Under the pieces are notes generated by a model that was not told where the DNA came from, did no database searches, and saw only the letters and a list, made by a program, of their open reading frames with translations. The position numbers were made by a program, and so were the translations under genes. A DNA stretch of 50,985 nt from Stenomitos rutilans HA7619-LM2 (GTDB taxonomy: Bacteria; Cyanobacteriota; Cyanobacteriia; Leptolyngbyales; Leptolyngbyaceae), in NCBI GenBank assembly GCA_019358945.1, contig JAHHIE010000047.1:1-50985 (forward strand), written 5' to 3'. Below, piece after piece: positions 1 to 50,985 of the stretch; positions within the stretch are counted from its first letter, which is position 1, and each line of letters starts with the position of its first letter.

Positions 1-12
1 ACAGAAAGTTAT

Positions 13-64
13 CATCAGTAAAGGAGTTAAGTGCGCCCTCGACCTTGCGGTTACTTTACTGATG
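13..64. repeat. 11-bp inverted repeat at the window edge
   Basis: CATCAGTAAAG at 13-23 is repeated as its exact reverse complement CTTTACTGATG at 54-64, with 30 bases between. It lies just beyond the point where the Rpn-type pseudogene reading frame breaks, so it may be the edge of an inserted element or a stem-loop. No transposase or target duplication is visible. Confidence 0.35.
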
Positions 65-103
65 TCTGACTCCCCCTTAACGGTTTCGTCAGAACGAATC
101 GCA

Positions 104-375
104 CTACACAAACATGCGCTCGGCAAATGTCTGCTCCACAGAGGACTGTGCCTCAACGTGAACCAAAAAGGCCGCTTCTGCCCCAGCCTGCTGCACTTCA
201 ACAAGTAAATCGACTACTTTATCTTCGCCAGTCGTTAAATCGGCAAAATATTCCTGGGGTAGAAATCGTACAGAGTTTCGATCAATTGATGCTGCCATCT
301 CTGCAAAAACAAATCCAGAAACTCGATGAAAAAAGTAGAGAGGAGTTCTTTGAACAGGCGATCGTGATCGATCAT
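104..375 (-). pseudogene. Rpn-family (PD-(D/E)XK nuclease/transposase-like) gene fragment with frameshift
   Basis: Reading the minus strand from the ATG at 375 gives MIDHDRLFKELLSTFFIEF, the usual N-terminus of cyanobacterial Rpn/DUF4351-type proteins. The frame breaks near 300 and continues one frame away as EMAASIDRNSVRFLPQEYF and then VDLLVEVQ...HVEAQSS...AERMFV, all expected for the family. Supplying one base (TTG CCA GAG in place of TTG CA GAG) joins the halves as LPEMAAS. The second frame stops at 104 where the family normally continues with YFARLHEKY, so the C-terminal two thirds are missing. Family members are recombination-promoting nucleases of the PD-(D/E)XK fold; this copy should be inactive. 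Family recall is from memory, not a search. Confidence 0.75.
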
Positions 376-623
376 AATATCACTTTATCACTCGTATCAA
401 GCGCGTGTAGTGCCTACCCATCTTGTCTTTGGCTAAATTTTGCCCTTATATCATGTTGTTCTTTGATCAAGAAGATGCCCGATCGCGATCACGGCTTCTC
501 TACCGCACAATCACGCTTGTCCCACTTCACTATCACCTCATCAAGTGGGCGATCGGGGCATAGTAGCAACATGAAACGCTGATCCAACGTCCGTGATAAG
601 CGGGCAGGATGGAGGATTTAACG

Positions 624-1454
624 ATGTTCAATGCGACCGAGATCCTGACGGGTACCTTTGTACAGCAGCTTAAGGCAGGCTACCGACGTACTTACGGCAA
701 CCTCAAAGCCGACTATGCCGATATCATTGCCTGGGCTGGCGGCATGGCGCTGGAAAATATTGCCAACAGCGATGCACTCTACCACGACATTGAACACACT
801 ATTTTGGTCACACTGGTTGGGCAAGAAATTCTGCGCGGTAAACATATTCGTGAGGGCGGCGTGGCTCCAGAAGATTGGTTGCACTGCGTTATCTCGCTGG
901 TGTGTCATGACATCGGCTACGTGCGCGGAGTATGCCGAGACGATCGCGCCAGCCTTTGCGCTACAGGGATTGCTGACACCATGATTGAGCTACCGCCGGG
1001 TGCCACCGATGCTAGCCTTACGCCGTACCATGTCGATCGAGGCAAGTTGTTTATTGACGAGCGCTTTGGTGGACATCGCCTACTCGATACCGAACTCATC
1101 CAACGCAACATTGAACTGACTCGCTTCCCAGTGCCTGCTGCCGGAGACCATCAGGATACCAGCCACTATCCAGGATTGGTGCGATCGGCAGATCTCATCG
1201 GACAACTCAGCGACCCACGCTACTTGAAGAAAATTGCGGCGCTGTTCTATGAGTTTGAAGAAACCGGAGTGAACAAAGCGCTGGGCTACAAAACGCCTGG
1301 AGATCTCCGCCAGAGCTACTCACAGTTCTACTGGAAAGGGGTGTATCCCTACATTCAGGATGCGCTACGCTACCTGTCTGTGACGCAGCAGGGACAGCAG
1401 ATTACAGCATCCCTCTACTCCAATGTGTTTGTCGTGGAGCACGGAGGGGCGTGA
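624..1454 (+). CDS. HD-domain metal-dependent phosphohydrolase family protein
   Basis: The 276-residue product has an HD-type metal site: H54, H58 and the H95-D96 pair in SLVCHDIGY, with a later conserved Asp in RSADLIGQL. HD proteins are usually phosphohydrolases or phosphodiesterases acting on nucleotides; the substrate is not evident. No signal peptide or membrane segment is seen, so it should be cytosolic. I start it at the ATG at 624 because GGAGG lies at 611-615, eight bases upstream. An in-frame ATG at 609 would add five residues but lacks a comparable site. It is monocistronic, followed by a heptamer-repeat spacer. Confident as an HD protein, not in its substrate. Confidence 0.85.
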   Translation: MFNATEILTGTFVQQLKAGYRRTYGNLKADYADIIAWAGGMALENIANSDALYHDIEHTILVTLVGQEILRGKHIREGGVAPEDWLHCVISLVCHDIGYVRGVCRDDRASLCATGIADTMIELPPGATDASLTPYHVDRGKLFIDERFGGHRLLDTELIQRNIELTRFPVPAAGDHQDTSHYPGLVRSADLIGQLSDPRYLKKIAALFYEFEETGVNKALGYKTPGDLRQSYSQFYWKGVYPYIQDALRYLSVTQQGQQITASLYSNVFVVEHGGA

Positions 1455-1465
1455 GGAAAGAGATG

Positions 1466-1506
1466 AGGGATGAAGGCTAAAGGCTAAAGGATGAAGGCTA
1501 AAGGGG
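1466..1506. repeat. Heptamer tandem repeat (AAGGCTA unit)
   Basis: Units AAGGCTA, AAGGCTA, AAGGATG, AAGGCTA run in register from 1473. This matches the short tandemly repeated repetitive (STRR) heptamers known from cyanobacteria. It fills the spacer before the M28 peptidase gene. Confidence 0.75.
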
Positions 1507-1513
1507 TAATGTG

Positions 1514-2506
1514 ATGGGGCGCTCGGTTTTTAGGATTCTTCTGGCAATCGCGCTAGTCGTCATGACTGGTTGCAACCTATCCTCTTCTCAACCACTTCCA
1601 GTTTCTTCCCACACCCCAAACCCTACACTCCAAACCCTACACCCCTCCCCTTCACAGCCACCCCCTCAAATCGACTCAACACGCCTCTTCCAGCACATTG
1701 AGGCATTGAACTTTGAGCGATACCAGGCAAGTGATCGCGATCGTGCCCGTCGCTATTTAGTCAAAACGCTGACTGAGTTTGGCTGGAAACCCCAGCTACA
1801 AGCCTTTGAAGGTGGTATGAATGTCTTCGCTCAGCGTCCCGGCACGAATGCCAACGCAGGGGCAATTTTGGTGGATGCCCACTACGACACGGTGAACGGA
1901 TCGCCCGGTGCTGACGATAATGGGAGCGCGATCGCCACCACGCTCGAAATTGCCCATCTTTTAGGTTCCCGCCCAACTCAACGCCCGCTATGGATTGCGT
2001 TTTTCGATCGTGAAGAGGCAGGCTTGATCGGCAGTCTCAATTTCACAGCGCGTCCTAAAAATTTGGCGAACCTCGCGGGCGTGGTGAATTTGGAGATGAT
2101 GGGGTACGCCTGCCATACAGCGGGTTGTCAGAAGTATCCCGAAGGTCTGCCTGTGCAGCCGTTGGGCGATCGGGGTGATTTTCTGGGCGTTGTTGGCGAT
2201 CAGGAGCATTTGTCACTGCTGAAGGCGTTTCAAGTACCCACGTCGAACCCATCTGTATCCAATCTGCCAGCCGTCATCACAGTACCCATTCCCTTCAAAG
2301 GCTTGCTGACTCCAGACGTGCTGCGGAGTGACCACGCACCCTTTTGGGCCAAAAATATTGGTGCTGTGATGGTAGGCGATACCGCAAACTTTCGCAATCC
2401 CCACTACCATCAGCCCAGCGATACACCAGAAACGCTTGATCGCGTCTTCTTCACTGGAGCCGCCCAACGGGTAGTGGATGCGGTTAGTGCGCTATTGGAT
2501 GAGTAA
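1514..2506 (+). CDS. M28-family zinc peptidase, probable lipoprotein
   Basis: The N-terminus is a lipoprotein signal: a hydrophobic stretch ending in VMTGC, with Cys at about residue 20, so the protein is probably membrane-anchored outside the cytoplasm. A Pro/Thr/Ser linker follows, then an M28 aminopeptidase domain. Visible metal and catalytic residues are H123 in VDAHYDTV, D134 in GADDNGSA, E167-E168 in FDREEAGL, E194 in NLEMMGY and H299 in HYHQPSDT. Enzymes of this type release amino acids or act as glutaminyl cyclases; the substrate is unknown. The linker DNA is CA/CC-rich with near-heptameric repeats like those in rlmN and lysC. A GTG three bases upstream (1511) is an alternative start. 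Length is normal for the family. Confidence 0.9.
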   Translation: MGRSVFRILLAIALVVMTGCNLSSSQPLPVSSHTPNPTLQTLHPSPSQPPPQIDSTRLFQHIEALNFERYQASDRDRARRYLVKTLTEFGWKPQLQAFEGGMNVFAQRPGTNANAGAILVDAHYDTVNGSPGADDNGSAIATTLEIAHLLGSRPTQRPLWIAFFDREEAGLIGSLNFTARPKNLANLAGVVNLEMMGYACHTAGCQKYPEGLPVQPLGDRGDFLGVVGDQEHLSLLKAFQVPTSNPSVSNLPAVITVPIPFKGLLTPDVLRSDHAPFWAKNIGAVMVGDTANFRNPHYHQPSDTPETLDRVFFTGAAQRVVDAVSALLDE

Positions 2507-2864
2507 GAGGCATGAAGACTTTCAGCTTTCAGCTTTCAGCGGTCAACGGTCAGCTTTGAACCCCTTAAACGTAAACCTTCATACTCACAGCGATCTTCGT
2601 TTGGATTCACCACACTCGCTATCCTGTATCCTGCTATCCATCCTACAAAGACTGCGGCTGACCAATCAAAAACTGCTTAATGGTACGTACATCAAAAGCA
2701 CACACATTCTCGTGGCAACCAACCAAAAGCTGACCGCTAATAACTAATTGCTGATCACGATCACCCCTCATCGCCAAAATTGTCACACGGCATGACTCTA
2801 TTCAATCACCAGGCGGACTGGGCGACAGCTGCATACTAACAGTATCGAGTTGCCCCTTAAACGT
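2507..2864. other. Intergenic region with heptamer-like repeats
   Basis: About 360 bases without a convincing gene. Bases 2516-2556 hold (AGCTTTC)n units followed by CGGTCA-type units, and 2725-2750 has a further GCTGACCGCT copy. The rest, including an 89-codon frame from 2478, shows no recognisable protein. The promoter of the small gene at 2865 presumably lies at the right end. Confidence 0.6.
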
Positions 2865-3050
2865 ATGGAAGCCCAAGTGTTGCCCCTCTCCCTTCAAGAT
2901 GTTGTTGACCGCATTCTGACTTCTCGCCGCATTACTCGTCTTGATCAACGGTTGCTCGTTTCACTAGCAAATTTGAGCCGTGAAGAGCAAGCAGTACTCA
3001 ACGAAGTGTTCGATCGCCTGCGTCGTGGTTTACTACGAGTCGTTGATTAG
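2865..3050 (+). CDS. Small conserved cyanobacterial protein of unknown function
   Basis: A 61-residue, charged, probably helical protein (LQDVVDRIL...RLDQRLLVSL...VFDRLRRGLLRVVD). The pattern resembles a family of 60-75 residue cyanobacterial proteins that I recall but cannot name; no function is known to me. No membrane segment or cysteine motif. I use the ATG at 2865; a TTG at 2850 would add five residues. It converges on the gamma-glutamyltransferase gene, which ends two bases beyond its stop, so the two share their 3' ends. Confidence 0.7.
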   Translation: MEAQVLPLSLQDVVDRILTSRRITRLDQRLLVSLANLSREEQAVLNEVFDRLRRGLLRVVD

Positions 3051-3052
3051 GC

Positions 3053-4759
3053 TCAGTAGCCGTATGCTGCACCTTCGCCACGTGGGTCGGCAGCACCTTC
3101 CAAAGTGCCATCGGGATAACGGACGATCACATCCGCATTACCCCAGCTACTACGCTCTTTAATCTGGTTGCCGCGACGGTGTAAATCATCCAGCGTGAGG
3201 CGATCGAAACCCTGCCGTTCTACCATCAGCTGATCGGGTAGCCACTGCTGATGGAGCCGGGGAGCCGCTACTGCCTGCCTCGCGTTCATGTCGTAGACCA
3301 ATACATTCAGCACGACTTGGAGCACGGTGGTAATGATGGTGCTACCGCCCGGAGAGCCTGCGACCAGACGGAGTTGTCCCTTCTCTGTGACGATCGTGGG
3401 AGTCATGCTAGATAACGGCGTTTTACCAGATGCGATCGCGTTGGCCTCGCCACCGACCAGACCAAAGGCATTGGGTATACCGGGTGCGATCGCAAAGTCA
3501 TCCATCTCGTTATTGAGGATAATTCCAGTTCCCGATATCACAACACCAGAGCCAAAGCCAAGATTGATCGTAAAAGTGAGACTCACCGCGTTTCCCGCAC
3601 TATCGACCACGCTGAGGTGACTCGTGTCGTGGGACTCTTTGCCGAACCGCTTTAGCGTTTCTGGGTCAGCCGCTCGTACCTGACTGGCCGATCGTGCCTT
3701 TTGTGGGTCAATTTCCTGGCGGCGCTGCTTGGCATAAGTGGGACTGATCAATGCAGCAACAGGCACTTTCACAAAATCAGGGTCGCCTAAATATACAGCG
3801 CGATCAGCGTAGGCAATCCGCATCGCTTCCACCATGAGATGCAGCGCATCGGGACTGTGCCACCCCATCGCGTTAAGATCCGTGTCACCCAGGATGTTGA
3901 GGATTTCGAGCAGATGCACTCCACCGGATGATGGGGGCGGCATGGAGCAAATGCGCGTAGCCCGAAAGTTGCCGCACACCGGATCGCGCCAGATGGGATG
4001 ATAGCGTTTCAAATCTGTCAGCGTAATCAACCCTTTATTGGTAGACATATCACGCGCGATTGTCTCTGCCAATTTGCCTGTGTAAAAGCTTTGTGGATCG
4101 TTGGCAATGGTTGTTAGAGTTTTTGCCAGATCCGTTTGCACCAGTCGATCGCCCGGTTGTAAGGGCGTTCCATTACGGGTGAAAATCTGACGGGCAGCAG
4201 GGTTTTGCTGAAGCGTTTTTTGCTGGGCGATCGCGTCTGCTAGCCGCCAACTCACCGGAAACCCCTTCGCTGCCAACTGGATCGCGGGAGCAACGACAGT
4301 CTTCCAGGGCAGTTTGCCGTAGTGATGCTGCACGTCATACAGTCCAGCCACCGTTCCGGGTACTCCTACAGCCAGGTAGCCATCTGTACTTGCCTTGGGG
4401 CGCACCTTGCCTTGGGCATCTAGATACATTTTGGGCGTAGCTGCCAGAGGTGCCCGTTCGCGGAAATCCAATGCCTTCACTTCGCCCGTGTTGCCCAACC
4501 GCACTAGCAAAAAGCCGCCGCCCCCAAGTCCTGCCGATGCTGGCTCCACCACCGAGATTGCCAGTGTAGTTGCGACGGCTGCATCGATCGCATTGCCGCC
4601 CTGTTTTAGCACTGCTAGACCTGCTTCACTCGCCAGTGGATGCGCCGAGACGACCATGCCCCGTTTCGCGCGATCGGGGTAGGGAAAGGCACCTCCACGC
4701 TCACCGCTAAACACTACTACTGTCAGGCAAATCAGCGATGTTACCAGTCGTCTACGCAT
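3053..4759 (-). CDS. ggt: Gamma-glutamyltransferase
   Basis: A 568-residue enzyme that transfers or hydrolyses the gamma-glutamyl group of glutathione and related compounds, normally after export. It starts with a signal peptide (LVTSLICLTVVVFSG). The catalytic nucleophile of autoprocessing is T379 in SHDTSHLSVVD, which becomes the N-terminus of the small subunit. Other family marks are ALDFRERAP near 97-104, PPPSSGGVHLLEIL near 274-287, and SSMTPTIV followed by GSPGGSTIITTVLQ in the small subunit. Length and order match the family, and no defect is seen. Monocistronic and convergent with the small gene at 2865. Confidence 0.95.
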   Translation of the reverse strand: MRRRLVTSLICLTVVVFSGERGGAFPYPDRAKRGMVVSAHPLASEAGLAVLKQGGNAIDAAVATTLAISVVEPASAGLGGGGFLLVRLGNTGEVKALDFRERAPLAATPKMYLDAQGKVRPKASTDGYLAVGVPGTVAGLYDVQHHYGKLPWKTVVAPAIQLAAKGFPVSWRLADAIAQQKTLQQNPAARQIFTRNGTPLQPGDRLVQTDLAKTLTTIANDPQSFYTGKLAETIARDMSTNKGLITLTDLKRYHPIWRDPVCGNFRATRICSMPPPSSGGVHLLEILNILGDTDLNAMGWHSPDALHLMVEAMRIAYADRAVYLGDPDFVKVPVAALISPTYAKQRRQEIDPQKARSASQVRAADPETLKRFGKESHDTSHLSVVDSAGNAVSLTFTINLGFGSGVVISGTGIILNNEMDDFAIAPGIPNAFGLVGGEANAIASGKTPLSSMTPTIVTEKGQLRLVAGSPGGSTIITTVLQVVLNVLVYDMNARQAVAAPRLHQQWLPDQLMVERQGFDRLTLDDLHRRGNQIKERSSWGNADVIVRYPDGTLEGAADPRGEGAAYGY

Positions 4760-4833
4760 AAACTATCCTTTTAGCTTTTAGCGCTTAGCCTTTTCTACAC
4801 CCTATCACCCTACGCCTCAACCCTATTCCCCCA

Positions 4834-4864
4834 TAAAAAGCCCTCCAACATTTCTGTCAGAGGG
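4834..4864 (-). terminator. Rho-independent terminator of the gene at 4939
   Basis: On the minus strand a hairpin CCCTC...GAGGG (4841-4864), with an inner ACA/TGT pairing, is followed by G and CTTTTTA. It lies about 75 bases past the stop of the membrane-protein gene at 4939. Confidence 0.65.
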
Positions 4865-4938
4865 TCATTTCCGCACACAACCAAGGAGAAAACAGGAAAG
4901 AAAACTTCAGCTAAACACACACCTGACCATCATGCAGG

Positions 4939-5442
4939 TTACCAGCGTGTTGGCACAAACTCAGCCTCAAACGCAGACAACCAGGCTTCTTGGGGCACCA
5001 GCGCTAGAACTAGCTCTGGATGTTCGAGAAAAGGATGCTTGCTCCAAAGAGCAGCTTCAGAAGGTGGCAGCCTGCGATTGTGGCGGACTCTGTAAAAGAT
5101 CGCAACCGTAAACAGCCCTGCAATTGCCCCAAAGCCAGCCAACTCGGCGTTGGTTATGCTCTGCCATTTAAAATCACTCGCAAAGTCAACCTCTCTACCA
5201 CCACTGAAACTATCAGCCCGTCGAGAAGAGTCTCCAGAATTGTCTATTCCATTAGAACTCGCTCTATCTGAACTATTGGGGCCGTCCGAGCCGTTTGGAT
5301 TTCTTGGACCACCCACTCCATTAGAGCTACCAAAAGCACCTACAGGACAGGGACTTGCTAAAACCGATGAGCCAAGCAGTAAAGCACCCGTGACAACCGC
5401 GATCGCCATCACGACTGACAGGGGAAGGCGTAATCGAGCCAT
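4939..5442 (-). CDS. Secreted or membrane protein with Gly/Ser/Asn-rich linker, unknown function
   Basis: I do not recognise this 167-residue protein. From the ATG at 5442 it has a signal peptide or first membrane segment (LSVVMAIAVVTGALLLGSSVLA, about 8-29). An Asn/Gly/Ser/Asp-rich low-complexity region follows, then a second hydrophobic segment (LAGFGAIAGLFTVAIFYRV). The basic RVRHNRR then leads into a soluble tail. The likely topology is an exported linker with a cytoplasmic C-terminus. The frame extends upstream to 5613, but the added 57 residues look unlike a protein start. Followed by a good hairpin terminator. Probably lineage-specific. Confidence 0.6.
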   Translation of the reverse strand: MARLRLPLSVVMAIAVVTGALLLGSSVLASPCPVGAFGSSNGVGGPRNPNGSDGPNSSDRASSNGIDNSGDSSRRADSFSGGREVDFASDFKWQSITNAELAGFGAIAGLFTVAIFYRVRHNRRLPPSEAALWSKHPFLEHPELVLALVPQEAWLSAFEAEFVPTRW

Positions 5443-5669
5443 AGCTTTAACGCGAGTAAACGTTGTGATGATTATGGGTGAGTCGATGCCATTAAACAGG
5501 CTAATACGATACAAAAAAACAGAAGACTTGCAAAAGACTAAAGGATAAGAGTAAAAGGCTAAATTGGAGACGACGCTAACGAGAAAGAAGCAAGAGTTCG
5601 GAAACCGCCGCAATCTTCATACGTTCCTTCGCTCTAACGTTGTCCTCCAGCCTTTATCCTTTTTTTCCC

Positions 5670-6653
5670 ATGCCTACCTACACCGGAATCTCTAGTGAAG
5701 CCTTTCGGCATCCGCTCGATCGCCAAGCCGAACAAGCGCTGCGTAGCGTCCCTGGTTTTGATTTAGTGGCGCGCACCTTCGTTGAGTTCCTATCTGAGCG
5801 TCCGCAGTTCGTCTATCAAATGGGCAACAGTATTCAGGTAGGCCCTCGTCAATACGCAAACATTTACCAAATTTTTCGAGAATGCGTCCGCGATCTGGAT
5901 GTGCATCCTGAGCCTGTTTTGTTCATTTCCCAAGATCCGTTTGTGAATGCGTTGGCGCTAGGGCAAGAATTTCCCAGCATGGTGCTCAACAGTGGTCTGC
6001 TGGATTTGCTGGACGAGCACGAGTTGCGGACGGTGATTGCTCATGAGCTGGGGCACATCAAATGCGGTCACACCACATTGGTGAGAATGGCGCTGTGGGT
6101 CAACCAGATTATTTCCGGTCTGGCAGAGCGCACGTTTGGGTTGAGCAATCTGGTGACAACAGGGCTGCTGCTGGCGTTTGCCGAATGGAAGCGTAAGGCT
6201 GAGCTTTCTGCCGATCGCGCTGCCCTTTTGGTTACAGATGACCTGTCTCCAGTGCTGCACAGCATGATGAAAGTCGCAGGCGGTAGTAGCAAGTACGCCC
6301 ACGAACTAAGTCTGGATGAATTCATGCGGCAGTCAGAACGCTATCAAGAGCTAGATCAGGACGGGCTGAACCAGGTCTACAAATTTTTCCTCTATAACAA
6401 TCTTTCAACTGGCATCTTTCTCACCCATCCCTTCACGGTTGAGCGGGTGCATTTTCTGCGCGAATGGTCGATTTCAGACGATTATCGGCAGATTCGCCAG
6501 GGCAACTACACTCGCGCTGGCGCTGAAGGGTCGGTAGAAGTCCCCTCAGGCACTACTTCTAGCACGGCCCAATCTCAAACCGAAGTGGATGAGTTGCGTC
6601 GTCAAATTGAGGAGTTGCAGCGTGAGATCGATCGCGTCAAACGCTCTGAATAG
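5670..6653 (+). CDS. M48-family zinc metallopeptidase
   Basis: The 327-residue product has the zinc motif HELGH at 125-129 (VIAHELGHIKCGH) and the third ligand E178 in KAELSADRAA, both as in M48 peptidases. Unlike HtpX it has no strongly hydrophobic N-terminal segments, so it may be soluble or peripheral. The last 35 residues are a charged heptad-like coiled coil (ELRRQIEELQREIDRVKRSE), possibly for self-association. I start at the ATG at 5670; an in-frame TTG at 5640 is less likely. A role in protein turnover is inferred from the family only. Monocistronic. Confidence 0.9.
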   Translation: MPTYTGISSEAFRHPLDRQAEQALRSVPGFDLVARTFVEFLSERPQFVYQMGNSIQVGPRQYANIYQIFRECVRDLDVHPEPVLFISQDPFVNALALGQEFPSMVLNSGLLDLLDEHELRTVIAHELGHIKCGHTTLVRMALWVNQIISGLAERTFGLSNLVTTGLLLAFAEWKRKAELSADRAALLVTDDLSPVLHSMMKVAGGSSKYAHELSLDEFMRQSERYQELDQDGLNQVYKFFLYNNLSTGIFLTHPFTVERVHFLREWSISDDYRQIRQGNYTRAGAEGSVEVPSGTTSSTAQSQTEVDELRRQIEELQREIDRVKRSE

Positions 6654-6793
6654 ATAGAACCTCAAACTAAAGCCCGATCGGAGGAATGCCCTAGAAAGAG
6701 AGTTGAGTAAAATCGGCGCTACGTGATTACGTTGGTTAGTCTGTGTGTCTTCCCGACGTGATCTGCGAGGACTGACGTACAAGAGGCAGCAGA

Positions 6794-7681
6794 ATGATCC
6801 GCTCACAGTCTCAGAAAGAGTTGGCGGGGTTTCTCTACGGCTTTTTAGGTGTGCTGGTTTTCAGCCTGACGCTGCCAGCAACCCGCATGGCTGTTTCAGG
6901 GTTTGATCCGGTGTTTGTGGGGTTGGGTCGCGCGATCGTGGCGGCAGGTTTGTCGCTCATTCTGCTTGTCATTACGCGGCAAACCATCCCACCGCTCAGA
7001 TTTCTGCCTCAATTTTGCCTGGTTGTCGCTGGTGTGGTTATTGGGTTTCCGTTACTGTCTGCGATCGCCATGCGAGATGCACCCGCTTCGTATGGAGCCG
7101 TCATTACCGGACTATTGCCACTCTCGACTGCTTTGTGTGGCGTGTGGCGGGCCGATGAGCGTCCATCCTTACCTTTCTGGATCTTTGCAGGTTTGGGGAG
7201 CACGTTGGTCATTGGGTTTGCGCTGCTATCGGGGGGAGGATCGCTGCGGTTGGCAGATCTGGCGTTACTGGGTGCGGTCGCAGCAGCGGGGTTAGGCTAT
7301 GCGGAAGGCGCGGTTTTGTCACGTACATTTGGCTCTTGGCAAGTGATTTGCTGGGCGTTGCTGTTATCAACCCCGGTACTGCTGCCGATCGTGTGGCAAC
7401 ATGCGCCCTCTCATCCTTCATCTATTGCCCCCGGTGCGTTGCTGGGCTTCCTGTACATCAGCGTCTTTAGCATGTTTCTTGGGTTTTTCGCGTGGTATCA
7501 GGGGCTATATCTCGGCGGTGTAGCTCGTGTGGGGCAGGTGCAGCTACTGCAACCGTTTTTGACCATTGTGGCTTCAACTCTCTTGCTGGGTGAGCACTTA
7601 ACGATGACTACCGTATTTTTTGCGGCAGGAGTCATCATCTGCGTGGCACTAGGAAAGCGCACTCAAATCAAAGCGTCTTAA
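6794..7681 (+). CDS. EamA/DMT-superfamily transporter
   Basis: A 295-residue, very hydrophobic protein with about ten membrane helices arranged as two EamA repeats (roughly 12-140 and 150-290). Typical family phrases are GVLVFSLTLPATR, DAPASYGAVITGLLPL and FSMFLGFFAWYQGL. The family exports or imports small metabolites such as amino acids; nothing here shows the substrate. Located in the cytoplasmic membrane. Monocistronic, followed by secG. Confidence 0.9.
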   Translation: MIRSQSQKELAGFLYGFLGVLVFSLTLPATRMAVSGFDPVFVGLGRAIVAAGLSLILLVITRQTIPPLRFLPQFCLVVAGVVIGFPLLSAIAMRDAPASYGAVITGLLPLSTALCGVWRADERPSLPFWIFAGLGSTLVIGFALLSGGGSLRLADLALLGAVAAAGLGYAEGAVLSRTFGSWQVICWALLLSTPVLLPIVWQHAPSHPSSIAPGALLGFLYISVFSMFLGFFAWYQGLYLGGVARVGQVQLLQPFLTIVASTLLLGEHLTMTTVFFAAGVIICVALGKRTQIKAS

Positions 7682-7847
7682 CCACGTTCAAGCGCTCGAT
7701 CGCCACGGTTTTTGCGGGATGATGGGCATGATCGCGGAAGAAGTTTACAGTCTAGAGGCTGTGAACTGTAAAATGAACGTTAGGCTAGATGTCCGGCATC
7801 TAGATTCATCATCTTAATTTTGTCTTTGTCGCACGAAAGGTTTCACG

Positions 7848-8081
7848 ATGACGCTTAACTATGTCCTGGAAGCAATTTGGGCGCTTTCTGCTCTCGGTTT
7901 GATTGTGCTGGTACTGTTGCATAGTCCCAAAGGGGATGGGTTAGGCGGCTTGGGCGGACAGGCGCAGCTTTTTACCAGCACTAAGAGCGCTGAAACCACG
8001 CTGAACCGTGTGACTTGGGTGCTGACGGTCGTTTTCATGGGGCTGACGGTCGTTTTGAGCGCAAACTGGTTAGCGAAATAG
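7848..8081 (+). CDS. secG: Preprotein translocase subunit SecG
   Basis: A 77-residue protein with two membrane helices (about 5-24 and 55-74). The hallmark loop LLHSPKGDGLGGLGGQAQLF precedes FTSTKSAETTLNRVTW. SecG assists SecYE in protein export across the plasma and thylakoid membranes. Length is normal. A 32-bp perfect palindrome begins five bases after the stop. Confidence 0.95.
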   Translation: MTLNYVLEAIWALSALGLIVLVLLHSPKGDGLGGLGGQAQLFTSTKSAETTLNRVTWVLTVVFMGLTVVLSANWLAK

Positions 8082-8086
8082 ATCTG

Positions 8087-8118
8087 CTGTAGGGACGTTA
8101 CATGTAACGTCCCTACAG
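8087..8118. repeat. 32-bp perfect palindrome, copy 1
   Basis: The half-site CTGTAGGGACGTTACA is followed directly by its exact reverse complement. The same core recurs at 28508-28543. It sits just after secG and could fold into a stem at the mRNA 3' end, but no T-run follows, so it is better seen as a dispersed palindromic repeat. Confidence 0.9.
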
Positions 8119-8143
8119 AAACAAAACTAGATTCTTGAGGCTA

Positions 8144-9064
8144 ATGAACTGGAAACGGGTTCTGAGAAGATTGCCTGGTTTGGTGCGGCAGTGGTGGCTG
8201 AAACTATTACCCCAAGTCATCACAAGCTGTTCACTTCTGGCAATGACCGTTGGAGCGATCGCGCTGGTGCTTTTGGTGCATCCTCTGCTAGCACGATCGG
8301 AACAGCCACTGACAGCAGCTTTCAACGCGAACAGACAAACGATCGCCCAAAAGCCTGCTCCCGATTTCCCATTACAAGCTCACCCTTTGCCGCCCACTCT
8401 GGCTCAGTGGAGCGCTCCTCAAGCGGGTGACTATTTTGACCAGATTGAAGTGGTTCCGGTCAATTACCTGGTCTGGTCTCACGTTCCGATAACCGTTTAT
8501 ATTCAACCGCCAACCGCTACAGAACTGGCAAGTCCGTTTACCGCCCAGCGATCGCAGGCGTGGATTACGGCGGTTTCGCAAGCTGTGCAAGAGTGGAATC
8601 GGTATCTTCCGTTAGAACAGGTCGAGCAGCTTGAAGGTGCCAATGTTGCCGTCTTGCGATCGCCCCCATCGTTACAGCTTGAAACCTCAACCAGCCAGGA
8701 GGCAACAGGCGAACAGCGAGAACGATCGATTTTGCGGCTTGGGCGTGCGCGATCGGCGGTTACGAACTACAAGGTGTACATTCAAGGCTCTCTTAAAGAT
8801 CCAGCATCAAAACCAACACTGGCACTTCGCTACACCATGCAGCTTCGTCCTGACCAAGCGACCCAGTACCTTCAGGCTGCTGCACGGCACGAACTGGGCC
8901 ACGCGCTCGGCATTTGGGGGCACAGTCGATCGCAAACGGATGTGATGTACTTTTCTCAAGTGCGGCACCCGCCATCCATTTCGCCCCGCGATGTCAACAC
9001 GCTCAAGCGCATCTACGAACAGCCAACGCGCTTGGGATGGGCACTGGTTGATAATGATCCATAG
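8144..9064 (+). CDS. Membrane-anchored metzincin-type zinc protease
   Basis: The 306-residue product has a basic N-terminus and one membrane segment (about 26-50), then an extracytoplasmic domain. The zinc signature HExxHxxGxxH is complete: H249, E250, H253, G256, H260 in HELGHALGIWGH. M268 in DVMYF would be the Met-turn. This is the matrixin/M10-like layout. The upstream part (PITVYIQPP, QAVQEWNRYLPLE) fits the typical N-terminal half of such domains. No propeptide Cys switch is obvious. I start at the ATG at 8144; an in-frame TTG at 8135 is possible. Substrate unknown. Confidence 0.85.
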   Translation: MNWKRVLRRLPGLVRQWWLKLLPQVITSCSLLAMTVGAIALVLLVHPLLARSEQPLTAAFNANRQTIAQKPAPDFPLQAHPLPPTLAQWSAPQAGDYFDQIEVVPVNYLVWSHVPITVYIQPPTATELASPFTAQRSQAWITAVSQAVQEWNRYLPLEQVEQLEGANVAVLRSPPSLQLETSTSQEATGEQRERSILRLGRARSAVTNYKVYIQGSLKDPASKPTLALRYTMQLRPDQATQYLQAAARHELGHALGIWGHSRSQTDVMYFSQVRHPPSISPRDVNTLKRIYEQPTRLGWALVDNDP

Positions 9065-9178
9065 TGAGTGATGTGAAAGCGCTACTCATTCATCGATCCT
9101 TCTAACCACCCACTGACTTCTACGTGAACCGTTAGGATCAATAGTAGTATCGCTGCCGTAAACGCCAAAGGAGCACCG

Positions 9179-9815
9179 ATGAGTACTGTACAAACTCAGT
9201 TCCTACCGATGTTTGGGTTGTTGCATCGTGGGACGACTACATCAAGCAGATTGAAGACCCAGCGTGCGAAAAGGCGAAGGGATTACTACGCGACGGACAG
9301 ATGAGGATTGAGATGCTACCAGTCGGCTCTGACCATTCATGCGATCACGCGATGATCATTGCAGCAGTGAGCTTGTTGCCATTCATAAAGGCATTCCCCT
9401 CACTGCTAGAGATAACGGCACCTATCGCAAAGTTGGGAGTCGGGAGTGCCAGCCAGGTGTTTCGTACTATGTGGGGGAGCGGGCACGCTTGATCCCGCGC
9501 GGCACGTCGATTATTGACCTTGATCGCTATCCCGCTCCAGATTTGGCGATCGAAGTTGCCAATAGCTCACTGTTGACTGATCAGGGTACAAAACGGTTGT
9601 TGTATGAGGATTTGCAAGTTTCCGAATACTGGGTAGTTGATGTCCAGAAGGCGCAAATTCTGGCGTACAGCGTCGCCGATCAGGGTAGCAAGCGGATTGA
9701 TGTTTCACAAGTGCTACCAGGGTTGGCGATCGCCTTGTTAGAAGAAACCCTTCGTCGCAGTCAGGAAACCGATCAGGCACAAGCTGGAGCCTGGTTGCTG
9801 AGCCAACTTCAATAA
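9179..9815 (+). pseudogene. Uma2-family (DUF820) endonuclease gene with two frameshifts
   Basis: Three frames together give a full-length Uma2 protein. Frame A starts at the ATG at 9179 (MSTVQTQF). Frame B takes over at about 9205 (TDVWVVASWDDYI...GQMRIEMLPVGSDHS) and frame C at about 9370 (AIHKGIPLTARDNGTYRK...WLLSQLQ). The first break looks like lost bases after TTC, the second a single-base shift inside the AAVSLL segment. The C-terminal half keeps PD-(D/E)XK-type motifs (APDLAIEVA, YWVVDVQ). Uma2 proteins resemble restriction endonucleases and are abundant in cyanobacteria. This copy is almost certainly inactive. Confidence 0.85.
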
Positions 9816-9847
9816 CCCAACTGTAGCCTGTTTTTATGGTACGGGCT

Positions 9848-11383
9848 TTAAGTTACGGGAGCGCGACCAAAGAGTTTGGTAAGGGTTTTGAGGCGATCGC
9901 TCAACTCTCCATGCAAGGCACCCGGATGATAGCGCCACTGCCAGTTACCTTCCGCCACGCTGGGAAAATTCATGCGTGCTTCGGTGCCCAACCCCAAAAC
10001 ATCTTGTAGAGGAGTGATAGCGAAGTTGGCGATCGAGCTTAACGCCAGCCGAATCAGATCCCACTGGATGCCATCAGGACTGATGCTGCCCAGATAGTTC
10101 ACCAGGTTGCCTTTTTCGTAATCAGACAGTTGGTTAAACCAACCTAGCGTCGTGTCGTTGTCGTGAGTGCCCGTGTAAACCACGCAGCGACGGGGGTAGT
10201 TAAACGGCAAAAACGGATTGGCCGGATCGGAACCAAAGGCAAATTGCAGTATTTTCATACCTGGAAATTCAAACTGATCGCGCAACGCCTCCACTTCAGG
10301 CGTAATCACGCCCAAATCTTCCGCCAAAATTGGCAGTTTGCCCAACTTTTCGCGCAACACTTCAAAGAATTCGTGGCCCGGAGCTTCTATCCACTCGCCG
10401 TTTAAGGCCGTTTCTTCCCCTTGTTTAACGGCCCAAAACGCTTCAAACCCCCGGAAGTGGTCAATGCGGATCAAATCAACGTAATCCAACATGGCGCGAA
10501 AACGCCCTATCCACCAAGCAAAATCGGATTTTTGTAGATGCTCCCAGTTGTAAACCGGGTTGCCCCACAGTTGCCCCGTCGCGCTGAAGTAATCGGGTGG
10601 CACACCCGCCATGAGTGCAGGCTCGCCCGTTTCTTCAGTCAGGCAGAAGTTTTCGGGGTTTGCCCACACGTCCGCGCTATCGTGAGCTACATAAATGGGG
10701 ATGTCGCCAATGATTTCAATGCCTTTGGCGTTGGCGTAATGCTTCAGGTCAGCCCACTGGTGAAAAAACTCGTATTGCAGGTATTTGTGGTAGAAAATCT
10801 CGGCAGGTAAGCGACGGCGACATTGCTCCAGCGCTTCTGGTTTGTGCTGCGCGATCGCGGGTTCCCACGTATGCCAGCTTGAATCGTCTTGAGTTTGCTT
10901 CAGCGCCATAAACAGGGCATAGTCATCCAACCAGCAGGCTTTGCTTTCACAAAAAGCGGTGAAATGCTGTTTTTGCTCCGCACTGGCATAGTTTTTGAAA
11001 TTGGCACAGGCTTTCTCTAGCAGCGCCATTTTAATCGGAGCAACCTGATCGAAGTGGACGCGATCGTCTGCAAAGTGTGGCAAGTCAGCAAAGTCTGCCT
11101 CGCTGAGCATCCCGCTATCCCGCAAACGCTCTGGGCTAATCAGCAGCGGATTGCCCGCCATCGCTGAATAGCACATATACGGCGAGTTTCCAAAGCCCGT
11201 CGGCCCCAGCGGCAGCACTTGCCAAAGCTGTTGCCCGGTTTCAACCAAAAAATCTACAAAGTCACGCGCTTGGGGACCTAAATCGCCAATGCCAAAGCGG
11301 CTGGGAAAGGACGTAGGATGCAGGAGAATACCGCTCACTCTGGATGACGAGACAGAGAAGTTGGAGTCGGGATGACGAGTCAT
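9848..11383 (-). CDS. malQ: 4-alpha-glucanotransferase (amylomaltase, DPE1-type)
   Basis: A 511-residue GH77 enzyme that transfers alpha-1,4-glucan segments between maltodextrins, acting in glycogen breakdown in the cytosol. Characteristic motifs are SGILLHPTSFPSRFGIGDLG at the start, VLPLGPTGFGNSPY, RIDHFRGFEAFWAV (nucleophile Asp), ILAEDLGVITPEV (acid/base region) and YTGTHDNDTTLGWF. Length matches the family and no defect is visible. Monocistronic, divergent from the Nudix gene with about 80 bases between. Confidence 0.95.
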   Translation of the reverse strand: MTRHPDSNFSVSSSRVSGILLHPTSFPSRFGIGDLGPQARDFVDFLVETGQQLWQVLPLGPTGFGNSPYMCYSAMAGNPLLISPERLRDSGMLSEADFADLPHFADDRVHFDQVAPIKMALLEKACANFKNYASAEQKQHFTAFCESKACWLDDYALFMALKQTQDDSSWHTWEPAIAQHKPEALEQCRRRLPAEIFYHKYLQYEFFHQWADLKHYANAKGIEIIGDIPIYVAHDSADVWANPENFCLTEETGEPALMAGVPPDYFSATGQLWGNPVYNWEHLQKSDFAWWIGRFRAMLDYVDLIRIDHFRGFEAFWAVKQGEETALNGEWIEAPGHEFFEVLREKLGKLPILAEDLGVITPEVEALRDQFEFPGMKILQFAFGSDPANPFLPFNYPRRCVVYTGTHDNDTTLGWFNQLSDYEKGNLVNYLGSISPDGIQWDLIRLALSSIANFAITPLQDVLGLGTEARMNFPSVAEGNWQWRYHPGALHGELSDRLKTLTKLFGRAPVT

Positions 11384-11461
11384 GACGTTGAGTGAGAGGG
11401 TTGACGTGCGATCGGCGTTGGTTTGACTCTATCATGGTGTTCCAGGGTTAAAACCTATCGG

Positions 11462-11905
11462 ATGAAAGACCTGCCTGTGGCACACCGTAACCCCACTCCA
11501 ACCGTTGACATCATTATTGAACTGAGCGATCGCCCCCAACGCCCGATCGTCCTGATTGAACGGCTCAACCCTCCCCTTGGCTGGGCACTTCCAGGGGGCT
11601 TTGTAGATTATGGAGAAGCCGTCGAAACCGCCGCCAAACGCGAAGCAGAGGAAGAAGTGGGCTTACAGGTCGAACTCATGGAACAGTTTCACGTCTATTC
11701 CGACCCCAACCGTGACCCACGCCAACATACGCTCAGCATTGTATTTTTAGCGATCGCCCAAGGCACACCCCAAGCAGGCGACGATGCCAAACATTTAGAC
11801 GTGTTTGAATCCTGGCGCATCCCTACCAATCTCTGCTTTGACCACGATCGCATCCTGCGCGACTATTGGCGCTATCGGCACTATGGGATGAGACCAATGG
11901 TGTAG
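11462..11905 (+). CDS. Nudix hydrolase
   Basis: The 147-residue product has a complete Nudix box from G46 to L68: GFVDYGE, then seven residues, then REAEEEVGL. The box binds divalent metal and cleaves nucleoside diphosphates linked to another group. The preceding [11 protein letters not shown] and the overall length suggest an ADP-ribose or NAD-type pyrophosphatase, but the substrate cannot be read from sequence. I use the ATG at 11462; the frame opens earlier at a TTG (11423) overlapping the malQ promoter region. Cytosolic. Confidence 0.9.
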
Positions 11906-12078
11906 GGGGAGTGGGGACGCAAGGGAGGCAGAGGAAGCAAGGGAGGCAACAGGGGAAAAGTAAAGTTAAAGGCTAAAACTCAAACCTCCTTTCACTCTTC
12001 ATTCCTATCTTCCAACTCAAGTTCTTATCTTTCAACTCAAAAATTTTCATCCCTCATCCCACTCAAAACTTTTCTACT

Positions 12079-12465
12079 ATGTCCCGCCAAATTATCCGTA
12101 CCGATGCTGCCCCTGCACCCGTAGGCCCTTATAACCAGGCGATCGCCGCTACTGGTCGTTTGATCTTTCTGGCAGGGCAAATTCCTCTTAGTCCTACCAC
12201 AGGTGGGATTGTGGGAACCGATGTGGCAACGCAAACCGAACAGGTACTTGCGAATCTCAAAGCGATTTTAGAAGCGGGTGGTGCAACGCTGGCGGATGTG
12301 GTAAAAACGACTGTGTTCTTGAAAGATATGAATGACTTCGCAACGATGAATACGGTTTATGCAAACCATTTCGAAGAGGCGATCGCACCTGCCCGCGCCT
12401 GCGTGGAAGTATCTCGCCTACCCAAAGATGTCCTTGTCGAAATCGAGTGCATTGCAGTGGTCTAG
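12079..12465 (+). CDS. ridA: RidA-family reactive intermediate/imine deaminase
   Basis: A 128-residue YjgF/YER057c/UK114 protein. Family landmarks are [10 protein letters not shown] near 13-22, FLAGQIPL, the central [27 protein letters not shown], and the C-terminal [20 protein letters not shown] with its conserved Arg. RidA hydrolyses reactive enamine/imine products of PLP enzymes. Normal length, cytosolic, monocistronic, preceded by a repeat-rich spacer. Confidence 0.95.
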
Positions 12466-12594
12466 CTGCTTATCTAGCGATCCTTATTTGATTTGTGAAA
12501 ATGATTCTGGCTTAGCTTTCAGCTTTAAATTCAAGGCTGACCGCTGAAGGCTGACCGCTAAAACCAACGCCACATTTGCCTTCTGCCCTCCGCC

Positions 12595-13722
12595 TTACTG
12601 CACTAACGTTTTACCCGTCTCGACATCAAACACAAAAAGTTGGTCTAAGTCCAGCGTTACATAGGCACGATCGCCCACGCGAGGGCATTGGTCAGGACGG
12701 CACTGAAAGGCAATGTCCTGAGTTTGAGCAGACAAGTCCGTCGGCAATTGGGCACGTACCAAAACCTCTCGTCCTAACGGTTCAACCACACTGATCTCGA
12801 CCTGAAGATGACCCGATTTGGCACCGAACTGAAGATGTTCTGGACGAATGCCAAGGTCGTAGGGTTGTCCCGCGATCGGCTGTAGCTTTGCTTGCAATGG
12901 TTCTGGGCAAGGCAGGCGTTGTCCATAGACCTGAAATGCTGCATCATCATAGACCGATCGCAAAACGTTCATGGGTGGACTGCCCAAAAATGTCGCAATC
13001 ATGCGGCTGGAAGGACGGGTGTAAATCGTCTGAGGATCGCCAATTTGCTGAATGCGTCCCTGATCCAACACCACAATTTGATCAGCCAGAGTCATGGCTT
13101 CTACCTGATCGTGCGTCACGTAAATCGTCGTAATGCCTACTTGCTGATGGAGCCGTTTGAGTTCAGCCCGCGTTTCATCTCGCAGTTGGGCATCCAGGTT
13201 GGACAGCGGTTCATCTAGCAAAAATACCTGAGGCTGTCGAGCGATCGCCCGTCCTAAGGCGACTCGTTGCTGCTGCCCACCCGATAATTGCCCTGGCTTG
13301 CGATCGAGTAAATGATCGATCGCAAGCATTTTCGCAACTTCGGCAATTCGTTCTTGCCGCTTCTGAACTTCCACCCGTCGCATTTGCAGCCCAAAGGCAA
13401 GATTGTCTGCCACCGTCATGTGGGGATAAAGCGCATAGTTTTGAAACACCATCGCCACATCCCGCTGACGCGCTGGAATTTCGTTGACACAGCGATCGCC
13501 AATATACAAAGCCCCAGACGTTGCCTTCTCCAACCCTGCGATCGTCCGGAGAATCGTCGATTTACCGCAACCAGACGGCCCTACCAATACCCAAAACTCC
13601 CCATCGGGAACCTCAAAGGTAATATCAGCGATGCCAGCAGACGGCGCTACACGCGTTGTCGTCCTACCCAGCGCAGCGCTACCAAACTGCCGTGTAATGC
13701 CCTCTAACCGAACAGTTGCCAT
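12595..13722 (-). CDS. ABC transporter ATP-binding protein, MalK/UgpC type
   Basis: The 375-residue product has Walker A GPSGCGKST (48-56), signature LSGGQ (146-150), Walker B VFLLDEP (D170-E171) and H-loop H204. These are followed by a C-terminal TOBE/OB region (GIRPEHLQF, VGDRAYVTLD), as in carbohydrate importers such as MalK or UgpC. No permease or binding-protein gene is nearby, so it may serve one or more distant sugar or polyol systems. The segment SAALGRTTTRVAPSAG (15-30) is an extra stretch between the usual IT..FG and DITFEVPDGE. I use the ATG at 13722; a TTG at 13767 would add 15 residues. Confidence 0.9.
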   Translation of the reverse strand: MATVRLEGITRQFGSAALGRTTTRVAPSAGIADITFEVPDGEFWVLVGPSGCGKSTILRTIAGLEKATSGALYIGDRCVNEIPARQRDVAMVFQNYALYPHMTVADNLAFGLQMRRVEVQKRQERIAEVAKMLAIDHLLDRKPGQLSGGQQQRVALGRAIARQPQVFLLDEPLSNLDAQLRDETRAELKRLHQQVGITTIYVTHDQVEAMTLADQIVVLDQGRIQQIGDPQTIYTRPSSRMIATFLGSPPMNVLRSVYDDAAFQVYGQRLPCPEPLQAKLQPIAGQPYDLGIRPEHLQFGAKSGHLQVEISVVEPLGREVLVRAQLPTDLSAQTQDIAFQCRPDQCPRVGDRAYVTLDLDQLFVFDVETGKTLVQ

Positions 13723-13992
13723 ATTGCTGAAGATTCTTTGATAACGAATGCTTTGGAGTGTGTCCAATTAAAACTTACACGATCGCCCGCCCCCGCTTCC
13801 CCTGTCTCTCCCACTCCCCACTCCCCATTCCCCATACATATAGCTGCTACTCCCATCGTCATGCTAATCTTGCACAGGATTCCTCAGTTCGCGTTGCAGT
13901 CTCTCGTGTAAACTGACCGATGTAACTGAGAGATCTTTCTCAAGTAGCCCGACGTTCAATGCGTCGTGGTGGCGATCGCCGAGGCAAATTTC

Positions 13993-14508
13993 ATGGCTAT
14001 TCTGGACTCTAAAGGTCGGTTGTTTGGCAAAGTCAGCGTGTTGGATATTGGCGCAGCCTTAGTCATTCTGCTGGTCATTGTTGGCGTTTTGCTGCCCAGC
14101 ATCACCGGCGCTCAACTCAGTGCCAGCGTTAAACCCGTTGAGGTCGATGTGGTCATTCGCAGCGTTGGCTCTCAAGATCCCAAAACGTTGCTCAAAGAAG
14201 GTGGTAAAACGAGTCTGATCATTCGGAATCAGCCCTTTGGCGATATTACCATCAAGACCGTGAGAGAACTGCCTCGAAATGTCGCAGTACCACAGCCCAA
14301 TGGCACCCTGAAAGCATTACCAGATCCTAGACCAGAAGCCGCACTCACCAAGGATTTTCTCGTCACGGTGGCGGGTGATGCCAACATGACCAAGAATGGC
14401 CCCTTGTTGGGTAATAACAAGATTAAAACAGGCACCAAAATCGAGCTTGAAGGTTTTACCTACGATTTTTCAGATCTGTATGTCATTGATGTTCGCGTTG
14501 GTGCGTAA
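13993..14508 (+). CDS. DUF4330-family membrane-anchored protein
   Basis: The 171-residue product starts MAILDSKGRLFGKVSVLDIGA and has one membrane helix (about 17-37). An extracytoplasmic beta-rich domain follows (VEVDVVIRSVG...LEGFTYDFSDLYVIDVRV). This is the pattern of the DUF4330 family, found widely in cyanobacteria with no known function. I prefer the ATG at 13993 because DSKGRLFGK is the usual family start; a GTG at 13966 is the alternative. Convergent with the hydrolase gene, with a 21-base gap. Confidence 0.85.
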   Translation: MAILDSKGRLFGKVSVLDIGAALVILLVIVGVLLPSITGAQLSASVKPVEVDVVIRSVGSQDPKTLLKEGGKTSLIIRNQPFGDITIKTVRELPRNVAVPQPNGTLKALPDPRPEAALTKDFLVTVAGDANMTKNGPLLGNNKIKTGTKIELEGFTYDFSDLYVIDVRVGA

Positions 14509-14529
14509 TGGCCGGTTCATCGTCTAGGC

Positions 14530-15411
14530 TCATTTCAGCAGCTTAAGAAAGCGCCGGATGAGGGCGATCGTCACGGCGGGTAATTCCAGTTGAGGGGTTA
14601 GCCCCACATCGTCTAGCACCTGAAGGGCACGCACCGCTTGAGGATTGAGATCTGCCAATCGCTTACCAATATCGGGGCCTGTAAACTGCGATCGCTTGCC
14701 CCAGATCATCGCTGTCGGCACCGTTAACTGCGGCATGTAGAGCGACAGATCAAACGACAAATCGCCTCGCACAAACGACAGGGCTGAGTACTCCGCGTTG
14801 GGCTGTTGAGCAGACTCCAGATACGCCTCGACAATTTCAGGGAAGATCCGCTCAGGACGGGCGAACTGGCGCTTCTCTAAAAAGTTGCGAATGCCCCAAC
14901 TCACCGCAATACCCGTACTGTAGAGCACGCGATCGAGAACAGGCGTGCTGACCAATTGGGCAAAAAACGTGCGCGTATAATCAGAGCCAAAATCAGATAG
15001 GCCCGCTGGGGTGGTCAGAATGAGGGATTGAAACAACTCTGGCCGCTGAATCGCTGCCCGAATAACGATCGCCGCTGTAAGCGATGAGGCCACTACAGGT
15101 ACCGCCCCATCACAGATTTGCTCTAAGAACTCAATGATCGTTGTGATGTAATCCTCAACCTGATAGCCCCGCTCTAGATGCTCCGATCGCCCCCAGCCGA
15201 TCAAATCGGGAGCTAGAACGCGATACTCCGCTGCAAAGGCAGGATACACCTTCGACCATTCATAGGCAGAGGAACCACCGCCAAACCCATGAAAGAATAC
15301 GAGCATGGGCAGTTCGCTACCATCCCAGGGCGGAGCATCCGCCGTGTAGTAAACCATTTTGCCGAGGGAAGTAATCAGGGAGTGTTGTCCAAAACCAGGA
15401 GGAAGAAACAT
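14530..15411 (-). CDS. Alpha/beta-hydrolase-fold protein with atypical active site
   Basis: The 293-residue product has an oxyanion-hole motif FFHGFGGGSSAYEW, then APDLIGWGRSE. The nucleophile elbow reads VVASSLTAA, so the Gly residues of the usual G-x-S-x-G are replaced by Ala and Thr. The C-terminal end, where the catalytic His normally lies, reads DDVGLTPQLELPAV and contains no His. It may therefore be a non-catalytic or unusual member of the family. No signal peptide. I start at the ATG at 15411. Convergent with the DUF4330 gene. Confidence 0.8.
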   Translation of the reverse strand: MFLPPGFGQHSLITSLGKMVYYTADAPPWDGSELPMLVFFHGFGGGSSAYEWSKVYPAFAAEYRVLAPDLIGWGRSEHLERGYQVEDYITTIIEFLEQICDGAVPVVASSLTAAIVIRAAIQRPELFQSLILTTPAGLSDFGSDYTRTFFAQLVSTPVLDRVLYSTGIAVSWGIRNFLEKRQFARPERIFPEIVEAYLESAQQPNAEYSALSFVRGDLSFDLSLYMPQLTVPTAMIWGKRSQFTGPDIGKRLADLNPQAVRALQVLDDVGLTPQLELPAVTIALIRRFLKLLK

Positions 15412-15465
15412 GAGCAACCTTGATGAGAATGGGGCTAATCAGCAGTGAAGAGGCAAAAAGTGATG

Positions 15466-15960
15466 TCATCGGCGGACAATGACTGGCGTACCAATCCGCG
15501 CCCAGTTAAAGAGCCAGCGGGCATGGTTCACCGCCAAATTAATACAGCCGTGGCTTACAGGTCTCCCAAACCGCCGATGCCAGTAAGCTCCATGAATGGC
15601 ATAGCTACCGCTGTAATACATCGTATAAGGGACATCACTCACATCATAGCCAGGGCCTTTCATGTGGGCATAGCGATCGCGGGTTTGAATGGCAAAGACT
15701 CCAGGCTGGGTTGGCGTTGCCGCTTTGCCTGTTGAAACCAAAATGGCATAAACAGGCTTTCTGCCTTCCCAAGCAATTAATCGCTGACTGGAAAGATTGA
15801 TTTCAATCCATCGTTGGTTGGATTTATGCAAGTGGCGCACCGTTGCGACGGTTACATCACTCCGTGCGATGAGGCTCGGTGCTGAGCGTGCAATCGCCTG
15901 GGATGATCCGAAACCAATCACAAACGCTAGCATCCAAGTTCCACAATATCGTCTAAACAT
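15466..15960 (-). CDS. L,D-transpeptidase (YkuD domain)
   Basis: The 164-residue exported enzyme has a signal peptide (MLAFVIGFGSSQAIA, about 10-24) and a YkuD domain with H123 (YAIHGAYW) and catalytic C139 in SHGCINL. These form the L,D-transpeptidase site that makes 3-3 cross-links or attaches proteins to peptidoglycan. I start at the ATG at 15960, which overlaps the end of eda by 8 bases and suggests translational coupling. In-frame ATGs at 15972 and 15981 are possible. No LysM or SH3 domain is present. Confidence 0.9.
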   Translation of the reverse strand: MFRRYCGTWMLAFVIGFGSSQAIARSAPSLIARSDVTVATVRHLHKSNQRWIEINLSSQRLIAWEGRKPVYAILVSTGKAATPTQPGVFAIQTRDRYAHMKGPGYDVSDVPYTMYYSGSYAIHGAYWHRRFGRPVSHGCINLAVNHARWLFNWARIGTPVIVRR

Positions 15961-16621
15961 AGGCAGTATCATCTCGCTCATCGTCGTTTGGCTGAAGACG
16001 CGACACCAGAATAGCCGCCTGTTGCGCGATCGCGTCCCAATTTCCCACCTCAACAGCTTGCTTGGGAAACAAATGGCTTGAAAGCCCCACTGCCACAGCG
16101 CCAGCCGCCAAAAATGCCGGAGCGTTTTCTACCGTTACACCACCTGTTGGAATCAGCGGAATCTGACCCAGTGGCCCTTGCAAGCTTTTGATATACGCTG
16201 CCCCGCCCAATGCCTGCACCGGAAAGACTTTCACACTGCTAGCCCCAGCCTGCCATGCACTCACAATTTCAGTGGGGGAAAGTGCGCCAGGAATAATGGG
16301 CACCGCCTTTGCAACGGCACGCTCAATCAGCTTGGGGGCAACGTGGGGCGTAAAGACAAACTGGGCACCTGCCGCGATCGCCACTTGGAGTTGGGCTTCA
16401 TCCAGAATGGTGCCCGTGCCAATGGTGCAATCAGGCAGATGCAGGCGCAGTGTGTGGATCAACGCCGAGGCCCGATCGCTATTCCAGGTAATTTCAATGA
16501 GCCGCATGCCTCCTACTGCTGCTGCTTTTGCCATTTCGTAGCCCACCTCAAACTGTGGCGCACGAATCACCGCGATCGCACGAAACCGTTGTAGAAGAGC
16601 ATGCCAGTCTTGAGAAGTCAT
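15953..16621 (-). CDS. eda: KDPG / 4-hydroxy-2-oxoglutarate aldolase
   Basis: The 222-residue class I aldolase has Schiff-base K131 in SSVKVFPV, catalytic E43 in LIEITW, IGTGTIL, FTPHVAP and the phosphate-binding PTGGVTVEN. It splits 2-keto-3-deoxy-6-phosphogluconate to pyruvate and glyceraldehyde 3-phosphate in the Entner-Doudoroff route, which operates in some cyanobacteria. Start at the ATG at 16621; a GTG at 16636 is the alternative. It is the first gene of a two-gene unit overlapping the L,D-transpeptidase, with no obvious metabolic link between them. Confidence 0.93.
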   Translation of the reverse strand: MTSQDWHALLQRFRAIAVIRAPQFEVGYEMAKAAAVGGMRLIEITWNSDRASALIHTLRLHLPDCTIGTGTILDEAQLQVAIAAGAQFVFTPHVAPKLIERAVAKAVPIIPGALSPTEIVSAWQAGASSVKVFPVQALGGAAYIKSLQGPLGQIPLIPTGGVTVENAPAFLAAGAVAVGLSSHLFPKQAVEVGNWDAIAQQAAILVSRLQPNDDERDDTAYV

Positions 16622-16941
16622 GATTCGTTCACACACAGTCGCTTTGTTCCAGCATACGTTCGCACAAGATTTAGGCTCAAGGAGCAGATTCTCAGCAGTG
16701 GTGCTGATGCTAGAGTCTCGAAGTTGCGCTTTACGGTTGAATAACCCATTGATTCATCACAGAATGTGTGATAGCGGCATGATCAGCCAAGTGTGATTAA
16801 ACGAACCCAAACTGCCATCAAGACAAAGGCGGGTTACAGTTGCCGTTTAAGCCTAAACGCAAGGTGTCTACGCTGTTCGTCAGGGCCTATCTCAAGTTGT
16901 CGCTCAATCGCTGTCGTTGCTCACGAGGTTGTCACTAGCCA
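16622..16941. other. Divergent intergenic region between eda and the gene at 16942
   Basis: About 320 bases without a gene. Bases 16756-16772 form an inverted repeat ATCACA-N5-TGTGAT, and GTGTGAT recurs about 26 bases further on near 16792. The half-site order is the reverse of a classic Crp site, so I do not call it one. Both promoters must lie here. Confidence 0.4.
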
Positions 16942-17928
16942 ATGAACTACGCCTTATCAGAAAAATCACCCCCCTTGACGGCAACCAATCATCGCCTTCG
17001 ATCGTTGCGAGACAAAATGAAAGCACTACAGGAGCGGTTGGACAACTTTACCGTTTTAGATAAGTCCAGGACTCCTGTTGGTGACGTGAGAAATTTAGTG
17101 CTCCATCACGGGCAGTTAGCGCTCGTCATTGTACAGCCCGATGTCCACAGGCATTGGCGCTTTGTGCTGCTAAGCTGCCATTTGGTAGAACGCATTAGCC
17201 TGCGCGATCGCGTTGTTCATGTACGCACGACGCAAGCAGACATGAGCTATCTACCTGAGCATGGTACAACCCATGCTTCAGTCAACTACACCAGCGAGGC
17301 CAACTACACTAACGGAGACAATCCTACCAACGGAGCCAAAGAGCAACTGAAAGCGATTGCGCCCGCTCAGCAAGTACCAGCACCCCTGGACGCCAATCAC
17401 ACTCAACATCTGGAACTGGCTAAGAAAACGGCATCCGGCTGGCTATCCGCTCAAAAAGGGGCGCTTCAACCGTCCGTCGCTGGTAAAGAATCGTCGCCAC
17501 AGGATGCCCCTGCAACGCCTAAAGTGCTGGCATCTGCGATGCGCACTACTACTTCCCAATCGTCTCACCTGGCGCATCGAGCCGATCCCAAAGAGTCTGA
17601 CTCTATGCCGTTTGCAAGCAAAAGAGCATCCGGTTATCCGCAAAATGGACAACTCCTCAAGCTTCAGCCAGAAGCTGGCGCATCAGGCTCGATCGCGCTA
17701 TTAGAGTCAGCACCTACAAAGGTTACAACGATAGTTCCTTCTCAACCACCGATCGTGAAGGGTAAATTCACGTCACCCAAGCAGGCCAGCCAACTTCTGG
17801 AAGCGATCGCCAAATCACTATCTCATCGCTGTAAAACTATTCGGATTGAAATTGAACTGGACGATCCAGTACTTCAAGGGGTTTGTCAGGCATGGCTCAA
17901 TCAATACATGGCGATGCCCAAGCGTTGA
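16942..17928 (+). CDS. Unknown protein with PRC-barrel-like N-terminus and disordered middle
   Basis: I cannot name this 328-residue protein. Residues about 25-105 (LDNFTVLDKSRTPVGDVRNL...LALVIVQPD...RFVLLSCHLVERISL) look like a small beta-barrel of PRC type. A long, low-complexity, probably disordered region of Ser/Thr/Ala/Pro/Lys follows (about 110-270). A compact conserved-looking C-terminus comes last (SPKQASQLLEAIAKSLS...IRIEIELDDPVLQGVCQAWL). No signal peptide or membrane helix. The layout suggests a scaffold or adaptor, which is inference. Ends at a shared hairpin with ftsH. Confidence 0.7.
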   Translation: MNYALSEKSPPLTATNHRLRSLRDKMKALQERLDNFTVLDKSRTPVGDVRNLVLHHGQLALVIVQPDVHRHWRFVLLSCHLVERISLRDRVVHVRTTQADMSYLPEHGTTHASVNYTSEANYTNGDNPTNGAKEQLKAIAPAQQVPAPLDANHTQHLELAKKTASGWLSAQKGALQPSVAGKESSPQDAPATPKVLASAMRTTTSQSSHLAHRADPKESDSMPFASKRASGYPQNGQLLKLQPEAGASGSIALLESAPTKVTTIVPSQPPIVKGKFTSPKQASQLLEAIAKSLSHRCKTIRIEIELDDPVLQGVCQAWLNQYMAMPKR

Positions 17929-17938
17929 TAGCCAAACA

Positions 17939-17974
17939 TTAAGGTGCTCCTGGCAGACGCCAAGAGCACCTTAA
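17939..17974. terminator. Bidirectional hairpin between convergent genes
   Basis: TTAAGGTGCTC (17939-17949) pairs perfectly with GAGCACCTTAA (17964-17974), leaving a 14-base loop. It lies between the converging ends of the gene at 16942 and ftsH. The T-runs are weak on both sides, so termination efficiency is uncertain. Confidence 0.65.
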
Positions 17975-18008
17975 ACCCGTTAATTAAGCGTTGAAAGCTG
18001 TAAACACG

Positions 18009-19844
18009 CTAAGCGATCGAAGCCATCTTCACATCACTATTCGCCAGCAGTTCCTGAAGTTCATCAGAATCAACTGTTTCTTTCTCAATGAGCATCGCGG
18101 CCAAATGGTCTAGCACATGACGGTTGCCAGTCAAAACAGCCTTTGCACGACGGTACGCCTGTTCAACCAGATTGCGAACCTCATCATCGATCGCGGCAGC
18201 CGTCTCTTCGGAGAAATCCCGCTCAGCCGCAATGTCGCGTCCCAAGAACATGTTGCCCTGCTGACGACCCAGCGCCACGGGGCCTAAGCGATCGCTCATG
18301 CCAAACCGAGTTACCATTTGACGCGCCACACGAGCCACCTGCTGGAGATCGTTTGAAGCACCTGTGGTGACTTCTTCTTCGCCAAAGATGATTTCTTCAG
18401 CGATTCGACCACCTAAGGCAACAGCCATCTGGTTTTGCAGGTAAGAGCGCGAATACAAGCCCGAATCCATTCGATCTTCGCTGGGAGTAAACCAGGTTAA
18501 CCCACCTGCACGACCGCGTGGAATGATGCTGATTTTCTGCACTGGATCGTAATCGGGCATCAATGCGCCCACTAAAGCGTGGCCTGCTTCGTGGTATGCC
18601 ACCAGTTCCTTGCGCTTCTCGCTCATAACGCGATCTTTCTTTTCAGGGCCAGCAAGGACGCGATCGATCGCGTCGTTCACTTCGTCCATCGAAATCTCGG
18701 TCAGGTTACGACGAGCGGCTAGAATCGCGGCTTCGTTCAACAAGTTAGACAAGTCTGCACCTGTAAAGCCAGGAGTCCGACGCGCAATCTTTTCCAGATC
18801 CACATCTTTCGACAGCGTTTTGCCGCGTGCATGCACGTTGAGGATTTCCAAGCGACCCGCGTAATCTGGGCGATCGACCACCACTTGACGGTCAAAGCGA
18901 CCAGGACGCAGAAGGGCCGCATCCAGCACATCAGGACGGTTCGTTGCCGCAATGATGATGATGCCCGTATTACCCTCAAAGCCATCCATCTCAGTCAGCA
19001 ACTGGTTGAGGGTCTGTTCTCGCTCATCGTTACCACCACCCAAGCCAGCACCGCGTTGACGACCAACCGCATCAATTTCATCGATAAACACGATACAAGG
19101 TGCGTTGGATTTGGCCTGCTCGAAGAGGTCACGCACCCGTGAAGCGCCCACCCCCACAAACATTTCCACAAACTCAGAACCAGAGATGGAGAAGAAAGGT
19201 ACGCCTGCTTCACCCGCGACTGCACGAGCCAGAAGGGTTTTACCTGTTCCTGGAGGCCCAACGAGCAGCACACCTTTGGGAATTTTGGCACCCACAGCCG
19301 TAAAGCGATCGGCGTTCTTAAGGAAATCCACCACCTCGCTCAGTTCCAACTTTGCCTGGTCAATCCCGGCGACGTCACTAAACGTTACCTGGGTCTGTGG
19401 CTCCATTTGCACTCTGGCTTTGGACTTACCAAAGTTCATGGCCTGACTGCCTGGGCCACTCTGAGCACGACGCAGCAAGAAGAATAAACCCACCAGCAGC
19501 AAGACCGGGAAAAATAGGCTACTTAGTGCCTTGAGCCAAAACCCATCGTCTGTCTGGGGTAGAACCGAAATATCAACTTTATTAGAGGTCAAAATGTTGA
19601 TGAGTTCAGGATCGTTCGGCAAGTTAACCACAATGCGGTTGTTGCCATCTTGCACCACTGCAACGCTGCGATCGGCGCTGATCCGCACTTTCTCAATCTT
19701 GCCTTCTTGCACCTTCTCAATAAACTGGCTGTAGCGCCAGGTTTCCCGACTGGGAGGTTTATTATCAAAAAACGCTGTTGCTAAAGAGACGACCACGATC
19801 GCCAGTAGCGTATACAGTCCAACATTTCTCCACCGCTTATTCAC
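18009..19844 (-). CDS. ftsH: ATP-dependent zinc metalloprotease FtsH, FtsH3 type
   Basis: A 611-residue membrane protease. Two helices (about 8-26 and 107-124) flank a lumenal/periplasmic domain. The AAA+ ATPase follows with Walker A GPPGTGKT (196-203), Walker B IVFIDEID (251-258) and arginine-finger region LLRPGRFDR. The protease has HEAGH at 418-422. The N-terminus [14 protein letters not shown] and the whole sequence closely follow what I recall of Synechocystis Slr1604 (FtsH3). That protein pairs with FtsH2 for photosystem II repair and with FtsH1 in iron regulation. The assignment to FtsH3 is from memory. Confidence 0.95.
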
Positions 19845-20035
19845 CGGGTTTTGTCCTCCTTTTATAGGGGTGCGGAGTGTGTCACTATTCTATCGATGTT
19901 AACTAATATTAACGTAATCTCAGGAATAGCGGATCGTCGGTCAGGCAGGAAGTTCAACGAACGACGTGTCAACCTCATACCGAAACGGGGCTTACTAGAG
20001 TCTATGCACATCCTTGCCTCTACTCATCCTAACGA

Positions 20036-20467
20036 ATGACTCACCGTGGTGAAGTGCTTGTAGTTGTGATGAACAACCCCAGCGATTGGGCGATCGCTTG
20101 CTTCCAACACTGGTACCGGATTCCCATCGCTCCAGTTGAAACGCTGAAACAGCAGGGCTACTGGCCTCCTCGGTGGCTGGCTTTCTACCAAACAAAAGTC
20201 TTTGGCGCAGAAGCCTATGCCATCAACTATTACGCTCATGTCAACCAAATTCGCGAGGCCTACCATTGGGAGCTTTTTCCTGACAACCCCAGAGAGGCTA
20301 AAAGCGAACACCGTTATTGCAAGCTAGAACTATCTCCCTTAGAACCATTACCGCAGCCGATCGTCAGTCAGCGTCTTCGTCGTGTCAGCTTTATCGCTAC
20401 AACCTGGGAGCAGTTTCAAACCGCAACCTCGGTTGAAGCTTTGTTGTCACACCAACGCTCTAAATAA
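20036..20467 (+). CDS. Conserved hypothetical protein
   Basis: The 143-residue product begins VLVVVMNNPSDWAIA, then PRWLAFYQTKVFG, AINYYAHVNQI and LPQPIVSQRLRRVSFIATTWEQF. I have seen this arrangement in many bacterial hypothetical proteins, sometimes next to nuclease or helicase genes, but know no function for it. No signal peptide, membrane helix or metal motif; soluble. Divergent from ftsH with about 190 bases between. The ATG at 20036 is the first start and agrees with the conserved beginning. Confidence 0.75.
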   Translation: MTHRGEVLVVVMNNPSDWAIACFQHWYRIPIAPVETLKQQGYWPPRWLAFYQTKVFGAEAYAINYYAHVNQIREAYHWELFPDNPREAKSEHRYCKLELSPLEPLPQPIVSQRLRRVSFIATTWEQFQTATSVEALLSHQRSK

Positions 20468-20510
20468 GCGTAAGGTAATCTCTGGAGCACAGCAAGAAGA
20501 CGGGGAACCG

Positions 20511-20545
20511 TAAAAAGCAAAGGGACAGGCGATCGCCCATCCCTT
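20511..20545 (-). terminator. Terminator of the petC-petA operon
   Basis: AAGGGA (20520-20525) and TCCCTT (20540-20545) flank the palindrome GGCGATCGCC (20528-20537), a HIP1 site. On the minus strand the hairpin is followed by TGCTTTTTAC. It lies 75 bases past the petA stop. Confidence 0.75.
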
Positions 20546-20619
20546 CAAAAGAACTGTATTGTCTAGAAACAAAACGCGTGCGGAGACAAAGCTTGTCCGG
20601 AGGCAAATCTGTGTAAGGA

Positions 20620-21618
20620 CTAGAAATTCATCTCAGCCTCTTGCACACGCTCGACTTGCTTCTTCTTCAAGACGAGCATAATTTGAGACAGGATCACCGC
20701 ACCAAAAAAGGCTACCAGAGCTTTGATGCGATCGGGGTTTTGTAAAACAATTTCAGTATCGGCCTGACCAAACCCACCCACATTTGGATTCACGGTTAGC
20801 GCATCTCCCGCTTTCACGTCCTGCCCTTCCGAAACAATCAGGTCAGGCCCAGCAGGAATCGTATCGACTACCGTTTTACCGTCAGCCATCTGAATCGTCA
20901 CCTCGTAGCCGCCGTCTTCTGGCTTTGCCACTTTTGTAATGGTGCCCGCTTCCGAAGCGTTGTAGACGGCGTTATTGCTCTTCTCACCGTTGGGGTAGAC
21001 TTGCCCGCGACCGCGATTGCCACCCACGTGCACAGCATACTTGCCAAATCGCAACGATTTATCGGTTTTCGGATCAGGCGCAAGGATGGGAAAGACGATC
21101 TCTTGATACTGTTCACCGGGCAACGGGCCGATGACGACAATATTCTCTTTGTCTTCGCTGTAAGGTTGAAAGTAAAGATCTTGTACCTTTTCCTTCATCT
21201 CTTCAGGAATGCGATCTTCGGGTGCAATCTTAAAGCCTTTGGGCAGCATCAGCACAGCCCCAACGTTCAGAGGGCCTTTGTCACCGCCGCCAACAACCTG
21301 CTGCACATCAGGATTGTAGGGAATTTTGACGACAGCTTCAAACACGGAGTCGGGCAGAACGGACTGAGGCACTTCAACCTCGGTTGGTTTTGCAGCCAGA
21401 TGGCAGTTGGCGCATACAATTCGACCCGTTGCCTCACGGGGATTCTCGTAAGCCTGTTGCGCAAAAATCGGGTAAGCGGAGGCAGTTTGCGGCAGCGATA
21501 GGCTACCTGTAAGAAAAACCGCGATCGCCAGCAACGCTACAGCGGTAGAGCGGCAAAGTCCAACGGTAGCTACTAATCTCTCTAAAGGATTTTTTTTCAT
21601 CTGTAACGAACGTGTCAT
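20620..21618 (-). CDS. petA: Apocytochrome f
   Basis: The 332-residue c-type cytochrome of the cytochrome b6f complex passes electrons from the Rieske centre to plastocyanin or cytochrome c6. A signal peptide ends in TASA, and the mature protein starts at Y49 (YPIFAQ), whose amino group is an axial heme ligand. Heme attachment is C69-A-N-C72-H73. One C-terminal thylakoid helix ([21 protein letters not shown]) anchors it. I start at the ATG at 21618; ATG 21600 and TTG 21624 are alternatives. Second gene of petC-petA, 48 bases after petC. Confidence 0.97.
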
Positions 21619-21666
21619 GAGCAAAGGACATTCAGCAAACGATCGACCTATCTAAACCCGCCAAGG

Positions 21667-22206
21667 CTAAGACCACCAGGGTTCTTCTCCAGTGCGGAAA
21701 TCTGTCTCAGTCCAAGGAGTAAAGCTGACTTTGTTATCTGCAACCGTTGCGTGAGCCAACGCCAGGGACAACGGCGCGGGGCCTCGAATCACTTTGCCGT
21801 TGCTGTCGTACTGAGAGCCATGACACGGGCACTTAAACTTGTTCTCAGCCACATTCCAGGGCACAACACAGCCCAGGTGGGTGCAAACAGCGTTGATCCC
21901 AAAGTCAGCCAGGGCTTTATCTTCTTTAATGACAATGTAGGTAGGGTCGCCTTTCAGCCCTTGAGACAGAACGTGATCACCAGCGGCATGGCTCGCAACA
22001 AAATCACTCACCAGAATATCGTTGCCCAGTGCGTCTTTGGCAGTAGCTCCGCCACCAGCACCACCGCTTGAAGGCGGAATAAAGTACTTCACAACCGGAT
22101 ACAGCATCCCCAAAACGGTAACGGCTCCCGAACCGACCAGCAAAAGGTTCATGAACTGCCTACGCCCAAGATCGGGCACATCCGAAGATCCAGAAATTTG
22201 TGTCAT
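21667..22206 (-). CDS. petC: Cytochrome b6f Rieske iron-sulfur protein
   Basis: The 179-residue protein carries the [2Fe-2S] cluster that oxidises plastoquinol. Ligands are C108 and H110 (CTHLGC) and C126 and H129 (CPCHGSQY); C113 and C128 form the disulfide. The N-terminus has RRQFMN before a membrane helix (about 20-43), as expected for an uncleaved Tat-type anchor. A Gly-rich hinge (SSGGAGGGA, 46-54) connects to the lumenal domain. First gene of the petC-petA operon, divergent from the DUF3067 gene. Confidence 0.97.
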
Positions 22207-22544
22207 GACTACGTATAGTTCTGTTAAGAAAGGGCTTGAAGAAGGGTTTGGAGAACGCTATAAGCTTTGAGCGTTAAACTGGGTCTGCGCTCCAGTGGAT
22301 CAGCTATCTGCCCCTCTTGCAGACACGGCACACCAAACGCTGTAACAATCGTCTCACAGAGCGGCTCATCGCGTTTCTGAGGAAGCAACTAAGATTATTA
22401 CATTTCTTGACGCTAGCATCATAGCTAAGTAGAGGGTTGTCGGTTTTATACAAAATATTAACGATCGCAGGAAAGTCGGCCTTTTCCCTTGCAGCATGTA
22501 GCCCCGCCTGTGAATCTGAAAGGAGTTGTAGGATATGCGGCACT

Positions 22545-22862
22545 ATGACCGGACGTGACTTACGCCAACTCTTGCTGGACAAATGGGGACGCTCCTACGA
22601 CATTCAGCTACGGCGCACTCAAGGCAAAATCTTGTTTCTGGTCATGTGGAAGTATCTGGAGCAAGTGTCCTTTCCACTAACCGAGGCAGAATATATAGAG
22701 CATTTGGATGAAGTCGCCACCCACTTACAAGCCTGGGGGAGTGGGGCACAGGTGCAAATGGCGATTCAGCAGACTCGCGATCGGCCACGCTTGGGCAAAG
22801 CCGTTAGCATTCCCCTCGAACTGGGTGAGCGTGCTTCTGAATGGCTGCTCGAAGATTTTTAA
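22545..22862 (+). CDS. DUF3067-family protein
   Basis: The 105-residue product MTGRDLRQLLLDKWGRSYD...LRRTQGKILFLVMWKYLEQ...RPRLGKAVSIPLELGERASEWLLEDF matches the DUF3067 family along its length. The family occurs in cyanobacteria and chloroplasts, and I recall it lying opposite petC in other genomes. Its function is not firmly known to me; a role tied to b6f or thylakoid biogenesis is inference from position. Soluble. The ATG at 22545 gives the standard family start; the frame extends upstream to 22437 without family similarity. Confidence 0.88.
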   Translation: MTGRDLRQLLLDKWGRSYDIQLRRTQGKILFLVMWKYLEQVSFPLTEAEYIEHLDEVATHLQAWGSGAQVQMAIQQTRDRPRLGKAVSIPLELGERASEWLLEDF

Positions 22863-23346
22863 CAGGACTGATACCTTTTGACCAAAACCTTGGAGGTTTA
22901 AGTGATTACATTTGGCACAATGCCTGATTCTTAGTGAAAACCTCGGAGATTTGTGTAAGTTGGCATAGTTTTGTAGTCCTAAGCACACTATGCAGTCGTT
23001 AAAGTCTTGATAAATCCTTAATTTATAAAAGAAGAATTGTAGCTATCGCTACTAATAATCGGTTTTACTTTTTGCTCGTTAGAAGTACTAGCATTCCATA
23101 AACAAGAAGAAATGCTTTGATCCCCACCTATATTTCCTACAACGCGCTTGATCTCTAGCTAGAGTTTGATTGCCAATCAGCATAAATGCCGACATAATAG
23201 GATTAAGAGCTAGCAATAACTAGTCATCTTTAAACATTGATTTAGTTTCTTTTGATACGCTTTGTTAACCATTTAAAACAACGAAGGACGAAAACCCGTC
23301 CCGTAAATCCATGCTTCAAACTGTGTTTAAGTCGAAAGAGCTTAAT
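22863..23346. other. AT-rich intergenic region with a direct repeat
   Basis: About 480 bases, clearly richer in A+T than its surroundings and without a convincing gene. Two related copies lie near the start. Copy one is at 22884-22917 (AAAACCTTGGAGGTTT...TTTGGCA) and copy two at 22937-22965 (AAAACCTCGGAGATTT...GTTGGCA). Each contains a small palindrome around TGG/CGG. A small RNA here cannot be excluded. Confidence 0.5.
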
Positions 23347-23526
23347 ATGCCTACTGCACTATCAATTCACTGCCCTAACTGTGGCAGTCATGCCGAACGG
23401 TATTATCTCGACTCTGATCATTTGACGAGAACCCAATGTTCGACCTGTGACTACTTAATGGTGACATGTTCCCAAACGGGACGGGTCATTGAGGCATATG
23501 CCCCTGGTCTTTATGCCCACCGTTAA
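23347..23526 (+). CDS. Small zinc-ribbon protein
   Basis: The 59-residue product has two CxxC knuckles, CPNCGSHAERYYL and CSTCDYLMVTC, making a four-cysteine zinc ribbon, and ends EAYAPGLYAHR. Similar 55-65 residue proteins are common in cyanobacteria and are often labelled as PriA-related because of the zinc motif; nothing else of PriA is present. A purine-rich GAAAGAG lies before the ATG at 23347. An earlier ATG at 23311 would add 12 residues. Function unknown. Confidence 0.75.
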   Translation: MPTALSIHCPNCGSHAERYYLDSDHLTRTQCSTCDYLMVTCSQTGRVIEAYAPGLYAHR

Positions 23527-23643
23527 TGGTATAAGCGTGGGCGATCGGATCCTTGGCGTAGGACTCAGGCTCAGCCAGTCTAACGTCCAGGATTCTGCCA
23601 AGATTCGGTCAAAAAGCCTCCCTGTCGTATCGATCGCAGCCGC

Positions 23644-24825
23644 TTATGCTGACGCTTTTGCAGCGGAAGCCCGCAATTGCCCACATGCCGCATCCGTCGC
23701 TAGTCCGCGAGACTGACGGACGCTGACGACAACATGCTTAGCTTTTAGCGCGTTGACAAACGTCTGGATGCGCTGTGGACTGGGCCGTTGATAATCAACT
23801 TCAGAGATGGGATTGTAGGGAATCAAGTTGACGTGACTCTGGAAGCCGCGTAGATGTTGGGCGAGTTCGATCGCGTGCTCTGGGCAATCGTTTAGCCCTG
23901 CCAGCAAGATATATTCAAACGTCACCCGCCGACCTGTTATCTGCACATACTCCCGACACTCATCCAGCAGTGCTTCTAAGGGATAATGCTTTGCGCTGGG
24001 AATAAGCTTCTCGCGTAATGCCTGATTTGATGCATGGAGACTGACGGCAAGGGTTGCACGGAGTTGACTGGCGGCAAGATTACGAATGCGACCCGGAATC
24101 CCCACCGTCGAAACCGTCATGGTACGCTGCCCAATCCCTACATCTTGATTTAAGCAGCGTAGAGCCGCAACCACATTCTCTGTATTCAGCAACGGTTCGC
24201 CCATACCCATAAAGACCACATTGCTGACGCGCTGCTGAAAGTCGTTTTGTACCGTCAGCACCTGATCCACAATCTCGGCTGTCGTCAGATTCCGCACAAA
24301 GCCGCCCTTCCCCGTGGCACAGAAGTCACACGCCATTGGGCACCCGACCTGGGAGGAGACGCAGACGGTGAGGCGGGTGAGAGAGGGGTGTAGGGTGTAG
24401 GGTGTGGGGTGTGAGGTAAGTTCGATCTCTGCGCCTTCGCGTCTCTGCGGTTGCCTGCCTTCTGCCCTCTGCCTTCTGCCTTCTGCCTCCTCCCAATCGA
24501 ATGTCGGAATCCCTACCGTTTCAATAATCTGTCCATCAGAAAGGCGCAGGAGAAACTTAACGGTGCCATCGGGAGCCGCAGAGCGGTGGTGGAGCGTTGA
24601 TCGCCCGATGTCCACACCTTCCAACTCAGCCCGCCATTCTTTGGAAAAAACGGAAATGTCGGTGAGCGATCGCACACCCTTTTGATACAGCCATTCATGC
24701 AACTGCTTGCCACGGTAAGGACGCTGCCCCTGCTGCTGTACCCACTCAGTCAATTCAGCTAAGGATTTGCCCAGAAGTGGCGCGGATGGATCAGTTTTTG
24801 GATTGGGGTGAATCAAAGAGGTCAT
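23644..24825 (-). CDS. rlmN: Dual-specificity RNA methyltransferase RlmN with repeat-derived insertion
   Basis: The 393-residue radical-SAM enzyme methylates C2 of A2503 in 23S rRNA and of A37 in some tRNAs. The cluster cysteines are C162, C166 and C169 (CPMACDFC), and the catalytic Cys is in DAACGQLR near the end. Between [11 protein letters not shown] and [15 protein letters not shown] lies an extra stretch of about 38 residues (111-149), rich in Arg/Gln/Glu and then Thr/Pro/His. Its DNA consists of heptamer repeats of the intergenic type. The insertion precedes the radical-SAM core, so activity may be kept. The start overlaps the DUF6887 stop by 4 bases (ATGA). Confidence 0.95.
24375..24492. 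repeat. Heptamer repeats inside rlmN
   Basis: The plus strand shows GGTGTAG/GGTGTGG units (about 24384-24416) and CTTCTGCC/CTCTGCC units (about 24458-24488). These are the same types found between genes in this window (29440-29480 and 50778-50812). They stay in frame with rlmN. Confidence 0.85.
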
Positions 24826-25064
24826 GGGTTGCGATCGTGCTTCTTCTGTTCGTCTTCCTCTGCCAGCCGCCGAATCGTTTCCTCCGCTAAACGAATGTTC
24901 TCCTCAATGGGCTGACCGTCTTTGTACGTTGGCGGCATTGTTGTCCATTTCCCATCAACATCAGGATGATGGAAGAGTGCCCGAATAGCTTCCAGATCAT
25001 CTCGATGCTCCAGCACATAGGCTTTCAATTCAGAGCGACTCATTTCGGCATAATTTGAGTTCAT
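24822..25064 (-). CDS. DUF6887-family protein
   Basis: An 80-residue acidic, helical protein ([26 protein letters not shown]...[17 protein letters not shown]). I recognise it as DUF6887, a small cyanobacterial family often next to DUF6888. The pair resembles a two-gene module, but I know of no proven role. It ends in a 4-base ATGA overlap with rlmN. Its start was probably also an ATGA overlap with DUF6888 before a MITE separated them. Confidence 0.8.
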
Positions 25065-25085
25065 AAGAAATCCCAAAGTCCACTA

Positions 25086-25177
25086 GTGGTTCGTCAGTTT
25101 TGATTTTGTGCTTTGGGTTTAGTGAAGGATGTTATTTTGTAAGTGAGAAACTCACAAAATAAGTCTTGACAGACCAC
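25086..25177. mobile_element. 92-bp MITE flanked by TA, inserted at the end of the DUF6888 gene
   Basis: Ends GTGGTTCGTCA (left) and TGACAGACCAC (right) are imperfect inverted repeats, with inner ATTTTGTG/CACAAAAT also pairing. Both ends abut TA (25084-25085 and 25178-25179), the target duplication typical of IS630/Tc1-mariner elements. There is no coding capacity of its own. Precise removal leaving one TA restores an uninterrupted reading frame (see the DUF6888 entry). Confidence 0.85.
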
Positions 25178-25355
25178 TAGGAGGTACAGTGATTTCGATA
25201 CTGTCGCCTGCAAGGATGTAGGCCGCTCCAGTGAGAGGGTCAAAGCGGAACAAATGAATGTCTCGGTAGGCTGTCGAAAGCATTGGACAGACCCGCAGGC
25301 AGGCGAGGGCTTGTTCGTTCGTCGGAATAAATGGCTGGTTCCTCAATTCTGACAC
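25152..25355 (-). CDS. DUF6888-family protein with MITE-altered C-terminus
   Basis: The 67-residue product PTNEQALACLRVCPMLSTAYRDIHLFRFDPLTGAAYILAGDSIEITVPP matches DUF6888. The last residues (GLSRLIL) are read from the MITE end. Without the MITE the frame would continue PPSGLWDFL and stop in an ATGA overlap with the DUF6887 start, a natural operon junction. The protein loses only about four native residues, so it may still work, but coupling to DUF6887 is lost. The start is a GTG at 25355; a TTG shortly after is possible. Confidence 0.75.
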   Translation of the reverse strand: MSELRNQPFIPTNEQALACLRVCPMLSTAYRDIHLFRFDPLTGAAYILAGDSIEITVPPSGLSRLIL

Positions 25356-25397
25356 AGGATGAGGATACCCAGAGAGGAGGCTACCATCGCTGATCGC

Positions 25398-26330
25398 CTA
25401 CAACACAGCCGCTCGTAGGCGGGCGATCGGCAAGCAGGTTAACTTCCGGGCACTGGGTACATAGGCTCGGCGGCGAAACACATCGTAGCCGTTCCGTTCG
25501 ATCTCGTCCAAAATGCCGCTGTATAACATGAGTGCGGCCCAAACTGGGAAGCGAGCATCGCGGTTGAGCGCTCGAATGCCCCGTTCGGCAGAGGCAAAAA
25601 ACTTACGGGCACGCTGAATTTGGAATCGCATCAGTTCACGCCAGCGCTCATCGACCACGCCATTAAACAAATCGTCTTCAGTGTAGTTGAACAGCGCCAG
25701 TTCATCTAGAGGAAGGTAGATTCGACCTCGGCTTGCGTCTTCGCCTACATCCCGTAGAATATTGGTGAGTTGGTTCGCAATGCCCAGCGCCACAGCTTCT
25801 TCCGTAGGATCATCGCTCACTTTGCGGTAGAGATCCCAGGGTGCTGTGCGGGGGGTCGTATCAATCCCCATCACAGGGGTGGTCATCAGGCCAACGGTGC
25901 CTGCAACCCGGTAGCAATAAAGTTCAAGCTGTTCAAACGTTTCGTAGCGCGATCGGTACAAGTCCATCCGCTGCCCTGCAATCATGTCGCGAAACGGCTG
26001 AATGTCGATCGGGAACCGTTCCAGGGTGTCTACTAGGGCCACATCCGGATCTTCGATCGGCTGACCAGCAAACACTGACTCTAGCTGCTTCTCCCACTGA
26101 TCTAGCGTTTCGGGTGTGGTTAAGCTTGCGCGAGGCCCATCCACCAACTCGTCGGTACGGCGACACCAGACGTAGATTGCCCAGATTGCCCGACGCTTCG
26201 CCTCTGGCATCAGCATGGTGCCCAGATAGAAGGTCTTGGAGTACTTTGCCGTAATTTGACGACAGAGTTCGTAGGCATCTTCCAGAGAAGCTAGAGTCCT
26301 CACACAAGAATAATCAGGCAATTTCAGCAT
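25398..26330 (-). CDS. crtB: 15-cis-phytoene synthase
   Basis: The 310-residue enzyme joins two geranylgeranyl diphosphates into phytoene, the first committed step of carotenoid synthesis. The two Asp-rich Mg-binding motifs are D60-E-L-V-D64 (RRTDELVD) and RDVGED in [32 protein letters not shown] near 30-42 is also typical. It has no chloroplast-type extension and is peripheral to the membrane. It lies 240 bases downstream of crtP on the same strand, the usual cyanobacterial order, so it is probably co-transcribed. Confidence 0.96.
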
Positions 26331-26570
26331 TTCCTTGAGAACGCTTGGCGAACATAGCAGGTGAGCAGATTCAGGGTAGGCAAGGAGCCGATCGCAGTAA
26401 GGGCAGCAATGCGCCGTTGAGTATCACTTCAATGGCAAAGCTACACGCCTTTCGCCCCAGTGCCCGCTAATGCTTCATCAAACTGTTAGCTCTAAGAAGA
26501 ACCATCAGTTAAAAGTATGAACATTATGGAGACGGCGAACGCCTACACATTCGCTGTAGACAGCAAAGAC

Positions 26571-28028
<1,458 letters not shown>

Positions 28029-28235
28029 TTAATCTTCTTCAAGGTTGGATTGCTCTCATTATACGTTGCAAACCGTTACATTTCGCGCTGATGCCTGGTT
28101 ACTTGCACGCGATAGAAGGACAGGTTAATCGTTCAGCCATTCATGCTCTGGGGAATGCTTAAGGTTGAATCGTTCCACGGGTTCGCGTAGAGAGAAGCCA
28201 TTTTTGCCCGCAGGAACGTTCTAGGAAACATCTAT

Positions 28236-28369
28236 AGGACTTACGCAGTCGCCCCCTAAATCCCCCAATTCTGGGGGACTTTGAGTGCTTGCTCCCCCTT
28301 TCTTGTATGCCCGCTAGGGCTATAAATTGGGGGCTGGGGGGATAGTTTTAGAGAATTTGCGTAAGTCCT
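28236..28369. mobile_element. MITE with AGGACTTACGCA ends
   Basis: A perfect 12-bp terminal inverted repeat AGGACTTACGCA (28236-28247) / TGCGTAAGTCCT (28358-28369) encloses a G/C-run interior with CCCCCTAAATCCCCC and TTGGGGGCTGGGGGG. No ORF. It resembles the edge of a probable insertion sequence at 50872 (GAACTTACGCA). The stretch 28020-28235 before it, upstream of crtP, shows no further feature. Confidence 0.8.
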
Positions 28370-28378
28370 GATCTATTA

Positions 28379-28497
28379 GACCTCCTGCGCGAATACTTAA
28401 AAGCCCCCTCCCGTCCCCCAAGTTTGGGGGAAGCTAAAACTGATGCCCCCCAAATTTGGGGGGATGGGGGGGCAAAATCTGATTCATGCAGGAAGTC
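28379..28497. mobile_element. 119-bp MITE with GACCTCCTGC ends, flanked by TA
   Basis: Left end GACCTCCTGCGCGAAT and right end ATTCATGCAGGAAGTC are inverted repeats with three mismatches. TA lies at both outer edges (28377-28378 and 28498-28499). The interior again holds runs of C and G (CCCCCAAGTTTGGGGG, CCCCCCAAATTTGGGGGG). Non-coding. Confidence 0.75.
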
Positions 28498-28507
28498 TAT
28501 TGTTTTT

Positions 28508-28543
28508 GTCTGTAGGGACGTTACATGTAACGTCCCTACAGAC
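28508..28543. repeat. 36-bp perfect palindrome, copy 2
   Basis: GTCTGTAGGGACGTTACA followed by its exact reverse complement. The central 32 bases are identical to the palindrome after secG at 8087-8118. It lies 65 bases before the membrane-protein gene and directly next to a MITE. Confidence 0.9.
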
Positions 28544-28608
28544 GGTCTCTCTACCTGAAAACACTCCAGGAATTAGCGCTCGGAAACGAGATTTAGCCGT
28601 GAAGCATC

Positions 28609-29427
28609 ATGAAACCGAAATTTAACTTGCCCGCCTTCCTTGCAGGATTCTGTTTTTTTATACTCTGGAGCGCGATCGGTCCTCAAATATCCCGCGCTGT
28701 CTTTCTGCTACTGGATGCACCGCACGTCTTTCCTCGCGCTGCAATTGCTCTGCTTGTGTCTCTGCTTCCCCTCATTGTGTTCTTGGAAGTCCTCATGAAG
28801 CTACTCTTCATGAACGCGATTCCAGACAAGATAGGGTACCAACCTGTCGAACTGGCGACCGTGCGGGGGATCGATCGGGACGCTCTCACGACTTACACAA
28901 TTCGTTTAGAATCGCTCGGTTTTATCAAACTGCTCGATTTTCAATTGGCGAAACCCTCTACAGGCAATGCCAGACTCTTTTCTCACCCCAAGCACCATTG
29001 CTTTGTTGAAGTAGGTCAGCTTGTGGGGAGAACACCCATGCACTGTAGCGTTATCAGTGTTTTAGATCAGGGTTGGAGACTGGGCACGACCGATCGCCCG
29101 CTCAGTTCTCTCTCTGCGACTGCTTACGCCTTTTTCCGACAGCCACGCAATCTCTATCGGTATCAACCTTCAGGAGATCTGAATCAACTGTTGCAATCAC
29201 ATTTGGAGCTACGTCAACAGCTATTGGCGGACTTGCAGCTTCAGGTCATTCAAGATAATTCGGTACAGACATTTTTTGAAGTAGAACAGCGAGTGCGGAC
29301 TCAACAAAAACAAGCACTGTGGCGTAAAAGCATTCTCGTTTGTTTGGTAGAAATGCTGCTGTTCTCTCTAAACCCCAAAGATGAGTGGCTGGGCGAATAT
29401 GCTGACTTGGCGGCTCGACGACGTTGA
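28609..29427 (+). CDS. Membrane protein of unknown function
   Basis: I do not recognise this 272-residue protein. It has two N-terminal membrane helices (about 8-28 and 44-68), then a soluble domain with some His and Cys (HPKHHCFVEV, TPMHCSVISVLDQGWRLGT). A helical region follows (LNQLLQSHLELRQQLLADLQLQ), and near the end comes a weakly hydrophobic KSILVCLVEMLLFSL. No catalytic motif is evident. It is isolated between repeat-rich stretches, with MITEs and a palindrome upstream and a repeat array downstream. Confidence 0.75.
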   Translation: MKPKFNLPAFLAGFCFFILWSAIGPQISRAVFLLLDAPHVFPRAAIALLVSLLPLIVFLEVLMKLLFMNAIPDKIGYQPVELATVRGIDRDALTTYTIRLESLGFIKLLDFQLAKPSTGNARLFSHPKHHCFVEVGQLVGRTPMHCSVISVLDQGWRLGTTDRPLSSLSATAYAFFRQPRNLYRYQPSGDLNQLLQSHLELRQQLLADLQLQVIQDNSVQTFFEVEQRVRTQQKQALWRKSILVCLVEMLLFSLNPKDEWLGEYADLAARRR

Positions 29428-29439
29428 AACGAAGCCGTT

Positions 29440-29480
29440 TTGAAGGCAGAAGGCAGGGGGCAGAGGGCAGAAGGTCAAAT
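29440..29480. repeat. Heptamer repeat (GGCAGAA/GGCAGAG units)
   Basis: Tandem GGCAGAA, GGCAGGG, GGCAGAG, GGCAGAA units follow the gene at 28609. The same unit, on the opposite strand, makes part of the insertion in rlmN. Further ATGAGGG/ATGAAGG-type units lie at about 29638-29698. Confidence 0.75.
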
Positions 29481-29536
29481 CTTGCTTATTAGTTCTTTAT
29501 TCGCTACGCATTGTCGATCGCCCCTCCCAAAGAAAA

Positions 29537-29562
29537 AGCCCCGACGACAAGCGCCGGGGGCT
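29537..29562. terminator. GC-rich hairpin
   Basis: AGCCCC (29537-29542) pairs with GGGGCT (29557-29562) with further inner pairing. On the minus strand it is followed by a T-rich tract. It is 110 bases past the stop of the plus-strand gene at 28609, where its T-run would be missing, so which transcript it ends is unclear. Confidence 0.45.
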
Positions 29563-29781
29563 ATTATCAGGGTGCATCTACCACTCTATTGTTCCCAGCC
29601 TGCGGGGAGAATCCGGATAAATGAGGGGAAATTTGGGGGGATGAGGGATGAGGGATGGGGGATGAAGTCTAAAGTCTAAAGGATGAAGGATGAAGAGTGA
29701 TCAATGCTTTCAGCCTTTGAGTAGGGTTGATCAACGCTTTCAGCCATTGGTAAGCGCTTACTTCAGTGTCATTACTCTTTT

Positions 29782-30120
29782 GACACTTTCAGAGGTTCTC
29801 CAGACATTCTCAGAGGCTCTCTAGATATTCTCAGAGGCTCTCTAGACACTCTCAGAGCTTCTCTAGACACTTCCAGAGACTCTTTCGACACTCTCAGCAA
29901 CCTCTTTCGACACTCTCAGAGCCTCTTTAAGCACTTCCCAAAGCTCTTTCGACACTCTCAAAGCTTCTCTAGACACTTCCAGAAACTCTTTCGACACCCT
30001 CCGCAGACTCTTTCGACACTCTCAGCGAGTCTCTAGACACTCTCGAAGGCTCTTTCAACACTCTCAGCAAGCCTCCTAACATTCTCAAAGACTCTCTCGA
30101 TCCCCTTCGAGACTCTTCAG
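29782..30120. repeat. Degenerate 21-bp tandem array A (about 16 units)
   Basis: Units resemble GACACTCTCAGAGGCTCTCTA, mostly 21 bases with a few of 20 or 22. They alternate endings CTCTCTA and CTCTTTC. Read on the minus strand, part of it translates as seven-residue repeats (RVSKESL, RVSRDSL). No spacers, so not CRISPR. The rest of the 29428-30494 gap holds heptamer repeats, one hairpin and a MITE, but no gene. Confidence 0.9.
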
Positions 30121-30280
30121 ACGATCGCGGCAAGCGTCCAAAACAGTTCAGAGCCTCTTCCGTTTGCCTTCCCCCACTCTCCACTCCCCATTCCCCACTC
30201 CGTGTAAACCGCAACTGTCATTCTTTTAGAAAAAGCGATAATGAAGCGATTTAGACGTGCGATCGCCCATTGCACTTTTT

Positions 30281-30445
30281 GGCGTTGCTGAATCAAAGTA
30301 TGAATTTATCTGAGTTGCAAGTCTCCTCGCCCCCTAAATCCCCCTTTCTTGAATGCCGAAGGCTATATGCTGGGGGACTATGAGAAATCTGGCTCCCCCA
30401 AAATTGGGGGCTGGGGGGCGAATTCATACCGCTATTCAGCAACGC
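30281..30445. mobile_element. 165-bp MITE with GCGTTGCTGAAT ends and 9-bp target duplication
   Basis: The left end GCGTTGCTGAAT, four bases, then GTATGAATT; the right end is the inverted equivalent (AATTCATAC...ATTCAGCAACGC). GCACTTTTT is present on both sides (30272-30280 and 30446-30454), a 9-bp target duplication. The interior shares CGCCCCCTAAATCCCCC and TTGGGGGCTGGGGGG with the MITE at 28236, although the ends differ. Non-coding. It lies 50 bases before the GH15-like gene. Confidence 0.88.
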
Positions 30446-30494
30446 GCACTTTTTTAACCGTCTTATTCCCTTCCTTATCGGTCTGAACGAACGT

Positions 30495-33400
30495 ATGTCG
30501 ATGCGAACTGAAACGCTACAGGATCGGCTGGATAGCTACTACGAGCAGATTAAAGCGATCATTTTGATCCGCCAAAATCCCATTACGGGGCTGCTGCCAG
30601 CGAGTACGGCGGTGAATGCTCACGGTGACTACACCGATGCCTGGGTGCGAGATAACGTATATAGCATTCTCGCGGTGTGGGGGCTGGGGCTGGCGTATCG
30701 GCGGCTGGATGACGATCGCGGACGCACCTTTGAGCTAGAGCACAGCGTCATTAAGCTGATGCGCGGACTGCTGTTTGCGATGATGCGGCAGGTGCAGAAG
30801 GTCGAAACATTCAAAGTGACACAATCGCCGTTGGATGCGCTCCATGCAAAGTATGACACGCACACGGGTGGCACAGTGGTTGGGGATGACCAGTGGGGGC
30901 ATTTGCAGTTGGATGCGACCTCCATTTTTCTGCTGGTGCTGGCACAGATGACGGCATCGGGACTGCATATCATTTTTACGACGGATGAAGTGAATTTCAT
31001 CCAAAATCTGGTTTATTACATCGGACGCGCTTACCGTACACCCGACTACGGCATTTGGGAGCGGGGCAACAAGATCAACCACGGCAATCCAGAACTCAAC
31101 GCCAGTTCTGTGGGTATGGCAAAAGCGGCGCTAGAAGCCATGAGTGGGTTGAACCTGTTTGGTGTGCATGGCGGACAAACTTCGGTCATCCACGTCTTGC
31201 CGGATGAAATTGCCCGATCGCGCATTACGCTCGAATCGATGTTGCCAAGAGAATCCAGTTCTAAAGAAGTGGATGCGGCGCTGTTGAGCGTGATTGGGTT
31301 TCCAGCGTTTGCGGTGGATGATGGCAAACTGCGCGATCGCACCCGCAACGACATCATCACCAAACTTCAGGGCAAGTACGGCTGCAAGCGCTTTCTCCGC
31401 GACGGGCACCAGACCGTTTTGGAAGATACCAGCCGTCTGCACTACGAACCCTGGGAACTGAAGCAGTTTGAGCATATTGAGTGCGAATGGCCGCTATTCT
31501 TCACCTATTTACTGCTGGATGCCGTGTTTAGGGGCGATCGTGATCAGATTCAGGACTATCAGCAACGACTGCAAGCCATTCTGGTAGAACGAGATGGACT
31601 GCACCTTCTGCCAGAGCTTTACTACGTACCAGCAGATCGCGTTGACGCAGAGCAAGCTAACCCACAAAGCCAAAAACGGCTGCCGAACGAGAATGTGCCG
31701 CTGGTGTGGGCGCAAAGCCTGTATCTATTGGGGCAACTCTTAAGTGAAAATCTGTTGGCAGTAGGCGATATCGATCCGTTAGGCCGTCATTTGCACGTAC
31801 GACAGCAACGCAAACCCCAGGTGCAAGTCGCTTTACTGGCAGAAAATGAGGCGCTTCAGTCTCAGTTAGCGGCCTATGGGATTGCCACTCAAACTCCCAC
31901 GCAGGCAGAATCGTTTCAGGTGCGGGAAGCGCAAGAGTTAGCCACTGTGTATACCCAAATTGGGCGTAACGACAAATTGGGTCTGAGTGGTCGTCCAGCC
32001 CGGCGGTTGCGAAGCCTGACTACCGCACGCATCTTTCAAATTCGGGGCGATCGCATCGTCTTTCTACCCTCCATTCTGAACAAGCAGCAGTTTTACCTGG
32101 CTCTCGACCCACACGTTCTGGTGACGCAAATTCGCACCGAACTGGCGCACATTCAACGCCACTGGAGCCAGCTTGGGCGACCTACCATGACCCTGCTGCT
32201 CACCCAAGACATGCTGGAGGCAGACGATCCCAACGCACCGGATACAATGCCGCTGCTGACCTTGCTGCGGGAACTACATGACGGTAACTGCAATGGAGTG
32301 CAGGTGAAGTTAGGACGGCTCAATCAGCTCATGCTGACGGCGACGGTCGAACGCATTGACTTTCTGCATGACTTCGATTTCACCCAATCCCCTGTCCGCG
32401 ATGCGCTGCCCGAAACCCAATACCTCAGTTTTCATCCCGATCAACTGGTGCCACTCAGCATCACGCAAGAGTTTCGGCTAGAGTGTGAAACCAATACGGG
32501 GCTATTGCTCTCTAGCCTGAAGCAATCCGCCAATCTCTATAAGCAGGTGGAACTGCTCAGTACACTGGTGCGGCTCAAAGAGCTTGACTTTGATACGGGC
32601 TTTGGGCGGCCTGCGAAACGCGTGACCGTTGGCGAATTGCTGGATGAGATTTACACCAAAGCCGGGACGCTGAAGCAGTGGGCGATCGTCCGTCGTGCAG
32701 CCGGACTCCGCAACAAAATCGACATGAGCCTTGCCGATGCCGTGACTGACATCTTAGTACGACAAAAGCAAATTTCCGTGGGTCGCGCTTACAGCGAAGC
32801 CTCTCTGATTACGCGTCCTGGTTCACCGATCGAGGTGATGCAAAAAATCACCGAGTTTTGCCGCGAAGATATCCGCGATCGCATGTTGACTCAGGAAATT
32901 CTGATCTACCTCAGCTTGCTCATCAAAGCGGAACCGTCTCTCTTTGACGGACTCTTGACGCTTCGAGTGGGCTATCTCATTTTGCTGATTACCAGTGAAC
33001 TGGCATGGGAACTCAACGTTCCGCAAGATGAAGCTTACGAACGCCTGATGCAGTTGAGTCCCCACGAAATGCAAACCCGCCTCCATCATGTGTTGGAGGG
33101 CTATCAGGGGTTAGACAAGGCGCTATTCCGTCAGGAGTCGCTGCCCATCAAACAACGGCAAATGAATATTGAATGGATTGTGCGATCGGAGCAGGAAGAC
33201 ACACCGCCAAACGTCGAAAACTGGTGGCGCAAACGTCAGTTGGATGGCTCTCTTAACCGCGTCCCCAAGCACTTTTACCCCAACGTGTGGAATCTACTCA
33301 AACATTGCAAAGGCTTAGTCATTGGCGACAAACTCGAACGCCGCAATCGCCTGGATAGTCATTTGCTGCTAGCAGAAACCACTCCAGGTGAAAAAAACTT

Positions 33401-33743
33401 TGCGCTTCAGGTAGAACATCTGCTCAATAAAATCCAGGCTCCTGAATACCGTCAGGTCAACATCGAAGCGCTGATGGAACTCGCTACGATCACTGATCAC
33501 AACCCCAATTTGTACATAGAAGACTACATTGTTCTAGATGTGCTGGTCGGTCACGCCGTCCGTTTGGCATGGATGGATGGGCATCTCGATCATCGCGATC
33601 GCTATGACGAACATAAAGCAGCGGCATGGCGATCGTTCTACACCAGTTCCCCTTACGATTGCGCCAGCTATGTGGCAAAGGCGCTACTGTTCTTAACAGA
33701 GCTGGCTGAAACGGCGCAAGCGCGAGTAGGGAGTAGGGAGTAG
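30495..33743 (+). CDS. Glycoside hydrolase family 15 / phosphorylase kinase alpha-like protein
   Basis: A 1082-residue protein. The first 450 residues carry an (alpha/alpha)6-barrel related to glucoamylase and the phosphorylase kinase alpha/beta subunit. Visible motifs are NAHGDYTDAWVRDNVYSI, VVGDDQWGHLQLDATSIFLL, YGIWERGNKINHG and LNASSVGMAKAALEAM. The long C-terminal part (about 450-1080) follows the PhK-type layout. A role in sensing or cutting glucans is inferred; many cyanobacteria have one such gene without a proven function. No signal peptide. Start at 30495, or the ATG two codons later. Confidence 0.9.
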   Translation: MSMRTETLQDRLDSYYEQIKAIILIRQNPITGLLPASTAVNAHGDYTDAWVRDNVYSILAVWGLGLAYRRLDDDRGRTFELEHSVIKLMRGLLFAMMRQVQKVETFKVTQSPLDALHAKYDTHTGGTVVGDDQWGHLQLDATSIFLLVLAQMTASGLHIIFTTDEVNFIQNLVYYIGRAYRTPDYGIWERGNKINHGNPELNASSVGMAKAALEAMSGLNLFGVHGGQTSVIHVLPDEIARSRITLESMLPRESSSKEVDAALLSVIGFPAFAVDDGKLRDRTRNDIITKLQGKYGCKRFLRDGHQTVLEDTSRLHYEPWELKQFEHIECEWPLFFTYLLLDAVFRGDRDQIQDYQQRLQAILVERDGLHLLPELYYVPADRVDAEQANPQSQKRLPNENVPLVWAQSLYLLGQLLSENLLAVGDIDPLGRHLHVRQQRKPQVQVALLAENEALQSQLAAYGIATQTPTQAESFQVREAQELATVYTQIGRNDKLGLSGRPARRLRSLTTARIFQIRGDRIVFLPSILNKQQFYLALDPHVLVTQIRTELAHIQRHWSQLGRPTMTLLLTQDMLEADDPNAPDTMPLLTLLRELHDGNCNGVQVKLGRLNQLMLTATVERIDFLHDFDFTQSPVRDALPETQYLSFHPDQLVPLSITQEFRLECETNTGLLLSSLKQSANLYKQVELLSTLVRLKELDFDTGFGRPAKRVTVGELLDEIYTKAGTLKQWAIVRRAAGLRNKIDMSLADAVTDILVRQKQISVGRAYSEASLITRPGSPIEVMQKITEFCREDIRDRMLTQEILIYLSLLIKAEPSLFDGLLTLRVGYLILLITSELAWELNVPQDEAYERLMQLSPHEMQTRLHHVLEGYQGLDKALFRQESLPIKQRQMNIEWIVRSEQEDTPPNVENWWRKRQLDGSLNRVPKHFYPNVWNLLKHCKGLVIGDKLERRNRLDSHLLLAETTPGEKNFALQVEHLLNKIQAPEYRQVNIEALMELATITDHNPNLYIEDYIVLDVLVGHAVRLAWMDGHLDHRDRYDEHKAAAWRSFYTSSPYDCASYVAKALLFLTELAETAQARVGSRE

Positions 33744-33843
33744 GAAGGCAAAAGGTAAAAAGCTGATAGCTGATGGCTGACCGCTGATAGCTGTCTTAAA
33801 TCTCATCCCTCACCTTCTCTTACCGAGCGATCGCCGCCTAACT

Positions 33844-34116
33844 TTAGCCGATACGTGACCACATAAAGACGGCAATATCTGGAACGGTCGATCGACCACC
33901 AAACGTGCAACGTAGTTCAGGAAACGCCAAGGCAATTCGCTGTGGCTTAACAACAGCATTGACGTTCGTTACTAATTCACCCTGTAGTATGCTGTGTTTT
34001 CCCTGTGGCATTGGTTTCTGAATGATTTGTCCATCGATATATTCACTGGCAGGCTTCGTCTCTGGCAGTTGCAGAAACGCCTCTAACGTCAGCGTCTTTT
34101 CAGGGACTTGTACCAT
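33844..34116 (-). pseudogene. Truncated Uma2-family endonuclease gene
   Basis: The 90-residue product LTLEAFLQLPETKPASEYIDGQ...PMPQGKHSILQGELV...FPELRCTFGGRSTVPDIAVFMWSRIG is the N-terminal half of a Uma2 protein of about 190 residues. It stops at a TAA right after WSRIG, where the family normally continues with the C-terminal strand and Lys motif. The GGRSTVPDIAVF segment supplies the catalytic Asp, but the E-x-K part is missing. Probably inactive. No remnant of the C-terminal half is visible downstream. Confidence 0.75.
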
Positions 34117-34353
34117 TGTTGCCCTCCCTTCGCAGATGGTGCTACTGGCGATCGTACTACTATCTCACCCTAATACCCTTTTCTTTCATTGAGCTACAAC
34201 GATGCACTCCAACCAGCAATGTCATGCAGGTTCGGTCACTCAAAACTCTCTAGCTTGTCGGCGCATAGCGCTACTCAAAACTCAAAACTCAAAACTGGTA
34301 TAACCCTCTGCCTCACCCTCTACACTAAGAAAAGCTGTCTCACGTTTGCCATC

Positions 34354-34710
34354 ATGTCCCTCAAAGTTTACGGTATTCCCAACTGTGGCACCTGCAAAAA
34401 AGCCTTCTCCTGGCTGGAAAGCAGTGGGATCACCTATGAATTCATCAATACGAAAGAGCAGCCACCCGCACGATCGCTCATTCAAAGCTGGGTAGAAGCA
34501 CTTGGCTCCAAACCGATGCGAAACACCTCTGGGCAGTCCTACCGCGCTTTGGGTACCACTAAAGATGACTGGACAGACGCACAATGGATCGATGCCTTTG
34601 CCAATGATGCCATGTTACTCAAGCGACCACTCTTCGTCAAAGACGGCACTGCTGTTATGGTTGGCTTTAAAGATAAACCTGACGTTATTCGTGAAAAGCT
34701 TGGTGTGTAG
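34354..34710 (+). CDS. Spx/ArsC-family (arsenate reductase-like) protein
   Basis: The 118-residue thioredoxin-fold protein starts MSLKVYGIPNCGTCKKAFSWL, with C11 and C14 in a CxxC pair, as in Spx/MgsR/YffB proteins. The C-terminal half (LLKRPLFVKDGTAVMVGFKD) holds the cis-Pro and binding loop. Cyanobacterial members are annotated as Spx/MgsR family regulators or ArsC-like reductases; no ars gene is nearby, so I do not choose. The ATG at 34354 is preferred over an in-frame ATG at 34189, which would add 55 residues of non-conserved sequence. Confidence 0.9.
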   Translation: MSLKVYGIPNCGTCKKAFSWLESSGITYEFINTKEQPPARSLIQSWVEALGSKPMRNTSGQSYRALGTTKDDWTDAQWIDAFANDAMLLKRPLFVKDGTAVMVGFKDKPDVIREKLGV

Positions 34711-34751
34711 AGTGTCCGTTTAGAATGAATTGAACTTTCCACAAAACAGCA

Positions 34752-35048
34752 ATGCGACGACACGAAGCGTTAGCCATTTTGCATAGCCATCAAAAGACGT
34801 TGAAAAGCTTTGGTGTGAAATCTCTAGCGCTGTTTGGCTCTGTGGCGCGAGATGACGCTCGATCGGATAGTGATGTCGATCTGCTGGTTGCGTTCGATCG
34901 TCCGGTAGGTCTTTTTACCTTTGTGCGTTTAAAGCGTTACTTAGAAGAAATTTTGGAACGTTCTGTTGATTTAGGTACACCAGGCTCTTTGAAGCCATAT
35001 CTTCGTGAATCGGTCTTGAGAGATTCCATCCATACCTTCTACTTCTGA
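34752..35048 (+). CDS. MNT-type nucleotidyltransferase (antitoxin-like)
   Basis: The 98-residue product has the minimal nucleotidyltransferase core: G29-S30 in LALFGSVARDDARSDSDVDLLVAFD, with catalytic D41 and D43. Such MntA proteins pair with a HEPN RNase toxin and silence it by adding AMP. Here the partner is reduced to a short remnant directly downstream, so the antitoxin appears orphaned. Normal length. The ending DSIHTFYF is slightly different from the usual EAIYA-type end, perhaps because of the deletion next to it. Confidence 0.88.
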   Translation: MRRHEALAILHSHQKTLKSFGVKSLALFGSVARDDARSDSDVDLLVAFDRPVGLFTFVRLKRYLEEILERSVDLGTPGSLKPYLRESVLRDSIHTFYF

Positions 35049-35051
35049 AGA

Positions 35052-35126
35052 ATGGCGATCGTCTGGCAAACCATCCAGGAAGATCTCGTTCCATTCGCAC
35101 TTTCCCTACGCCAATTGCTAGATTGA
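35052..35126 (+). pseudogene. C-terminal remnant of a HEPN (DUF86) toxin gene
   Basis: Three bases after the MNT stop, a 24-codon frame reads AIVWQTIQEDLVPFALSLRQ, then LLD and stop. This resembles the tail of HEPN/DUF86 toxins (DIVWxxIxxDLPPL pattern). The N-terminal domain and the catalytic RxxxxH motif are absent. The position directly behind an MNT gene is exactly where the toxin belongs. Short, so the call rests on position and a weak pattern. Confidence 0.55.
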
Positions 35127-35131
35127 GACCT

Positions 35132-36688
35132 ATGTTTCAAACTACTCGTCGTCGGCTGGCGCTTTGGTATACCACTGTTACAGCAGTGTTGCTGTTGCTG
35201 TTTGCTACGGGCTTTTATCTATATGTCCGAGAGACGTTGATTGAGCGGATTGATGACACGTTGAATCATGTGGTGGAAGTGGTGGGGCGATCGCTCGTGA
35301 TTGAACCCGTGAATCCTCACTCTGAAGGCGGAGCGCTCCGGGTGAATGTTGAAGCCAGCTTTCGCGATAATGCGGATACTGGGGAAGATGACCACATCGA
35401 TTTGGAATGGTTCAGCCCTACAGGCACCCTGCTCTGGTCAACCCTATCAGAACCGCTGCAAATCCCGCTGCATCTAGATAGCACTGGCGAAACAGTACAC
35501 ACGATCAGAGGCGTAAGCGGAACCTTACGAGCAGTCGAAGCGCAAGACGCGGAGGGAAAAGGACAAAGCGCTACGAATCAAACCAATCAAGGATTATTAG
35601 CAACTAAAAATCCAAAATTAACGACTACCTCCTCTCCAGACTCACTCATTCTCCGACAGGTGACGCAACGCATTGAGGTCGGTCGGCAAGTGTTGGGCTA
35701 CTTGCGGGTGAGTCATCCCTGGTTTGAAGTCACCAAACCTGTGCGCCAGTTGGTGTGGGATCTCTTGTTAGGAATCGGGCTAATGGTGGCAGCCGTCGCC
35801 GCGATCGGGTGGTTTCTCTCTGGCTTGGCGATGGAGCCTGTACGCGAATCATACCAACGGCTCAAGCAGTTCACAGCAGATGCGTCGCATGAGTTACGCA
35901 ACCCGATCGCCATTATGCAAACGAATGTACAGGTCGCACTTGCAGACCCCGATCCTGATCCTCAGACGCAACAGCAGCACCTCAAAGTCGTAGAGCGATT
36001 GACCCGACGGTTGGGTCGCTTGGTCGATGATCTGCTCTTTCTGGCACGACAGGATAGTGGCTTTGTGCAAGCGCGTTGTGTCAATGTATCTCTGGAGGGC
36101 TTGCTGCAAGACGTATTGGAAGAACAACAAACGCTTGCTGAGGATAAAGGCATTCAGCTTGACTTGAGCGTTATCGAGCCAGTGACTAAAAGTATCTCCC
36201 CCAGTACCAATAATCAAAATAGTCAAACTATACTCAGTCAAAACGGAGTCACAGATGCGTTGCCTTCTCTACCGACGATCGCCCCATCCTCGCCAACGCA
36301 AGACTGGAGTACGCTGTACGCCGATCGGGATCAATTAGCACGCCTGTTCACCAATCTGGTCAGCAATGCGTTGCAGTACACGCCTTCTGGTGGAAAGGTA
36401 GGGGTAAAAATTCAGCCACTCAAGCGATCAGGTAATCCGCTACTCCAGATCAGCGTGAGTGATACAGGCATTGGCATTGCACCAGAGGCACTCCCACGAT
36501 TGTTCGATCGCTTCTACCGGGTTGACCAGGCACGCACGCAAACATCTGCTGCTGGGTCAGGTTTGGGATTGGCAATTGCGAGGGTGATCGTCGAGAATCA
36601 CCAGGGACACATTCACATCGATAGTGCGCTTAATCAGGGCACGACGGTAACGGTGGTTCTGCCGCAGCGCGATGAAGGGCAGCGGTGA
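35132..36688 (+). CDS. Two-component sensor histidine kinase
   Basis: The 518-residue membrane kinase has helix 1 (about 14-32), a periplasmic sensor region (33-206), helix 2 (207-230), and a dimerisation/phosphorylation box with H253 (FTADASHELRNP). The HATPase domain shows the N-box LFTNLVSNALQYTP, G1 DTGIGIA, F-box RLFDRFYR and G2 GSGLGLAIA. The sensor region contains a low-complexity Thr/Gln/Asn/Lys stretch (about 140-170). No response regulator is adjacent. Start ATG at 35132; a TTG at 35123 is less likely. Confidence 0.93.
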   Translation: MFQTTRRRLALWYTTVTAVLLLLFATGFYLYVRETLIERIDDTLNHVVEVVGRSLVIEPVNPHSEGGALRVNVEASFRDNADTGEDDHIDLEWFSPTGTLLWSTLSEPLQIPLHLDSTGETVHTIRGVSGTLRAVEAQDAEGKGQSATNQTNQGLLATKNPKLTTTSSPDSLILRQVTQRIEVGRQVLGYLRVSHPWFEVTKPVRQLVWDLLLGIGLMVAAVAAIGWFLSGLAMEPVRESYQRLKQFTADASHELRNPIAIMQTNVQVALADPDPDPQTQQQHLKVVERLTRRLGRLVDDLLFLARQDSGFVQARCVNVSLEGLLQDVLEEQQTLAEDKGIQLDLSVIEPVTKSISPSTNNQNSQTILSQNGVTDALPSLPTIAPSSPTQDWSTLYADRDQLARLFTNLVSNALQYTPSGGKVGVKIQPLKRSGNPLLQISVSDTGIGIAPEALPRLFDRFYRVDQARTQTSAAGSGLGLAIARVIVENHQGHIHIDSALNQGTTVTVVLPQRDEGQR

Positions 36689-36843
36689 GGGGAGTGGAAT
36701 GGGGAGTAGGAAATGGGGAAGAAAAATTATCTACGCTTGATGGTAGAGATCGAGGGCTTGTCGCTTAAGACTAGGGGTAGGTGGAAGTTTGAGTCAGCAT
36801 TTCTACAGTAGTGAACGTAGAGCGCTCAGAGGATTTTTCTCAG

Positions 36844-37557
36844 ATGCAACGGCTAAAATACTTGGCTTCCTTGGCAGGTGCGATCGGGTTTGCCTCCTTT
36901 GCGGCACTCTCTGCTTCACAGGTTTCTGCCCAAAGCAGTGCGGGTGGAAGCACGAGCGGTACTGGCGGTAGCGGCACAACGGGAGTCACACCAGCGTCAC
37001 CCTCGACGGGGGTATCGCCAGCATCGCCTTCGACTGGGGTAACACCCACGTCTCCTTCGACTGGAGTGACCACAACACCGGGTACGAGTCCCTACGGTAC
37101 AACGTCGCCTTCCAGTGGAACGAATGGAGGCACTAACGCGGGCACCAGTTCACCTTACGGCACCACAGGGACTTCTCCTGCTGGAGGTAGTGGTGCAACA
37201 GCCCCAACGGGTTCTTATGGCGTTGTAACACCGTCTTACGGAACGTCTGTTACATCTCCATCGGGCACCACTAGTCCTTATGGCTTGTCACCAGGCGGCA
37301 CCACTTCGCCTTCCACTGGCACCACAAACCCCAGTGGTGTTACAAATTCCAACGGGACACCTGGAACGACACTCACAACTCCAGGTAGCACGCTTACAAC
37401 TCCAGGTAGTACGCTCACAACTCCAGGCACCACTCAAACCACACCTGGCCTAAATACAACCCCTGGTCAAAGCACAACTACTACACCTGGTACGTCAACA
37501 TCTCCCTCGGTTGCACCGACTGGTGGCTCCACAGGGACGGGTACCGTCGGGCAGTAA
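36844..37557 (+). CDS. Secreted Ser/Thr/Gly/Pro-rich repeat protein
   Basis: The 237-residue product has a signal peptide ending VSA (cleavage before QSS, about residue 27), then an almost purely Ser/Thr/Gly/Pro sequence. Internal repeats are visible: PASPSTGV three times near the start, SPYGT copies in the middle, and TTPGSTL three times in succession near the end. No folded domain or anchoring motif is seen. It could be a cell-surface or matrix linker protein, which is inference. The repeats also show at DNA level, suggesting tandem growth. ATG at 36844; GTG at 36811 is the alternative. Confidence 0.7.
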   Translation: MQRLKYLASLAGAIGFASFAALSASQVSAQSSAGGSTSGTGGSGTTGVTPASPSTGVSPASPSTGVTPTSPSTGVTTTPGTSPYGTTSPSSGTNGGTNAGTSSPYGTTGTSPAGGSGATAPTGSYGVVTPSYGTSVTSPSGTTSPYGLSPGGTTSPSTGTTNPSGVTNSNGTPGTTLTTPGSTLTTPGSTLTTPGTTQTTPGLNTTPGQSTTTTPGTSTSPSVAPTGGSTGTGTVGQ

Positions 37558-37612
37558 GTCCGGAGCGTTAGGGCTAATTCCGTTTTTGATGCGGTGAAGG
37601 TTGTTCCGAATT

Positions 37613-37675
37613 AGCGGTCAGCGGTCAGCCTGCCAGTCATAAAGCTGAAAGCTGATAGATGACTGCTGATAGCTT
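37613..37675. repeat. Heptamer-like repeats (GCGGTCA / GCTGATA units)
   Basis: GCGGTCA units followed by AAGCTGAAAGCTGATAG-type units lie behind the lysC stop. The same unit recurs at 12531-12560, 33757-33796 and inside lysC at about 38260-38285. Confidence 0.7.
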
Positions 37676-37721
37676 TAAATACCATCGTGATCGCGCATTA
37701 ACCTCTAACGCACCATTAACT

Positions 37722-39581
37722 CTACACCTTGTTTGAAAGGCCAAACGCGGCATGAATGAGCTGCAAAGCTTTGATGCCGTCTGTTTTGGCAACTACACAA
37801 CTAACCTTAATTTCAGAGGTGGCGATCATTTGAATGTTGATTTGGTGCTCTGCTAACGCTTCAAACATGCGGGCTGCTGTACCGGGCTGATGCACCATGC
37901 CAGACCCCACAATGCTGACTTTGGCAATTTCACGATCGACCACAATTTCACCGCAACCCAGCTTTGGGGAGGCTTGCGTTAGCACCGTACAGGCCGCGTC
38001 TGCATCCAGTTGTGCCACGGTAAATGCAATATCGCGCGTGGTGATACCATTAATCACCCGGCATCGCTGCGATTGAATGATCATATCGACGCTAATCTGT
38101 TGCGCTGCCAGGAGTTGAAACAGTTCTGCGGCCATACCAGGACGATCGGGAATATGGCGAATCGCCAGACGTGCCTGGTTTAGATCAAGGGCAACGCCTC
38201 GAACGGGAGGGGTGTGTGGTGTGGGGTGTAGGGTGTAGGGTGTAGGCTTTTTGAAAGGCTGACTGCTGACCGCTGACCGCTGATTCCTAATTTCTGGCTC
38301 CTGACTTCTGACTCCTGACTTCTGTACTTCAAAGGTCTTACACAGTGCCGCGATCGCGCGATCGCAATCGGCTTCATCAATGACGCAACTGACTTTGACT
38401 TCAGACGTTGAAATCATGCGGATGTTTACCCCGGCTGCGGCAAGGGTCGAGAACATTTGAGCCGCAACACCGGGACGACCAATCATCCCTGCACCCGCGA
38501 TCGCCACTTTGGCAATCTGCTGCTCGACCATCACTTCAGCCTCGCCGTCAGGATGTGTGACTTCCGTGTTGAGGGCTGGCAGAATGGCACTGGCGACCGC
38601 TTCTGCTTGCCTGAGTGACTGTTTAGTCACGGTGAAGGCGATGTCATTTGTATTGCTTTCGTGGATCGATTGAATAATCAAATCGACATTCAAGCTTTGC
38701 GCTGCAATTTCGCCAAACAGACGTGCCGCTACACCAGGGCGATCGGGCACTCGCAGCAGCGACACCTTGGCCTGATCGGTATCAAACTCAACCCCATCAA
38801 CGGGATGCACCAGTTCCAAGCCTGTGAGCGATCGCACCTGTGGCACGGGCGAGACTACCCACGTACCGGGTTCATCTGTCCAGCTCGATCGCACGACAAG
38901 CGGCATCCCGTAGTTCCGAGCAATTTCGACTGCACGGGGATGCAACACTTTTGCACCGAGACTGGCAAGCTCCAGCATTTCATCACAGGTAATTTCTGCT
39001 ATCAATTGAGCATCGGGCACCAGTCGCGGATCGGTGGTTAAGATACCAGGAACATCGGTATAAATTTCGCAAAAGCTGGCTTGCAGCGCCGCAGCAAGTG
39101 CCACCGCAGAGGTATCTGACCCACCGCGCCCCAGAGTCGTAATTTCCAGATCATCCGTAGCGCTGATGCCCTGAAAGCCAGCCACCACCACCACCTTACC
39201 TTCTTTGAGATGACGCTCCAGCCGTTCTGTCTTAATTTGCAAAATGCGGGCGCGACTGTGTTCTGCTTCGGTGACAATGCCGACCTGTGCCCCGGTGAGC
39301 GAAATCGCGGGTTGCCCCAATGCCTGTAACGCCATGCTGAGAAGGGCGATCGATACCTGCTCCCCTGTTGAAAGCAGCATATCCATCTCGCGCCGACTGG
39401 GGTTGGGAGAAATTTCATTCGCCAGCTTCACTAACCCATCAGTGGTCTTGCCCATTGCCGACACCACGACAACCAGGGCATGGCCTGCCTTCACGGTCTG
39501 TACCACCCGTTGCGCCACGGCCTGAATCCGTTCGACCGACCCAACCGATGTGCCACCGTACTTTTGAACAATTAGCGCCAT
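37722..39581 (-). CDS. lysC: Aspartate kinase with repeat-derived linker
   Basis: The 619-residue enzyme phosphorylates aspartate, the first step to Lys, Thr, Met and diaminopimelate. The kinase domain starts VQKYGGTSVGSVERIQ (5-20), with GRGGSDTSAVALAAAL near 151-166. Two tandem pairs of ACT domains (about 265-420 and 462-610) give feedback control, the cyanobacterial layout. The linker between the ACT pairs (419-461) reads GVRSQEPEIRNQRSAVSSQ and then TPYTLHPTPHTPP. It is encoded by heptamer repeats like those between genes. Some linker is normal here, but its repeat origin is unusual. Confidence 0.96.
   Translation of the reverse strand: MALIVQKYGGTSVGSVERIQAVAQRVVQTVKAGHALVVVVSAMGKTTDGLVKLANEISPNPSRREMDMLLSTGEQVSIALLSMALQALGQPAISLTGAQVGIVTEAEHSRARILQIKTERLERHLKEGKVVVVAGFQGISATDDLEITTLGRGGSDTSAVALAAALQASFCEIYTDVPGILTTDPRLVPDAQLIAEITCDEMLELASLGAKVLHPRAVEIARNYGMPLVVRSSWTDEPGTWVVSPVPQVRSLTGLELVHPVDGVEFDTDQAKVSLLRVPDRPGVAARLFGEIAAQSLNVDLIIQSIHESNTNDIAFTVTKQSLRQAEAVASAILPALNTEVTHPDGEAEVMVEQQIAKVAIAGAGMIGRPGVAAQMFSTLAAAGVNIRMISTSEVKVSCVIDEADCDRAIAALCKTFEVQKSGVRSQEPEIRNQRSAVSSQPFKKPTPYTLHPTPHTPPVRGVALDLNQARLAIRHIPDRPGMAAELFQLLAAQQISVDMIIQSQRCRVINGITTRDIAFTVAQLDADAACTVLTQASPKLGCGEIVVDREIAKVSIVGSGMVHQPGTAARMFEALAEHQINIQMIATSEIKVSCVVAKTDGIKALQLIHAAFGLSNKV
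38199..38327. repeat. Heptamer repeats inside lysC
   Basis: The plus strand shows GGTGTGTGGTGTGGGGTGTA-type units, then GCTGACTGCTGACCGCTGA units, then CTGACTTCTGACTCCTGACT units. Three unrelated heptamer families lie side by side within a linker of about 43 codons. Confidence 0.88.
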
Positions 39582-40065
39582 AATGCTTTCACCACGCTGT
39601 AAGGGGGCAAATGCAACTACCCCATCTCTATCCTGCCAGCAAGAAGAGCTTAAACAGAGTATATAAACGATATAGCTGTGGATATAAACTTTTTCGCCGA
39701 AATCTGCACGAACGATATGCCCTGCAAAGGCTGCTTTAATGGAGAACGATTAGACATTTCCTCCAAAATCTCAAAGCTTGCAGTTCAACGCTCCAAACGT
39801 GCGGTTTTGCGGTCTGCTCCGGTTGCGGTGATCGCGAGCTTGTCAACACTTGCCATGTTGGCTGGTTGCATCCAATCGCTACTTTAGAGCAGCTGTCGCT
39901 GAAGCTTGAAGAATTGGTATCACAGCACTTAACTGCTGCAAAGGGTTGGGGCTATTTCCCCTGCCGTTAGTCTAAATTCCAGTAGGGAAGCAGGGGAAGA
40001 CGGAAATTTAACTCAAAACTCAAAATTTCTACGCTGACCGCTTTGATCCACATTTGAACCACATA
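39582..40065. other. Intergenic region between lysC and the PP2C gene
   Basis: About 480 bases with no convincing gene. A 69-codon plus-strand frame from a GTG at 39678 ends VIASLSTLAMLAGCIQSLL, which looks like a lipobox but sits at the wrong end for a lipoprotein; I leave it uncalled. A small GCTGACCGCT unit lies at about 40033. The lysC promoter must be in the left part. Confidence 0.4.
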
Positions 40066-42459
40066 TTACCCAACGGGTTTTACCACAGAGGTAGGTGAGG
40101 GGCTGGCTGATGGTGCTGCCGGAGTGACGGGCAGTGGTGGGGCACATGCTCCTAACTGCGATGCCTTTAACCCTAAGTTTTGCGTGACAAAGGGGGCGAT
40201 CGCGTCTTGCTCAATCCAACCGCTTTCACCTGACTTCACTGTTGGCTTGACAGGAGACGCGGTGGCGGCAGCTGAAGGTGGAGGAATCGAGCAGACTTTG
40301 AGCTTGAGCCAATAGCCGCGGTCGGGAATGGACTGACGGCTTGAAAGCTGTAGCACGCTGCCAGCAGGGATCGTTCCCAAGCGCACACGCCCTTTCTCTG
40401 TACTGGTCGTTTGTTCCGGTTGATTCCACAGCACGAATGGTTGAGTGGGTGCGGGTGCGGCTTCGATCGTGCTGCGCTCAACTAGCAATAGTGAGCCGAC
40501 CGACAGCGCTTCGATCTGAGGTGATTGGCTTTCGGGGCGGAGCGCGGTAGGCGGTGTAGCGGTCGTCTCAGGTGATGGAGATAGTTGCTCTCCTGGTGGC
40601 TGTGAACCAACGAGTGCAGCAACCCATAGGCGCACGTCAGGAGAGAGGGCATAGGCAAAAACACCGCCTAACCCCAGTAAAACCAGCAACACAAGTAAGG
40701 CAACGAGCGGGTTAGTCGAAGAGTTCTGGGTGGGTAAAATTTGCGTCTTCTGCGTTCTGGTAGTCGAGAACCCATTGGTTTGGGTGATGGGTGTCGTGGG
40801 GTGATTCGTTGTGTTGGTTGCATCCAACACTGTAGGCACGGGGATTGGATTTTGGGATGATGACGGTGATGTAACCTGACAGTGCAGCAGCCCGATCGTC
40901 ACATTGTCATGCCCATTTTTGGTGTTGGCGATCGTCAGCAGTCGTTGGGTCGCAGTGGCAACATCGATCACGCCCTCTAGCAGTGGTAAAAGCTCACTCT
41001 GCCAGACTTCATCCACACGATCGTGATCGCTCAAGCCATCTGAACACAGCAAAAACACACAGTCTTCATCCAGCACAAAGCGCTGCACGGTTGGGTGAAG
41101 CATTGTTGAAGCACTCATCCCTAATGCTTGCACTAACGAGCCTGATCCCGGCTGCTGTAACGCGTCCCGGTACAACGCATAGCCCAGCCTTACTTCTCGT
41201 GATGCCAGGTCATCATCCAGGGTAACTTGATGGCAACCCAGGCGCGTTACTCGGTAAATGCGGCTGTCTCCGACATGGGCGAGGTACACCTCATGGGCAG
41301 AGGCCAACGCCATGACCAGAGTTGTCCCCATCCGTTGCCGTTCTTGTCGCTGCTCATCATCATTACGCTGACTGATAAGGTCGTTGGCCGCCAGGGTAGT
41401 CTGTTCCAGTTGCAGCATCAAATTTGTTGGCTCAAGGGAGCCATTTTGAAACGGTAGCGACTGCAACTGCTGCTGCATGGTATCGATCGCCAGATTGGAC
41501 GCCACATTGCCACCTTCGTGACCTCCGATGCCATCACAAACAATGACTAACGGCTGCGTTTGCGCCGGATCAATGCCTGTCCAGACCGTACCACCGGGCG
41601 GGTAGCAAGCATCTTCGTTGCGTTGGCGGCTCGGTCCTTGATCAGTCAAGGTTGCAATTTGCAGGTGTCGAGCCTGCGCCTGACCACACGTTGCCAATGC
41701 CTGATCCAATAGACTGGTCAGTTGTTCGGCATTCCTGACCTGGCCTGTTTGCATCAGTTGGCATAGCTCATCCAAAAAAGCAGCGATGTCTGCCTGTGCA
41801 ATAGGCTGCCAAAGTTGCCAGAGTTTCCCTAAAGCTGCCAGGGTGACAGGTGTTTTACCATCAGCCTGTAAAGACAGTAACCGCACTAAAGCGCCCTCGA
41901 CACGCAGCAGTTCTGGCTTTAGCAGGGTTGTTGCTACGCCCTCACTAGCAAGTGGTTCCCAGAGGTGCGCCATTTGCCACAGCCAGTTAAGCTGCCGCAA
42001 AGCGTTGCTTTGTGCCCAGACTGCCGTTAGTTCTGGCATTAACTGCCCTTCCAGCAATGTAGATGCATCACTTATCACACCATCTGCATACAGTGGCACT
42101 TGCTCCAGCAGCAACACCTCTCTTCGCCGCTTAGGCGAGGCTTCCACCACTCCATACACTTGCGGTACATGCAGTTGATACGGCGCTAACCGGAGATAGG
42201 GTTCGATATCGGGCGAAATCTCCGCAGGCGCATGTGGTAAGCGCCCAGGCAGCGTATCCAGGACGACGTTATTCTGCTTTACGTAATAGCGCCCCGCCAG
42301 CAGTTCGCCCGATCGATACGATTCAAGCTCTTTCCCCATCGCCCACAAATACCGCTTTGGTAACCGCGTGCGGCATTGTTGGCAAAACCGATGGCTCTCT
42401 GGATTTGGAGCCTGACAAAGATGATTGGGGCAGTAGATCGTTACCGTATCGCTGTGCAT
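40066..42459 (-). CDS. PP2C-type protein phosphatase with zinc ribbon and possible degenerate kinase domain
   Basis: The 797-residue product begins with a four-Cys zinc ribbon (C10, C15, C26, C29), then GELLAGRYYVKQNNVVLDT, which resembles the first strands of a Ser/Thr kinase. Catalytic kinase motifs are missing up to residue 260. A PP2C domain follows (about 268-525): QRNEDACYP, VIVCDGIGGHEGG (D309), YLAHVGDSRIYRV, LLCSDGLSD and GHDNVTIGLL. After a Thr/Asn-rich linker comes one membrane helix (PLVALLVLLVLLGLGGVFAYALS), then a beta-rich C-terminal part. It probably dephosphorylates Ser/Thr proteins, with the phosphatase in the cytoplasm. Confidence 0.88.
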   Translation of the reverse strand: MHSDTVTIYCPNHLCQAPNPESHRFCQQCRTRLPKRYLWAMGKELESYRSGELLAGRYYVKQNNVVLDTLPGRLPHAPAEISPDIEPYLRLAPYQLHVPQVYGVVEASPKRRREVLLLEQVPLYADGVISDASTLLEGQLMPELTAVWAQSNALRQLNWLWQMAHLWEPLASEGVATTLLKPELLRVEGALVRLLSLQADGKTPVTLAALGKLWQLWQPIAQADIAAFLDELCQLMQTGQVRNAEQLTSLLDQALATCGQAQARHLQIATLTDQGPSRQRNEDACYPPGGTVWTGIDPAQTQPLVIVCDGIGGHEGGNVASNLAIDTMQQQLQSLPFQNGSLEPTNLMLQLEQTTLAANDLISQRNDDEQRQERQRMGTTLVMALASAHEVYLAHVGDSRIYRVTRLGCHQVTLDDDLASREVRLGYALYRDALQQPGSGSLVQALGMSASTMLHPTVQRFVLDEDCVFLLCSDGLSDHDRVDEVWQSELLPLLEGVIDVATATQRLLTIANTKNGHDNVTIGLLHCQVTSPSSSQNPIPVPTVLDATNTTNHPTTPITQTNGFSTTRTQKTQILPTQNSSTNPLVALLVLLVLLGLGGVFAYALSPDVRLWVAALVGSQPPGEQLSPSPETTATPPTALRPESQSPQIEALSVGSLLLVERSTIEAAPAPTQPFVLWNQPEQTTSTEKGRVRLGTIPAGSVLQLSSRQSIPDRGYWLKLKVCSIPPPSAAATASPVKPTVKSGESGWIEQDAIAPFVTQNLGLKASQLGACAPPLPVTPAAPSASPSPTSVVKPVG

Positions 42460-42894
42460 GAAACATCCTTGCCAGGTCTATCTGCACTCATTAAGCCACA
42501 CCTTCAAATTACCTGGCACAGATCGAACAGCATCACTTGACTGACACTCTTCCTTATCGCACCGAATCGCTTCCTACACCAAGCACTCAGTCTAATGATG
42601 CCAATACCATCGTTCCGACGAAACCATCGTTATGACAGAACATTAAAGCAAGCTCAATGACTCAAGCACGATCGAGAGAATGGCTTCGTTTATGAGGGAT
42701 GTCTTTATGTTAAACGTAGCCAGCAGTTGTGGCGAACGAGTACAGAAACCAGCCACTACGCCAAAGCAGAATACCAACTCAACCACATGTCGTATCGATC
42801 GCAAGATCGCCCACACCAATGAAAAAAGCCTCGTACAACACTTCAATCAGCAGCATCAACGCCTGCCTTTTGCCTTTTACCTTCTTGTAGAAGG
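42460..42894. other. Intergenic region upstream of the PP2C gene
   Basis: About 435 bases without a supported gene. A 77-codon plus-strand frame at 42680-42913 runs into the repeat-derived tail of the DUF6737 gene and has no protein-like pattern. No hairpin or clear regulatory site seen. Confidence 0.4.
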
Positions 42895-43176
42895 CTATCC
42901 CTCTGGCTCCTGACTCCTAATTTCTGACTCCTGCCTTCTACCTTCTGCACTAAGTGGCACCTCCATCTGCATCATCAACCGAGGATAAACCCCCAGAAAA
43001 AAGACTATCCATGTGACAACAGGCACCGCTACAAGCACTGTCAGCCAGACCATTTGCAGCAGCCACCAACTGCCCCCAATCAACACTCCCCCTGTCAGCA
43101 AAATTGACCAGGGTTGACACCACCAGGGTTTATGAACCCAGACACTATCGGGTTTCTGCATGTCAGGCTTATTCAT
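42895..43176 (-). CDS. DUF6737-family membrane protein with repeat-derived tail
   Basis: The 93-residue product SVWVHKPWWCQPWSILLTGGVLIGGSWWLLQMVWLTVLVAVPVV... has two membrane helices (about 24-44 and 45-66) and ends the native part with YPRLM, as in DUF6737, a small cyanobacterial family of unknown function. After that come about 17 residues (AEGRRQESEIRSQEPEG) encoded by CTGACTC/CTTCTGC heptamer repeats. They are therefore an accidental C-terminal extension. Divergent from the PedR-like gene with 65 bases between. Confidence 0.82.
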   Translation of the reverse strand: MNKPDMQKPDSVWVHKPWWCQPWSILLTGGVLIGGSWWLLQMVWLTVLVAVPVVTWIVFFLGVYPRLMMQMEVPLSAEGRRQESEIRSQEPEG

Positions 43177-43241
43177 GAGTATTTTTGCTAACTTACCCTA
43201 GAATGAGGTTTGATGGGTAGATATACACAGACGAGGAATCT

Positions 43242-43532
43242 ATGGCTGCTAGTGAATCTCAAGTGCAGGGTCCTCTCTCAGACCGAGAACTTCAGGTGAT
43301 CGAACTGGTAGCTGCTGGCTTGACTAATCAAGAAATTGCCGAAAAGCTGGAAATTAGTAAGCGAACCGTTGATAACCATGTCAGCAATATTTTGACCAAG
43401 ACTGAAACCGATAATCGAGTGGCGTTGGTGCGTTGGGCCTTGCAGTGGGGTAAGGTGTGCCTGGACGATGTCAACTGCTGTGCGCTACCAAATGCTAGCT
43501 TACCAACGTTGGAGAATGAAGCAATTTCCTGA
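43242..43532 (+). CDS. LuxR-type regulator, PedR-like
   Basis: The 96-residue protein is little more than a LuxR-type helix-turn-helix: LSDRELQVIELVAAGLTNQEIAEKLEISKRTVDNHVSNILTKT (about 12-54). It is followed by RVALVRWALQWGKVCLDDVNCC with three Cys. This matches my memory of PedR (Ssl0564 of Synechocystis), a small regulator that responds to photosynthetic electron transport through thioredoxin and its cysteines. No receiver domain. Confident as LuxR-type, fairly confident as PedR-like. Confidence 0.85.
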   Translation: MAASESQVQGPLSDRELQVIELVAAGLTNQEIAEKLEISKRTVDNHVSNILTKTETDNRVALVRWALQWGKVCLDDVNCCALPNASLPTLENEAIS

Positions 43533-43666
43533 GTTGCTAGACGCTCATGGCACAGTTTAGATTGGCGTTAGCTCCTTCATGGCTGAGCCGATCGCCCTGC
43601 CCTGAACGATCGCCTCTTTAACAGCCTGAGTCAGCACGATGCCAAACAGTCTTTTCTCGCTGGATT

Positions 43667-43984
43667 ATGATGACGTTCCATGAGAAAAGGCAGCGTCGAT
43701 TGAAAGTTGAGTCGATTGGAGATGATCACGTGGACGATCGCATTCGTTATCCAGGATTGCCGCTAGCGGTCTATCGTGAGGTGGCGGCCCATCTAGAGCA
43801 AGTTGACGGAGTGACTGTGGAACTGCTGCCTCAACAATCCCAGCAGTTTGACTACCGCCTCAGCCAAATCGATAGTCTTCGCATCATCGGTTTAGATGAC
43901 TCAAACTCAACCCGTCGTCAGCAAGTGCAACAAATTTTGGCGTACTATAGCGATCGCTATGGTGCCTGGGAAGCCGTTAAATAG
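43667..43984 (+). CDS. Conserved hypothetical protein upstream of hisS
   Basis: The 105-residue product MTFHEKRQRRLKVESIGDD...RIRYPGLPLAVYREVAAHLEQVDGVTVELLPQQSQQFDYRLSQIDSLRI...VQQILAYYSDRYGAWEAV looks like a compact alpha/beta protein. I recall similar cyanobacterial proteins but no function. Soluble. It ends 7 bases before hisS, so the two are probably co-transcribed. ATG at 43667 or 43670. Confidence 0.72.
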   Translation: MMTFHEKRQRRLKVESIGDDHVDDRIRYPGLPLAVYREVAAHLEQVDGVTVELLPQQSQQFDYRLSQIDSLRIIGLDDSNSTRRQQVQQILAYYSDRYGAWEAVK

Positions 43985-43991
43985 ACAACAC

Positions 43992-45281
43992 ATGGGGTTA
44001 ATTCAAGCGCAACGGGGAACGCGAGACATTCTGCCGGATGAAATTGCTTACTGGCAGCAGGTAGAGGCAACCGCTCGATCGATTTTGTCGAGAGCAGCCT
44101 TTGTCGAAATTCGCACGCCCATTTTTGAGCAAACCGACCTGTTTGAACGCGGCATTGGGGAAGCCACTGATGTGGTCGGCAAAGAGATGTATACCTTCCA
44201 GGACAAGGGGGAGCGATCGTTGACGCTTCGTCCTGAAGGCACGGCTGGCGTGGTACGTGCGTTTATTGAACACGGGCTGCATGCACAGGGGGGCGTGCAA
44301 CGGCTTTGGTATATGGGGCCGATGTTTCGCTATGAGCGTCCAGGCACCGGACGACAGCGACAGTTTCACCAGTTGGGAGTCGAGTTGCTCGGCAGTGGCG
44401 ATAGCCGCGCTGATGCCGAAGTGATTGCGATCGCGGTCGATTTTCTCCAAGCGGTAGGGCTAAAGGATTTACTCCTGGAGCTAAATTCACTGGGCACACG
44501 GGACGATCGTGCCCAATACCGCCAGTTGCTTGTGGATTACCTCACTCCCTACAAGGCAGACCTTGATCCCGATTCACAAGATCGCTTGACGCGCAACCCG
44601 CTGCGAATTCTTGACAGCAAAGATGCCAAAACGCAAGCCATTCTGCAAGAAGCACCCCTCCTGGGTCAGAGCCTTAGCACCACTTCGCAGGAACGGTTTG
44701 CTAACGTGCAGCAACTGCTCACGGACTTGGGGATCGTCTACACCATTAATCCTAAGCTAGTACGCGGCTTAGATTACTACAGCCACACAGCCTTTGAGTT
44801 TCAATCCATCCAGTTTGGTACGGTGGGCGGCGGCGGTCGCTATGACGGTTTAGTCACAGAACTGGGTGGCCCCGAAACACTGGCGATCGGCTGGGCGATC
44901 GGGCTTGAGCGGCTGATCGGGCTGCTACAGCAGTTAAAACCTGCTCAACCTATCACCACTGACTTTTATATTGTTTCCAAAGGCGATACGGCCGAAGCGC
45001 AGGCACTCAAGCTGGCGCAGATCCTCCGTAGAGCAGGCTTTAAAGCAGAGTTAGACCTGAGCGGTAGTGCGTTTGGCAAACAGTTTAAGCGAGCCGATCG
45101 CAGTCGGGCGATCGGGTGCTTCATCCTTGGTGATGCCGAAGCTGCCGACCAGACTGTTCAGCTTAAATGGCTGGCAACGGGAGAACAGCAGGCGATCGCG
45201 CAAGCTGATCTGCCCGCTTTAACGGATACGCTCCATCAGCAAATCGCCCAAGTTCAAGCCTTATCTAGCACTGATGCCTGA
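43992..45281 (+). CDS. hisS: Histidine-tRNA ligase
   Basis: The 429-residue class II synthetase charges tRNA-His. Motifs are QAQRGTRDILPDE at the start, the motif-2 segment RLWYMGPMFRYERPGTGRQRQFHQLGVE, HisA LVRGLDYYSHTAFEF, and motif 3 LAIGWAIGLERL. A C-terminal anticodon-binding domain follows. Start at the ATG at 43992 (MGLIQAQRGTRDIL); an upstream extension of the frame overlaps the previous gene and is not conserved. Confidence 0.96.
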   Translation: MGLIQAQRGTRDILPDEIAYWQQVEATARSILSRAAFVEIRTPIFEQTDLFERGIGEATDVVGKEMYTFQDKGERSLTLRPEGTAGVVRAFIEHGLHAQGGVQRLWYMGPMFRYERPGTGRQRQFHQLGVELLGSGDSRADAEVIAIAVDFLQAVGLKDLLLELNSLGTRDDRAQYRQLLVDYLTPYKADLDPDSQDRLTRNPLRILDSKDAKTQAILQEAPLLGQSLSTTSQERFANVQQLLTDLGIVYTINPKLVRGLDYYSHTAFEFQSIQFGTVGGGGRYDGLVTELGGPETLAIGWAIGLERLIGLLQQLKPAQPITTDFYIVSKGDTAEAQALKLAQILRRAGFKAELDLSGSAFGKQFKRADRSRAIGCFILGDAEAADQTVQLKWLATGEQQAIAQADLPALTDTLHQQIAQVQALSSTDA

Positions 45282-45308
45282 ACCTTGCACGATCGAGTCA
45301 CAAGGTTC
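45280..45308 (+). terminator. Terminator hairpin of hisS
   Basis: GAACCTTG (45280-45287) pairs with CAAGGTTC (45301-45308), beginning on the hisS stop codon, followed by CTATTAACTTTTC. The 13-base loop is long and the T-run broken, so strength is moderate. Confidence 0.6.
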
Positions 45309-45367
45309 CTATTAACTTTTCTAACGGTTCTTGCTGCTGAACTAACGAAGCATCCCATCGTGGGCGT

Positions 45368-45384
45368 AGAATTATCCTAATTCT
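45368..45384. promoter_or_regulatory. Inverted repeat upstream of psaL
   Basis: AGAATTA-TCC-TAATTCT is a perfect 7-base inverted repeat ending 34 bases before the psaL start. It could be an operator or part of the promoter. It does not match the HLR1 (RpaB) direct-repeat consensus as I recall it. Confidence 0.4.
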
Positions 45385-45418
45385 TAGAAACCCTTAGATA
45401 AGTTAGGACACGTTCAGT

Positions 45419-45904
45419 ATGTCTGACCCTAGAAATGCAGAGCTTATTCAACCCTGGAAAGGTGACCCGTTTACAGGGCATCTCTCTACACCCATTAGCG
45501 ATTCTGGTTTTACCAAAGCGTTTATCGGAAATCTGCCTGCTTACCGCAAAGGGCTTGCGCCGATCGTCCGTGGTCTCGAAATTGGGCTGGCTCACGGCTA
45601 TTTCTTGATTGGCCCCTGGGTCAAATTTGGCCCCCTACGTGATTCTGATGTGGCAGCACTAGGCGGTTTAATTTCTGGCTTGGCGTTGATCTTGATTGCA
45701 ACAGCCTGCCTCTCGGTTTATGGTCTGGTGACATTTAACGATGATCACAGCGGCTCGAAAGATTCCTTGCAGACAGCCGAGGGCTGGAGCCAGTTAGCTG
45801 GCGGCTTTTTTGTAGGTGCAACAGGGGGTGCCTTTGTTGCCTTCTTCCTGCTGAACGAGTTTTCTACGGTCGATTCAATCTTCCGTGGCTTGGTGAACAA
45901 TTAA
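45419..45904 (+). CDS. psaL: Photosystem I reaction center subunit XI (PsaL)
   Basis: The 161-residue thylakoid protein holds photosystem I trimers together. It starts SDPRNAELIQPWKGDPFTGHLSTPISDSG, with KAFIGNLPAYRKGLAPIVRGLEIGLAHGYFLIGPW carrying the first helix. Two more helices follow (GGLISGLALILIATACLSVYG and GGFFVGATGGAFVAFFLLNEF). Length and order are as in other cyanobacteria. No psaI gene is found next to it, although the two are often adjacent. Confidence 0.97.
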   Translation: MSDPRNAELIQPWKGDPFTGHLSTPISDSGFTKAFIGNLPAYRKGLAPIVRGLEIGLAHGYFLIGPWVKFGPLRDSDVAALGGLISGLALILIATACLSVYGLVTFNDDHSGSKDSLQTAEGWSQLAGGFFVGATGGAFVAFFLLNEFSTVDSIFRGLVNN

Positions 45905-45933
45905 GCAGTTGTGCCATTTTTCATAACCCTCAC

Positions 45934-45965
45934 AGCCTGGATCAGTTTGATCTGGGCTTTTTGTT
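45934..45965 (+). terminator. Rho-independent terminator of psaL
   Basis: AGCCTGGATCA pairs with TGATCTGGGCT (one G-T wobble), loop GTT, followed by TTTTGTTTT. It lies 30 bases after the psaL stop. Strong. Confidence 0.88.
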
Positions 45966-46208
45966 TTGGCTGTGATGGCAGATGCAGGGGCGATCGTGAC
46001 GAATGGTGGGCTGCGAAAGAATCCAGAAGTCAGGAGCCAGAATGCAGGTGGCAGCATCTTAAAGTCACTAACTTCGCTGTGCAGCTAGATTAGAATAAAG
46101 GAGAGGCCATAATATTGGTCAACTCAAAAACTTTAGAGTCAGTGCCGCTCCACTCTTCCTGACCACAGACTACGCGCTGCTGACTCCTTAACTCTACGGA
46201 GCACCACC

Positions 46209-46445
46209 ATGACACAACGACTCAAACGATGGGAATCACCCCGTCGCGAAGGACGAAACGATAAAGGCAAAGGCGGCTCTGCCCGTCAGCGTCAACGCCG
46301 CAAGCAATTTCAAGCGCTACGGCAAAAGCTGAAAGCACAATCTGACAATCAAAATCAACAACGGGGAGGCAGCGATGCTTCCCCACTTTTTTTGCAAGCC
46401 AATCGTGATGTGAAACTGCTTGTAGGAAGCGGGAGTCTCAGGTAG
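46209..46445 (+). CDS. Small basic protein, hypothetical
   Basis: The 78-residue product is rich in Arg, Lys and Gln (MTQRLKRWESPRREGRNDKG...RQRQRRKQFQALRQKLKAQ) and then turns neutral. GGAG at 46198-46201 stands seven bases before the ATG at 46209, which supports translation. I recognise no family; a nucleic-acid-binding or ribosome-linked role would be a guess from composition. The last 15 codons may be read-through into non-coding sequence. Confidence 0.5.
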   Translation: MTQRLKRWESPRREGRNDKGKGGSARQRQRRKQFQALRQKLKAQSDNQNQQRGGSDASPLFLQANRDVKLLVGSGSLR

Positions 46446-46475
46446 GGTGGGCAATGCCCACTAAAGCAAATCATT

Positions 46476-48587
46476 CTAGAACGGTAGACCCAACGCCTTC
46501 GTGATCAGCGGCAACAGCTTAGTACAGGCTTCGGCAAGCTTCGCGGTGTCAGGCAGAAAGGACGCAGCATTTTTGAAGAACGTCACCGCTTGACTCCCTA
46601 ACCCTTTCTTTTCGGGTTGCTCCGGATCTTGGGCAACTTCTGCCAGCACCTTGACCTGTTCAAGCGCGGAGGCTTTGCCTTTTTCGGGCAGATCGGCATC
46701 GCTTTCAATAGCAGCTTGCAGTTCGAGCAACAGTTCTTTAATGCCAGGTTGAGCAGAGTCAGGCGTACTGGGCAACTGGTTGACCACGTTGGAAACACTG
46801 CCGCTGATAGCACCGAGATTGATGGTTGATCCGGTGACGTTGCCGCCAATATTCACACTCTGGCTTTTGTCTGTACTGTCGCTCATGGCTTTACTCTCGG
46901 CGCTGGCGTTTACTTCAACGGTAACAGGACGATTGGCAAGCAGGCGCAGAATCTCCGTCATATCGGCGCTTTTCTCGCGGTAGATGGTGATCTGCTCGTC
47001 TTTGGCTTTCAGTTCCGCGTGATATTTCGCTTCCAGTGCCTTGAGCGCAAGGTCGTAGTTCTGATTGAACTCGCTGTGGATCTTGGCTTTGTCGGCTTCT
47101 TCTTGAACACTGACTCTAACAACCACCACACCATCGCCCTTATTTTCAATGCTCTGAATCGTCAGTTCAGTACCGTCATTGTCTACCTGCACGGTTTTGA
47201 ACGCAGCAACGAAGGCTTTCCAGTCCACGCCGTTGCGGAAGATGAGGTCAACGGTGTTGAGCGCTTCTTGAAACAGTTTGGTGAATTCACCAGGAGCAAA
47301 GTCACCGCTGCTGGGACGGCGTTCTTGCTGGTTGCGGAGAAGATAGACGTACTGGCAATCGACATCCTCTAGCTTGGTATTGCTGTCGATGTTCCAGGCT
47401 TCCAGGCAAGCTCCGGTGAGGTAGGCAGCGGTAAAGTCGGTGCCAATGGCAAGGACTTCGCGCAGGTTCGCGTCTTTGAGTTCAGCACGATGGAGAGTGG
47501 CATCGCTAAGGTCTGTCCACTTTAGATTGGCGGCATTGAGGTTTACACCATTGAGGTTTGCACCGCGCAGGTTGGCATCAATATACGTCTGGTTGTGACC
47601 ATCACGAGTTACAAGCAACTTAAGCACCGTCGAGTTTGCAAGAATGGAGTCGCCGACTCTGGCGCGGTCTAGCTTTTTGGCATCTTGCCAGCAGACGTGA
47701 GTGAGATTGGTTGGCTGTTGCTTGGTGTGGTTGAAGTTGGTGCTTTTGAGTGTGGCGTTAGTAAAATTGGCTTGGGTCAAATCGGCACCGCAAAACGCTG
47801 TCCCACCAATAGCAGCAAAGTCGATGCCAAAACTACGAGTCAACTCAAACTTTTCATCGCCTTTCAGCGCTCGACGAGCAGCATAGATGCTTAACAGCAG
47901 ACTAGCGACAGAGACAGCAACTGCAACTGCACCAGCACCAGCACCAGCAACTGCGACTGCGACTGCAATAGCACCAGCGCCAGCAACTGCCTCAGCGACT
48001 GCAATAGCGACAGCGACAGCGGCAGCAATAGCAACAACGATAGCGACAGCAATAGCGACTGCAATAGCAACAACGATAGCGACAGCGACAGCGGCAGCGA
48101 CAGTGACAGCGACAGCGGCAGCGGCAGCGACAGCAACAGCAACAGCGAAGCAGATGGTTGCGGCTACTTTGCTGGTGAAGCCCTGTCGTGCGATGGCAAT
48201 AGAGGCAGCGCTGATCGTGATGAAGAAAGAAATAGTCGTCGTTACATCGGTTACAACGTAAGTTCTGTCATACGTAGAGTCCCACCAGCGAGGAAAGTAG
48301 TAAGCAATGTAATAGCCGAAATATCCCTGTAAAACCCCTGCTAATGCAGAGATGAGAAATAGGAGTAACAGTTGACCGATGACCCACCGCTTTTGTACAC
48401 CCGCCTTTGCCCCTGTAAAGTTGGCTCCTTTTAGAACAGCATTGTTGAAGTTTGCCCCACGAATGTCTGCCTCGGTGAAGTCTGCCCCGGAAAGGTCTTG
48501 CCCTTTGAAGTTTTGCCCTCGGAGGTTGGCGCGGCGGAAGTCTCGTTCTCCGTTGGCGTAGCGGTTGAGGACTTCGGTGGCTTTCAT
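46476..48587 (-). CDS. Pentapeptide-repeat membrane protein with long Ala/Val tract
   Basis: The 703-residue product has several parts. Pentapeptide repeats A(N/D)LxG at 18-60 and again at 265-400. Membrane helices at about 68-90 and 112-133. An extraordinary Ala/Val/Ile/Gly-only stretch at 146-226, long enough for three or four helices. A coiled-coil region at 505-550. A C-terminal region: SVNIGGNVTGSTINLGAISG, QLPSTP, then an all-helical end (PGIKELLLELQAAIESD...LPDTAKLAEACTKLLPLITKALGL). I have seen this end on other cyanobacterial multidomain proteins but know no function. Possibly a membrane effector or sensor. Confidence 0.85.
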   Translation of the reverse strand: MKATEVLNRYANGERDFRRANLRGQNFKGQDLSGADFTEADIRGANFNNAVLKGANFTGAKAGVQKRWVIGQLLLLFLISALAGVLQGYFGYYIAYYFPRWWDSTYDRTYVVTDVTTTISFFITISAASIAIARQGFTSKVAATICFAVAVAVAAAAAVAVTVAAAVAVAIVVAIAVAIAVAIVVAIAAAVAVAIAVAEAVAGAGAIAVAVAVAGAGAGAVAVAVSVASLLLSIYAARRALKGDEKFELTRSFGIDFAAIGGTAFCGADLTQANFTNATLKSTNFNHTKQQPTNLTHVCWQDAKKLDRARVGDSILANSTVLKLLVTRDGHNQTYIDANLRGANLNGVNLNAANLKWTDLSDATLHRAELKDANLREVLAIGTDFTAAYLTGACLEAWNIDSNTKLEDVDCQYVYLLRNQQERRPSSGDFAPGEFTKLFQEALNTVDLIFRNGVDWKAFVAAFKTVQVDNDGTELTIQSIENKGDGVVVVRVSVQEEADKAKIHSEFNQNYDLALKALEAKYHAELKAKDEQITIYREKSADMTEILRLLANRPVTVEVNASAESKAMSDSTDKSQSVNIGGNVTGSTINLGAISGSVSNVVNQLPSTPDSAQPGIKELLLELQAAIESDADLPEKGKASALEQVKVLAEVAQDPEQPEKKGLGSQAVTFFKNAASFLPDTAKLAEACTKLLPLITKALGLPF
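47910..48152. repeat. Hexamer-like repeat tract coding the Ala/Val stretch
   Basis: On the plus strand the tract is an irregular run of GCGACA/GCGACT/GCAATA/GCAACA hexamers, which on the minus strand read alternating Ala with Val or Ile. A plus-strand frame is also open here but reads only Ala/Thr repeats and is taken as a shadow. Confidence 0.85.
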
Positions 48588-48860
48588 GGAGGGGTGAAGG
48601 GTAAGGGGTGGGAAGAGGGGGAAGCAGGGGAGGCAGGGGAAGAGTGCTTTGGGAATTTTGCTATAGGTGTAGCATAAGGGATGTGAGGGTGGCTAGAGGT
48701 TGGATGGGTAGTGTCTGCGGTGCCGACGATCGAGCAGGGTGAATCGTGTACTCAATCGTGTCAGGATCTAACCAGGTTTTACATTCCCATTTATTTGGTG
48801 AGGTTAGATACACGGACGGTCAACCTGTTTATGCTGCGATCGCTCAAACCTCGAACCACA

Positions 48861-49175
48861 TCATTCCTATTTCAAGTACGATCGTTCTTGTTTCAAGTGA
48901 CATCGTTCCTGTTTGAGATGCGATCGTTCCTGTTTCAAGTGAGAACATTCCTATTTCAAGTGCGATTGGTTCTGTTTCAAGTGAGAACATTCCTGTTTGA
49001 AGTGCGATCGTTCCTGTTTCAAGCGAGAACATTCCTGTTTCAGACAGAAACGTTCCTCTTTCAAGTGAGAATGTTCCTATTTCAAGTGAGAACATTCCTA
49101 TTTGAAATGCGATCGTTCCTACCTCAGATGCGATCGTTCCTGTTTCAAATGAGAATATTCCTGTTTCAAGTGCGA
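48861..49175. repeat. 21-bp tandem array B, 15 units without indels
   Basis: Fifteen consecutive 21-base units of the form (T/A)CRTTCCTGTTTCAAGTGNGA fill 48861-49175 exactly, differing only by substitutions. Two endings alternate irregularly, GTGCGA and GTGAGA. Both strands stay open: plus reads FLFQVRS/FLFQVRT heptads, minus reads GMFSLET/GTIALET heptads. No spacers, so not CRISPR. The flanking parts of the 48588-49305 gap hold GGGGAAGCAGGGG-type repeats but no supported gene. Confidence 0.93.
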
Positions 49176-49305
49176 TCGTCACTTACTTGGACTGAGACTC
49201 CAGCCATGTCTCCAGGTCTGCGATCGCTGCAAAACCCTATAACGCGATTGCCTCGGTCTCTCGCCGACTCAAGTTTGTGAACGTTTAACCCATAGCTGTC
49301 GTCGT

Positions 49306-49890
49306 CTAGCGCCCTTGCAAGATCTGAGCGGTCGTGAGTGCCAATATACCGAACAGCGGAGAGACGATCGGGTTCTCTTCTGTATAAACCGTTTCTTCGT
49401 ACAGCCCCTCTACCCATTCCAGCACTGTCACTTTTTGCTGTATCGGATCCACAATCCAATATTCGGCAATGCCTCGCGCTGCATATTCAGACCGCTTATA
49501 GCGATAGTCTCGTGCTTCCTGGCTGGGGCTGACGACCTCAACGACGAGCAACGGCGGCGGCATCTCTGGCATCACGGTCGATCGAGTGGCTCCCTCTAGG
49601 GCGATCGCTAGCGCTTCAGACAAGATCATCAAGTCAGGAAAGCGCGTCGTTGCTCGTGAACCGCTGACTACAATTTCAGTGCCAATGCTCACTCGATAGG
49701 TTGGAATGCCTTGCTTCAGAAAAAAAGCAAAAAGCAATGAGGCAATGCGCCGATTGATCTCACTTTCGGGTGGCATAACAAGCAATTCTCCATTCACCAA
49801 CTCATACCGAGTGTCTGTGCCATCGTCGTACTTGAGGTACTCTTCCAGCGTCATCAGTTGGGATGCGGTGTTTTGAGCGGCCAGCGTCAT
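49306..49890 (-). CDS. Uma2-family endonuclease
   Basis: The 194-residue product is a full-length Uma2/DUF820 protein: [31 protein letters not shown], then the PD-(D/E)XK-like core with RFPDLMIL (Asp), [11 protein letters not shown] (Glu) and the following [11 protein letters not shown] with Lys, then AEYWIVDP. These proteins have a restriction-nuclease fold, but their targets are unknown. It is the only intact one of three Uma2 genes in this window. Monocistronic. Confidence 0.92.
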
Positions 49891-50016
49891 AGAGGCTCTT
49901 ACCTGCCATCAACGGTTTGTTAAAATCAAGCGGTCAGCAGTGCGCTTCAAGCCTGATTAGTTTCATTATGTCTATTGACTTGGCAAACGTTCTATCAGCG
50001 CCAGTCATTTCTAAGT

Positions 50017-50730
50017 CTACTCAAACGCCTGAAGCTGAGCTTTTAACAAGGCTTGAATGCCCGTTTCGGCAACATCCAGAATGCGGTTCAGTTGCGTGCG
50101 TCTAAAGCTACCCGTTTCAGCCGTGCCTTGAATTTCAATCAGCTCCAGGCTTTCATTCATCACCACGTTGCAATCCAGTTCAGCCGCCACATCTTCGGGA
50201 TAGTTGAGATCGAGCATGGGTTCGTCCTCCAGTAAGCCGACTGAAACGGCAGCAACCTGATGAATGATGGGCGATCGCTCCAGGTCTCCCTTTGCCACTA
50301 GCTGATCAAGCGCATCCTTCAGTGCCACAAAGCCACCTGTAATGGACGTGGTACGTGTGCCAGCGTCCGCTTGTAGCACATCCGCATCAACGACGATCGT
50401 GCGTTCGCCCAGGGCTGCCATATCAAGGGTCGATCGCAGGCTACGTCCAATTAAGCGCTGAATCTCCTGGGTACGACCAGATAGTTTCATGAGTTCGCGT
50501 TCTTGGCGGTCTGGAGTTGCGCCTGGCAGCATGCGATATTCTGCTGTCAGCCAACCTTGCCCTTTGCCTTCTAAAAAGCGCGGTACTTTAGGCTGAATGG
50601 AAACTGTGCAAAGCACCTGCGTATCACCACATTTTGCCAGCACTGATGCAGCGGCAAACCGCGTAAAGTTCCGCTCAAAGCTCACCGGACGTAGTTGATC
50701 CGGTTTTCGACCATCAGGACGCTGCCACAT
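50017..50730 (-). CDS. rph: Ribonuclease PH
   Basis: The 237-residue phosphorolytic exoribonuclease trims tRNA 3' ends. It starts [23 protein letters not shown]; later motifs are [54 protein letters not shown] and [19 protein letters not shown]. Normal length, cytosolic. The gene lies 126 bases upstream of (and on the same strand as) the Uma2 gene, so co-transcription is possible. Confidence 0.96.
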
Positions 50731-50769
50731 TGTTCTTACCTCAAAACCCCTGACTCAGAATACAGGAGT

Positions 50770-50812
50770 TCGGGGAAGAGGGGTGTAGGGTGTGGGGTGT
50801 AGGGCGCAGGAA
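50770..50812. repeat. Heptamer repeat (GGTGTAG units) upstream of rph
   Basis: GGTGTAG, GGTGTGG, GGTGTAG, GGCGCAG units in register. Same family as in rlmN and lysC. Confidence 0.75.
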
Positions 50813-50871
50813 TTAGAACGTCCTAGCAGGCAAAGTTTGTCAGAATAGAAAGCAATATCATAGAACTTACG

Positions 50872-50985
50872 CATTGACAGAAGTGGCAATGTCTGAAGTC
50901 AGACAACAGCCGATCTGGAGAGGTTTTTCAAAATAAACTGACGGATCACTGGCACAAATAGCTGCCTAGACACCTGATACAGGTT
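50872..50985 (-). mobile_element. Edge of a probable insertion sequence with partial transposase
   Basis: GAACTTACGCATTGACAG at about 50872 resembles the terminal repeat of the MITE at 28236 (GGACTTACGCA). Inside it, on the minus strand, an open frame runs from the window end to a TGA at 50899 and reads LYQVSRQLFVPVIRQFILKN, then LSRSAVV. The stop lies about 27 bases from the terminus, as for a transposase C-terminus. The transposase family cannot be assigned from 28 residues. Confidence 0.4.

Follow-up and report, generated by a model that had tools for sequence, protein, structure and literature searches.

A MITE at the DUF6888-DUF6887 junction of Stenomitos rutilans and a probable AUU-type start codon in the DUF6888 family

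In the stretch of contig JAHHIE010000047.1 of Stenomitos rutilans HA7619-LM2 analysed here (50,985 nt; the window), a 92-bp element with inverted ends stands between two small genes, DUF6888 and DUF6887, and the question is what this junction looked like before the element arrived and what its arrival has meant for the two products. The genes were identified by domain profile match as PF21828 (DUF6888, E 1.3e-21) and PF21826 (DUF6887, E 5.1e-16), and the order on the minus strand is crtB-like gene, DUF6888, element, DUF6887 and rlmN (Table 1). The DUF6888 frame now reads ...PPSGLSRLIL and stops at a TGA within the element, and the relic of its old end lies beyond the element. A first-pass annotation had read the locus as a translationally coupled pair split by a MITE, with one protein end rewritten.

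Table 1. Features of the DUF6888-DUF6887 locus (positions of the window)
Feature	Position	Strand	Remark
MITE, 92-bp, IS630-type	25086..25177		imperfect terminal inverted repeats GTGGTYYGTCA
Target-site duplication TA, first copy	25084..25085		CTAG context; empty site in relatives
Target-site duplication TA, second copy	25178..25179		CTAG context
DUF6888 (PF21828) frame per ORF finder	25152..25355	-	GTG start; stop within MITE
MITE-coded C-terminal tail GLSRLIL + stop TGA	25152..25175	-	7 codons in element
Stranded relic of native DUF6888 end (..GLWDFL, TGA/ATG overlap = ATGA)	25061..25083	-	matches GGACTTTGGGATTTCCTATGA of the same-genus genome G006
DUF6887 (PF21826), 80 aa, ATG start	24822..25064	-
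rlmN	23644..24825	-	ATGA overlap with DUF6887 stop at 24822-24825
Squalene/phytoene synthase family gene (crtB-like)	25398..26330	-	upstream neighbour; kept in G006 and G010
Shine-Dalgarno core GAGG of probable DUF6888 start	25341..25344	-
ATT, probable DUF6888 initiator in G006/G010, 8 nt from GAGG	25330..25332	-	out of frame in window: one extra T behind
In-frame ATT of window copy, directly before conserved PTxEQ	25326..25328	-	12 nt from GAGG

The element and the junction without it

The element described in the first-pass annotation was found exactly between its two TA dinucleotides, and its ends are imperfect inverted repeats (CTAGTGGTCTGTCA and CTAGTGGTTCGTCA, with the flanking CTA counted in). 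When the genome of origin (7.28 Mb, 119 contigs) was searched, 11 matches were obtained, seven of them full-length (including the window copy) and four partial. The six other full-length copies are 88-99% identical to the window copy and differ in their flanks, and all seven sit as C-TA-element-TA-G; one of them (L007) carries A instead of G as the first base of the element, and three of the seven overlap an ORF of 60 codons or longer. The element is short, lacks a transposase and occurs in several near-identical copies, as a MITE does, and a TA duplication flanks it on both sides, with TA and CTAG being indistinguishable as the duplicated unit at these sites. Because six more full-length copies occupy C-TA...TA-G sites elsewhere in the genome, the element is a genuine MITE of the IS630 type, and the identity first given to it stands. 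Its spread is patchy: in a search of 39 genomes (E <= 1e-8), 21 matches were found in one genome of another genus of the same family (G013), four in G014 and one each in G015 and G021, and none in six other genomes of the same genus.

IS630 is said, in the papers of Tenzen, to prefer TA within CTAG. The genome also carries an IS of 1.2 kb (G000:C92:956-2170) with two ORFs containing HTH_32 and DDE_3 parts; its ends (CTAGTGGTCAGTCAA and CTAGTGGTCGGTCAA) are related to those of the MITE, and it is a possible mobiliser. This HTH and DDE element resembles the MITE in the outer repeat, but the agreement covers only about the 14 outer bases; at IS distance, no pair of exact MITE ends was seen by eye among 42 places in the genome. 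TA duplication is common to the window MITE and to IS630/Tc1-mariner elements such as IS630 and ISY100 of Synechocystis, for which it is described (PMC2170065). The cyanobacterial MITEs Nezha and those of Anabaena sp. 90 are also short, palindromic and multi-copy, a likeness in general form; in Anabaena sp. 90, 15 of 147 MITEs are reported within disrupted ORFs (PMC3542288). A MITE in a gene end is an ordinary event of an already known kind.

To reconstruct the empty site, the element and one TA were removed in silico. The joined flanks (CCTCCTAGTGGACTTTGGGATTTCTTATGA) reproduced the proposed junction, in which the DUF6888 frame runs on as PPSGLWDFL and its TGA overlaps the DUF6887 ATG (25064) as ATGA. 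A search with the window DUF6887 covered the own genome and 57 relatives (58 genomes in total) and gave matches at E <= 1e-12 in six of them, one being the own genome. In G006, DUF6888 ends in GLWDFL with ATGA, and neither the element nor CTAG is present (CCGAATGGACTTTGGGATTTCCTATGAAC). In G010, it ends in GLWNFL with ATGA, again without the element, and the empty site keeps one CTAG (CCTCCTAGCGGACTCTGGAATTTTCTATGAAA; CCTCCTAGCGGACTC). The end in G050 is GLWDFLL, likewise with ATGA, and two more distant loci (L033 and L034) end in VWRFP and LWRFS, also with ATGA. The loci of G006 and G010 are positional orthologues, flanked by crtB and rlmN in the same arrangement as in the window. By tblastn against 122 family loci (see below), both the window crtB and RlmN were found only in G006 (also L102) and G010, besides the window; many of these loci span no more than about 1 kb, and absence there carries little weight. 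The overlap of DUF6887 with rlmN, which had also been noticed at the outset, is real and recurs in G006 and G010. The alignment of the window with G006 shows both the excess DNA and an extra T. The comparison that had been proposed with relatives' loci therefore returned the WDFL-like end and the ATGA without the 92 bases in G006 and G010, and the ending GLSRLIL was found at no other family locus among the endings compared.

The stop/start overlap across the family

With the own genome counted in both sets, searches with PF21828 found DUF6888 in 29 of 37 genomes from the order, at up to 13 matches per genome, and in 45 of 194 from across the phylum; 14 control genomes had none. The 122 family loci comprised 32 from the order search and the own genome, 40 further places of the same search and 50 named loci; two are duplicates (L091 = L102, L175 = L143). 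From the order search the better-scoring places were taken (72 with the own genome) and the broken L099 and L100 were left out, so that weak copies are under-represented.

The DUF6888 stop overlaps the DUF6887 start at 99 of the 122 loci, by 4 nt at 53, 17 nt at 31, 11 nt at eight, 1 nt at four, 14 nt at two and 20 nt at one. The rest consist of four loci with a gap of at most 20 nt, four with larger gaps (the window, L095, L098 and L123), ten at which DUF6887 was not found and five that are broken. The large gap of L098 is an error of the finder, which picked a later ATG, and four of the ten loci lacking a DUF6887 call (L012, L086, L153 and L159) show ATGA by eye, the search motif having been too strict. 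The overlap is a rule of the family and the window is an exception to it. The end of the protein is also conserved: an alignment of 29 rows (the window core and 28 of the 50 named loci) shows W and F of a terminal W-x-F at 90% conservation or more, and W-x-F forms the last strand of the DUF6888 model (mean pLDDT 89.5).

Two other interrupted junctions were seen. At L095 (G012:C53:41489-41650), an 87-nt gap with GCGCATC repeats, by eye unrelated to the MITE, separates DUF6888 from DUF6887. In Nostoc spongiaeforme FACHB-130 (L123:3150-3380), a palindromic insertion of about 150 bp with flanks TTGAAGCAA lies in the DUF6887 start and is lacking in the relative L124; it is an independent hit on the same small junction. 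At two paralogues in the own genome (G000:C12:46090-46457 and G000:C54:18398-18702), DUF6888 is broken by a stop or frameshift and the adjoining DUF6887 is open. On plasmid pC052_H of Nostoc sp. C052 (L193:1501-1668), an open DUF6888 frame with an ATG start was found where the PLSDB table, known to be incomplete, has no gene. Neither DUF6888 nor DUF6887 is named in the literature searched.

The start codon of DUF6888

In G006 and G010, no in-frame ATG was found near the conserved PTxEQ motif; an ATT stands there instead, 8 nt behind a GAGG. An in-frame GTG lies further upstream in G010, and G050 has the same ATT without the GAGG and an in-frame TTG seven codons upstream. The pattern was counted across the family as an ATH codon at one of the three positions before the motif, with GAGG, AGGA or GGAG 4-11 nt upstream. 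With a strict anchor, 103 of the 122 loci were usable (two exact duplicates, three that were too short and 14 without the anchor were dropped). ATH with the Shine-Dalgarno core was found at 68 of the 103, the window included (ATT 57, ATC 6, ATA 5), and the other classes were ATG (13, none with the core), ATH without the core (8), TTG or GTG (2) and other (12). As a reading-frame control, the pattern was sought in all three frames and occurred at 69 of the 103 loci in frame, against 5 and 0 in the other two; the class count of 68 differs in giving ATG priority and heeding upstream stops. As the loci are related and not independent, certainty drawn from these counts is overstated.

At 40 of the 68 loci, an in-frame stop lies upstream with no ATG, GTG or TTG after it, and at 16 of these 40 the stop is within 10 codons. 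A canonical codon, which may be the start there instead, is present within 15 codons at 16 of the 68, and the window copy has an in-frame GTG and TTG, 10 and 7 codons upstream, from which its frame is also open. Loci bearing the pattern include L076, L121, L172, L173, L179 and L180, and in the window it occupies 25326-25344. The spacing from the core to ATH is 5-8 nt in 66 of the 68, the two outliers, both at 11, being the window and L077. Moreover, ATT is commoner at the start (57/68) than among the internal Ile codons of the same genes (186/359). A hold-out set was drawn from other genomes across the phylum (28 loci, each differing from every main locus in its first 60 nt; one was dropped for want of the anchor). 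It agreed with the main set: the pattern occurred in frame at 15 of 27, against 3 and 2 in the other frames; nine of the 15 carry an in-frame stop but lack a canonical start, three have TTG directly behind ATH, and ATG was found in five of the 27, again without the core. Between the window and G006, the 60-nt bin holding the Shine-Dalgarno sequence is among the best conserved (97%).

Taken as a pattern of sequence, these counts indicate that the DUF6888 family probably initiates at AUU, AUC or AUA, a weak codon behind a Shine-Dalgarno sequence. An upstream out-of-frame (A/G)TG start combined with frameshifting was also considered, the extra T of the window putting that GTG in frame; it was set aside, as L171, L172, L173 and L179 lack such a codon, judged by eye and not by a count, yet keep the AUU. 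The infC gene of the own genome, taken as an AUU comparison, was ambiguous, with ATG, GTG and ATT all in its leader. Conservation was further observed beyond the Shine-Dalgarno sequence, to about 21 nt upstream of the start (GTCANAATTGAGGAA; 69 DUF6888 loci, looser anchor), which suggests a leader element or an extended pairing.

Non-AUG starts in chloroplasts have reportedly been the subject of a study, and among the titles in the literature searched, no paper on AUU start codons in cyanobacteria was found. In Staphylococcus aureus, infC, ccpN and cvfC1 are described as genes with AUU or AUA starts and an extended Shine-Dalgarno sequence, with about 10% of the AUG yield from non-canonical starts in poor medium (PMC13009471). 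A weak start behind a Shine-Dalgarno sequence is common to these genes and DUF6888, whereas DUF6888 is a multi-copy cyanobacterial family with dozens of members. If the reading is true, DUF6888 would add a cyanobacterial family to the few known bacterial AUU-started genes, and members without ATG, GTG or TTG would be missed or shortened by gene callers limited to those starts. This start-codon pattern matters more than the MITE insertion and is the part worth following.

Consequences of the insertion

In this lineage, an IS630-type MITE has very probably inserted into a CTAG within the final codons of DUF6888. The stop/start overlap is replaced by an 87-nt gap, and the last native residues (..WDFL) are lost, including the Trp kept in at least 90% of aligned relatives. 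The native overlap, retained in relatives (99/122; ATGA in G006 and G010), has the structure of a coupled pair, and we infer that such overlaps mean translational coupling. Ribosomes finishing DUF6888 would then terminate within the element, with 87 nt still to go to the DUF6887 start, coupling by termination and reinitiation would be lost, and DUF6887 would rely on its own weak site (GGGA before ATG). Two further effects of the element were sought. A promoter or terminator carried by the MITE was rejected, since no promoter-like or terminator-like match was found in 24950-25450. One fold suggested that the MITE hairpin might bury the DUF6887 start, and this too was set aside: the predicted opening energies at that start, over three window sizes, are 8.0-10.0 kcal/mol with the element and 7.5-9.2 kcal/mol without it. 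With no such match and accessibility about unchanged, only the loss of coupling itself would act on the product ratio, which the first-pass annotation had suggested may be altered.

The 5' end of DUF6888 carries a second lesion: a single extra T immediately follows the ATT at which G006 and G010 probably initiate, and it puts that codon out of frame. For this reason the gene itself is probably on its way to being lost. As a description of the locus, the split of an overlapping pair by the MITE and the changed protein end both stand. The word "rewrote" in the first-pass annotation goes further and presumes that the protein is still made, yet the extra T follows the probable start, and at those positions of the DUF6888 core on which G010 and G050 agree, three derived changes belong to the window branch and one to that of G006. 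Both observations hint at decay, but changes so few in number do not prove relaxed selection. Because the extra base lies just behind the probable initiator, a dying gene is more likely than a rewritten protein. The protein may still be made from the in-frame upstream GTG or TTG, and the extra T could be a sequencing error. The dN/dS of the core against G006 is 0.15, by which strong decay has not shown yet; the core appears to have been under past constraint that is perhaps beginning to slacken. The dS between the window and G006 was 0.99 for the DUF6888 core (25176-25325) and 0.34 for the first 48 DUF6887 codons, from few sites, beside a nearly unchanged leader.

Overall, the insertion at the DUF6888 end has most probably brought, as its net effect, loss of DUF6888 function and an uncoupled, probably lower translation of DUF6887, and perhaps of rlmN. 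Three other explanations were weighed against this. It is unlikely that the insertion has been retained for the sake of a reset ratio between DUF6888 and DUF6887/rlmN: overlapping junctions are the family rule, so the ratio is plausibly under selection, and the element transcript folds strongly (25060-25200, minus strand, element with short flanks; 0 of 200 shuffles fold as well, z -4.5), but the lack of a promoter-like or terminator-like match, the unchanged accessibility of the start site, the occurrence of the insertion in a single genome and the lack of element matches in the six other same-genus genomes all speak against it. Still less probable is that the MITE supplied a new working C-terminus, GLSRLIL, in an altered protein kept by selection. 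The open core frame with its low dN/dS would agree with this, RLIL could replace the short hydrophobic strand judging from the structure model, and in-frame MITE fusions are described in other bacteria (PMC10969869); against it stand the loss of the family-conserved Trp, the out-of-frame probable initiator and the absence of the same ending from every other locus compared.

An assembly artefact or a misread element might be suspected in a draft of 119 contigs with near-identical copies elsewhere, but the window's own flanks on both sides align with G006, the TA duplication is perfect and the window copy has a base differing from the other copies, which makes this explanation very improbable. 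Loss of DUF6888 with uncoupling of DUF6887 is preferred, and the clean record before and after the insertion makes the locus a natural experiment on the role of a stop/start overlap in a gene pair.

A wider reading can be offered tentatively, and we hold it somewhat less probable than not. DUF6888-DUF6887 would be an undescribed multi-copy cyanobacterial two-gene module, possibly toxin-antitoxin-like, in which a conserved AUU, AUC or AUA (or UUG) start that follows a conserved GTCANAATTGAGGA leader keeps the output of gene 1 low, and gene 2 is coupled by the stop/start overlap. The window locus would then be a natural mutant that has lost both controls, one extra base having disabled the initiator and the MITE the coupling. 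The whole of this reading, with dosage control as its reason, is rated lower than its AUU initiation part alone. As is generally known of type II toxin-antitoxin systems, these consist of two small overlapping genes in several copies per genome, patchily distributed, with broken copies and with some on plasmids, and DUF6888-DUF6887 resembles them in these respects. Searches of PADLOC and NCBIfam (E <= 1) with the window DUF6888 and DUF6887 proteins found nothing, nor did Foldseek with the model of either protein at E <= 0.001 (pTM 0.46 for DUF6887) or a PDB sequence search with the DUF6888 profile; with the DUF6888 model, VIA-align reached a Z of at most 5.3, over 54 residues. A second, partial DUF6888 match was also observed elsewhere in the window (48723-48836, plus strand), where it runs into a long frame of FLFQVRS-like repeats.
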